From positions 7,885,851 to 7,949,850 of the forward strand of contig JAKZAN010000006.1 in NCBI GenBank assembly GCA_023053545.1: a DNA stretch of 64,000 nucleotides, given 5' to 3'. A program made the position numbers and the translations under genes. The notes under the pieces are model-generated. The model had not been told where the DNA came from. It made no database searches and saw nothing but the letters and a program-made list of their open reading frames with translations. This DNA comes from Lepidurus packardi (Eukaryota > Arthropoda > Branchiopoda > Notostraca > Triopsidae). Below are positions 1-64,000 of the stretch, piece after piece (within the stretch, counting starts at the first letter, position 1; every line of letters starts with the position of its first letter).

Positions 1-3000
1 AAAAGCATTGGATCGCCATGCAATTTGACACTGTAGTTACTGATCCTGCGTTCGGCGTGGACGCAAGGACTCAGCAACACTTGGCGGACATTGAAGAAGG
101 TCGGGAAGATGAGGAAAGTTGTAATGGTGCCGATCGTCGTGATATCGAACGCTTCAAAGAATCATTGAGCAGCACCCCAGAATTTGACGTATTGAGTGGC
201 CGCAAGTACTTCACGCGCAGTGGCGAGCATGACGACATGTCTGTTGATTCTTTGCAAGAATTCGAGCGATTGGAACGGGACATGTTGCTCGAAAAGCTGC
301 GTCGCCAGAGCAACGGTTCGGGCTCTTCCGAATCTCTTAATTCGCGCCGGGCAAATCGCTCAGGGGATAACATCTCTGTTAGCTCGTTGACCGATTTCGA
401 AAGACTCGAACGAGAAATGGCCGAAGCGGCTCGTGTGGAAGAGCGAGCGAAGCAGCAAGAGGCTTTGTTGTCGGAGATTGACGAGGGTCATGAAAGTCAA
501 GTCTCAGAATCCGAAAGCTGCGAGACCATGTCTGATCCTGGTGAGGGTCGACGCCGTGGAGCGGACGACGACACCGATTCCGATGATTACGAACAGCGCA
601 TGTTTGAAATCGACGAAATTATCCGACAAGCCCAAAGCAATGTCGAAAAGTTTAACGCCAACGCCCCGCCCCCTCCCCAAGTTGACGACCTAGTCTTACC
701 CGATACCCCAACTCGCGCCATTCGTGTCCGGCAGATCTCTGTGGGTAGCACTGGGCTCAGTAATACCGACACGAGCTTCATTGAAAAGACAGAATCGATT
801 GAAGCCAGTGACTTGAGCGATCACTCTGAATTTCAACGCACCACTTTGGTGAAACACCAAATCACTACCACACGAATCAAAACGTCCACTGGACCGTCTT
901 TAACCCATGCGATGTCCTTACCCTCAGCCCCTAGCTCATTTGCTGATTCTTTAGAGCTCCGTCCCTCGCGGGACCTGACCGAAAGCTTAGATTCGCTCGA
1001 GACGGGGGTAGTGCGTCGAGTTGAAGGACCCGAATCCTTAGATTCTTTGGAAGTCGTCAGCGACGCTGTCCACAAGTCTTACTCTGATTCATTAGACTCC
1101 AGAACGAAAGTCCCGGCTGATTCCCTGGAAATAGTTTTGATAAGAGATCCTTTAGTAACCAGCGCTGACTCGATCGAAGAAGATCCTTCTTCGAGACGAG
1201 TTCTGGGCCCCGAAACGGATTCTTTGCAAGCGATGGCCGGCGCGGAATCCAGCAGTTCCAGTGGACAAGAAGACCTGCCCCATGACTTGAATAACTTACT
1301 CCTCCGATCTTGCGATTCCTTAGACAATAACCAAACCAGCTCGGCAGCAACCCGAGCGACCGGTTACGAAACCGATTCTATTATGTCCGGCAGCATGACG
1401 AGCGGTGGATCAGGTGCTATGATGTCCAGTACAGACACCTTGGACGCCACCGAGAACCGCGCGGCCATGCTGTCTTCTACCGATACGATCATCGGTACCA
1501 GGGCCGCCACATGTTTGGAAGACTTGCCAGCGAGCTTCATTGAAGGCGCCGTGGCTGGTGCAGGTGGACTTGACATGCAAGAGGAATTTTTTGATGAATC
1601 GGGAAATCGCGTCACGGTAACTAAGGAGCGTATCCAAGAACCCGGGTATTCCTACCAAATCCACCGCAAGGTCGAAATGGTACCCGAGATTCGGCAGGTC
1701 AAGTTCGAAGGCGACAACGCTGAGGAAAGCTTGCGTCAGTACATGGCGCAGTTTGGCGCAGGAGAAGATACCCGTGAAACGCGACGAGAAGACGAGTACG
1801 GGAACGTACATTTGACCCGCGTTATTCAGCGACGCATCGTGGTCGAAGGCAGTCCGAGCGCTATGAGCGAAACTGCCATGCACGAACTACTGCAGAGAGC
1901 TTCGGATCGTATGGCGAACGCCGACGAGGAAGAAATCGAGGTGGACGATGGTCAAGGCAAGGTGACGCGCATTGTGCGTAAGCGCGTCATCACATGGGAA
2001 TCGAGCGAAGTTCCTTATTCCACTTCTTCTTCTGCTGCACCTGTCACTACTTCCTCTTCCCTTGTTGACCCACACAAGATCCCTTTTGTTCCTTTAGCTA
2101 CGACAGAGCAAAATGTGGTCCTCCGTGATGAACTAACCTCTTCCCGATTGACAGGTTAGCCTTACACCACACTTACCCATAATGTGTACAAGTTATTTTA
2201 GTGTATTAGACTTCCGCGTACGTTTATATTTTCTTCACACACTTAAACTGTCCAATTCTTTCTTAGGGTTGTCTTACTTGGATCATTTTTGGGTTTATTA
2301 TTATCCAAATTTAAAACAGATTAAGCATGTTGCACCCTTTAAACCCTTTCTGTCTGATTCAGATAGAATTATTCTTGCAACCCAATTCATCTTTATTGAC
2401 TTGAGCATGGTTCTGGAGTCTTATTTGGGTGACTTGCACGGTTTCGGAATGATGGTATGGTAGGAGGCATTGTGGGGGTGTTTTTTATGATGAAAGGGCC
2501 ACACTAATGGATTTTTCTTCCTCCTTTTTCATCGCCGTTCTTTTTTTTACTATTTTTGTGTGCCCACCGGCGAAATTTTTGTGGGTGCTTTTGTGCGGTG
2601 TGCGTGTTTTTGCGCGTTTTAAACCCTGAAGGAACGCCATCCGCACTGCGTCGTGCGATTCCTCGCCATGCCATAAGCATTGACGACGACGACCATGTGG
2701 AAATTGATGCACGGGAACATGATTGGCGGTTTGGGTTCCAATATTGTCAGGAAGAAGAGGACGGTCAGTCCTAATGTATTTTCTTTCAAGTGTTGCCTCG
2801 TCACCCGTCGTGTACCCGTGTCGCCTTGCACAATAATTCCCCCGATAGTGGCCTAACAAAGTTTCGAAGAAATTGTGTCAAGTTTTCCTTATTTAAAAGA
2901 ATGACTTGATGGCTGGTCCCATAAAGCTTGTAATTTTGGATGTAATCTGGCATGCGCAAATAGTAGTCCAGACCCAATTTATTAGCGTAACTTAGCCAAA

Positions 3001-3448
3001 CATAGAAAAAAATAGACATACAAATCGAAGTAAGTTTACGGTATTTAACACAGCAACAGCACTCTCGTTGTCCGTCTTTGCGAATCGTCGAATGGCAGGT
3101 CAGCATGTTTATTGTTTGTATGTGTTTACCTTAGAATGTTTGTTGTCGCACTGTGTGCAGGGTTACTTAAAGAGTCTTCTTGTTAATGTTGCAAGTTCTT
3201 TGTTGTTTTTCAGGTGGGGATGAAGGTAGCCGAGACGAAGCTATTATCGAGCAATACACGAGCGATGTAGAGGCGAGCCACACAGACGCTGTTGCAAAGT
3301 AAATATTGTAATAGCCCCCTATTTTTGTTTGGCCGAGGAAGTTGATCGTAGACGGACGTTTGTTTTTGTTCGTAGGGACGGCGCTTTATCCTCTCCTGGT
3401 ATTGAGAGTGGTGAAAGTGCAATTTCTGCTCCAAAGGATTCCGTCTAA
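1..3448 (+). CDS. Ankyrin-like (Ank2-type) protein, C-terminal giant exon and three terminal exons; 5' part outside window
   Basis: Partial gene. The first exon is open from the window edge (frame of the ATG at 18) to a donor after 2154. Three phase-compatible exons follow: 2632-2763, 3214-3298 and 3376-3448 (TAA at 3446). The encoded tail is acidic and serine-rich. It has repeated blocks such as SVDSLQEFERLER and ISVSSLTDFERLER, then a run of degenerate DSLE/DSLD motifs. A more ordered stretch follows (FFDESGNRVTVTK, then GDNAEESLRQYMAQFGAGED, then DEYGNVHLTRVIQRR). From memory these blocks resemble the long C-terminal tails of arthropod ankyrin-2 giant isoforms, which link membrane proteins to spectrin in axons. 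No ankyrin repeats, ZU5 or death domain lie in the window, so the family call rests on the tail alone. A different giant cytoskeletal protein (futsch/MAP1-like) is the main alternative. Confidence 0.55.
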
Positions 3449-5895
3449 GTTGTCAGCCAAATTGAAGATTCGTGATGGAAAATTGCGTGTGATGGGTCTT
3501 GCTTGGGGCACGTAGTCGCTTATTGAAATCGCAGCTTCAGCTAATTGAGAAAAAAGAGCTATTTACGAAAAAGAGGTGGTGAGCTACAATTTAAAGTTCT
3601 TGTGGGGGCCTAAGTATTGTTTTATTTTTATTTTGCCTCTTGTTAAAAGTCTTCTATTTATCTCCCTTGTTGTTGGTTCCTCTTTTGAGTTTTCTTTTTT
3701 TTCCCTTGGACTATTTAGCTTATTGCAGAGTCTTATTCAAAATTCTATTCAAGTCCTCTGGGTCGAGTGAACAGTTGGTTGTCCCTGATTGGGGTTTGAA
3801 GTCGGATCAGTTACGGAGCAGGCCGAAAAAATAGGGTTGTAAAAAGAAGTTTCCAAGCTAATGATAATACCTTTTTGCCCAGTAGTCTGTATTTTTAACT
3901 GCATCGATTAGTGCATGCGCTGTTTGACGTAAAAACCTTTTTTTTTTAAAGAAATCGGGCTTTATTTGCAAAATCATCATTAAATCCTTGACAATTTTGA
4001 GAAACGGTCTAGATTTGACAATTATATATTTAGCTTTCTTGTCCTCTGTAATGAAGCTAATAAGCAAAAGGGTGAAAAAAGGCTACTTTTTGGAACAGGG
4101 ATGCTCTAACAGTGAAATTGTAATGGTAGCTGTATAACTTTTCAATCATGGTTCTCCCTATACAGTTTAACGTGTGTTATCTGCCAGTCCTTTTCCTCCC
4201 TTTCGAATACAATAGTTGAGATTCCAAGAAACAAGGCTTGCAACTTTGTGCGACGTTAAGCAAAACATAGAGAACTTTTGTATCTCCAGGCCATGAAATT
4301 TTACACCACAATAAGCACATTTCCCATCCCGCAGCCACGTCGGAACCAAAACAGGTCCCAGATAAGTATAATATAAATATAACTTGCACATCTGACCCAA
4401 CATTGATTTTTTTAGAACTTAAATAAAGTTTTCTTTAGGTTTCCTGGGTGCTCACATTAAACAGGATGTCTTGGAAGAGGGAAGTCGAGGGTTTCTGGGT
4501 ACAGGGAAGAAATAGCAGTTGCCAGTTGAGGAGGAAGAGAGAAATGAAGATGAGCAAGCAACGACGACAGAGAAAGAGAGGGGGAGAACATCTTGACGCT
4601 TAGAAGTCTGGGGGAAAATGGGCTCCAAAGTTGATGGGGCGAATTAACCTACACACACAGATAAACCCTCGACTATTTTGCTGAATGCTAGTCAAGGCGC
4701 TTCAAGTCTGAAACTTTGGCACCGGAATACAGTCGCCGCGTCTTTTCGTTAGCTCGGTCAATAGCAACGCGTCTCTGTACTACACCAACTTATGAGACTG
4801 GGATAATGAACAGCTAAACACGGATTTACATAGGAATCGAACTTGGGGGGAGGACTTGTTCTCGTTGCATGTAAACCTAATCTAGTCAAGGGAGATAACA
4901 ATGGTCCAACGTGTGCTCTTTTGGTGGTCGTTGCTGTGCTTCGCAGTACCATATAACTGCTCTGTGGAATGCGTGAAAATCGAGGCTTCTCTTCTCCATT
5001 ATCGAACAGCCAAGCAAAGTTGGGCAGCAGTACGTTGTCAAGATGCGTGCGGGCTTCTAACTGCTGGATTCATGGCACACTTCCATATAATTGGGATCTC
5101 GTAGTACAGATTTAACCATGTCTTTCAATATGCTATAGCGAGGAATGATTGGGTAAACTTTAGAGCTGGTGTAACTTTCCTGTAAGTATAGAATGCAATT
5201 AATTCGGTTAGTTGTCTCGCCAAGTCATCATAAAAGCCATTCAAATACGAGAACATGCTGACTTAAGCTTAGTGCTCTAAGCTCAGCTTTAAAACTTGGA
5301 AATTTCTATTTAGTAATATCATTTTCCTTTTTCTAAGCTTACAGCAGCCTCCAATCATATCTGCTACATTTCTTCCCAAATTCTTTCGACAGAGCGCTCG
5401 GCTCGACCCGTATCAAATCGTAGGGGGCACCCCAGTTGCCCTGTTTTAAGAAGCATGATATGACTTGTAATTCAAGATGGCCGAGCCGTTGTTAGCGCGA
5501 CAAGTGCTTAATTTATATTTTTTTCTCAAGTAACTGATCTATGCTCGGATTTAAACCGTTACTAAGAAAGTAAGGAAACTTTCGTGATTATAATAACATC
5601 CTTTGCAGTTTTCTCTTAATTTTCTCATTACTTATAATTTGTGCGCTCTTACATGCATGCCTGGTTTAGTTCCAAGCTCTTAGCTAGAAAGCGTTTACAT
5701 CTGAACAAATTAGGCGTCCAATCTTCAACTTGTCTTCTAATTACATCTATGTCCTTGCAAGTGCTACGGTACTCGTCTTTCTTAGTAATTTTCTTTTTAT
5801 CTCTTCAAATCTACACTTACGAAGAGGTAAGAGAAACTGAAATCAAATCTGACAAAAACGGAGCACTAAACTTTGATTTGCTATAATTTCCAGAA
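3449..5895. other. Intergenic stretch, AT-rich, no firm gene
   Basis: This lies between the ankyrin-like stop codon and the end of the minus-strand coiled-coil gene, so the two genes converge. It holds low-complexity T/A runs and several short ORFs on both strands. The only one worth noting is a 67-codon plus-strand ORF at 4901-5104, which starts with a hydrophobic, signal-peptide-like segment (listed among the findings). No RNA gene or mobile element was recognised. Confidence 0.5.
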
Positions 5896-8800
5896 TTAGT
5901 TTACCTTGAGAGTTCTGATGATGTTCCTCAGCCCAGCATATTTCTTGAGCAATCGATACAAGTCGTTGGTCAGCTGGGTGTTTTCTTGCTCAATTTGCAA
6001 AGAAGTCAGGCCTGTTTAGGAGAGAGAAAAGGCAGGTATTTGGAAGAGCAGAAAAAGGAAGTAAATCCAATCAAGCAAGTAAGTTTGCTTATTCCAAAGC
6101 AACTGATGAGTTGACTTTTTCTGTTAGGCGATCCCTTGGGTATAACTTATCAGCTTTTCTGTCTAAATTGAAGCTAATGAAGCAAGCCTACTCCTTTGGC
6201 GGTTGTTCATTGGATCTGACTTCCTGTGTTTGGCAAGATTAAGAGAAGCTTTAAACTAGAATTATTTCAGCCGTGTAAAACGCACATCACAGAACATGTA
6301 AACCTTTGCTCCTCGAAGGCACAACTCCACTTGAGTTACCCTTTTATCTACTATCAAAGCTCAAGGCAATCAATTTGTCCTTTTCAATATAAAGGAGAAC
6401 CTAGTTCCTCTGTTCCTCGACTCTTTCAACCAAGACTAGGGCTCTTTTTGCTGCACTAGGCCGAGTTGGTGGGCGCGATTGATTCTAAAGGTCGGGGATA
6501 AAATAAAAGGCTCTTCTATATCCGAGTCTTCTTAGCTAGAGTGCGTGTGCCGAAAAGAAAAATAACTGATTCTTGGGGCGGAATGTAGGATCTGTTGTTC
6601 CCAAGTCCAGACAATCCTAACCTACGAGCTATACCCCTGAAACCCTGGCCTGTATAGGCTGCGCAAGCGGTTGTTTGCTCTTAGAATCTTCGATCTTCAT
6701 TCACCCAAGTTTGGCGTAAGCATCTAAGGTTCTAATTATAATTCCCTTACATCGAAGCTCTTAAAGATGGCATTCAAAATAAGTTTTTCAATCTTGAACT
6801 TTTAGAGTCCTCGATGTAGAAAATCCTTGAAGTAGAAAACTTCAAGCAAAAGGAGCAAATACGATCCGCTTTTAGGATATTTTATGTTGCGACAGCTTAG
6901 CTTGTACCGTATCATTTGGAGCCGTAGTAATTTGCCGGAATGGCTGCAACAGGTCTGAGCTGTTGCTTTTCCGAACAGTTTTTTTGGTCGTAAACTTTTA
7001 GTTATGTACTTCGAGGCAGGTTAAAGGTTGTAACTAGATATAGACTCAGCGCAGGGGAGATGTTTTCCGTGTAAAAGGTGTAAGGACTTTTACAAGAGGA
7101 TATATGTGACTTACTCTCTAATCGATCCATCCGTTCCCGGCGCTTGTCGTCTTCTTCGGCTAATTTGGCAGAAGTCTTCACTCCTTCTCCGGGTTTCTGG
7201 GTCTTTTCTAGCGTGGCGCACGCTCTGAGGACGTATGTTGGCACAGGTTCCTGCTTATCCTGCTTTGGAATCTCTACCAAGGCCCAGTACTGCGTCTCCA
7301 ACCTCACAACTTCCTAAAAAGACCGGGAAAAACCGCGGAGATGAATTGTAACTTTTCCTACTTCTATAATTGGATGAAATGGAAGCGAGCCATTTTTTAT
7401 TTTTACTTTAATCATAGTGCGGAGTAGAGCATAACGTCGAAAAAAAGTGACAGATTTGCTTTCGTTGTACTTGTCGTGCAGCTGAACTAAGGCGCGTTTG
7501 GCCGTCATGTACGATTCTTCTAATCGGACGCGAACTCCTCGCAGTCGTTCGTTGATGGTGATGACTTCATCTCGTGGTTGGCCTCCTAATCAAACACAAG
7601 CTAATAGGCTCGCTGGGCACCCATGACAACCTTTTGGGAGGTGCAAGCAAAACTTGGCATATACGACGCCGATGGGAAATTAATTGGAATGTCAACAAGC
7701 GTTAATGAACCCCATGTTGTCTTGCCCGAGCTCTCGACGCCTCAATTTACGTGCTTAATGTAAGTCCATGCAATCAATTCCATCCCTGTCCTCCCCCCCC
7801 ATCATGCACCGTCGTCGCATTTAAGGGCGACAATCGTGAGCCTGGCAGGTTTTTGCCCCATAACCCCTGTTACTTTTCCAGCACGATTTCATTCTTTTAA
7901 AAGAAACATATTTTTCTTATTTTATTTATCTCTTCTCTGAAAGTGCCACCTGTTTTGCGGTATTGAGAATGTCATGTTCAGGGCAATTTAAAGCGTTGTT
8001 AACTAGTAACCTGCCATAGCCACGTTGACAAATCCCTCAAGTCAATTGCTACTCTTGTTGTTACAATTCTAGTTTTGACTTTGACGTCCTCGAGTAACGG
8101 CTCGGGCACATTAAAAAAAGTACTGCATATATACTAGAGAGCATGGGACCAATACGGAGATATTGATTCTCTGCTTGTAGTCGTAAGGTTCTGTTAACAG
8201 ATTCAGAATTCCTTACTCGGGGCTCAGCAAAAATGAGGTGCAATGGCTAACAATCCAACAGAAAAAGTTGGGCATCGAACAATAAAGCAACACAAATGAG
8301 GTCGATCGATAAAACTTATCATTAACACTGCAGTGTCCCTTACCCTGCGTCCCATCCTCTTTGACTTCTTGGACAATCCGTTTGACGCTTTGAGTAAACT
8401 TGCCCACCAAGTTGCTACCTATCCCAAAAACAAAAACAATTTTTTAAGGTTTTATTGTCTTTGGATTCTTAAGTAAGTTAGTTTTTCAAAGCCTGGAGAT
8501 GGATTAAGTCAGGAAGTTTTAAAACAGAGCTTGGACAACATTGATACAGTTTTTGAGTGAAGTTTGGCATTTGCACAGGGTAAATGAAATACAAGAGAGC
8601 AATATGATATTTTTTGTGTTTCGTAAGTTCCATAGGATATAGGATCGCGTCTTAATTGGCAAAAGCTAACACAAAAGGAGAGACACCAAAAGGTAAATGA
8701 GAAAGATGATGGGGAAAGAAAATGAGATGCATTGCATTAGGAGTTTGAGTCTATTTCAGCAAGCGCATTACACACAGAGGACGAAGAAAGCTTCATTAAC

Positions 8801-11800
8801 GGGAGCTCACGGTTGGTGTCGACAGAGAACAGGAAAGAGGGATGGAATGCTTGGGGAAAACGGGAGACAAGACACGTAAGCATGCACGCGATGATGAAAT
8901 GATCCAGCCATGCAAGATATAACTGTGTGGCGTCAAAATTATGGATTTAAATGTCTCGATTGACGTTTGGTTTGACAGATGACTTTGGACAAAGAATGGA
9001 GGAAGGATCCGATACCTTTGTGTTTTCTCATGCTGGGTTAGTTGCGCAGCCCGAATCAGCATATTAGGCAGCTGAACGTAAAACTGTGCGTTTGTTGGTA
9101 CAAGAAAAGAATCAGCAGCAACAGTACACACACATGGTTAGTACCGGGCAGCTCGCAGCAGTGCAGGCCAATTCCAAAAACCCTGACACTGGAGGAAGAA
9201 AAGGTAAAAAGTCCCAACAAATGTACAAAAAGTCGTTTCGAATCTCACACATGATCTCAGCTATAAAAATTGGTGCTCACGAAATGATTTAGCATAAAAT
9301 ATGGATATGAAAGTCGGGCTTTGCTGCTGCAGTCATACATAGCAAATACTATCTTTTCCAGGATTATTAATAAAAAGTAAAAAATATAGAAATATTTTGT
9401 GAACAATTTCGCCCATTTTCACGAGCGACATAATGTTACGGATTTAGTGTAAGAAGGCACGTTTTGGGTTCAGAATATTTTGTATTCCTCTGTCTTTCGG
9501 TATAAGCGAGCTAGAAATATGAGCGTCGACAGGACTTTGGGTCATAAAATAGTCCTAGCCTTCATGACTACGTATTTGCAGCAATACCGCGTGATTTACT
9601 TTGAGACTATGATAGGGCACTGTACGACTGAAAAATTGGGGGTACTTTAGCAGAAAGTGGCCTTTGAGGGTTATCAAGAGACCGGCGAGCTTTTATGCCC
9701 GAGGCGATTACTTGTGAGAGAGCAGTATTGGCTCTACTTTTTCATGTTCTGCTAGACTAAAAAGATGACGGAAAAAAGTGGTAAGCTTATTCGTAGTTTT
9801 GCGCCCAGTCGACGTGAAAACTCGCGAAGAATTTGTGACGAGTCGTAGTTATGCAGGATTTGGAAAGAGGGGACGCGAGATCGATATAAGGTTAGGGGAT
9901 TGCTTATACGGACTGCCGCTGCCACAAACAGACAGATTTCCTCCCGAATTGGAATTGTGTAGAATCTTTATTTTATTTCTTTCCGCACCACTTTCTTGGT
10001 TGGAAGCCTTGGTTTCCGTCTTTGTCTCCCATCTATTTTGCATTTTACAGACGTCCAAATAGCGCTAGCTTATTGAAGAAACATCGGTCGTTTCCTCGAT
10101 TTCCATTTCTTAAAAGTCCACGCCTTAAAGGTAATCTTTTATAGCCTGCCATGGGTTGTTAAAGGCAAGTTTACCATTTGATTCTGCGTAAAAAAAGGAG
10201 GTTAATTAATGTCCCTGTCCGCGTCAATTGGAGAACCCAAAATCCTGGCGTTGAGAAGCCTGGGAACTGCAAGGCAAAGTAGTGAGGATGCATGTGACGG
10301 AAGACCGATGAAGTTCATTGTTGCTTAGTGCTGTCTTCTCTATGGTGCTTCACTCCCTTGTTTAATTTTTTTTTTTGGCGTTCCGTCGAAAAGGCCAAGA
10401 AGGTCGTCAAGGTTCCACGAATCTCGAGGCCGCGATGCTGCTGTGCACAGGAATCGCCTTGCCGACTCTGCTGCATTTGTGCCAAGCAGGCTGGAATCTG
10501 GGATCGAGACCTAAAGCGCTCGACTTTTGGAGTATTAGTCGGAAAACGTGGACTGCATGACAGGATTGCGAGAACGTAACTTGGGCAGGTCATCGAGTCC
10601 GCTGTTGCTACTGGACAGGTCTTATGCTTGCAGGAGGATCGTATATTGGGATGTGTGACTATGTGGCCATGCAATCCCACAGGATGTTCCTTATGGCTCC
10701 CCATAGGGAATTGGCTCTTGATAAGGATCTCCACTGCTGCGAAATCCCCGATCCGGGAGCTTCTTCTCAAACTGCTGAGTGAGAAATGAGAGGCTTGAGA
10801 CGTTGGGAGCAGTAAGACTTTCTGCGTACGGGTTCTCAGAAAGACTCCATAGGGAAATTGCTTCCTGGGCGCCTCAGCATGGAGAGCACGAGCACCAAAA
10901 ACTTGTCTATGACAAGGTAACACAACGCAGAAATACCAGGCGTTCCCGGCGAAATATAGCACAGCACCCTGCAGCATTATGTTTCTTTTCGCCTTGCGGT
11001 GTGCACTTGGGTGGTATAACGTTATTGCGTGGCTCAGTGAGTACAAGAAGGAAAAAAGGCAAAACCTTGGCCGTGCTCTTTCTCGTACCTTTTCTACATT
11101 CTGTGCTCTCCGTCACACGAAAAGAAGCCTGAACATAAATTGCATACTCTTATGGTGGAGCTAAGGAAGTAATGTTTTCTTTATGTACAGGAATGGAGAT
11201 TCAAGTGTGGGTTCTATAAGGAGCCAAGTGTTGGATTTGGAGCGTTTAGCAAATATTGATCCTCTTTGGTAAATCAAACCAAAGAGTTATCCCTAAACTT
11301 ACAATACCATGGCAGCATATTTATTGAAAGCCTTTGAGCATAGGGATCGTTCCATACCATTTGGATCCTCTAAAGACAGTAGCTATTTCTGTCTATTTCT
11401 GACTGCCTCGTAACAATGAATAGAGACTTTACAAAAGGAACGTGGAGTAAGACTAGGAGAGAAGGAAGATTATGAATTTTGGACTTCTAGGGAACGATAA
11501 CAAAGGCTTGGGTTGGTTGAGAACATCTCTCTATATATATATGTAAGATGCTTAAGAGAAGTGCTACGGGAGTCCATTGAAACGTTTCTGGGGAAATATA
11601 TGGTTATGGACGAGCTCGTTATAACAACCTCTCGGACTTCGGCGTCGCCCTCGGCTGCCGGCCGAACCGATAGGAAGAACGCGGGCCATCGATCCGATGT
11701 TTCGCGGGTATTTCTTTTTCTCTTAGACTTCCACTAGTGTGACTACGTACGAGGTTATTTTTTCCCTCTACTAAAAACATCTAGCGACTTTAGCTTTCCT

Positions 11801-12571
11801 TTTCTCGCGGACGAGCGCGGATTTCTTCCTTCCACTGGACTCCCCAAGAAAAACCCCCAACTTGGCTGAGGGAAACGATGTAAAGCAAACGGAAGAATTA
11901 TATCTCTTTTTTTCCTCTTACTACACTCGTTGCTCTATGGATGTTTTCTTTATTTCTTATTTGTTGGCTCGTAGGCCGGGATGTGTGTCCTTTAATGTTA
12001 CTACGCGACTGCCATACAGACGTCAAAGACCTGAAGATCTGTGTGTTTTTTGGAGCTAGGTGATGGTAACGGGAACAGGAATCCTGTTATGGATGGGAGA
12101 AAATGATCATAACGACACTGACGACGTAATTAGACTTCATTAGACGACGTACTTAACTTTTAGCTTGTTAGGACATGAAAAGTGTTAAGTTGGAGTAGAA
12201 AATTGCAGTGTGTGTGGAATTCTTTAGGCTTGCGAGGATATTATGAGATTCATTGTTGATAACGGAAGACATCTTTAGAAACTATACTGAAATTCTTGGC
12301 GGAAGATTTGAAAGCAACGCTAATGCCTTAGCAGACATTCAGCCAGAAATAAGTCATGCGCAGTGGACTGTTTCTGTTACTGTGTAACTATGGGTGAATA
12401 GACAATAGTTTCTCAAGACAACGACGATAAAACAACGAAGAGACGAGAGACAGCGAAGGATATAAACGAAGGGAGTGGATGTGGGATGTTATAAGCGGGT
12501 GGGATGGACAGAAAGGCCTACTTACGACTATCCATGCGAGGAGTAGTCCGTCTTTGATCCAATTTGCCCAT
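5896..12571 (-). CDS. Unrecognised 189-residue coiled-coil protein, five coding exons
   Basis: Five minus-strand exons join with matching phases into 570 bases ending in TAA: 12526-12571, 8344-8418, 7452-7585, 7115-7313 and 5896-6011. The start ATG at 12571 has an in-frame TGA 27 bases upstream. The protein begins MGKLDQRRTTPRMDSR, has a basic helix (GKFTQSVKRIVQEVKEDG), then long charged helices (INERLRGVRVRLEESYMTAK). A central motif reads RLETQYWALVEIPKQD, and a final heptad-like segment (ENTQLTNDLYRLLKKYAGLR) leads to the C-terminus. No signal peptide or membrane segment is visible. The helix-rich sequence and short length suggest a small scaffold or motility protein, but I cannot name the family. 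The first intron is about 4.1 kb, far longer than the other introns in the window. Splice-site agreement makes the gene itself fairly secure. Confidence 0.75.
8419..12525. other. Long first intron of the coiled-coil gene, with unexplained ORFs
   Basis: This is intronic on the minus strand between the first and second coding exons. Most of it is unremarkable AT-rich DNA. A GC-richer island at about 10330-11130 is open in several frames on both strands, the longest being a 243-codon minus-strand ORF at 10315-11046. None was recognised. The island could hold an alternative exon, a nested gene or nothing. Confidence 0.4.
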
Positions 12572-15500
12572 GGTATAGAAACAATGGCTACAGAAAACTC
12601 ACCCTGCGAAATGGGGTTCAAAGACAATGGTTAGCCAAGGTTATTGCGTTTACGTGCCGGGGTCCAATTTTCAAGTAGGATAGCAGGATTAAACAACAGA
12701 GTATATGGTATAAACAGAGATGAAGAAATAAAAGGTAACTTTCATAGAACGCAGAATGACATCAACAACAAAAAAAGTTTAAATTATTTAGGAAACTGGT
12801 TTAATATCGAGGTTATTGAATGCAAGCAGCGATTGAGAGACAAAAGGATAAATTTTCTGGCTCTCCCTCCATGCCCTCAAATATTCTTGAAAAAATGAAA
12901 AGACAAAAAAAAAAACGGAATGGTTGAAGAAAAAAATCCGTAAGCAAAAATCTAGCACGTGGAGCAAATTGCATTTCTGTGCGAGAAACCCCCACCTTTT
13001 CATATGATGAAATGGGGCCATGGCAAAGATGCCCATGTAAGAAAAACTATGCTAATCTACCAGGTACTCTCGTGAGGCCTATACTAGCCATGTAACTTCC
13101 GCCGTAATCAATGTAATAGATATATCGTAGCTACGAGAATCGGAAATGGGAAGCAATTTGTCTTCTGGACATTGGGAATTGCCGTCGTTCGTCGTTTTTG
13201 TTTCCTGTTTTTTACTCCAAGGAATTAGTGATAAGATGACCCCAGTTATGAGTCGAATAAGTCCGTTTTATCGCTTTTTTTCATCCTCGGGACTTTTCAT
13301 GGTACTGTGGGGAGAAGCACAGAAATAGAGGTCTTGGAATGCGTATACCCGACGTGAAGCGGCGCGCAACAGGCTCGTTCTCTTGAGCCTAAGTGGTAAT
13401 GAGTTTCCTCCTCTTGGCATTCTTCACGATTTGGCTTCAATTGGTCTGGCTGTCGACTCTTTTGGGATACATTTTTCTCACTCCTCTGCAGCATTGCATT
13501 GTGTTTACAATTCAGGCAGTGATGGGCACTTTGGTGAAGAAGCATATTAAGGAAGAGGATATCGACACCAAAGGATTGCAGAAAATGAATGCTCCAAAAC
13601 ACTTTTTCTTTCTTTCTATTTGCTATCGACTTGTGAGTTTTTGGAGGGGACCCATAGTGTGCCGATTTTTTCAGGAAAAGCCAACCGATATTGAAAGTAC
13701 TGGGCTTGACAGAAAGCTTCCAGGTATAGTGCTTATATACTTCTGGAAGAGGCGCATATTGATTTGGTTGAATACACCTGATTTTACATATGATTTCCTC
13801 CGAGGAATAAAGTGATTGAACTGAGCCGTTTCGTTTCTCTTTGGAAACAACTTTACTCATACACTTTTCCTTATTGGAATCGGATCTTGGAATCCAAGAA
13901 ATGCAAGCAGTGTGGTTAATCTACGTAGGGTATTTCTGCAAGTATACATGCATACGGTCTTAGGAAAGACGAAAATTCTCTAGAGCAACAACAAATAATG
14001 GGTCTAATGTTTCTAAATTCAGAATCTAAGAGCACAATTGACACATTTCTACGTTACCTGTCTGCATTACGGCGTGCTAACGTTTCAAGAACTAAGTTCT
14101 ACAGGCTTGGACTATTGACGCTAACAAAATTGTTTCTATGAACTACACGAGGTGAAACTATGCTTCTTTTAAACTTAAGTATAAGGCGGAGATTATTTCT
14201 TCCGAACATCAGTTTCTTTGAAAAGGACTTTTAGCAAACACTGCACGTCGGCTATGGATGTTCGTCTCAAAAGTGAATGAATAGTTACACGCTGCACATG
14301 TAAGTTGTCGTAGTTGGTGAGTTTCTGTCGAAACTGAAGACAAGACTTGTCTAAACGGGGAAAGGCATCGGGGAAGTTTTTCAAAGCTGCGCTGCCGGAA
14401 GCGTCCAAAGTCTGCCACTTTGCTGTGGAATACCATTGCTGGGGCTCTGTGCGCGCGATTCTATTTGCCCTTCTATATCCATCTCAGTGTATATACGGAT
14501 ATACATGTCTTTGAAAGCCGGGCTTTGCCATTTGGAACTATGCCCCGACGTGTTAATCTAGCTTGCAGCTATTTCTTCATCTCGCTCACATAGTGGCTGT
14601 AATGGCCAGGTCACAACTTTTATGAACAAGTTTTAGCGTACAGCAAAACTGGCATGAAATCTCAACGCTTCTTCGGACTTATTGGGGAGCTAAATGAAGA
14701 AACTAGAACTCACTATTTTCCGTGTTCGTGGAATGTTTCATTGCCGACGTTATGGAGCTTCTGCTTCATGAGAGACCTTTTTGTTCACTTTTGAGTATTA
14801 CTGGCAAAGAAAAGCGTTTCTTGGTTTTAAGGGGAAGGAATTTCGGCGCCGCGTCCAACCCCGGATACTTTCTTAACGTATCTACCCTAAAATGTGTCAC
14901 GTGTGGATGCCCTCATTGTTCAGCATCTATTCTTGTCTGTATGGCACCGAACTTGCTGCTTCTGTTGCTTTGACAAGTTGCGATGGGAAATATTGTTGCA
15001 ATAACCTTTATGGTAACGGAGTTGCAGCTATTAGGTTCGCGAAAAAAAGGGAAAGGAAGGAAAAACCTATGATACTGTACAAGACCGAAAAACCCTCGTC
15101 GTATATTGCTGAACAATGGACAACTTTTTCATTTTCCTTTTGTCTTCCTTTCCTCTACCCTCCCTGCACCCTTTTTCTTTTTACGGCATAAATCAAGAGT
15201 GTCAGAAGCTCCTGGGCTCTTTGTCATGGTTACCTACTTAAGATATCTTTTGAGTTTTTCTCCCCTTTCCGCTTTATTTCCCTGGTCGTGTTGTATACAT
15301 CTTGGGTTCTCTTCATTTGGACCAAAAACCTAATATCATGTTAGCTAAAGATGTTTCATTTCGTTGGAGCAAGCATAGAACCTCAGGGAGCAATTTATTT
15401 GGATTTAATGTCTCACACAAGCGACATTATTGGTATAGTTAGAGATGTAATTAGAATTAAGGCACTCTTAGGGCAGGTCAGCGTATATAAAGGCAGGTGC

Positions 15501-15893
15501 TAGAGTTTTTTGGAGAATTCGTCACACGGTTTTACGGCTACCGAAAAATTCACTAAAGTGATCAAGTGAAGAATTCCTTGAGCAAGTCCCAGGCTGTTGC
15601 GGTAAGGAATTCTTTCGGTAAATATAGAGGTCGTTCTCAAACGTTTGTCTTGGAAGGCACGCGGGATCGTCAAATTCTTCTAATTTTTGCTTTGTATAAC
15701 ATTTAACACTTTTCAAAACAACCTATTAGGGAAATTCGTGTCTCACACTGGGGATCTCCTGAAGTTAACTATACAGACAAAAAAACTAAAATTAGACGCT
15801 TCGTAAAGAAATATAATAAAAAAGATTACGCATTTGTACATTACCTGTACATACTATGCAGAGCTAAATAATTACTTTAACGTGAAATGCTTG
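12572..15893. other. Intergenic stretch between coiled-coil gene and polycystin-2; possible minus-strand exons
   Basis: There is no firm gene. Three overlapping open frames at 13297-13860 (both strands) look fortuitous because none resembles a known domain. A stretch at 14193-14450 on the minus strand reads like a terminal exon (motif FPRLDKSCLQFRQKLTNYDN, ending KETDVRKK and TAA). Weaker exon-like segments lie upstream of it near 14780-14900 and 15230-15330. These are low-confidence and are discussed among the findings. Confidence 0.35.
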
Positions 15894-18800
15894 TTAATGA
15901 GCCATGCGATCTAGTTCGGATCGCATTAACGCTTCGATTTGTTTTCTCTTGGTTTGTTCGTCCACTAGAAAATTGTGCCGGGACAAAAAGAAGGTAAAAA
16001 AAAACGAACAGGATATCAATTTTGGCAAGCGCAAGGCAATTTATTATTTACCGTTGTCATTATCCGTAATGGTGTCCAAGATTTTGCCCATTGTATCGCG
16101 TCGCTTTTGTCGAGACTTCTCCATCGTTTCCAACTTGACTAAGACGATGTCGATTTTACCAACAATGGACGAGACGGAATCTTCCATCGCTTCCACACGA
16201 CGGTTTAAACTATTGGGTGCGCGGGAGTAAAAAAAAAAAGAAGTTAAAGTGTGAATTTTTGGCAATAAATACTTTTACATTTCTTCAAACGAAAGAAAAA
16301 AAACTACTGACTTACTCGGCATATTCTTCCATAGAGACACCGTTCTCAATTCCCACGCCTGGAATGGTACCAGCAGCACAATCGCCTTTTTGACAACCTG
16401 TATAACAGGCCAAACGTAAACATAAACTATCTTGCATGTTTAAAAAGGTGAGCAAAATTTTATGAACTTGATTTACCGTTGGAGCTTGCCGCTTCCTTGT
16501 TGCTAAGAAACATTTCAATCTCCAACTCGGAGAAGCCGGATCTGAAATTGAAATCTTGTTAAGTCTTAAGTTCAACGGATTTTTGAATCAAGAATCCTTT
16601 TCCTCATTTGCTTTCATCAAATATTCTTTCTTTTCGTTTTCCTTTTTCCCTTCATTAATAATAATATAAAAGTGTTGGGAGAAAGGCACTAATTGTAATT
16701 TAATAGGAAGGCTCCTCGTTTTTTACTTTTTCAGACGCTTCCTCACGTCATCCTCGGAAGCTTGGCCGTTGGTGGATTGCTGCACGGCATTTTCAATGCT
16801 GGCCATTTCTTGTTTGCGACCCAGTTTACCCATAATGGCATTCAGTGTTCCTTTCAAGTATTCAGCCACTTCGATTTCTGGAGTTTTGCCGTCGCTTTCG
16901 GACTTGATTTCCGTGTACGTGTCCGCAATGATGGCCAAGAACATGTTCTATAATGTCAGCAAGCCAGCAGACGAGCGTGACAATGCAGACGTTAGCCGAC
17001 ACGCAAAAAGGAAGCCCAGAAAACAACAAATAAACAAGTGTGAATTAGAAAGACATGCGACTTTTTTCATGCGCTTTGTTTCATTGAGGAAGAGGCGAAA
17101 AGAGAGAGAACGAGACGCAGACAGGCAAACGCAAGCAAGCGTTCGCATTTCTTAAGCTTGTATGGTAATAGAATCTTCCGTTGCGTCTCACGTTCCCAAG
17201 TTTCTCTTTTTGCCACTTTTGCAAGCGTTGTGCTATAGTTTTCGGGCGAAAAATCAATACCAGTAAAACAAAGAAAACGAAGAAGATGAAGACCATGAAG
17301 AACATGGGTCCTAGGACGCGATTTGCATTTTCCAACGACGGAAAGTCAAAGTCACCCATGATCGTTCGCATCAAGGTGAACACGGCGTTGCCGAAGGAAC
17401 GAAAGTCTCCAATCTATGGAAATGTTCTAAAGTTAGAGAGAGTTGGAATAGGTTCCCTCGTTTTGTGTACCTGAGTACCAAAGAGCAGATAGCCGAGCTG
17501 CGCGAAAGCGAAGAAGACGATGAAGAACATAACAGCGAAACCGGTAATATCTTTGGAGCACTACATTGTAAAAGAAAGAATTGTAAATATTCCACGTCCT
17601 AGGTTTACTTTCATCATGAAAAAGAAAAAAAATGTAGTATACCCGGGATAAAGTACTGCTCATTTGCATCATGGTTTTGTTGAAGCTAATATACTTGAAG
17701 ACTTTTATCCACACAAAGAAGACGTTGAGCGCAGCGGTTTGGTTGAAGAGCATTTGCCAGAATGCAAGCGACTCGAAATCCGAGAACCTTTCTGCGTTCG
17801 CCAGTAAGGATTCCAAGACTGTGTTGACGATCAAATAGCGGTAGACACTGAAGAGAATGCAGATCGTTGACAGCTACCGAAAAACCCGAAAAGTTTAATT
17901 TCAGCAGATTGCATCTCAGTAAGGCAAGAAAAAATAAAGGACCGAAAGAAAAAGGAACGAATGGTCTTACGACGATGACGGTCAAGTCCACGTAGTTCCA
18001 GAAGCTCTTAAAGTACGCACAACGAGTCTTACATAATTCGACAAGTTCCTCGATGATGTAGAAGACTGTGAAAAAGGCGAAAACTGCTTCGCACGCCAGA
18101 ATAAAGAAGTCGAAGGCTTCTACATAACGCAGAAGTTTGGCGGTACGGAAGGAAAACGAAGTCAGTACACCGCCCGTAGCAGGAAACTCAAAGACCAATC
18201 TAAAAGGGCACGAAAAAGATTGAAGATACAAAAATAAGTGTATGGGAGCAAAATCTCAAAAGCAGACTAGCCGTTGTTTAAAATTTAAAATTTTTCTTTT
18301 ATCTTTTCTGAATTTTAGTCTTTTGAATAGAACTAAACTTACTTGGCAATGCAAAAGAGATTGACGTTAGCGTTGTAAACTGTAAAATCCAAGAAAATGA
18401 CGCGTGTTCCACGATGGATCCATAAATTGTCCTTCATAGTTTGAATGACGTCCGAGGCGTTCTCCCGCATGGAAGCCAAGTTCTGGATGTAACCTCCTCC
18501 GCCATAAACCGCTACTTTGCCCCAGAATGGAACGCTCTTCAGGATATCGCTGCCAATGTAATTCCATCTGTATTTGTTTGTTATTTACAAAACTCCGTCA
18601 AGTTAAAGTAATTTGTATCGCGGTAGACTTAATACTTTGTGCTATTCGCTCCGGGGATTGTACTTCTGTCTTCGAGATTTTCCGAGTAGGACCCGTAACA
18701 GACCGGAATGGTTTTTGCAAACGCTTCGGGGACTTGACAAGAGTTGTTCCGCACCCTCAACTTATTGAAAAGGACTTTGAATTTCTACATGTTAAAAGAA

Positions 18801-19902
18801 AGTTTCGTCTGCCTACCTGCCGAAATCGAGGTACACCGAGAAGTTTGTTCTCATACAAGATATTACTATCTTCGTCTTCAGCCGCCGTACCGTTTAGGTC
18901 GTAAAAGTACTCCCAGTAAAAACCATCGAGCATGGGTCCTTCCACGAACTACAGCAGACATTATGGTCAGTATTGTTGTGTTATAGTTAATAAGAAAGTT
19001 TGCAAGGTTTACAGCCCAGAAGTCATTGATGGTCGTCATTGTTCGGAAAGAAGTAGAGCCGTCCGGTAAAGAAGAATCGACAAAAAGGTTCGTCAAGGCA
19101 CTTGTGAAGAGGAACATGGTAGGGTTCGTCATACCGAACGCGACTATGAATTTTTTTTTTTTTAAACTTAGTAGCTTTCGGACATCGATTATAGGCTGAA
19201 ACGGGGTCTTCAAACTTACGTATGCATAATATCGTCAAGAAAATGATGTAAATGACCAATTCTCGGATGGTAGTCTTAACAATCAATCGGGATTCGGCCC
19301 CTTTGAGCGTGTTGCGGGTCTCGAAGATACCTATAACAAGCATCGAAACTGAAAATCGATAGCCGACCTTTGAAATGGAGGGAGGAGGGTTTAGTTTTTT
19401 TCCCCAGGGTGAGCTCCTCCTTCCTTATTATCGACCCATGACTCGGAAAACCAGGGTCGTCACCATGACAACCCCGCAAATAGATAATAAATAGGGCATG
19501 TGTGTTGATGGGAAAACCTTCACCTAGTTTTCTTAATTAGCAGCTCTTTCTCTTGCAGTAGTCTTTCGACAAATCTGCTCTCTTTCTGACTCATATTTTC
19601 TTTTTTTCTCGAGTCTGTTTTGCGTTAGTACTGGTTTTCTTTTGAGGAGCGGAAAGTCTGCAAGGAATTGAGCTCGAGCTTTCGATTAGAGAAGGAAATG
19701 TGTTGCGAAATGATCGTCAAGGGTGGGAAGAGGAAAAGCTGTTGTTACACTTACCGCAGCAAAATGCGGCACATTTTCCTCGCTGCTTGACCGGCTTTTT
19801 CAGAGCCTCAATGTCGCTTTTGACCGGCATGGGTTTCATGGGGTCGGCTGGTGAACCCCATGCGTCCGCCGAGTTGAGCGAGATAGTAGATGCTGTACTC
19901 AT
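15894..19902 (-). CDS. Pkd2: Polycystin-2 (TRPP-family cation channel)
   Basis: This multi-exon minus-strand gene runs from the ATG at 19902 to TAA at 15894. Landmarks run in the order expected for polycystin-2. A short cytosolic N-terminus is followed by the first membrane helix ([15 protein letters not shown]). The large extracellular TOP domain has [30 protein letters not shown] and [16 protein letters not shown]2-S4 include EFPATGGV and [18 protein letters not shown]5 has [17 protein letters not shown]. The pore and S6 region includes [13 protein letters not shown] and [12 protein letters not shown], followed by [17 protein letters not shown]. The C-terminal coiled coil ([20 protein letters not shown]) that forms trimers in the family is present. 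The calcium-binding EF-hand loop normally found between S6 and the coiled coil is not visible. The last exon ends [11 protein letters not shown]. The family forms ciliary and ER calcium-permeable channels. The gene is divergent from the RASSF gene. Confidence 0.93.
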
Positions 19903-20981
19903 TTCATCCAGAGGTCAAACACTGATGTACTCAAATGAAGAGATGAAAATTATTCTAAAACACACCGCCCTAGTCACAAAAAAATAACTCTTATTCTAGG
20001 GTTGCCGAGCTTTAAATGTATGGCCCCGGAATACTTCTGTGGTTGCAGGAGTTGAAAAGTTGCGAGTCCCGATCGTATGTATTATTTCTTGGGCACTGAC
20101 AGACCTACGTGCACATGCTGTACCCTTTACTCCACAATTGTTCACACCTGCAATATTCCCCGGTGGAAAGACGTTCAGATTGAACCTTAGCAACGGCATT
20201 TTGACGTCAAAGTAACCAAGGTAAGCACCATGTCAGGGTCACGCTGTTGAACGCTACTCCGTTAACACAAGTCCGTGACCCGGTCAAAGGTGACCGTATC
20301 GTTGTTTTATATTCAGATTAACGCAGTAGCGCGCTCCCAACCCCTTTAGCTTTTAGGTTCAGTACATATGGGAGGCGGTAACTTGTTTCCCCGAGAAGGA
20401 CCTATTATCCGGTTAGTACGTTATCGTTGTTCCGTACTAAGAAGCCTTGAAACCCTTTTATTTCTGCTTGCTCTTGTTACCATGGTGTCGAACTCAAAAC
20501 CGTTCGATTAATTGAAGGTGTTAGTCTTTATGAATCAATGGCCCACAAGATTGGCCGTAATTTTCTATTTTCTGTTTTGGCAACCATATTGGCTGCGAAA
20601 ACAGAGTACGTGCAGTGAAAAAAAGGCTACGTGAGGCTGGTAGCATCTCTATTTGACATGGATGAAATTTATGTGAAAGCATTACACGTACTTTCCAAAT
20701 TAAGGCTAAGAGCCTTATGCTGTACATTTATTTTTAGTAATATATGCATTACATATATTGCTTGGTTCGCACAATAATTTATTTTTAACAAATGTCCTGA
20801 TGCATCTTATATCGTACGTCCTTGCCCGCGTAGCTATTCGCGGCGCGCTTATCAGACAGATATCTCTCCATGTGAACCACTTTTGTTTTTGGAACCAGCC
20901 TTGTCTGCCATGGTGCGATAGTGATAAGGGGAAAGTTTGTAGGATAATATTTAGCTAATTAATATAGATTCTGTCTGCAAT
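19903..20981. other. Divergent promoter interval between Pkd2 and RASSF
   Basis: About 1.1 kb separates the two start codons, which point away from each other. It must contain both promoters and any 5' untranslated exons. I see no canonical TATA element, tRNA or repeat that I can support, and the short ORFs here look fortuitous. Confidence 0.4.
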
Positions 20982-22910
20982 ATGTGGGCGTGCCATAAAT
21001 GCGGGAAGCCGGTTTACTTTGGTAAATGTTTCTACTTTTTTTCTTTCTCGTTTAATTGTCACACCATCTAGAACCGTACGGTATCAGATGACAGACGGAT
21101 TAGTTAATCTTTTTTATGGCCTTGTTCGATTTTCCTATAATGGTCATTTCTTTCTGTTTTTATTATAGCTGAAAGGAAACAATCTCTGGGCTTCGATTGG
21201 CATCCCGATTGCCTTCGTTGCGAAGAATGCACAAAGGTTCTTAAGCCTGGCCAACATGCAGAGGTATTCTATTTTACGGGTTCGGTTTATTTAACTTTTC
21301 ATGGCTGGTGTTTTGAATATCATAGCATAAAGGCGTTCCCTACTGCCACGTCCCATGTTATGGCGCTTTATTTGGCCCCCAGCTCTTCGGCCATGGCACA
21401 AGAGTTGAATCTCATTCTAGCTTTGGGAAAATGGAGAGTAGAACTTACGGGGGCATTTCTCGCACTCAGCTCGAAGTCAAGCTCAAAGCGTATAATCAGC
21501 ATTCTGAGAACAAAAACGGAGGCTTGAAAAGTAGAGAAGTAAGCCTCACTTTCCTTTCTTTTAATACCCACAATTGATTATGTTCTAATGTTCCTTAAAG
21601 GTAAATGGCCGATCGGTGCTAGAAGGCGTTTTGAAAGTATACTGGGGCATTAATAGCACAATTCGTCTGAAAGAAGACGACGACCAAAGAGTTTTTGTGG
21701 CCGTCAGGAAAAAAGCGTATCGCCGAGCCATTTCCAATGGTACGGACTACGAGGTAAACCGCTTCCTGAGCAATTCTTACTCATTTTTTTTTACTAACGC
21801 CTGGATTTTAGCACGTGTCTTTTCGTGATACGGATTCCGATTCCGACGGTGACCTCCCCCTTGCCAAGGAGCCTCTACCGCCTAGCAACGCGTCCGTAAC
21901 CAGCGAACCTAGCCCTGTATTCGATTCTTCAACTCTAGCCATGCTTGACACGCCCAAATACTTGACAGTGCCTTCCAAACTGGAATCTAAAGATCTTCAG
22001 TGGGACGAACTCGACGAGCTGTTGCAAGTCGAGCGTAAATTAAAGGATCATGAAAAGGCCTATCAAACTTTGCCGCCCACTGTGAGCTTGAATGCCTCAA
22101 CTTACAATACCAAAGAGTCGCGTCCTGTTGAGCCTTGTTCAACTCCGGAAGATCCTCCTTCGGCTGAAGTTAACAACGTGGCTACCAAGGCTGACACTCC
22201 GTCAAAGTCTGATGAATCTTCAAATAAGAACGATAGTCCTTCGTCAACGAAAAGCACAGCCATTCGACGTAGGCCTGGGCTGCGTTTCGACAAAGCCAAG
22301 CTCAAACGGCGTTGTTCTATCAACGGACATTACTACAACCGGGAAACTAGCGTTTTCACTCCGCCGTATGGGAGTTTGATGACGGTTTGGGCGACGTCGT
22401 TGGTGAATACTCAGGAAGTGATCAATATGCTGCTGGAGAAATATCGAGTTGAAAGTCAAGCCAGTAACTTTGCCATTTACATTGTCAAGGATAACGGCGG
22501 TAGGAAACTTGTGTTGAACATTATTCTGTCGTGCTATTATATGTTTCTCTTCTTTTGTGCGTTGTAGAACGACGGAAGCTGAGAGATGACGAATCTCCCT
22601 TGTTAACTCGTGTCATCTTGGGCCCACATGAAGAAGTGGCTCGTCTTTTTCTGGTGGATGCTGAAGCAACAGCAGAAGTCAGTCCAGCTGTAGCCCAGTT
22701 TATCCGTTTTAGTCAGACAGAATGTCAGGCCATCTTGGACAAATATGCCGAGGAAGAAGCAAGGGAAGCAGCCAATATACTCGCAAGGTAGATTGTTATA
22801 AGAATTAAATTAAGAAAGTAATTTACAAGTTTTCAATGTCACGTTCCAGGTTTAAAGAGTTGCGTAGAAGAATACGCAAACGTATGCAGGACCTGAAAGT
22901 AAAGCTATAA
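20982..22910 (+). CDS. Rassf: RASSF-type protein with LIM, Ras-association and SARAH domains
   Basis: Seven exons with matching phases (20982-21021, 21169-21263, 21326-21538, 21601-21753, 21812-22499, 22568-22787, 22850-22910) give 489 residues. The N-terminus is a LIM zinc finger: [13 protein letters not shown], then [10 protein letters not shown], then YCHVPCY. A linker follows, then an acidic serine-rich region ([13 protein letters not shown]). The Ras-association domain spans about residues 315-430 ([51 protein letters not shown]). The C-terminal helix ([18 protein letters not shown] to [10 protein letters not shown]) matches a SARAH domain, the dimerisation helix shared with Hippo kinases and Salvador. 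LIM plus RA plus SARAH is the arrangement of the single fly RASSF, which antagonises Hippo signalling. The role here is inferred by homology. Confidence 0.92.
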
Positions 22911-23427
22911 GCGAATATTTGGAGATACTTTTTTATGTGCCAAGATTCATTTGCGTTTGGGGAAAAAACGAACCTAATTAGGTTAATAGAACAAACGAGC
23001 AACTATTGTACTAAGACAAATTCTACCATTTCGACGTTCACATTTGTTTTCGCTCCCCTGAGAAATTTTGTACTTTGGCTCTCTAGGGATTTTTTTTGCA
23101 GCAAAAAAAAACTCATTAGATTGGCAAAGGGTTGATTTTGTATCTTCCCTTGGGGTAATTTGGCAATATTGTAAGTGAATGGCTGTAAGACATTCCAAAA
23201 ACAAGAAGGCTATGGTGCATTTATATGGTTTCCGTTTTTCAAGCAAAAAATAAAATGCATATTATTGCTGGAAGTCCAGTTTGTCATTTTTTGCTGGGAT
23301 TTAAAAATAACGCCATTTACTTGAAGGCTTGGCACACGGCGCCAGTAGTGGCACAAATCAGCAACTTTTGAATAATGTTGTACTGACTCCCGAGTTTGTT
23401 TTGTTGTCGGTTTGTTAAAGATTCGGA
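22911..23427. other. Interval between RASSF and KNTC1
   Basis: About 500 bases hold the RASSF 3' untranslated region and the KNTC1 promoter and 5' leader. The two genes run in the same direction. No other feature was seen. Confidence 0.4.
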
Positions 23428-31953
<8,526 letters not shown>

Positions 31954-32222
31954 AAACTACCTGAAATTTTGCTTAATGTGTATACGCCCATCATCTGAAG
32001 GTAACATCAAAACTTTTTTTTTAATTTAAACCCTTGAGTACTTTTAATTAAAAAAGAATAGGGTTTGCAACTTAAATAGATCAGTTATATTCTAACGTCA
32101 CATCCTAACGCCTATTAGAGCACAAGGCACTAGAAACTAGAATAAAAATGAAGACAAAAATCTTGAAAATGGCCTGCAAACGAGTATTCGAGTACGTTTG
32201 CACGAAAAATACCGAGGAAGAA

Positions 32223-34091
<1,869 letters not shown>

Positions 34092-34181
34092 TTTTCCCAA
34101 ATACGTCGAACTTCTGTACTTCTAGCTGCGCGGAAAGAATTCTAGCGCACGACTGGAACATTGAGCAACTGAAAATGTAGG

Positions 34182-34768
34182 ATGTATACTGATGGTGATG
34201 CCTCTGGCGTCTTGATTTTTTCCTGTGATAGGAAAACAGGAAGATTGGCCAATCCAGACTATATTTTAGTGAGTAAGTTCATTATAACGAGAAAGGCAGG
34301 TATTTTTCAACGATTCTTATTGGTCAACTGGAAAGGTGCGCGAAGTGTGTTGTCGGAGCTGGTGTCCTTCCTGGTCATAGTCGACCAGAAAATCCGGTTT
34401 CACGAGTTACATACTTCGCAATTAGCATGTGGCCTTAACATCCTTGACCTTGACTATGGTGTACTAATCATCAGCCCATCAAAACAATTGTTTGTCGAAA
34501 CCGGAACTACTGTATTTCATTTACTTAATTTTAATTAAGTAAATCATTACTTTGCTTTAATTGTTTTCCATCCAGCAGATTTGTCTGGAGGATTTGTTTG
34601 AGTTCAAACAAATCTTTCGTCTATGATTTAATCAATCTTTAATCGTAGTCGAAAGAATGGCAAGGAAATCAGTGCTATTGTTCATCAACTGGCCAGTACT
34701 TTGGAATTCGCAGAACAAAATGGATTGACCCAGGACTTGGTTCAACCCGAAATTCAAAGCTCCAATTA
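34182..34768 (+). other. Possible small divergent gene next to HPD, unrecognised
   Basis: A plus-strand ORF of 118 codons starts at 34182, 91 bases from the HPD start codon. It contains GVLIFSCDRKTGRLANPDYI and, later, VLSELVSFLVIVDQKIRF. A consensus donor (GTGAGT) occurs inside it at about 34270. A downstream segment at about 34650-34768 reads GKEISAIVHQLASTLEFAEQ and ends in a stop after EIQSSN. The two pieces may be exons of one short gene, but I could not fit a phase-consistent splice between them, and two frames of the second piece are open. Treat it as a candidate only. Confidence 0.3.
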
Positions 34769-35045
34769 AAACCAAGTGAAATAACTCCACATTGCTCATT
34801 TCAGTTTCAAGACGTAATTAATTGGACGTGACTGGCAGTTGAGTTTGCGGTCCATAGTGATCATAGGTTGTTATTTGTACAAGTGTATTGTAGTGTGAAC
34901 TTTTAATAAGAATAATTTTAAAAAACACTTGGCTTTGTAATTATTTTGAAGGATCTTCATAGATTCGTAGACAGAACTTAAATAAAGATTTTTTATTACA
35001 CTTTAAAATACATACAAAGAAATACAATATAACATTGCGAGATTT

Positions 35046-35175
35046 ATTCGTCCTTTTCGTAGAGGACACACCCTTTTTTCGCGGATTTTTTTAAAAGCAC
35101 ACAAAAATTCCACAAATGTTGCATTTATTTAAAAAGTTTTACACCGTACAACAAAAAGGAAATCTTTTGAAAATA
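35046..35175 (+). repeat. Diverged direct repeat, copy A
   Basis: Both copies begin attcgtcctttt and share, in order, a gcggattttt block, a run of A, aaaattcc, a ttta-tct/ttt-aaaaa block and a terminal A/T-rich tail. By eye the two copies agree at roughly two thirds of positions. This looks like an old interspersed or locally duplicated repeat. Its family is unknown. Confidence 0.55.
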
Positions 35176-35418
35176 GATATTACGGCGAACATTCTGGCTA
35201 CAAAAAATACGGAATTTTGGGGGCAAGCAAAAAGTTTTATTTGCATAATTTTTTAATCTAGTTGGAGCTCAGAAAAGTCACAGAACAAAAATTCCTAAAC
35301 TGAACATAGCAATGTTCGTGTGAAATCATGCTGAACAAAATTGGATGCTACCCTCATATATTTTACACCGGCTCAGTTCATGTTCTATTTATATAGGTTT
35401 CAACGCCCTATAAATATA

Positions 35419-35490
35419 AGCGTTTAACCGAGTGGATAACACACAAGCTATATGATCGGAAGGTCGTGGGTTCGAAACCCAGTCAAGGCA
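35419..35490 (+). repeat. tRNA-derived sequence (tRNA pseudogene or SINE head)
   Basis: A perfect polymerase III B box, GGTTCGAAACC, lies at 35469-35479 inside a recognisable T arm (gtgggttcgaaaccca). An A-box/D-arm-like segment, aaccgagtggataac, lies about 40 bases upstream. The 5' and 3' ends do not pair into an acceptor stem and the anticodon arm is poor. A functional tRNA is therefore unlikely, and a tRNA-derived SINE head or tRNA pseudogene fits better. Confidence 0.65.
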
Positions 35491-35794
35491 ATTTATTTCG
35501 TAAAAAATTAAATATTAAATGGCTCTCTTTATGTGTACCTCATGCCTTCTCTGCAAGGTTCCTATACCTATATTCGAAATTGTGAAGCTTCGGCATCACG
35601 AGCTTAAATATCGGGGATAGAAAACCGAGCAGGGGAGTTGGGAACATGGAAAAGGGGCGAGGCTCTCAATTTTTCACGATTTTTTAAGGGGACCCCCTTG
35701 ATACAGCATTATTCCTTATGGAGAAAAGCCCTGAAAACGCTATCCCCAGCTCGAAAAGGAGCCACGCCCCTTTTTCGCCGTATCCACCAATAGG

Positions 35795-35924
35795 ATTCGT
35801 CCTTTTTGTTGAGGCCTCACCTCTTTTAGCGGATTTTTTAAAAAAAAATCGAAAATTCCCCAAAATTTTCGCGTTTATCTAAAAAACTACAAATCGTAAT
35901 CGTAAAATGAAAATTTTATTACTT
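35795..35924 (+). repeat. Diverged direct repeat, copy B
   Basis: Second copy of the repeat at 35046, in the same orientation and about 750 bases downstream. The best-kept blocks are the opening attcgtccttttt, tttagcggatttttt and the attcccc segment. The 620-bp interval between the copies includes the tRNA-derived sequence. Confidence 0.55.
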
Positions 35925-36212
35925 ACAAGGTGCGTTTGTTTTGCGTCCAGCACATTATTTGATGGCCAATTTGCATGAAAAGTCTACCAAAAAACGTTAA
36001 CCTCAAATGTATTGTTATTTCTGATAACAAATACATTTATACAATTCAAAGATTATTTACGATCCGGACAATTACCAGGCATTCAATTTCGCATTTTTTC
36101 TTGGAAGTTCGGTGTGTAAAACTTGTCACATTAAAAAAAATAAAGACCAATTTGTTTAGAATAAAAATCGTTCACAGAGGACAAAACGATTTAGGAGATT
36201 ACATTAGTCTAT

Positions 36213-37653
36213 CTACGGGTCAAGTTCAACAACAACAGGAGCTTCGTCCTCGGGCTCTTCCAAAAAGTCCCAACCAAACCGAGCACTCAGGGTTTCTTGG
36301 AGTCTTTGAGCTATACTTTTAAGGCGTCTTTCGACTTGCCCGTTTCCTTCGATGTTGGTGAAAAGCGTTCGCAGCGTCTGTGTAAGAAAGTTATCCCTCG
36401 ACACAATATCAACGAAAAAGTCTGCAGGAACTTCCTGCATTTGGAAATATAAGTCGTTCACGAAGTCCATAAACAACTGCGGTTTGCTGGTTAATGCTGC
36501 ATCTGAGGTACAGATTACGCGAACCAGTTTCTTCCACTGCTCAAAGGCATCATAAACTTGCCCCACCAGGAAGCACGAGAAGGCAAACTGGAGCTCTCCA
36601 AGCAAGTCTTCTTCCCTGCCGACAAAAACAAAACGAAAGCATATACAAGTTAGATGAATCTTACATTTTGAAAGCTTGGTTACCTCTTATATCGGCTCAG
36701 AAGCTGCTCAAGTGCAAAAGTCGAGTCTAAACTATATTTGGTAACATCTGCTCCTTGCGCTCCTTCAGGAAATGTTTGGGGAATCTGCGTAAATCGCAAT
36801 TCAGTACCTTCTTTGTGTTTCATTACGGGTAATAAACTTTCTTCCCATTCTTCTGTCGTTTGTATGCAGCGTCTTTTAACAGGGACTTCTTCCTGGGTAA
36901 GAGCACTGTCCATTTCGATTGCCTCTGGTTTGTTTCTTTGGGACCGGAACGTTTGGGATTCCAATTGAGGAACTGATGATATGACTTGATTGACTGGCTC
37001 AAGAACGGATAAAACTTCCGCTAAGAGAAACTGTTACAATCCAGGTACCTTACAATCAATAATTAATATTTATTTTACGGGAAATTTTGTTGGTTAGAGA
37101 AACCCATTTCTTCCATTTATTATAAGGATAAGCCCCCAAGAATCGGTCAAGTTCTTTTAAATTGACCTTCATTCGTTCTTGATCCTCCTCGCTAACTGTT
37201 AAAATCAACATTTTAATGAACATACTAACAAAGCTTTGTATTTAACATACCTGTGTCAACAAAATCCTCTAAGGCAAGATCCCACTTACGGGCATATAAC
37301 TCTTTCTTTTCGAAAACGTGGAAAAAGCCCGTTCTGGGTGCAGTTTGACCTTCTTTTCCAACCGCACTAGGTAACAAAACAATTATTCCCTCAGCCTTTA
37401 ACACCATACTTTTAACTTTTCAGCTTTTAACACCATTGCTAGTAAATAGAACTTAAACCAACCTGAAGTATATAAAATGTAAACCAGGAGGAATCATCTT
37501 AACACCACGAAACTTCTCTCCAGTGTTCCAGGAGGCCAAATCAATGCCAAACTCTGTGCCAACGGGTACATCTTGTAAAATAAGCGTTGCTCCTTCTTCA
37601 AACAACAGCTTTGCTAATTCTGGATCCATTTCTGTAGGTTTCACTTGCTCCAT
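36213..37653 (-). CDS. AAR2: AAR2 splicing factor homolog
   Basis: Minus-strand gene with the ATG at 37653 ([17 protein letters not shown]) and TAG at 36213. The N-terminal block is nearly diagnostic: [33 protein letters not shown] and [12 protein letters not shown] parallel the human AAR2 start. Later exons contain [17 protein letters not shown], the [20 protein letters not shown] helix, the [11 protein letters not shown]-type motif (here [20 protein letters not shown]), and the C-terminal end [20 protein letters not shown]. Aar2 binds Prp8 in the cytoplasm as a U5 snRNP assembly chaperone and is released before Brr2 joins. An upstream in-frame non-ATG extension exists, but the chosen ATG fits the family start. 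An AGATGGCG element lies 107 bases upstream of the ATG. Confidence 0.95.
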
Positions 37654-38146
37654 GTCTGTGCTATACAAAATCTCCTTTTAAACAGAACTGATGGGCACGC
37701 GTGTTTGTTTACGTGAAAGCCTAACTTCAGCGGCTTTTCTTCTTTCTTCAAAGCTTGGTCGCCATCTGGTTGAATACCTGGCATTGGCAGGGCACGCCGT
37801 TTAAATTTCAAAATGACTTAGCTATCGGAAATAAAGGCAAAAATAATCTAATTATATAGACCTATTACGAAAGTAAAATCAACGCATGCATTCATTAACA
37901 GGCCCATATCAATGTATTCACTTATCACGTCATATTTGAAAGCCAAACATAGTAACTAGTAATTAGGGCAAAATAAAAAGAATTATCTCTGGAATGTGCC
38001 GCTATTACTCCCTATTAACCAAGGCGTACTAACAAAAAACGAGACGTGCGAGGTGTGCTGTAATTAAATAACAACCAGGTATCTAATTTTGTAGTTTTGT
38101 AGACATAGTAGCTGAATTGATGATAAAAAAAATGCATCATGATCAC
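37654..38146. other. Short interval between AAR2 start and TM9SF1 stop
   Basis: About 490 bases separate two minus-strand genes in tandem. It must hold the TM9SF1 3' untranslated region and the AAR2 promoter. The visible sites are an AGATGGCG element on the minus strand at 37760-37767 and AT-rich sequence towards the TM9SF1 end. Confidence 0.45.
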
Positions 38147-40473
38147 TCAATCCATTTTGATATTCTTGTAAATGTATCGAACGAGTTGTAACGAGGCGAA
38201 AAATGACACCGTACCGAGTGCCAAGAAAAATGCATAGCATGTCAGCAATGTACAGCAGAAAAACTCTATCGTTTGCAAAACACCTGACATGTTCGACCTC
38301 TCGAAGTAGTAAAACAATGAGTAGAGCAACACGAATCCACCAGTCGACCTTGAAACAGCAAAATAGTGTTTAGGACTTGTTGGATTACAAGTAACAAGAC
38401 ACTCACCCTGCTGAAAATACCGACCTCCACCACCATCTGTAATCTTCTGCTGTTAACTGGAAGTATGTTAAAGCGATTGCCACTGCCGCTGTCACAGAGA
38501 GTAGAATGATGAAAACAAGGGCCAAGATACCATACAAGGTGTACTGCTCTCGTCCCCATAATGTCGCAAAAATGTAATACAACTCAACCGAAATGGCACT
38601 ACAAACGTAAAGATTGCAGTGAAAATGTAGTAATCTATATTTATTAGCTACCTAAATGGCAGGAATCCTCCGACTACACAGTATACTGGCCACGACTGGT
38701 ACCAGGCTATGTCTGGAATTTCACGCGGGATATTTTTGGCTCTGCAAGGTGCATTAAACTCGCCTGCACGGTTCTTTCCGAAAATACCTCCAAAAATCGT
38801 CAGCGGATAACCGACTACAAGTACACAAGTTAAATCGTACAGAAGGACTCGCAATAGTTTTGCATTTTTAAGACTTACTGAAGAGCCAGACACAGATTAA
38901 TAACACGATCGTCGAGAAAGGCAAAGCTTGAGTAGAAGTATACGCCAAAGCCACAGAATTTTGGAACGACCATATGACAAAGAACGGAACTAGAACAGAT
39001 CTCGATAAGATAATGGAATACTTCAATGTTTCTATGTACCTGCGAAAAGACAAGACGTAAGATGAACACACTTTACCCAGGCATGTCCGAACCCCATTTG
39101 TTTGTACATTCCACAAGCTACGTAGCCTGCTATAAACGCTGTAAACGCGTACAGAAAACATCCTGCTGTGTTGAGTGAACCATGTCTGTGGACGTTAAAC
39201 CACCCTGTTAACGCCAGTAGCAAGATACCTGCCATCATACACAGCAATTGGCTGCCCACACCTTTGAAAATACAACTTTTCGAAACAACTTTTGGAAATA
39301 ATCTATAAGAAAATTACCTAATACGGCACAAAATAGCATTCTATTGGACGGAAAGCGGAATACGTCTGTGTGAATGATTTTCCATCCATATTCGTCTACT
39401 TCGTCTACGCGCTCCTGATCCACGACATTGTATCGTGCAAAATCGTTTTTCAATACACGCGTCTATTTCAAATTCTGATTTTTCTGGCGTTTTAGAGAAA
39501 GTAAAAGTTACTAGAATGACGAGGACAAAGCCCACCAACAAAAAAACGAGGACAATGGAATTGATGACAGACAACCAATGGATTTCCAAGGTTTTGGGAA
39601 AGAAACTACTGTTTTCATAACGGGTAGCGCGATCTTGGTATTTCGTTCTATGAAAATGTAGTTAAGCTTTGATACTAGACATATTTTGGGGGTTTTACTC
39701 GGTGTGTTTCCATTCGACGCTGTAAGTGTAAGTGACTTCAAAAGGTACTGGCATGTTACTGGTTAACTCTACGCTGTCTCTTGTCGAAACGTTTGCGTTT
39801 ATGACCTAAGAAAGTAGGAGAATTGAGTCAAATTTAAATCGAGATATTTAGACTTACTCGATGATCATTGTACTCGAAGGTGAAATGATAATGCGTCCAC
39901 AAGAAGGTTCGATGAACATGAGGGATTAAAGGACCTTCTTCTAACTGGCCCACGAAGTTCTTTATAGAGATGTCATCCACGACAAACTCAAAGTAATACA
40001 AGTCTTCAATTGCTTCTTGCATTTGAGCTAACTCTTTCACCCCCATACTTAAAGAGCACAGTCTGGCCTTTGCAACATCATCCTTATAACTAATTTTGTA
40101 CATGCTCTTTGCCATTCTATCGCCATCCAAGACCTCTCCGAGGCTCATGCTACGATGCTCTATCTAAAGAAACGAAAATAATAATGCTTGATGCTCGAGG
40201 GAAAAGCTCCAAATAAACTTCTCAAGAAAAATAAATTTACCTTTTCTGGTCTGCACACTGGCATGGAATAGTAATGATATGTTTCATGGGGATTGTAATA
40301 CGGTCCAACCTTGTTAACGTATAAAGGAACCTAAAAAAAAATCAATTAGAGAACCAGCGTACAAAAATGGCAACAATGAAAAAGAGGCTTACTTCTTCAT
40401 GGTCTTTATAACTTTCAGTCCACACTTGGGAAAGCTGTAAGGATAATAGGAAGAACAGCGAGGTTTTCGCCAT
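38147..40473 (-). CDS. TM9SF1: Transmembrane 9 superfamily member 1 (nonaspanin)
   Basis: The ATG at 40473 begins a signal peptide ([18 protein letters not shown]). The stop is at 38147. The luminal domain carries [37 protein letters not shown] and [19 protein letters not shown]. These fit TM9SF1 better than TM9SF2-4: the human TM9SF1 stretch [20 protein letters not shown] is almost the same. [16 protein letters not shown] and the first membrane helix follow, then [20 protein letters not shown] and eight further hydrophobic helices (for example [35 protein letters not shown]). The tail ends IYKNIKMD, matching the KxD-type COPI-binding Golgi retention signal of the family. TM9SF proteins act in endosome/Golgi membranes and, for TM9SF1, autophagy. 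Exon structure was not fully resolved. Confidence 0.95.
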
Positions 40474-42121
40474 TTGACCCTGTAATTGTGGATATCTAAG
40501 TTGCTACACTACCTGTCTCAAATTAAACACGTCAGCAGCAGCTCCGCAGTCGACTCGCGTCTGCACGCCATGAAAACAAAGGGGTGCGGCTTACAAACCG
40601 AACCTGCCATACGCTCATTACGCTGAATTACACACAATTCCCGTGTTCGCTGGTACTGTACTAGTTATTGCTAATTTCCTCTCCTACTTGTCGATGATAC
40701 TTTGTAATTAAATTCAGCATCATCGCCAAAAAACCCACAGTATCACAAAAAGGACCCCAAAAACATATAATTGAAATCGCATTACAATTATTCGTTGGAC
40801 ACGCACACATAACTCCCCAAACCGAACTAATGATCACGGTTTTTTAATGATGAATAAATGTAAATGCCATACAATTCTAGGACTGCTTCGGTTCCCATGT
40901 CGTGTAACAAAAAAACCCAGAAGTAAAAAGTGTCGAAGGGTCTTGACATATGTATGATGGATGGCTTTACAAGACCTTTCTATCTAAATGGGCAAAAAAT
41001 GACACACTGGATACATAGTTTTTGATCCGTGACCATCATATCCATGTGCAACTTTTTATCGCTTTCTTTTAGCTCTCCTGGCCCCCCATTTATGACAATT
41101 GCGGCTTCTGAAAAAGAGGGGGGTTCTGTAATAGTTCCCCACAAAAGGAAGTCTAGCTGTGCTGTATTAAAAGAGTAAAAAAAATTCTAAAAATTATTAC
41201 TCCAATTTGAAAAGGCTCTCATTTTTTTCAAAAGTTGCATCAAGGGGGTGATCATGTAAAGTTTCATGGATCCTAAGCGGCGTGAAGATCTAATGCAACA
41301 TAAAAACTGTACAGTACACTCCATCTTCCATTAGACTGTTCTTCGCTCTTGACTGATCTATTAAAAAAAATATCCAGCCAAGTTCAAACCAGCATTCGGA
41401 GCTTTAAAACTCCCACTTTGCCATCTGTTCTCTTTACCACACTGCTCGCCTAAAATTATGGAATGGGAATGAAAAGGCACATCGCGCAAGTCATTTTCTC
41501 AATCAAGGAAACTTTCTGATGGTGATATATATATATACAGACACATACAGCAGGCGAGGTGTTCATATGAACGTCGAAGGGAAGTCGACAGCTGGTCTGA
41601 CATCCCGGATGGACAATGTCCACTCTCACAAAACCAACAATGCAAATCACGCCCCCTCCAAAAGTGATCTTTTGATTGCATTGTGACATTATTATTAATA
41701 TAAAGAAAATTCGTGGACCTGTGAGACTCAACACAGTCACCCCAACTCTCTATATATAAGCAAAGCTTCAAGTGTCCCTGTCCATAACTGTGACCAAAGC
41801 GAACAAACTGACCCATACGCATAAGCGGAGCACTTGACGTCAAAACTCGCTACAACTCCATAAGCACAATCATGAAGTTGACACACGTCTCGGAAATCGC
41901 AAAGCGCAACATAAATAGCGTGTGTGTGTCAAATCGGATGCTTGATAGACTCTACAAGAGGCCAGCTGTAATCAAATAAATTACACTCAAGCTGAATTGC
42001 ATACACGTTGCAGTTTACATTTTTCCCTTTTTTCTTTCCTTCCTGCTTGCTATTTCGCAGGGTGCCATTTCGTTAAAGGTGTCAATGCTCTAGAAGCAAC
42101 AATGGTCTGGGAAAACGGTGT

Positions 42122-42132
42122 GTTCCCACGTG
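42122..42132 (-). promoter_or_regulatory. Su(H)/CSL site overlapping a CACGTG box
   Basis: The sequence GTTCCCACGTG contains the inverse of the CSL consensus (CGTGGGAAC) overlapping CACGTG, the box bound by Hes/Hey repressors. Another CACGTG lies 30 bases downstream at 42161. The match is by consensus only. Confidence 0.55.
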
Positions 42133-42648
42133 TACTGCCACACGCATGGGTTGGTAAATACACGTGCCACGTTTGGCTGGGCTTTAAGTCTGCGCTAATA
42201 CTCAGCGGACTGAGCGGAAGCAAACACATGAGAATCAGAATAGAATTAGTACAAGTTTTTGTGGCTGACGACAAGCACTTCTAAACTAAACGAGATTTTG
42301 TTACGCATTCGTCTCTAAGAGGCAGTTCTCTGGTAGTTCTTATGCAATCCCAGGTCTTTTCCTGTTTTAAGTAGGTACTATAAGGAAAAAAAGTTTCCCA
42401 CCATAGAAATCAGAAATCGCAACCACAATAATGTAAAATCCAACGTTAATAATCTTCATGACTAGTCAAGGTGATACTAATGATCCTTCTGGGTTACAAG
42501 TCAACTCTAATACTCTGGGAACTGGAAAATTAGTAAAGCATTTGGAGGTTTATGTTTATAATTGGGTTCCCAAATATTAATATTGCAACTCTATCTCAAT
42601 CTTACTTATTCTAACCGTAATCGCACAATACAATACGAAAAAAGACAG

Positions 42649-42683
42649 TGTGGGAACCTCGGTCATCTCCCATTTCCCACGTG
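42649..42683. promoter_or_regulatory. Su(H) paired site (SPS) with overlapping CACGTG box
   Basis: TGTGGGAA (42649-42656) and TTCCCACG (42674-42681) face each other with a 17-bp spacer. This is the head-to-head arrangement used by Notch-dimer target enhancers such as HES1 (16-bp spacer when counted the same way). The second site overlaps CACGTG at 42678-42683. A proneural-type E box, GCACCTGC, lies 132 bases away at 42815. A TATA-like tract lies at 42750. The arrangement matches the SPS-plus-proneural code of fly E(spl) genes. Confidence 0.7.
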
Positions 42684-42748
42684 CTAGCCACGCGACTGAT
42701 AAAAGCATTTATAGCATGCGAGATAAAGATGGGGTGAACCCAAGCCTG

Positions 42749-42762
42749 CCTATATATATATG
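42749..42762. promoter_or_regulatory. TATA-like tract downstream of the SPS
   Basis: CTATATATATATG lies about 70 bases from the paired Su(H) site. It is nearly palindromic, so direction cannot be decided. If used rightwards it would place a transcript start near 42780, ahead of the 45-codon ORF. It could also be a simple AT tract. Confidence 0.35.
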
Positions 42763-42909
42763 CCAAAAAGGACCCGAATGGGTTTTTGAATCTCCTTTGC
42801 CTTGCACACAACACGCACCTGCCGCCCATTGACACTAGGCAGTGCTCGGCAGCCCCTTTAAAGCTTCAGAAGCTGACCGTGGGAGCCTGTTGATATATCA
42901 GAAAGCAAA

Positions 42910-43047
42910 ATGGATCGATACAGGGGCTACTTAAAATCAAACAGTCCAAGAAGCACGTGTGCCGTCTCATTTGATCGCGAAAATTGCTTTCGAATAGAGC
43001 AAAACACATTATGTTACATTCAACGCGCTTACGGAACCCGCAGATGA
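42910..43047 (+). CDS. Candidate 45-residue small ORF downstream of the SPS
   Basis: ATG at 42910 to TGA at 43045, encoding a basic small protein that starts MDRYRGYLKSNSPRSTC. It lies about 230 bases to the right of the paired Su(H) site and 150 bases after a TATA-like tract. An AATAAA occurs near 43580. No homology is recognised, and an ORF this short is expected by chance, so the context is the only support. Confidence 0.2.
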   Translation: MDRYRGYLKSNSPRSTCAVSFDRENCFRIEQNTLCYIQRAYGTRR

Positions 43048-43410
43048 CCAACATGATAAGCACTTCATAAAGAAAGGGTGAAAATAGCTCTAACCGGATG
43101 CAAGGCAATTTAATTAACTCCTGTTCACGCGTGCGCATGCAGAGCATATAATAAAAAATAATGCAGTAACTTAATGTCGTACGTAAGTGTAATAGTTTAG
43201 TATTGCAGTACCTTATTGCACGGAAACCTGTTAAAATTGCATATTTTAAGCTCCTAGATACAACATTCAATATTACGCATCGATTTTGCAAATTGACTAA
43301 TCACATTGTTTTTCCGTTGTTTAGACCAATCCTGTAATTTCTAGCTATTATACGCATAGGTAATGTATTTCCTTCTAAACTCCATAGCTAATTAAATTAA
43401 CAGGTTATCT

Positions 43411-43469
43411 AATTGAATGACCTGATTGACCTAATCGAAATTGAATTGACCTGACTAACCTAATTGAAA
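43411..43469 (+). repeat. Two imperfect tandem units of about 29 bp
   Basis: Two adjacent units share the pattern aattga-tgacctga-t-acctaat-ga. They differ at a few bases. The repeat is local and of no obvious function. Confidence 0.6.
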
Positions 43470-44078
43470 GTCCATGGAGCGATCACCAAGTTTGTTACTG
43501 TACTTCAGAATAGAGAAAATGAAGTAATTGAAAAGTGCTGACATTCCACGGAGCTAAAAAGTGGTGTTGTATATCAATCGTGTAAATAAAATCGCTTTTA
43601 AATCAAACAATGCAGTGGGTCTGAAACACTTGCTAGTCGTTTCCTTGGAAGATTGTAATTAAAGTCTTGGCAGGAGAAGTCTTCTTTACACCCCCCACTG
43701 GGGTAATGTCAGTCGAGCAAACTATGCGGGAGGTCATTAAAAGAAAGAATGTTTGTTATCCAACCCCAAATTAGAACATGCGGCACCCCGTTATACTGCA
43801 CTGCATATTACACGCTTTGAGTGACGTCGATTTGTCTCATGGTTCCCCTTTTGGGGAGTTTTCTTCTCACGGTAAGGGAGGTATTGTCTATGCTAGTGAC
43901 GTCACAATAAAAGCTATATCTGTATATACTAATAGTGCAAAGAGGGAGGGGAGCTTGATGTACAAGAAAGTATAAAGTACCCCCTCGCTTGCTCATCGAG
44001 TCAAACGCAAAAGACTCTCCCTCCGCTAACCTACCCTAAACCCATGACCGCCACCACCCTCTCGTCAAGGCGTATCTC

Positions 44079-44086
44079 CGTGGGAA
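44079..44086 (+). promoter_or_regulatory. Su(H)/CSL consensus site
   Basis: CGTGGGAA followed by A, about 650 bases beyond the Hey stop codon. It has no head-to-head partner at the SPS distance. The call is by consensus only and belongs to the cluster described around Hey. Confidence 0.5.
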
Positions 44087-44736
44087 ACACGTCTCTCCCA
44101 ACATCACACACATACACGCATACAAACACCCTCCTTATTCTTGGCTATTTCGATGTTTCGCCTAAGGCTTATTTACTCCCTTATTTCGCAAATAAACCGA
44201 TTAGATTAACAGGTTGATCCACGTAAATATACTATTAGCAGCAAGCTGAGAAATTAATGTTAAAACGCGAGAAATTTCTTCACAAAAACGATATTATTTT
44301 TCGTTGCTTTTCAAGTTGAGATCACACGAGATCGCACACACACACTTATTTACAAAATCCGAGCAAATGGTCCCTCAGTTTATCAATCAGGTTTTCGATA
44401 CGATATGACGATTCTACAGGATGCAAATATCGATCAAGTACATGTTAAACCAAAGTACGTCTAAAAAACGAAGCAAACCCAGGTCTTCAAAAACTGAGCA
44501 TGGACTAGCATCAAACATTACACCCATGGTCCAATATTTATTTATTTTTCAATCTGACTTCCCCGTAAGTACGACTGGGAAGGTCTGGAACGTTATTTAC
44601 AGTAATTTCTGACTCGTGTGGAAGATTTTCAAAACGTCTTCCTTATTTGCAATTCGGTTATCTCCCTTATTCCGCTTCAATACACTTATGACAGACAGGA
44701 CAGGTTGTGGGGCCCTAAGCCCTTTTTTGTAAACTT

Positions 44737-47342
44737 TTAATAAGCTAACTCGGTACCCCACGGCCGATAAGGTTTCCCAGGGCTGGGAGCATATGAGTTG
44801 GGCGCTAACTGAAACGGATGTGTTTGCAAGTTCACGTGGTATTGGGAATTGCTGGAAACAGCCGGGTTGCCGTTCGAAATCGTGGCGGTAGCAGGCATAG
44901 ATGCTTGGTGATGATGGGGATGCGTTTGATGTAACCGATTCGAAGAGCTTGAGCAACCTGGGTTATTTAAGGCATCCATATTGGTTAATTGACTTGAATG
45001 GGAATAGCCGCCCATGGCGAGCGATGAAGACGGATCATAGAAACCACTGCTAGTGGGCGTGGACTGAGGGTTGGTGTTATGAGGCAGCATGTGTGGGTGT
45101 GAAGGCGGCGGTGCCAAGCCCATGGAATTCGCAGGTGGAGGTGGATACGGATTGGAAACATGCGGAGGAAACGCCCATGTATTAGTCGCTTGCTTGTTGG
45201 CCAATTCTCGTTGAGCAGCAAAACACTGCAAATGAGACATGAGTCGTAGGCGCAACGGATCTTGGATATCCATGCCTTCCACTGTAACCATGTAACGAGC
45301 AACTTCCGCGGCGCATTCCCGGAATCCGATACTGTGGTAATCCATCGCAAACTTATGGGGTTCATATGTCAACGCATCCAATCCTATTCAGGAAAAAAGC
45401 ATTCAAAAATTAGTTACCGATCAAATCAAGAAGGAATGAATCAATAAAACAACTCATATTAAGGCTCTCGTATACAATAACTTTCGCAAAACCCCCAAAC
45501 ACGTTCTCCGGATTTAGTGACAAATATGTTTAATGTATCCCGCTGTCAAAAGTTGACAATACAATGTCATTTCGTACAATGAATTTTGTTTATTCCAGCT
45601 AACGGAGTGAAAGAAAGCGCAAGTTTTAACGATTGTCATCAACGAAAGTTGATGACAATCGTTACTTGTCACTCTTTTCCGGAGAACGTTTTGTAACAAT
45701 ATAACACAAGAGTGTCATTATTGACCTTCAGGTTTTTAATCGGATAACCTGTTGCGCAAAACCATAACAAACATCAGCGCCATCTGTGACTCTTTCGCAT
45801 CAAAAAGCTAACGTATGTGCGAGCCTTAAATTGTACTAAAATAAAGACTGAAATCGGTCAAGAAAGTTCAGATAATTATCTCTATTGCTCGGATGACCTA
45901 TATGGAAATACACAGAAAGAAGGGACTACAGTAGTTTGAAACCTTGCTGGCGTGGGACAAGACTCCTGGGAGCTTTGGGCGAGGAGCGCAGAAGGGTCAT
46001 GTCTAATTCTTGCTATCAACCTGTTGCTGTTGTATTAGGTGGAAGCTTTCCGGGCTTACCTCAACTAAGCTCATTTATCAACCCTTGGGAACCCACCTTG
46101 AGTTTTGGGCTTCCCCAAAACCCGCTAGTCGAGTTCTCACCTGTCGGCTTTTTTGTTTTTTTAAACGACCAAAATCACGGTGGTCCATCTAGAATTGCTT
46201 CGTTGCTGCCTAACATTTTCCCACAACCACAATCTAAGAACCCCAAAGTCGTTGCGAGCGCGATGTGACACATTTAACCAAGCGTAAATGGGCTGAGATT
46301 GGCTAAGAAAAAAATAAAAACAAAGACACTGCAACAAGACCACGTAAAAGGAGACTAAAGGCGATCCGAAACGGGAAAAGGGGGTCAAAATGCAGTGTGG
46401 GAATGTCCGTTTCTCATTTTGGGTAATGAAAGCTTATAGTTTCTGCCCCATGCAAGACCCTGCTGCAAATGGATTCAAAAGCTTCAAGTGTCACTTGAGA
46501 AGTCGTGTCCACCTCCCCTTTTACGTCTTAAGACAATTTGCATGTCTATATAAAATTCTCCAGTGTCCATTTACGCTGCAGAGTTTTCCCACGCATTCCA
46601 GAAAAAAAGGTCGTCATACCAACATGTATGCACATAAAAATGTCCAAAGCCGCAGTAAATACCTAATACCGAAATGGATTTAAACTAGCCCAGAAAACCA
46701 GAAAAGCTTCAAGGTAAAATTACGGTATTAAGGAACTTCCAGAATGTCAGTGTGGGAAAAATCTGTCGTCAGTACACCACAGCGCAGTACTTGGAAACAG
46801 GGAGGAGTTGGAATGCTTTGGGCCGAAGGAATGGTTGTTATGTGTGAATCGTCTGTCAATCATCGTAACCTGAGGGGCTTTCCCACGGCTTTTTCTCAAT
46901 AATTACCAGATGCCATGATTAGGCAAAAAAACCATATACTGTGAAGGAAGACATTGACGATTCTTACCTTTGGAATGCAGAGTCTTTAAATGATCCACTG
47001 TTAACTGCAAAATTTCCGCCTTTTCCAATTTGGCTGATCCTTGCTTCTCGAATGCAGCCGGGACTAGTCGTCGTAATTCGGACAAACTGTTGTTAATTCG
47101 GTCTCGTCTACGTTTCTCGATTATTCCGCGGCGACGTTTCCTCGTCAATCCACCGCCGCCTCCACCACAACTTTCTACATCTCCACCGGGTGACGAGCAT
47201 CTATAGCGAGAAAAGTACATAGTACTTTAGGGAAAAGTTCAGATCGAAAAAAAAATTTCGAAGAATATTCGAAGACTTACTCTTTGGATTGTTCGTCGGA
47301 GAAGACGTCGTCACAATCGCTTTCACTTAAGGCGCGTTTCAT
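44737..47342 (-). CDS. Hey: Hey, Hairy/E(spl)-related bHLH-Orange repressor with YRPW motif
   Basis: Three coding exons. The first runs 47281-47342 (ATG at 47342, [18 protein letters not shown]). The second, near 46968-47202, encodes a glycine-rich linker and the bHLH. The third runs from about 45381 to the stop at 44737. The basic region [20 protein letters not shown] has the glycine that marks Hey instead of the proline of Hairy. The helix-loop-helix ([34 protein letters not shown]) is nearly identical to human HEY1. The Orange domain ([20 protein letters not shown]) follows. The tail ends [12 protein letters not shown], matching the YRPW-TEIGAF signature. The protein is a nuclear repressor acting downstream of Notch. 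Several Su(H) sites lie in the second intron and in both flanks. Confidence 0.97.
45621..45668. repeat. Perfect 16-bp inverted repeat with GAAA loop
   Basis: aacgattgtcatcaac (45628-45643), loop gaaa (45644-45647) and the exact reverse complement (45648-45663). Five further complementary bases (caagt / acttg) flank it, with a three-base bulge. It lies in the second Hey intron. Confidence 0.9.
46396..46403 (+). promoter_or_regulatory. Su(H)/CSL core site in Hey intron 2
   Basis: TGTGGGAA with T at the ninth position, so a core but not a full nine-base consensus match. It is part of the intronic group with 46586, 46751 and 46880. Confidence 0.4.
46586..46593 (-). promoter_or_regulatory. Su(H)/CSL consensus site in Hey intron 2
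   Basis: TTTCCCACG read on the plus strand, a full consensus match (CGTGGGAAA) on the minus strand. One of four sites within 500 bases. Confidence 0.5.
46751..46758 (+). promoter_or_regulatory. Su(H)/CSL consensus site in Hey intron 2
   Basis: TGTGGGAA followed by A, a full consensus match about 200 bases from the bHLH exon. Confidence 0.5.
46880..46887 (-). promoter_or_regulatory. Su(H)/CSL consensus site in Hey intron 2
   Basis: The context gggctttcccacg is repeated almost exactly at 47951-47964 upstream of the gene. It is a full consensus match on the minus strand, just downstream of the bHLH exon. Confidence 0.5.
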
Positions 47343-48929
47343 CTTCCACATTTGCATAAATAAACTCGAATGCTTCTCAACAAGCACAGCAATGTATACA
47401 GTTTCGCGAAAAAACTTTCGTTTGTTTGGTGTAAGGATATCCTGTCCGGTGTTTCTTCACAGGTTAAGTTGGAAGGAAATCACACTTCCTCTTGGACCTT
47501 CGGGTTTGAGACAAACACGCGGCAGACCTTCTGTTGGACACACTCCGGAACTTCTCGCCACTTGCAACAATTCACGACTGCCTTCCGCCCTGACACACGC
47601 AGGAGGTCTAATCTAAACGTGTCGTACCTACTCCCATACACACGACCACCGAACGTCCTGTTCTTGTCCCCCATTTAGGCTTCCTAGGCGTTGCAATTGG
47701 TTCTTCGAGCCTGCCAGGCGTGGCGCTTGAGCCAATGCTCGTATAGCAAGGCCCAAACCATGGGAATAAGTCCCTCCTCTGAGGGCCTATTCCGTAACTG
47801 AGCGTACGGTCGGCCACACGAGCGGCACACCGCACTCCCCGTGGCCGACACACAACAGGGCAAAAATTAGAAAATAAGAGATCGTGGGATGCGAAACTGG
47901 GAACGGAGAAGGGGAGCAACAACTCTACACCGCGTGTGACAGCACTTCCATGGGCTTTCCCACGATGAGCCGCACGGCACGACCAGCGCCACAGAAGAGG
48001 GGAGCTATATCCCGCCTCTTGATTTTCACTCATCCCCATCATACTCCCGTTTCATTGAGAAAAACTTCAAGGATGCCTTTCGGTTTTTAATGCCCTTTTA
48101 CCTTACGAACCCCTAAATAAATCTCTTCTCAATCCAACCTCAAGCCTACCTGCTCCATATTACCTGTTTCGTTGACCAAACGTGTGCCGAGCACAAGGCA
48201 TTGTTATGCCCACGAAGGGGGGTTCTTAACCAAACTAGACAAATCTTGATTTCCTAATGTTGCTTTAAAAAAATAAAAATAAAGAAAACCTCAATGAGCT
48301 CAGCCAAAGGAGCTAGAATTCTCACGTGACTTTTAACATGGTTTGGAAGTACAGAAAGACGTGCTTGCCTATCTCCTTTCAAGATTTGCTCTATGAATCA
48401 GGGAAAACAAAGTTTTGTGTTGGTTCTTTATGTTTTCTCACCGAAAACCAAAGAAGTCTAGCCGAGCTCATCGATGCTTGATGCACAATTCCCATCCCAG
48501 GGGTTCTTCTGTGAAGTAGAAAATGAGTTTCCCATATCCAATGGATATCTACGACTGTCTCTTTTTGTACCTGACAAGCGTGACAGCTCGTCGAAGAACA
48601 ATCGAAAGAAATGAAAGCGATTTCTGTTTATTTGCTCGTTGGGAAGAGCGTTGCATGGTACAAACTTAACGATAGGAGAGACTGTTGTTTTAGGTTCGAT
48701 CTTGTTCGCTACATAGGGAATATTACATGCTCATGGTAATACTTGGAAGAAAATGATGCCTAAGGGTTTCAGTTTAACGACAGGATAGGTAACTGTCAAT
48801 CTTCTGTGAATCGTGCTGTATTACACAAAAGAGCATGCCATATTTCAAAGAACACAACTGAGGATAGGTTAACTAAGGGTGTTCTAGCAAAAAAGGTCCC
48901 ATAAGGTTAAAAATAATTATTGCGCATAA
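47343..48929. other. Hey upstream region
   Basis: This is 1.6 kb between the Hey start codon and the HDDC2 stop codon. It must hold the Hey promoter and 5' leader. The part at 47440-48040 is GC-richer with long but unrecognised open frames. It contains one consensus Su(H) site (47957-47964) and an ATTCTCACGTGA element near 48317. No protein gene was supported. Confidence 0.45.
47957..47964 (-). promoter_or_regulatory. Su(H)/CSL consensus site upstream of Hey
   Basis: TTCCCACG within gggctttcccacgatgag, about 600 bases upstream of the Hey start codon and the only upstream full match that I found. Confidence 0.5.
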
Positions 48930-49805
48930 TTAAGACTTGATCCCTTGATCTTCCAACCGCTTGGCCTTCAATTCAGCCACCCATTGTTTGACCTGACGAT
49001 AAATAAGGCATGTTAGTGCACAATATTGACAACTGGTGATTGAGAACAGTTACTTTAGGATGTTTAAACCCGTCTTTCACGGCGTCAAAAAATTCTTGCA
49101 AGTAACCAGGTTTTTCGAATTTAGTTTCATACTCAAAAGCTTGGACTATCATGTCAAACCTGTCTAGATCTTTAACTAGGTTTGACTCAGGCGTAATCTG
49201 AGCTTCATATTCCTACTTAGGCGAAGTGACATGAGTGGTACAGGACATGGATATGGATTTTAGATTGTCTAATTGATTATCTAGCTTACATGGTATAAAG
49301 TTAAAAGCTCCTCTTTGGTGTGTATGGGAACATACGACGCTATTTTATCCATTGCTTCACTTTCTTGCCTATGTTTGTCTTCCACTGAAACGCCACAATG
49401 TGGCGTAATATCCCCCACAATAGCCTCAGCCATATCATGAACCAAAGCCATTTTTAGGCATCTTTAAAGCCCAAACCCACAGAGGGGAAAAAGCACAGAA
49501 CAAACAATAGCACGTCAGAAATAAAGAAAGAGACCAACTGTATCAAGAGTTTCTTACCTTTGAATATTAACTCCGTCTTTTTCATTCAATAGAAAAGTAA
49601 GGCAGCCCATTCGATACATATGACTAGCAACTGATTCTGGCTCCAAAACATCTCGAATTACCCATCCCGTCCTTTTGAGATGCTAAAAGAAAGAAAATAG
49701 AATGGCAATAAAAATATTGCCTACCAAGTTATACAATTAATAAAGGCAGCTTACTTTTAAATCACCTAAAAATTTACAGTACATAAGTACATCTTCACTG
49801 GACAT
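48930..49805 (-). CDS. HDDC2: HD domain-containing protein 2 (5'-deoxynucleotidase-like)
   Basis: ATG at 49805 (MSSEDVLMYCKFLGDLK) and TAA at 48930, several short exons. The first helix continues LKRTGWVIRDVLEPESVASH, supplying the first metal-binding His, then MYRMGCLTFLLNEKDGVN. The HD signature is CLKMALVHDMAEAIVGDITP. The C-terminal half has ESEAMDKIASYVP, LLTLYHEYEAQITPES, LVKDLDRFDMIVQAFEYE and FEKPGYLQEFFDAV. The order and spacing match human HDDC2 and the bacterial YfbR family, metal-dependent phosphohydrolases that remove the 5' phosphate from deoxynucleoside monophosphates. All the HD-motif residues that I can see are intact. A tRNA-Trp gene on the same strand lies upstream, and GCLM reads away from it. 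An AGATGGCG element lies 105 bases upstream of the ATG. Confidence 0.93.
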
Positions 49806-50541
49806 GGCTGCAGGAGAGGAATCGTCGAATTATCACAACCGGTAAACTGTAAACAAGAGAAGGAAAGGAAAGAATTTCGAGAATTTAGATTTTGAAAATA
49901 GTACTTCGACGCCATCTAGGGCCAGATTAAAGATTATTTAAACGACTTGTAATGGAAGCGGAGTTTGAGATTCGGACCTGGAAAAATAGATCAAAGTAGC
50001 AAAGCTCGCGAATTCTGAAAGAAGGTGAGATCTATAATATAATATATGTAAAAGTAAAGTCGCTTATTCTTGCTAGACTGCAGAATACCTTGCCAAAACT
50101 AAAAAGGAATGACCCCGACGTGACTCGAACACGCAACCTTCTGATCTGGAGTCAGACGCGCTACCATTGCGCCACGGGATCTTGAAAATTATCGCTAGAA
50201 GCTTCTATTTCACGGAGAAAGTTTTCCTGACTGAGCATATTTGGGTCGTATTGTCATGCTGACTCCTTACATTTCTCTAATCTGTAAAGCACCTGCGCCG
50301 ATGCAACGTCAGGATTGCATGCATCGATGTATGAAGGGAGACGTCAACAGAGGTAATCAGCGCGCAGATTCAGTTAAAGACACATTCATAGTTCCACCCT
50401 TTCAGCGATTATCTCGTGAAGGAAGATCTACACTATAAGTAAATAGACTGAGACGTTAACCTATTTTTAAGTTAATACAAGACTAGTTTCCATTTAGGAA
50501 GCTGCTCCTATACATAAGGAAAAACGTCAAAACCTTGTGGA
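49806..50541. other. Divergent interval between HDDC2 and GCLM, containing tRNA-Trp
   Basis: The start codons of HDDC2 (minus) and GCLM (plus) lie 736 bases apart, with the tRNA gene in the middle. Short ORFs at 50241-50438 look fortuitous. The AGATGGCG element on the minus strand at 49910-49917 belongs to the HDDC2 side. Confidence 0.5.
50111..50181 (-). tRNA. tRNA-Trp (anticodon CCA)
   Basis: Read on the minus strand, the 71 bases fold into a full cloverleaf. The acceptor GATCCCG pairs with CGGGGTC (one G-U). The D arm is GCGCAATGGTAGCGC. The anticodon stem TCTGA/TCAGA encloses loop CTCCAGA with anticodon CCA. The T arm ends GTTCGAGTC. There is no intron. The A and B boxes are intact. A T-rich stretch beyond 50111 could terminate polymerase III weakly. 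Confidence 0.97.
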
Positions 50542-51569
50542 ATGGCTGGTGGACTTCAATCTGAAAAATCTTCGACAGAAAAAGGAATTCCTGGCTCCAA
50601 TGAGGTGCTAAACTTTACAATTCACACAGGAAACATCTTGCAGTTAGATGAACTTAAGAGGAAACCAGGTCACAACCCAGCTGAAGAGGTAGAAAACATC
50701 TTAGGTGCCTTACATGTTCTAGGTTTTCAGCTTACTTTATTCTGCAGTTGCAAGAATCGTTGCATTCAACCCTGAGAAAATACTCGACAAGTGTTTCTGG
50801 CACTGAGAATGATAGTCTGGTAGTCGTTCCCTTGAGCGAGCTCTCCTCTAAAATACAAGCGTCGGACAGGGCCGACGTTAACGTCACAATAAAATTGTTC
50901 CTACCGAAACCAAGTCGCTCCTCGGCCAAAACTGCCGTTGAATCCGGTAAAAAATCAAATAAATATACTTCATATGTTCCTTAGAAAGAGAAGTAATTCC
51001 TACCGTCCTCCGTGACAGTTTTAAGCGAATTGGATATTCCCTATGTGGACTGTGCTGTACTTGCATGGCCACAAGGACATGTAGGGGCTTCTGTTCCACT
51101 AGATCCCGAAAGTTTACAAGTATGGGCCCAACTCGAAGAGCTGGTCGAACTGGACCAAATTCGCACTCTAGGAGTGAGTGATATGGACACGGAGCATTTC
51201 ATTCAGTTATACAATAGTGCAAAAGTAAGCCTTCGTTTCACCTCTTAATCTTGAGCCCTCGTTTCTAATCTTCTGCTTTATTAGATTAAGCCGGTAAATG
51301 TACAAATTAATTTGGATGTTTGTTGTGTGGTTCCTCCTGAACTGACTGCTTTCACGAAAGCCCAAGACATTCTTTTGACTACTCATAACGATCCTCGTGA
51401 AATGCTAACAGCCCCTGTGCTTTCCTCCCTTTTGGAGCATATCAACTTGGTCGATTGTTCCTTACAAGTCCACTTCATCTGCCGCTACCGCACTTTGGTC
51501 CGTTGCCGTGGTGTTTTGCAGAACAAGGGTTACATTCTTCATGCAGCACGTCCGCAGAACCAGCAATGA
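50542..51569 (+). CDS. GCLM: Glutamate-cysteine ligase modifier (regulatory) subunit
   Basis: Four exons with matching phases (50542-50688, 50748-50946, 51019-51224, 51285-51569) give 278 residues, against 274 in human. HTGNILQLDELKRKPGHNPA parallels the vertebrate start (LQTGNLLNWGRLRKK). VTIKLFLPKP, VLSELDIPYVDCAVLAWPQG and the WAQLEELVELDQIRTLGVSD block (human WEELENLVQSKKIVAIGTSD) follow. FIQLYNSAKIKPVNVQINLD and CCVVPPELTAFTKAQDI lead to the THNDP motif. The end CRGVLQNKGYILHAARP matches the family C-terminus. It has an aldo-keto-reductase-like barrel without catalytic use. It binds the catalytic subunit and raises its affinity for glutamate in the first step of glutathione synthesis. 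Confidence 0.96.
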
Positions 51570-51931
51570 CCATAGAAATGCCCTGATAACTAACTTGGAT
51601 TCCTTATTCCGTAAGTTTTCGAACAATTACCATTAGGGGGAACACATGCATAAAAGGATTATTTGATACAACTCTTTTGCTTGTAGAATTGCAAATTACG
51701 AAATAAATTTATTATACACGTACGTGTATGCAAAAGAAAAAGGTTCTTGAATTTCTTTGACCGTGCACAAATAATACTTTACACGAGTGTCTCTAGCAAA
51801 CGGATCACATTCTTGTTCACAAACATTACAGTAACAGTCCCGGCTAGTGAGCTAAAAGCCCGGTGTTTTGAATCTGCTGCAAAGAATCCAATTAAGATAA
51901 ATCTTTTCCAAGAAAACAAAACATAAACAAA
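51570..51931. other. Convergent 3' interval between GCLM and ZMYND8
   Basis: Only about 360 bases separate the two stop codons. They must hold both 3' untranslated regions. AAATAAA near 51700 is a possible polyadenylation signal for GCLM. Nothing else was seen. Confidence 0.5.
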
Positions 51932-54900
51932 CTATTTCTCATCGCGCTTTTCTTGGGTCACAGGTCGCAGGTAATGCAAAACAGGCGCACTGTTCGAAAA
52001 GGAAATAGTGGACGTCAGCATGGGAGCTGGCATTTCTGTCGAATTATTCGCTAAGGGCAAGGAAGGTAAGGTAATGGTAGGCAATGGTGTTTGTTGCTGC
52101 TGTTGTTGACCTTGGTTTTGACTCGCCATAAGAGACATGTAATTTTCGGGCGAGAGAATAGTTTGAGTGCCCCCTCCCTGATTGGAACCTAACACCACAC
52201 CTTCGATTTTCGGATTCCCACCTCCTTTGGGCGACGACACGATAAAGGAGACTGGTCCTGATAAGGCGGAGTGATTAAACCGTAACGCATTAGTAGATAA
52301 GCTGGTCGTCGTCACCGAAGTCTGTGATGACGTCACCACGGCTGAGGAATTGGCATTGCTCACTACCACACCTGTTGGCAGAGTTACTTTGGCTGGAATT
52401 GGACGTTGCTCGCTCAAGCTACCCGCTGTGGTGGTGCTGACAGAGGCCGGAGCGATGACGCTGTAGCCCAAATCTGGTCTCGAAGGCGGAATCGAAGGCT
52501 TGGGTGCAATTTTCTTGCCAGGAGCAGTCCCTGACCCCGTTTTATCTCCTTTGCCAGCCCGACCATTGGCTTGAGTTTGCAATTGACGTGCTCTCTATTA
52601 AAAAAATCATTTAAAAAACATTAAAAAAATGAGGTTTTAAGTTCAAGAATCATTCAAAACCATGAATAATTACTTCTTTGGCGCGGAGGAGCTTCTGCTT
52701 CTTGAGTTCCAAGCAAAGACGATCTTTACAGACACGGTGTGAACTAGTGCTCTTGCAGGCGAAGCACTGGCCGCACGAAACGATGTTCAAACAACCTGCA
52801 CACTCGCCACAACGTTTACGACGCGGTCGTGCACTTACAGGGGCCTTAGCCTTCAGATTGTACGAGGATCGATCAGGCGATGATTTGGAGGAACGAGGTT
52901 CTTCTTCTTCGTCTTCGCTGGCGTCTAACCGGAGCCCTGCGTCGCTACTGTCATCAGGATCTGGACTGGTTCCTCGCTTATTTCCGTAGAGTCTAACTTT
53001 CTTGCGTTGGGCTGCTCTTCTAGCTGCAGGGATCTGAAGAACATTGGAAAAGAGGTTACGATCAGTATTTAAAGCTGCATATTATATGTTTTACTTGTAC
53101 ATAATGGGCTAGTTTGCTGCCAGGTTTGTCGAGAGACACGCCCTCATTACTGCTGCTGCCTGAAGAAGAGCTGGCTCGACTCGGTCTCTCACGGGTTGTT
53201 CCAGTCATGCTGACCGGGCCTTGCGCTAGACTCGCATTGGCACAAGTCGCCATGTGTTTCGCCCAATGTTCTTGTTGGCAAGGATAATCGCAATAGGCGG
53301 TGTTCCAACAACAATAAAAGACGGCTTCCTTGCCACATTCGGCACACCATTGCCTGCTTTTCGCGTCTTCTATAGCTTGCTTCTTCTCTGCTTCGAATTG
53401 ACGTCGTAACTCGTTGAGCTGTCTTGTGTTTTCAGCTTCCACGTTGGTTCGCACTTCCTTCACCAATGCTTCTAAAAGGTTATTACGATCAGACATCCCA
53501 TAAACCAAAGAGTAACTGCTTTTACAGGAGTTGCAAGCAATGAAAGAAAAACACTACAATATTTGCATTATAAATCACTGGATACTTAAGCGGTAAAACA
53601 TTACATTGCTGAAGAAATTATAAAAAGGAAAAACTAATTAAATAAATGGAAAAATTTGAAAAAGTTTGGGAAATTTTAAATTATTTCGAATTTTTTTTCG
53701 AAAATTTCTGAAAATTTTGAACAAATTTGACTCCGTTAAGCGTTACTAACTATGTTACCGTTTCTAAAACGCTAAAGTCAAAGGAAGAAGAATAGAAACA
53801 TACCTGCCGATCTTCTAGCTTCCGCCAACTCTTTCTCTCGACTCCACTTGATCCTCTCGAGTTCTAGCCTAGCTTGAACTAGATTCGCTTCCACGCTACC
53901 ACTAGCAGCTGCTTCCTGGAGCAAAGATTCCAAACTACTCCGTATCATCTCGGCAATCTGCAACCAAAATGTGAAAAAATCTTTTCAATACATTTCATCA
54001 TAATTAAATTAATGGACTAGTAATCGATTTAGAAACTTAAAACTAAACAAACACCAATTTAAAGAAATAGTGAACTAAACAAAAATGAAGAAAACTTCAA
54101 TTACAAAATAAGGATCAATATATTCATTAGACCACTCGAACTATTAACAGTAATACTATTAAATACTATATTTAAATAGTCTAATTAAATATTGTAATTA
54201 AACTCTAATTAAACATTATTTAAATTAGATTAACAGTTTTGTTTGAACATTTTAAACATTTTTTATTTTTATTTTGTTACATATTTTATTATATTTATTA
54301 TTTTTTTTTTAAAAAACAGATGAACAGTTTTGCCTTAAATTATGTTAACTAGTGAACTAAAATGTAAGAAAATAACAACAATTGCATAAATAAGGATCAA
54401 GACACTAATGAAAATGTTCAAACTATTAACAGTAATATTATTAATTATTAAAATTTAATTAACCAAAATAATAAGAATTATAATAAAAACAAATAATGAT
54501 AAATTATTAACCTAATTTTAATTGGATTAACACTAATCATTTTAAGTATATTACTTGAGCTAATTCCAAAAATATTACTAAAAAAAATCAAGAATTATGC
54601 AAGAAAAGAAATGAAGTATACGAGAATTACCTGTTGTGATTTGGAATGCAAGAAAGCGGAAATGGGACCCGCTTCATTGGCCGTTAAGGCAAGTCTCGGT
54701 GCGGCGGATGTGTTGGTACTCGTCGTGGTATTAGTCGACGCAGTCACGCCCACGCTCATGCCCATTCCGGCCCCATTACTCTGAATGGCCCCGAGTGGTC
54801 TCGTCATCAAAAAGTACCCTCCTCCAGCGTTAACATATTCCACTCCCGAGCCTGAAGTGAACGTTTTCAGCGTTCCTTGGCTTGTAGACGTGCCTGAGAC

Positions 54901-57900
54901 CAAGCCAATCGCCGGCTGGGGCGTCGGTCCTGTTCCTTGTTCTCCAAACGGATTAAAATACTGCGGAAGTTGCTGTTGCGCCACTGGTTTGACCGAAATG
55001 GAGGGCAATTTGCCACTTCCGCTATTGTTGAGGCCGTTGGAAGGAACGTTCTTGCATAACGGGGGGAGAGGCATCTTCGCTTGGTTAGCATTCGATTTGT
55101 GAGCTTGAGCCAAGGCCGGGGGAGCTTTGGGCGACTTGGCCATCGATTTCCTGGCTTTCGCTGGCGTTTTAGTGCTCTTGCCGCCACCAGAGGCAGCCAC
55201 CGGCGAATCAATCTCGATCACCCTCGATGACGTGTCCTCCGCATTGTTATTGAGCGAGACTTTAGGAGCCAAGTTCTGCCCCGTTCTACTGCCCTTGTCG
55301 GTCAACTGCAGCTGTTTTTTGGGCACCAAAGTAATGCTGACGGTTTCTTCGACGTTATTCCGCGCGTCCACTTCTGCCTCCAAGTTCACGCCCTTCTCCG
55401 GAGACGAATTGGACGATTTCAGCTTGTCGTCGTGGTTCAACAACGTTATGGTAATCGTAGGGTCTAGGTACATCGCTGGATTGACTTCATCGTCATCTTC
55501 CATCATGGAAGGTGAATGCGGGGCCGATTTCAAGTCATCTCTGCCTTCGTCGAGCGTTCTATTCACCTCGACCTCCTCATCGTTGGTCGACACATCTTGC
55601 AAATTCTCATTTCCTTCATCCACGTCCATCGGCTCTGCTTTAATGATCACGGGCATCGGCACCGGGTTTCGTGCGGCTTTAGGACTTTCGGCAGACTTTA
55701 GCGGCAAAACAACCGCTTTGGTATTGGTGGTCGTGGTAACGCTCGTTGTGGTCTTAGTCACGTCGGGCTTGAGCACAATCGTCGGGGGTGGGGAGCAATT
55801 TAACGCTCCAGAGCGAATCGTTTTCGCGATGTAAACCTTCAAAGGTTTCTTGGGATTCGATTCTCTTACTTTCTGGTCAAACTCCGCTTTGGATAACTGG
55901 ACGAAACGTGGTTGGTTGGTGGGGTTATTCTTGTTACGAATGACCATTCGAGTGAAGGTAGGACGTTTATTGCTCGCAGCCGCATTCTCTACGGCTGAAC
56001 GTGGCGCTAAATGAAGCATTGAGAAGAATTTGTTGGAGTCTTGGGAAGGAGAAGGTGTGGTTTCGGTCGCTTTTTCCTCTCCGTTTTCTTCAGTTCGAGG
56101 TACAACTTCAGAGGCTGGACGCTCTTTATTCTCTTCTGGTGTTGCTGTGGATGATGATATTAGCTTAGAATCTCCTTGTTCGGTGGGTTTCTCCGTTTTT
56201 TCGGGAGCGATCGTCTTTTCGTCCTTTTTCACTTCACTTTTTTCTTGGGATTCAGCAATTTTTTCAGTAATTTTCGACTTCTTGGTAACGGGTGGTGTTT
56301 GGAGTACTGATTGCGGCGTAGGATGACTCACTCGACGGGGTTTATACTGCAGTAGGGGATGAAAAGGAAAGAAATTAGAGGTTACTATTGTTTTTATTGA
56401 ATAATATGACTGAAAATTCGCTTTTTTAAATACTAAGATTGGCGTATTGGCATAAGCCTGTTGCCATAAATTCGCTTTAATCTGATAAAGAGGATCGAAA
56501 CATCGAAGGAAGGGGGACAATAGAGTTACTTTTGTTTCTATAGTACTTTTTTATCCTTATAGTATTATTGGTATTATTGTTTTTATTTGTAGAACTATTG
56601 TTTATTTTTTTTAATTATTTTTTATTGTTCTATAATATTAATGAAAATTTGGTTTAATCTGGCAAAGATGAAGGAAGGAATGAAGGAAAGGGGAAATGCG
56701 GACAGGGCTTACGTGCGGGACCATGAGACGTAATTGCTCTTCTTCTTTGCTGGGGTTATAGGGCGTTTTGTTGGGGGCGTAGTTGAACTGTCCAAACATC
56801 TCCGTCAAGCGCTTGACATGCAATTCAATTTCGGCTAAAGAGGACTCAAAATTGGATTTCCTTTTGTTCTTGTTGCTTGCCGGTACCTCTCTGCTGTACA
56901 AGTAACAGTCTCTGACTGGAACCCATGCTCTATGGACCCAGACAGTGCTCATTAGCATAGACAATTTTAGAATTTAAGAAAAATACAGTCAAATCAATAC
57001 CTATCATGGGCGCCAAAGAATCGGACATCAACATTGCCTTCCTTATTGGCTTTTACGGCTTTGGCTGGCCAGTATGGATAACCTTTAAGCTTGGCCCAAA
57101 TCAACAAATGTGGCCGGCTCTAAATTAAAAAAGAAAAAAATGCGAATTAATTTTCAGAGTAAAATGTAATAACTCACGCAAGGTTCAAGAAACCATGTGT
57201 CGCGTTTGGTGTGCGCGTGTTCATAGCAGTCCTGGCACGTGTCAATTTCGCTCATTTCATGGCGGCAGACTTTCATCAAGGATTTGGCCACAGACGTCAG
57301 CTTGGATTGATCTATAACAGCCCAAGCGGCAGAGCAACGTAAACATCATTAACTTTCACTTTAGCGCACTGGATTGCGAAAAAAAATTACTTTTCTTACA
57401 AGAATTGAATATGATGCAATTATGCAAAATCCATCGAAAGTCGGCCAAAAACCCGCGTGTGGAAGCATAAGACTGGCTCATAATCTTGCTTTCCAGATGC
57501 GACAAATCCATAGGATTTACAATGTACTGCCCGTAGTTCAACACTTCTTCGGGATCCACTTCATGCATAAACGGTTCGCACTATACGGAATAAGAAAAAA
57601 GTGAGTTGAGCGAGTTTCAACACTCACTGTAATGCAAACTTGATCTGGTTTACTTACATCCGTAACGCTCCTTACTCGCTGCAAGGCGTACAGCAGCATC
57701 CGGTTCAAATCTTCAAGCTTGGGACCTTTAATCGTCCTTGCCCTATCAACAACATCGGTTATAACATTAAGAAGCCGAATTTGTCAAGCCAAATTGCTTC
57801 ATTATTTAAAAACAAAATCAGTAGAAAATGGATTTCAATCAGGGCAAATTAGCTTCTAACCCATTTAGAAATAGAGTAGATGCCGCTTACTGTAATCACC

Positions 57901-60900
57901 TTTGCCAAGTCAATATTGATTCTATTAAGCGGAGATTCAAATAACAGAAAATCGGAAATATGTAATAGAATGCGTTCATTAATCGGCGCGTGAAATGGAC
58001 TGGCTTGTTTAAATCAAAGAAACAAAGCAGCGTCTACTTTTTGATACTTTCTCACATGTTTCTCTTTTCTAGTTTCATTAGACCTACTATTGTTTGTTTC
58101 GCAACGATTTTTCAACAATTTTGATAGAGATGACTGAGGAATTCTTCGTTTAACGGCCGCTTCCCTTTGTCGAAAATCTCAACTTAACTTGTCGTAAGCT
58201 TCAATGAGCCGCAACTTCTCTTTTCCATTTAAATCAACTCTTTTCTTGTTCTTCGGCATTTTTATATAACAACACGTCTAACACACAACTAACAGCGTCT
58301 TTGAAGCCTACTCCTTCGCTTGGGCAGTGTTTTCAACACTATATTCCTTCTAAATTTCCCAGTCAGTTAAAAGAACTGGCCACTCAATTGAATAACCTGC
58401 TCATTCAATTGAGTTTAGAAGGGATTTCTCCCCAAGCGTAGTAGCAGGCTGGAAATTACAGGATGGGTCAAACCGACGTAAAAGCAATGTCACTGGCTAA
58501 TGTGCAAAGTCCATGTAGCAATCACTACTGTAGTTTCGTTACTGTGCATGTGAAGATTATTTTTAAATTGATTCTAACATTCGAAAGTGTGATTCTAATA
58601 ACCGATTAAAATGCTATGAATTTTACCATGTTGAATTGGTCCTTCAAAATTTGATTTCATAAAGCGGCTGATTCTACTAACCAGTGATCACAATAAGCGG
58701 CACCTACTGTAATTAAAAATTTAATTACCTATTTAATAAATCGGAAAGAATTGAACTCTTAATTATTGATCTTGATTATGGAAATAATGATAACAGAGAG
58801 GAAATTATATATAAATTAAGACAATGATAATATAATCTTACAACTTTTCGGCATTTTTGACAGAGGTGCATTCCGGGCAAACCCAGCCATGTAAACTCAA
58901 CGCGGCTTGTTGAACACATCGCTGATGATACGACCTCGGACACAAGGCACACGCCAACACCTGGCCATCCGTATGGCACGCCCAACAGTACGTGTCATGG
59001 ACTGTGATAAGCTTCTTAGATTCATCCTTCTCCTGTTCTCCTTCCGTAACGGGAGTTGGCGGGGACAGAAAATGGCTTTCAGGTAACGCGGGTAAGTGCA
59101 ACGCTTCCAGGTTCTTGGTCTGAAAACGGTAATAACAGTTTAAGCTTCATTAACAATAGTTACTTTAAAAATCTGACGTACATTCAACGCTGCGACTGCG
59201 AGTTTGCGGCTGCGTTTATCAGCCGGTTGAGCTGTCGAGTTGTCCTCTTCCTCTTCTACATTCTCAGCTTTCCTTTTTAAGCTCGACTGTTCACTTTTCT
59301 CGCCTTCCTCCATGCTCTTCTCGTCCAAACTTGTTTTCCCAGGCGATGAATGACTCTTCTGCCCCACCACCCTATAATTTGTTGATTAAAAATTGGGTGC
59401 TAGTTCGAAATAAGTTACGGATACACGAAAGTCAATACTTTTGTTTCGTGCCCAGCTCGGAGCTGTTTTGGAAGCGAGTTGCACGTCCTGCCAGCGAAGC
59501 TGTTGCAGTGGGCGTGTCCTTGCTCTCCTCCGCCCCAGTGCGCGTGCTCGATATCGCTCGACTGGAGCGCCTCACTCTAAAAAATAAAAAAAAGTAAACT
59601 CATAAAAACGTCAAATCACCGGAGCGGAAAATGGGGAAACATCTAAAAATTATTTTGTAAAAATGATAAAAAATTACAAAATAATTCAAATCCAAAAGTT
59701 TGCCCCATTTTTGTTGGTTCATGCCCGCCCACAAACTACTTTCCAGCACTAGCTCCCCACGTTTTCTTCTTTGGCTGTTCCAAGTTTTGAGGTTCTTTTC
59801 TTACTGCTCTCTCGCGCGTTCGTCCCTACTATCTCCCGCTATCAATTTCCTCGTGTCCCCCTTCTCTTCTTTGGGGCAGCTGCTCGCTCTCCACGATACG
59901 ACGCGAGGCCACGCCTACTCCACCCTGGTTGTCACTTGTCAGCCATTTTACACAAGGCCGCTTAGGAACGCGCGCTGACTGCGCAACGCGAAGCCACGCC
60001 ATTAAAAAGATACGGACGCAGACAGAAAGAGAGAGCGAGCGAGACCGGTCGATGGTCGATGCCCCAAGGCTCAAGCACTGCCACTCCTAAAACGTCTAAC
60101 CATAGCGAGCAGCAGCGCCTAAACAGCCGCCATTTGGACCGTTCTTACACGCTCGCTCTCTCTCTCTCCTTTCTCTCTTCTAATTGCCAAAACCTCCCCT
60201 TCTTTGAAATCGCCTTAGCTTTAAAAGGGCCTGCGATTGGTCCACTCTGTCTTTTAATTCTTCTCTGACTGAACTCTTTTCGTTCTTGAAAGAACAAAGC
60301 AAACAAATTTTTTGGGCAAATTTTGCTTCCAGATTGTTTAAAATAGCTACTAGGTTACTTGAAGATTCACAGCTACTACGTGCGGGTGTATCAAAGCTCG
60401 AAAGTTGTTTAGATTTTCGATTTCTTTCGTTTGTACTATTTATTTGTTTGTTATTTATTTATACATTACCTGGGAAGTGGAGATGAATCTGTAACAGGGT
60501 TTAAGCTAGCAGATGGTTTTTTACTAGCTTCTTCATCCATTTCAGAGGGCTGGATGACATCTTTTTGATCCTTTTGTGGAGATACTTCATCTGGTTGAAG
60601 CAATTCGCCTTCATTGACTTCTTTTGCAGGTTCTAGGGATCCTGGCAGGTTTGATTCGTCCATTGTATCCTCTTCCAGTTGACTTTCGTCTTCTTCATCG
60701 TTTTCTTCGACTTCCTCTTCTTCTTGCAGACGTGTAGCTTTTGGGTTACTAGAGGTTTCTTCCGTAGCAACAATATATTCATCAGAAGCAGTCCTTCTCG
60801 AGTCTTGATTCACTGTTTCTTTTGCCCCTTTCGAGTCTTGGTGGCTGTCTGAGTCACGAGGCGGCTTGGAATCTGCAGAAACAGTGTCGCACTCTTTATC

Positions 60901-61206
60901 TCCACGAATTGAGGTTTTGTGTAACAGAGACTCGTCTGCATCAATGGGGTCAGGTGGTTTTTCTAGGCTCGAGTCTTGTTTATCTGCCGAAGGCTTATCA
61001 TCCACGAGTTTGGAGCTCGTTTTCATGCTCTCTGGCGCAGTCTCACACAAATCCTGGTCTTTTGCATTGTCATTCAACTCACTCATCTCATCAACTGCTC
61101 TATTTGGGTTGCTTTCGTTTATTTCCTCAGCTGCAGTGATGGCAGCCTCCAATTTGGACAGAGTCCTCGCGTCTTCTGACTCTATTTCCATTCTCCTATC
61201 TGCCAT
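51932..61206 (-). CDS. ZMYND8: ZMYND8/RACK7-type chromatin reader (PHD-bromo-PWWP-MYND) with an extra CXXC-like finger
   Basis: ATG at 61206, stop at 51932. The 5' exons were checked by phase: 60470-61206 (acidic N-terminus), 59439-59576, 59182-59371 ([12 protein letters not shown]-like linker) and 58842-59119. The PHD finger is [20 protein letters not shown] to [11 protein letters not shown]. The bromodomain has [20 protein letters not shown] and [15 protein letters not shown] zinc ribbon ([20 protein letters not shown]) leads to the PWWP ([38 protein letters not shown]). A long low-complexity exon (about 54630-56345) precedes a coiled coil ([20 protein letters not shown]) and the MYND finger ([20 protein letters not shown] to HWAKHMATC). 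This order is that of ZMYND8, which reads acetylated and methylated histone H3/H4. The next exon (about 52678-53036) adds [20 protein letters not shown], not part of human ZMYND8. Confidence 0.92.
53980..54600. repeat. AT-rich ZMYND8 intron with a diverged duplication
   Basis: Segments at 54070-54162 and 54352-54445 align in the same direction: gtgaactaaa, aataaggatcaa, then actattaacagtaat. The offset is about 282 bases. The intron is very AT-rich and otherwise featureless. Confidence 0.6.
59640..60300. promoter_or_regulatory. CpG-rich island in the first ZMYND8 intron
   Basis: Against an AT-rich background this stretch is rich in GC and CpG (clusters such as acgatacgacgcgaggc and gaacgcgcgctgactgcg). 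It contains CAGCCGCCATTTGG and CAGCCATTTTACAC, resembling YY1-type GCCATTT sites, and a CT-rich tract typical of arthropod core promoters. An internal promoter for a shorter isoform is possible. Confidence 0.35.
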
Positions 61207-62119
61207 CTTGAAAACTTAAATCATGCCTGAAACGAAGAACAATACACATGTTACAACAAAACGTCAACATTCCAAACGCGAGTCCATGTGCATTAAAAGT
61301 TCCTTTTTGTAAGCATTTTGGCGTACTTTAGTTTATACCTAGGTCTCTTATTCCTTTGCACAAAATGGGTGTTGTGCGCTCCTATGATTAGCAGACGCAA
61401 AGCCCAATATGGCTCCCGGCCAGATACGTTCCGCCCTCAAGTTACTAGCTAGTCGGCTGACAACAACTGACCTTCATCCAGAGTTTCCTGCAGTTTTCTC
61501 CCTAACTCGTCGCAAATTCCAAGCACTACACCGACTTTTCCTAGATATAAAACAAAGACAAAACAAAATGTAAGACTCTATAACAAAAATATTCAGATAG
61601 ATACTTACAAGTTTAGGCTACGTAATCGTATTAGCCCCAAAATAGTGCGTTTTCCCTCACTAGACTCACAAACGCTTACAAACGGCAGCGGCCCGAAACT
61701 ACGCTACGCGAACGAATGACGGCTGACGGCGCGAGTGGGTGGGGAAACGAGCGCTTTAGCATGGCCAGGGCTCGGGAAGCGCGATGGGCGGGCATTGCCT
61801 TGAGCCAAAGGCTCGGACGAGTCGTAGAAAACTGCTCCTGTTATGCTATCTTGTCACTAGATGGTATCGCCACCTAGTCTGCCACCAGAAAGAGAAAAAT
61901 AAATCAATAATGTTGTAAAATAGCAAGCAATTCACAAATCTTGCAAGTTACTTCCTCGGCGCTTTCCTAAATTAGCTACATTACTTAAGAAACAAATACA
62001 GATCTCGTTTCCAGGCTCTTCAAAACCAGGTAAAATTTAAAATGAAGAAGAATAGCTTCAGATTTAGTAAACAAGGAAATATCGTAGTGTTAATCATTTC
62101 AATATGAATAGAAATTAGG
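61207..62119. other. Divergent promoter interval between ZMYND8 and MTMR9
   Basis: Start codons 0.9 kb apart face away from each other. A ZMYND8 5' untranslated exon ends just before the ATG, with a TTTCAG acceptor at about 61230. The region 61620-61830 is CpG-rich and probably holds the ZMYND8 start. An imperfect inverted repeat, actagatgg-tatc-gccacctagt, lies at 61856-61879. Confidence 0.45.
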
Positions 62120-64000
62120 ATGGAATTCGCGAACTTGATTCAAACTCCCCGAGTGGAAAAAGCTGTGCTTCACCGACCTTTCTACAAGCCCGCAGAAGGC
62201 ACCTTGTGCATTACAGGCCACCATTTGATATTCTCTTCCGGCGCCAGGGAAAATCCTGACGAGTTATGGGTAAGATTTGATTATGTTTCCCGTTGATGTA
62301 GGCAAATTTCATAGTTAACACACTCCTACACCTGTAGTTACTGCACCGGAATATTGACGTTGTGGAAAGAAAGCCCAATGGAGTGCTGGGCGGCTCCGTT
62401 ACGCTAAAATGCAAGGACTTTTGTGTTTTGCAACTGGAAATTGCTACTCCGGACGATTTCACGAACGTAGCCAACTCATTAGATTGGCTGTCATCTATAG
62501 GTAAGTTGCAGCATATGTCCCAGCCCAGAAAAAACTCTAAATTTGATCCAAATAGATCAACAAACGTACTTTTACCCATTCTTCTACCAGCCACTTTGCC
62601 CTATGGTAGAAGACGGGTGGACGGCTTTCCGTCCAGAAACCGAGTTCTCCAAGATTGTCTTGCAACAAGAAGAATGGCGCATCAGCTATGTGAACAAGGA
62701 TTTCAATGTATTTTTCTGAATTCTTAATGTATTATTCTTCAAGTTAAAATGCTTCTTTAGGTTTGCCCCACGTATGACAAATGCGTCATAGTTCCCAAAT
62801 CTATTGATGATGATGCCCTCATAGCCGCAGCAGCTTTTCGACAAGGTGGGCGTTTCCCAGTCGTCTGTTATCGCCACGAGAATGGCGTAAGATAGAGACC
62901 TTTTTATTATAATTGACGAAGTTTTGAGCATAAAATCCCATAGGCTGCTCTTTTGAGAAGTAGTCAACCTCTAACCAGTCCCTATGTCAAGCGCTGCCGG
63001 GAAGACGAGCGTTTATTGAATGCAGCTCTCAAAGCTGGCATGCGAGGTTACATTATCGATACTCGTACGCAGTCTGTAGCCCAAAATGTCAAAGTAAACT
63101 CGCCACTTGACTATGCAATTGTACGGATTCTCATGGTATTTATAGTCCAAGGGTGGTGGTTACGAAGCAGAAATGCATTATCCACAGTGGCGACGTATTC
63201 ACAAACCCATTGAGCGAAGGCCAAGTTTGCTGGATTCGCTGAGCAAGCTCATCGAAGCGTGCAACGAATCTACTTCTACTATGGATAAATGGCTTTCTCG
63301 CCTGGAATCATCGCATTGGATGACGCACGTCAAAGAAACCCTCAATTGCGCTTGCTTGGTAGCGCAATGCTTGGCCCAGGAAGCAGCGTCCGTTCTGGTT
63401 CATGGTGCGGATGGTTTAGATTCCACGTTAGTAGTGACCTCGCTGGCGCAAATGATCGTCAATCCCGATTGCAGAACCGTCCGTGGGTAAGTGTGTAAAT
63501 CCATTACCCCCCATAGCTATGGAAGTGCCGAGCGTTGTGAAATAATGTCGTTCTCGTTTCCGTTTTTCATACGAATCTCAACACATTCTCGGAAAAATTA
63601 AGCAATAATTATATTCTCGCAGATTAGAAGCGCTCGTGGAACGAGAATGGTTACAAGCCGGTCATCCTTTCGTATTACGTCATTCCTGCTCGGCCTTTGC
63701 ACCGACCTCTATCCGCTCTAAAGAGAGCGCACCTTCCTTTTTACTCTTTTTGGATTGTTGTTGGCAAATCTTGCAGCAATTCTCCTGCAGCTTCGAGTTT
63801 AACGAACAATTTCTACTCCAGCTTTTCAAGCATTCCTATAGCTCGCAATTTGGTAAAAATAATCAAAAAAGAATGAAAATTAACTGTAAGAAGGAAAATT
63901 GTCCTTTGCCTTCCCTTCAGGTACGTTTTTGGGCAGTTGCGAGGCTGAAAGGCAGCAATTAAAGCTGGCAGTGAAAACGACAAGTCTCTGGTCTTACCTG
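62120..64000 (+). CDS. MTMR9: Myotubularin-related protein 9 (catalytically inactive), 3' end beyond window
   Basis: The ATG at 62120 begins MEFANLIQTPRVEKAVLHRP, almost the human MTMR9 start. The PH-GRAM domain continues with EGTLCITGHHLIFSS and LKCKDFCVLQLEIATPDD. The phosphatase-like domain has YPFFYQPLCPMVEDGW, EWRISYVNKDFNVCPTYD, VPKSIDDDALIAAAAFR and GGRFPVVCYRHENG. It continues with LLRSSQPLTSPYVKRCREDE, GYIIDTRTQSVAQNVK, GGGYEAEMHYPQWRRIHKPI and WLQAGHPFVLRHS. The signature loop reads VHGADGLDST instead of HCxxGxDRT: the nucleophile cysteine and the arginine are missing, as in other MTMR9 proteins. MTMR9 pairs with MTMR6-8 and raises their 3-phosphoinositide phosphatase activity. The sequence runs in frame to the window edge (TTSLWSYL). 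Confidence 0.96.

Follow-up and report, generated by a model that had tools for sequence, protein, structure and literature searches.

A head-to-head pair of CSL sites within a CSL-site cluster at the Hey gene of Lepidurus packardi: a candidate 3' Notch-responsive module

Introduction

Clusters of CSL/Su(H) sites at Hes and Hey genes are expected from existing knowledge, and at the Drosophila E(spl) genes a Su(H) paired site (SPS) is joined to a proneural A site in the SPS+A code. Proneural E boxes follow the consensus RCAGSTG in its loose form and GCAGSTGK in its stricter form. In the part of the source available to us, an SPS is defined by two sites lying head to head with a spacer of 15–17 bp (PMC8494340).

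In Drosophila, Hey is among the known targets of Notch. The accessible part of the fly study places YGTGRGAA sites upstream of the gene, at −2235, −1947 and −1922, and four others in intron 2, and describes these two groups (HeyUP and HeyIN2) as Notch-dependent, redundant shadow enhancers; its authors conclude that Hey has no other Notch-responsive enhancer than these two, and neither is downstream of the gene (PMC11353301). In human cells, HEY1 binds CACGTG and is itself lowered 3–6-fold by HEY expression, and many HEY-bound regions are without a CACGTG box, according to the available portion of that report (PMC3355086). For crustaceans, including Daphnia, no Hey enhancer was found in the search listings of the literature on Notch cis-regulation. 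Here we analyse a window of 64,000 nucleotides from the notostracan L. packardi, the whole stretch of DNA presented above, in which two facing CSL sites lie beside a Hey gene.

Results and discussion

The Hey locus and its paired CSL site

The Hey gene was identified from its bHLH exon (PF00010, E 3.6e-16) and its Orange domain (PF07527, E 9.4e-14), both found in Pfam, together with a C-terminal sequence of 10 residues; its splice sites were set by eye, from GT/AG and the reading frame. Intron 2, of 1.58 kb, precedes the Orange-domain exon. The next gene on the Hey strand encodes an EMP70/TM9SF protein, and on the other side of Hey there are ORF pieces ending near 48930, which by eye we take to be HDDC2. 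The features of the locus are the following.

38868..40473, minus strand: EMP70/TM9SF gene (Pfam), with its ATG at 40473; the span excludes the unmapped 3' end
42123..42132, minus strand: third CSL site of the 3' group, within the 10-mer TTCCCACGTG, identical to 42674–42683
42127..42959: four CACGTG boxes (42127, 42161, 42678, 42954) and one CACGCG (42689)
42649..42656, plus strand: TGTGGGAA, matching the CSL/Su(H) consensus and forming the left half of the pair
42657..42673: spacer of the pair, 17 nt
42674..42681, minus strand: CSL/Su(H) consensus site CGTGGGAA (TTCCCACG when read on the plus strand), right half of the pair
42678..42683: CACGTG, by motif match a class B E box of the kind published as HEY-bound, sharing bases with the right CSL site
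42815..42822: E box, GCACCTGC on the plus strand and GCAGGTGC on the minus strand, the latter matching RCAGSTG and not GCAGSTGK
43864..44086: two more single CSL sites 3' of Hey (43864 minus, 44079 plus)
44737..47342, minus strand: Hey gene, from ATG to stop, with coding exons 47342–47281, 47200–46968 and 45383–44737
46218..46887: group of five CSL sites within intron 2 of Hey (46218 minus, 46396 plus, 46586 minus, 46751 plus, 46880 minus)
47957..48328, minus strand: two CSL sites 5' of the Hey start codon (47957 and 48319), that at 48319 overlapping a CACGTG

The two facing consensus sites with a 17-bp spacer that the first-pass annotation had reported were recovered with the same letters and coordinates, as TGTGGGAA-N17-TTCCCACG, head to head over 42649–42681, and the overlap that it had described between the second site and CACGTG was borne out. 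It had also placed Hey about 2.1 kb away, in agreement with the 2.06 kb that we measured between the pair and the Hey stop, which ends at 44737. AATAAA words occur on the minus strand at 44537 and 44541, so the pair is likely outside the Hey 3' UTR, and with the TM9SF ATG 2.18 kb further downstream on the minus strand it stands about midway between the two genes. Three ORFs tested in 41.5–43.3 kb gave no Pfam match, and 38–50 kb of the window gave no Rfam match, on which grounds we rejected the idea that the ORFs around the pair belong to a hidden gene. A collection of genome contigs yielded no Hey relative, and the exact pair sequence had no match in a collection of viral contigs.

Like the paired sites of Drosophila E(spl) and mammalian Hes1, the pair consists of two consensus CSL sites (YGTGRGAA) arranged head to head within the 15–17 bp range, and adjoins a gene of the bHLH-Orange type of Notch target. 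In contrast to the known examples, its spacer is 17 bp rather than the preferred 16, it lies 3' of the gene instead of in the promoter, and it is known from sequence. The Notch-dimer enhancer architecture claimed in the first-pass annotation is therefore upheld as regards orientation and spacing, which are inside the published SPS range, with the reservation that 17 bp is the upper edge of that range.

A dense cluster of CSL sites at Hey

The genome searched comprises 108,557,554 bases in 344 contigs and contains 12131 YGTGRGAA sites, or 1.1 per 10 kb (10222 for the reversed-pattern control), and the expected CSL count for the Hey locus was derived from this number. Fourteen sites are present in the window, 12 of them within the Hey locus, between 42123 and 48326. 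Counted between the neighbouring genes (40.5–48.9 kb), bounds that were drawn after the sites had been seen though they coincide with gene boundaries, these 12 compare with 0.94 expected (Poisson P about 4e-10), a clustering above the genome background such as a direct Notch target should display. The excess is found both in intron 2 (5 sites versus 0.18 expected, P about 1e-6) and in the 4.2-kb interval between Hey and TM9SF (5 versus 0.47, P about 1e-4), whereas the remainder of the window has 2 sites versus 6.2 expected. When the window was shuffled 300 times with its dinucleotides preserved, no shuffle had more than 7 sites in 6.3 kb, compared with the 12 observed. Taken as a whole, the window has a smaller excess (14 versus 7.9), and 14 sites were attained in 3 of 100 shuffles. 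A shared repeat is disfavoured as the cause of the cluster, as among the CSL sites in the stretch checked (42.0–43.1 kb) the 10-mer TTCCCACGTG is the only one that recurs.

Statistically, then, the pair is of moderate significance and the CSL cluster that contains it of very high significance. Its presentation in the first-pass annotation as the main feature holds insofar as the pair is real, but it is a single element of a cluster that extends over the locus, and the TM9SF side had been overlooked.

The layout of the Drosophila gene is matched in part. Intron 2 carries a CSL cluster in both animals, with five sites here and four in the fly, the introns being compared by position. Both genes also have a separate group of three sites, two of which are 25 nt apart from start to start (42649/42674 here, −1947/−1922 in the fly), a likeness of distance. 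In the fly the second group lies about 2 kb upstream, in the 3' UTR of the neighbouring gene, whereas the group of three in L. packardi follows the Hey stop at a distance of 2.06 kb and the upstream region has two single sites. As a separate observation, successive intron-2 sites are on opposite strands (−, +, −, +, −), with 178, 190, 165 and 129 bp from one to the next, near nucleosome spacing.

A putative 3' Notch-responsive module of Hey

The genome has a CSL gene (PF09271, in two adjacent stretches), and one Notch gene was found through its NODP domain. The ankyrin region of this Notch aligns with that of human NOTCH1 (6py8) with an E value of 7e-121, and its RNR motif is intact. Human R1984 is described as a residue of the NICD dimer in the part of the source at hand (PMC7685452), and its predicted equivalent is an arginine of the RNR motif, placed there by our own count.

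With a dense CSL cluster across the Hey locus, the pair is probably one of several Notch-driven switches of Hey. We favour, with modest confidence, the explanation that it belongs to a Notch-responsive module 3' of Hey, at about 42.1–43.0 kb. Hey would then have at least two or three CSL groups, those in intron 2 and upstream probably serving it as well. The CSL cluster, the presence of CSL and Notch genes, the fly layout and the near-SPS pairs of contig C21 (below) speak for this module. In cells without Notch signalling, CSL and co-repressors would occupy the sites and keep the module silent, and in cells with active Notch, NICD and Mastermind would join CSL. Two such complexes could then occupy the pair facing each other and dimerise via their ankyrin domains, which would give strong Hey transcription, after which Hey protein or another bHLH protein might compete for the CACGTG over the right CSL site. 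The feedback is the least secure of these proposed steps. That the pair depends on NICD dimers is plausible, and we are less sure of it than of the 3' module itself.

Several points argue against the module, namely that the pair taken alone is near the number expected by chance genome-wide, that it is about equally near TM9SF, and that its spacer is at the edge of dimer tolerance. Two further points against it are that no strict SPS occurs in 11 other stretches at bHLH-Orange (bHLH-O) genes, and that the fly study concludes against any Notch-responsive Hey enhancer other than its two, neither of them downstream. The TMEM132 setting of the other exact N17 pair and the seven head-to-head loci at which the ORFs searched gave no Notch-circuit gene (both below) count on the same side. 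We regard the module as a well-founded candidate enhancer of a known type and as no surprise at this gene. If it works as proposed, the logic of the fly Hey gene, with redundant Notch modules of which one is in intron 2, would extend to a distant animal.

E boxes and possible Hey feedback

A CACGYG box, as an element of Hey autorepression would carry, is present in several copies around the pair. Among 300 dinucleotide shuffles of the window, a single one reached four CACGTG in 850 bp, and over the whole window the word is found 12 times versus 8.4 expected, a number reached by 12 of 100 shuffles. At the Hey locus the form CACGTGRGAA accounts for three CSL sites out of 12 (42123, 42674 and 48319), compared with 268 of 12131 CSL sites (2.2%) genome-wide, where the reversed-pattern control of the decamer gives 217.

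Nearly as probable as not, in our estimate, is a reading in which these boxes are used mainly by another bHLH-type factor (e.g. USF, Myc or clock proteins) and Hey does not repress itself. CACGTG is common to many bHLH families, and CACGTGGGAA arises in part because CA stands in front of the CSL consensus CGTGGGAA. Against this, the box lies on CSL sites of the locus more often than the genome-wide share quoted above, and in the human study, as far as its available part goes, HEY1 both binds CACGTG and is itself repressed (PMC3355086), which makes Hey feedback reasonable. The locus resembles human HEY1 in having CACGTG in the Hey gene's own flanking DNA, and differs in that the box overlaps a CSL site and that the feedback is read from the DNA sequence. 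Hey autorepression, with CACGTG as its basis, is plausible and is the weakest step of the model. Among the titles listed in the literature for CACGTGGGAA, a CSL site overlapping CACGTG, none was about Notch. Should the 3' module work as proposed, the overlapping CSL and Hey boxes would be a place to test whether a target can shut itself off by displacing CSL.

The proneural E box that the first-pass annotation had placed within 150 bases is there, as GCACCTGC, but fits the loose consensus alone: in 42.0–44.8 kb there is one RCAGSTG, at 42816, and no GCAGSTGK. The arrangement resembles the SPS+A of Drosophila E(spl) in having a proneural-type E box about 130 bp from the pair, and departs from it in that the box is of the loose type and fails the strict form.

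A more far-reaching reading joins these observations with the fly comparison. Hey would have kept a Notch input of two modules since its common ancestor with the fly, the paired module lying downstream here instead of upstream, and the right half-site would be a dual-use switch for CSL and Hey feedback. We hold this combination to be decidedly unlikely; if it were true, the activator and Hey's own product would exclude each other at the right half-site.

Spacing and frequency of paired sites

Under independence, about 0.34 head-to-head pairs are expected in the genome per spacer length. The N17 pair occurs in two places, at the Hey locus and at C3:9480366 (L012), and not at all in the control; the second lies between exons of a TMEM132 gene, for which we know of no role as a Notch target. 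Over spacers of 15–17 bp the same 2 pairs compare with 1.0 expected, so there is no general excess of strict SPS in the genome, and 3 head-to-tail pairs exist at the same spacing. With spacers of 5–35 bp, 12 head-to-head places were found (10.5 expected), together with 8 tail-to-tail, two of which share one sequence, and 28 head-to-tail, the reversed-pattern controls being 5, 8 and 34, respectively. The 12 head-to-head spacers are 9, 11, 14, 14, 14, 17, 17, 18, 18, 21, 32 and 35 bp, with none at 15 or 16. Spacers of 14–18 bp, a range picked after the data had been seen, make up 7 of the 12 head-to-head pairs, 0 of the 8 tail-to-tail and 3 of the 28 head-to-tail.

These numbers bear on the reading that the enhancer is the same but the pair acts as two independent monomer CSL sites, the 17-bp spacing giving little or no cooperation between NICD dimers, which we judge only slightly less probable than its opposite. 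In the accessible part of the mammalian reporter study, all mouse NICDs prefer 16 bp, N2ICD is without cooperation at 17 bp, and N1ICD is somewhat tolerant of 17 bp and keeps some cooperation there (PMC7685452), so that this source can be cited on both sides. Synthetic fly SPS reporters with 17-bp flanks were active in the embryo, with some ectopic activity, and in the midgut, but gave no activity in larval discs, where non-paired sites bearing such flanks were likewise inactive, as stated in the available part of that report (PMC8494340). The missing genome-wide enrichment of strict pairs fits monomers, and the ten other consensus sites of the locus could already give a Notch response. On the other hand, the orientation and spacing agree with the SPS definition, and when 12 sites were placed at random in 8.4 kb, 1.1% of the simulated loci had a head-to-head pair at N15–17 (4.6% in any orientation); the preponderance of head-to-head pairs at N14–18 also speaks for paired action, within the limits of a post hoc range.

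It is unlikely, in our view, that two of the many real CSL sites of the locus face each other by coincidence and that the 3' stretch has no enhancer function of its own. About one N15–17 pair is expected per genome and two exist, and the pair was rejected as a genome-wide rarity. Within a stretch of 64 kb, at least one such pair has a chance of about 6e-4, among 300 dinucleotide-preserving shuffles of the window a single one contained such a pair, and a search for the pair with up to 3 mismatches returned a single place in the window versus 0.37 matches expected. The density of CSL sites between Hey and TM9SF and their co-clustering with the four CACGTG boxes, both rare by chance as given above, argue against coincidence.

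Finally, we consider it very unlikely that TM9SF or some unannotated transcript, and not Hey, is the target of the element, as the distance to the TM9SF ATG (about that to the Hey stop) and the TATA-like repeats at 42751–42760 might suggest, since the CSL cluster spans the Hey locus and ends short of both neighbours, Hey is a Notch target in the fly, TM9SF has to our knowledge no such role, and neither the three ORFs tested in 41.5–43.3 kb (Pfam) nor 38–50 kb (Rfam) gave a match. The preferred explanation remains the 3' Notch-responsive module of Hey.

Other CSL pairs and bHLH-O genes in the genome

A Hairy_orange family search returned seven places in the genome, Hey included. The other six were covered by 11 stretches of 10 kb (L001–L011), which contain 0, 9, 6, 3, 2, 4, 0, 1, 3, 3 and 1 CSL sites, respectively. 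This makes 32 sites compared with about 12 for average DNA, with a clear excess only at the bHLH-O pair of contig C21 (L002 and L003). No strict SPS (YGTGDGAA halves, N13–19) was present in the 11 stretches. Two near-SPS with one mismatch in one half were found in L002 (N16 and N15), by the bHLH-O genes of C21, and none in 20 block shuffles, while the other ten stretches had no near-SPS (one mismatch allowed, N15–17).

Nine other head-to-head loci were examined (two were left out) by comparing 1–4 ORFs each with Pfam, and seven of them gave no Notch-circuit gene among these ORFs. The remaining two lie near a Notch-ligand gene and near an achaete-scute-like gene. At the first (L016:4411–5002, C5:636710–637301), five CSL sites occur in 0.6 kb, including a head-to-head pair with an 18-bp spacer and CACGTGAGAA. 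An ORF with the MNNL domain of Notch ligands is about 0.6 kb away, and this group is a candidate Notch-responsive element of a Delta/Serrate-type gene. At the second (L019:4994–5018, C3:6391793–6391817), a head-to-head pair with a 9-bp spacer lies 1.5 kb downstream of a bHLH ORF, which by eye we take to be achaete-scute-like. In addition, a head-to-tail pair at C5:6562531–6562556, one half of which is CACGTGGGAA, lies about 7 kb from exons of the genome's CSL gene, and CSL might possibly regulate itself through it.

Two further observations concern other parts of the window. A long (TA)n tract at 27800–28050 lies inside or beside a plus-strand gene and appears as an I-Y repeat in the ORF list. 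On the minus strand, 52000–59200 holds a row of chromatin-reader-like exons, namely a CXXC (below the cut-off), a ZMYND8-type MYND with a coiled coil, and a PHD.
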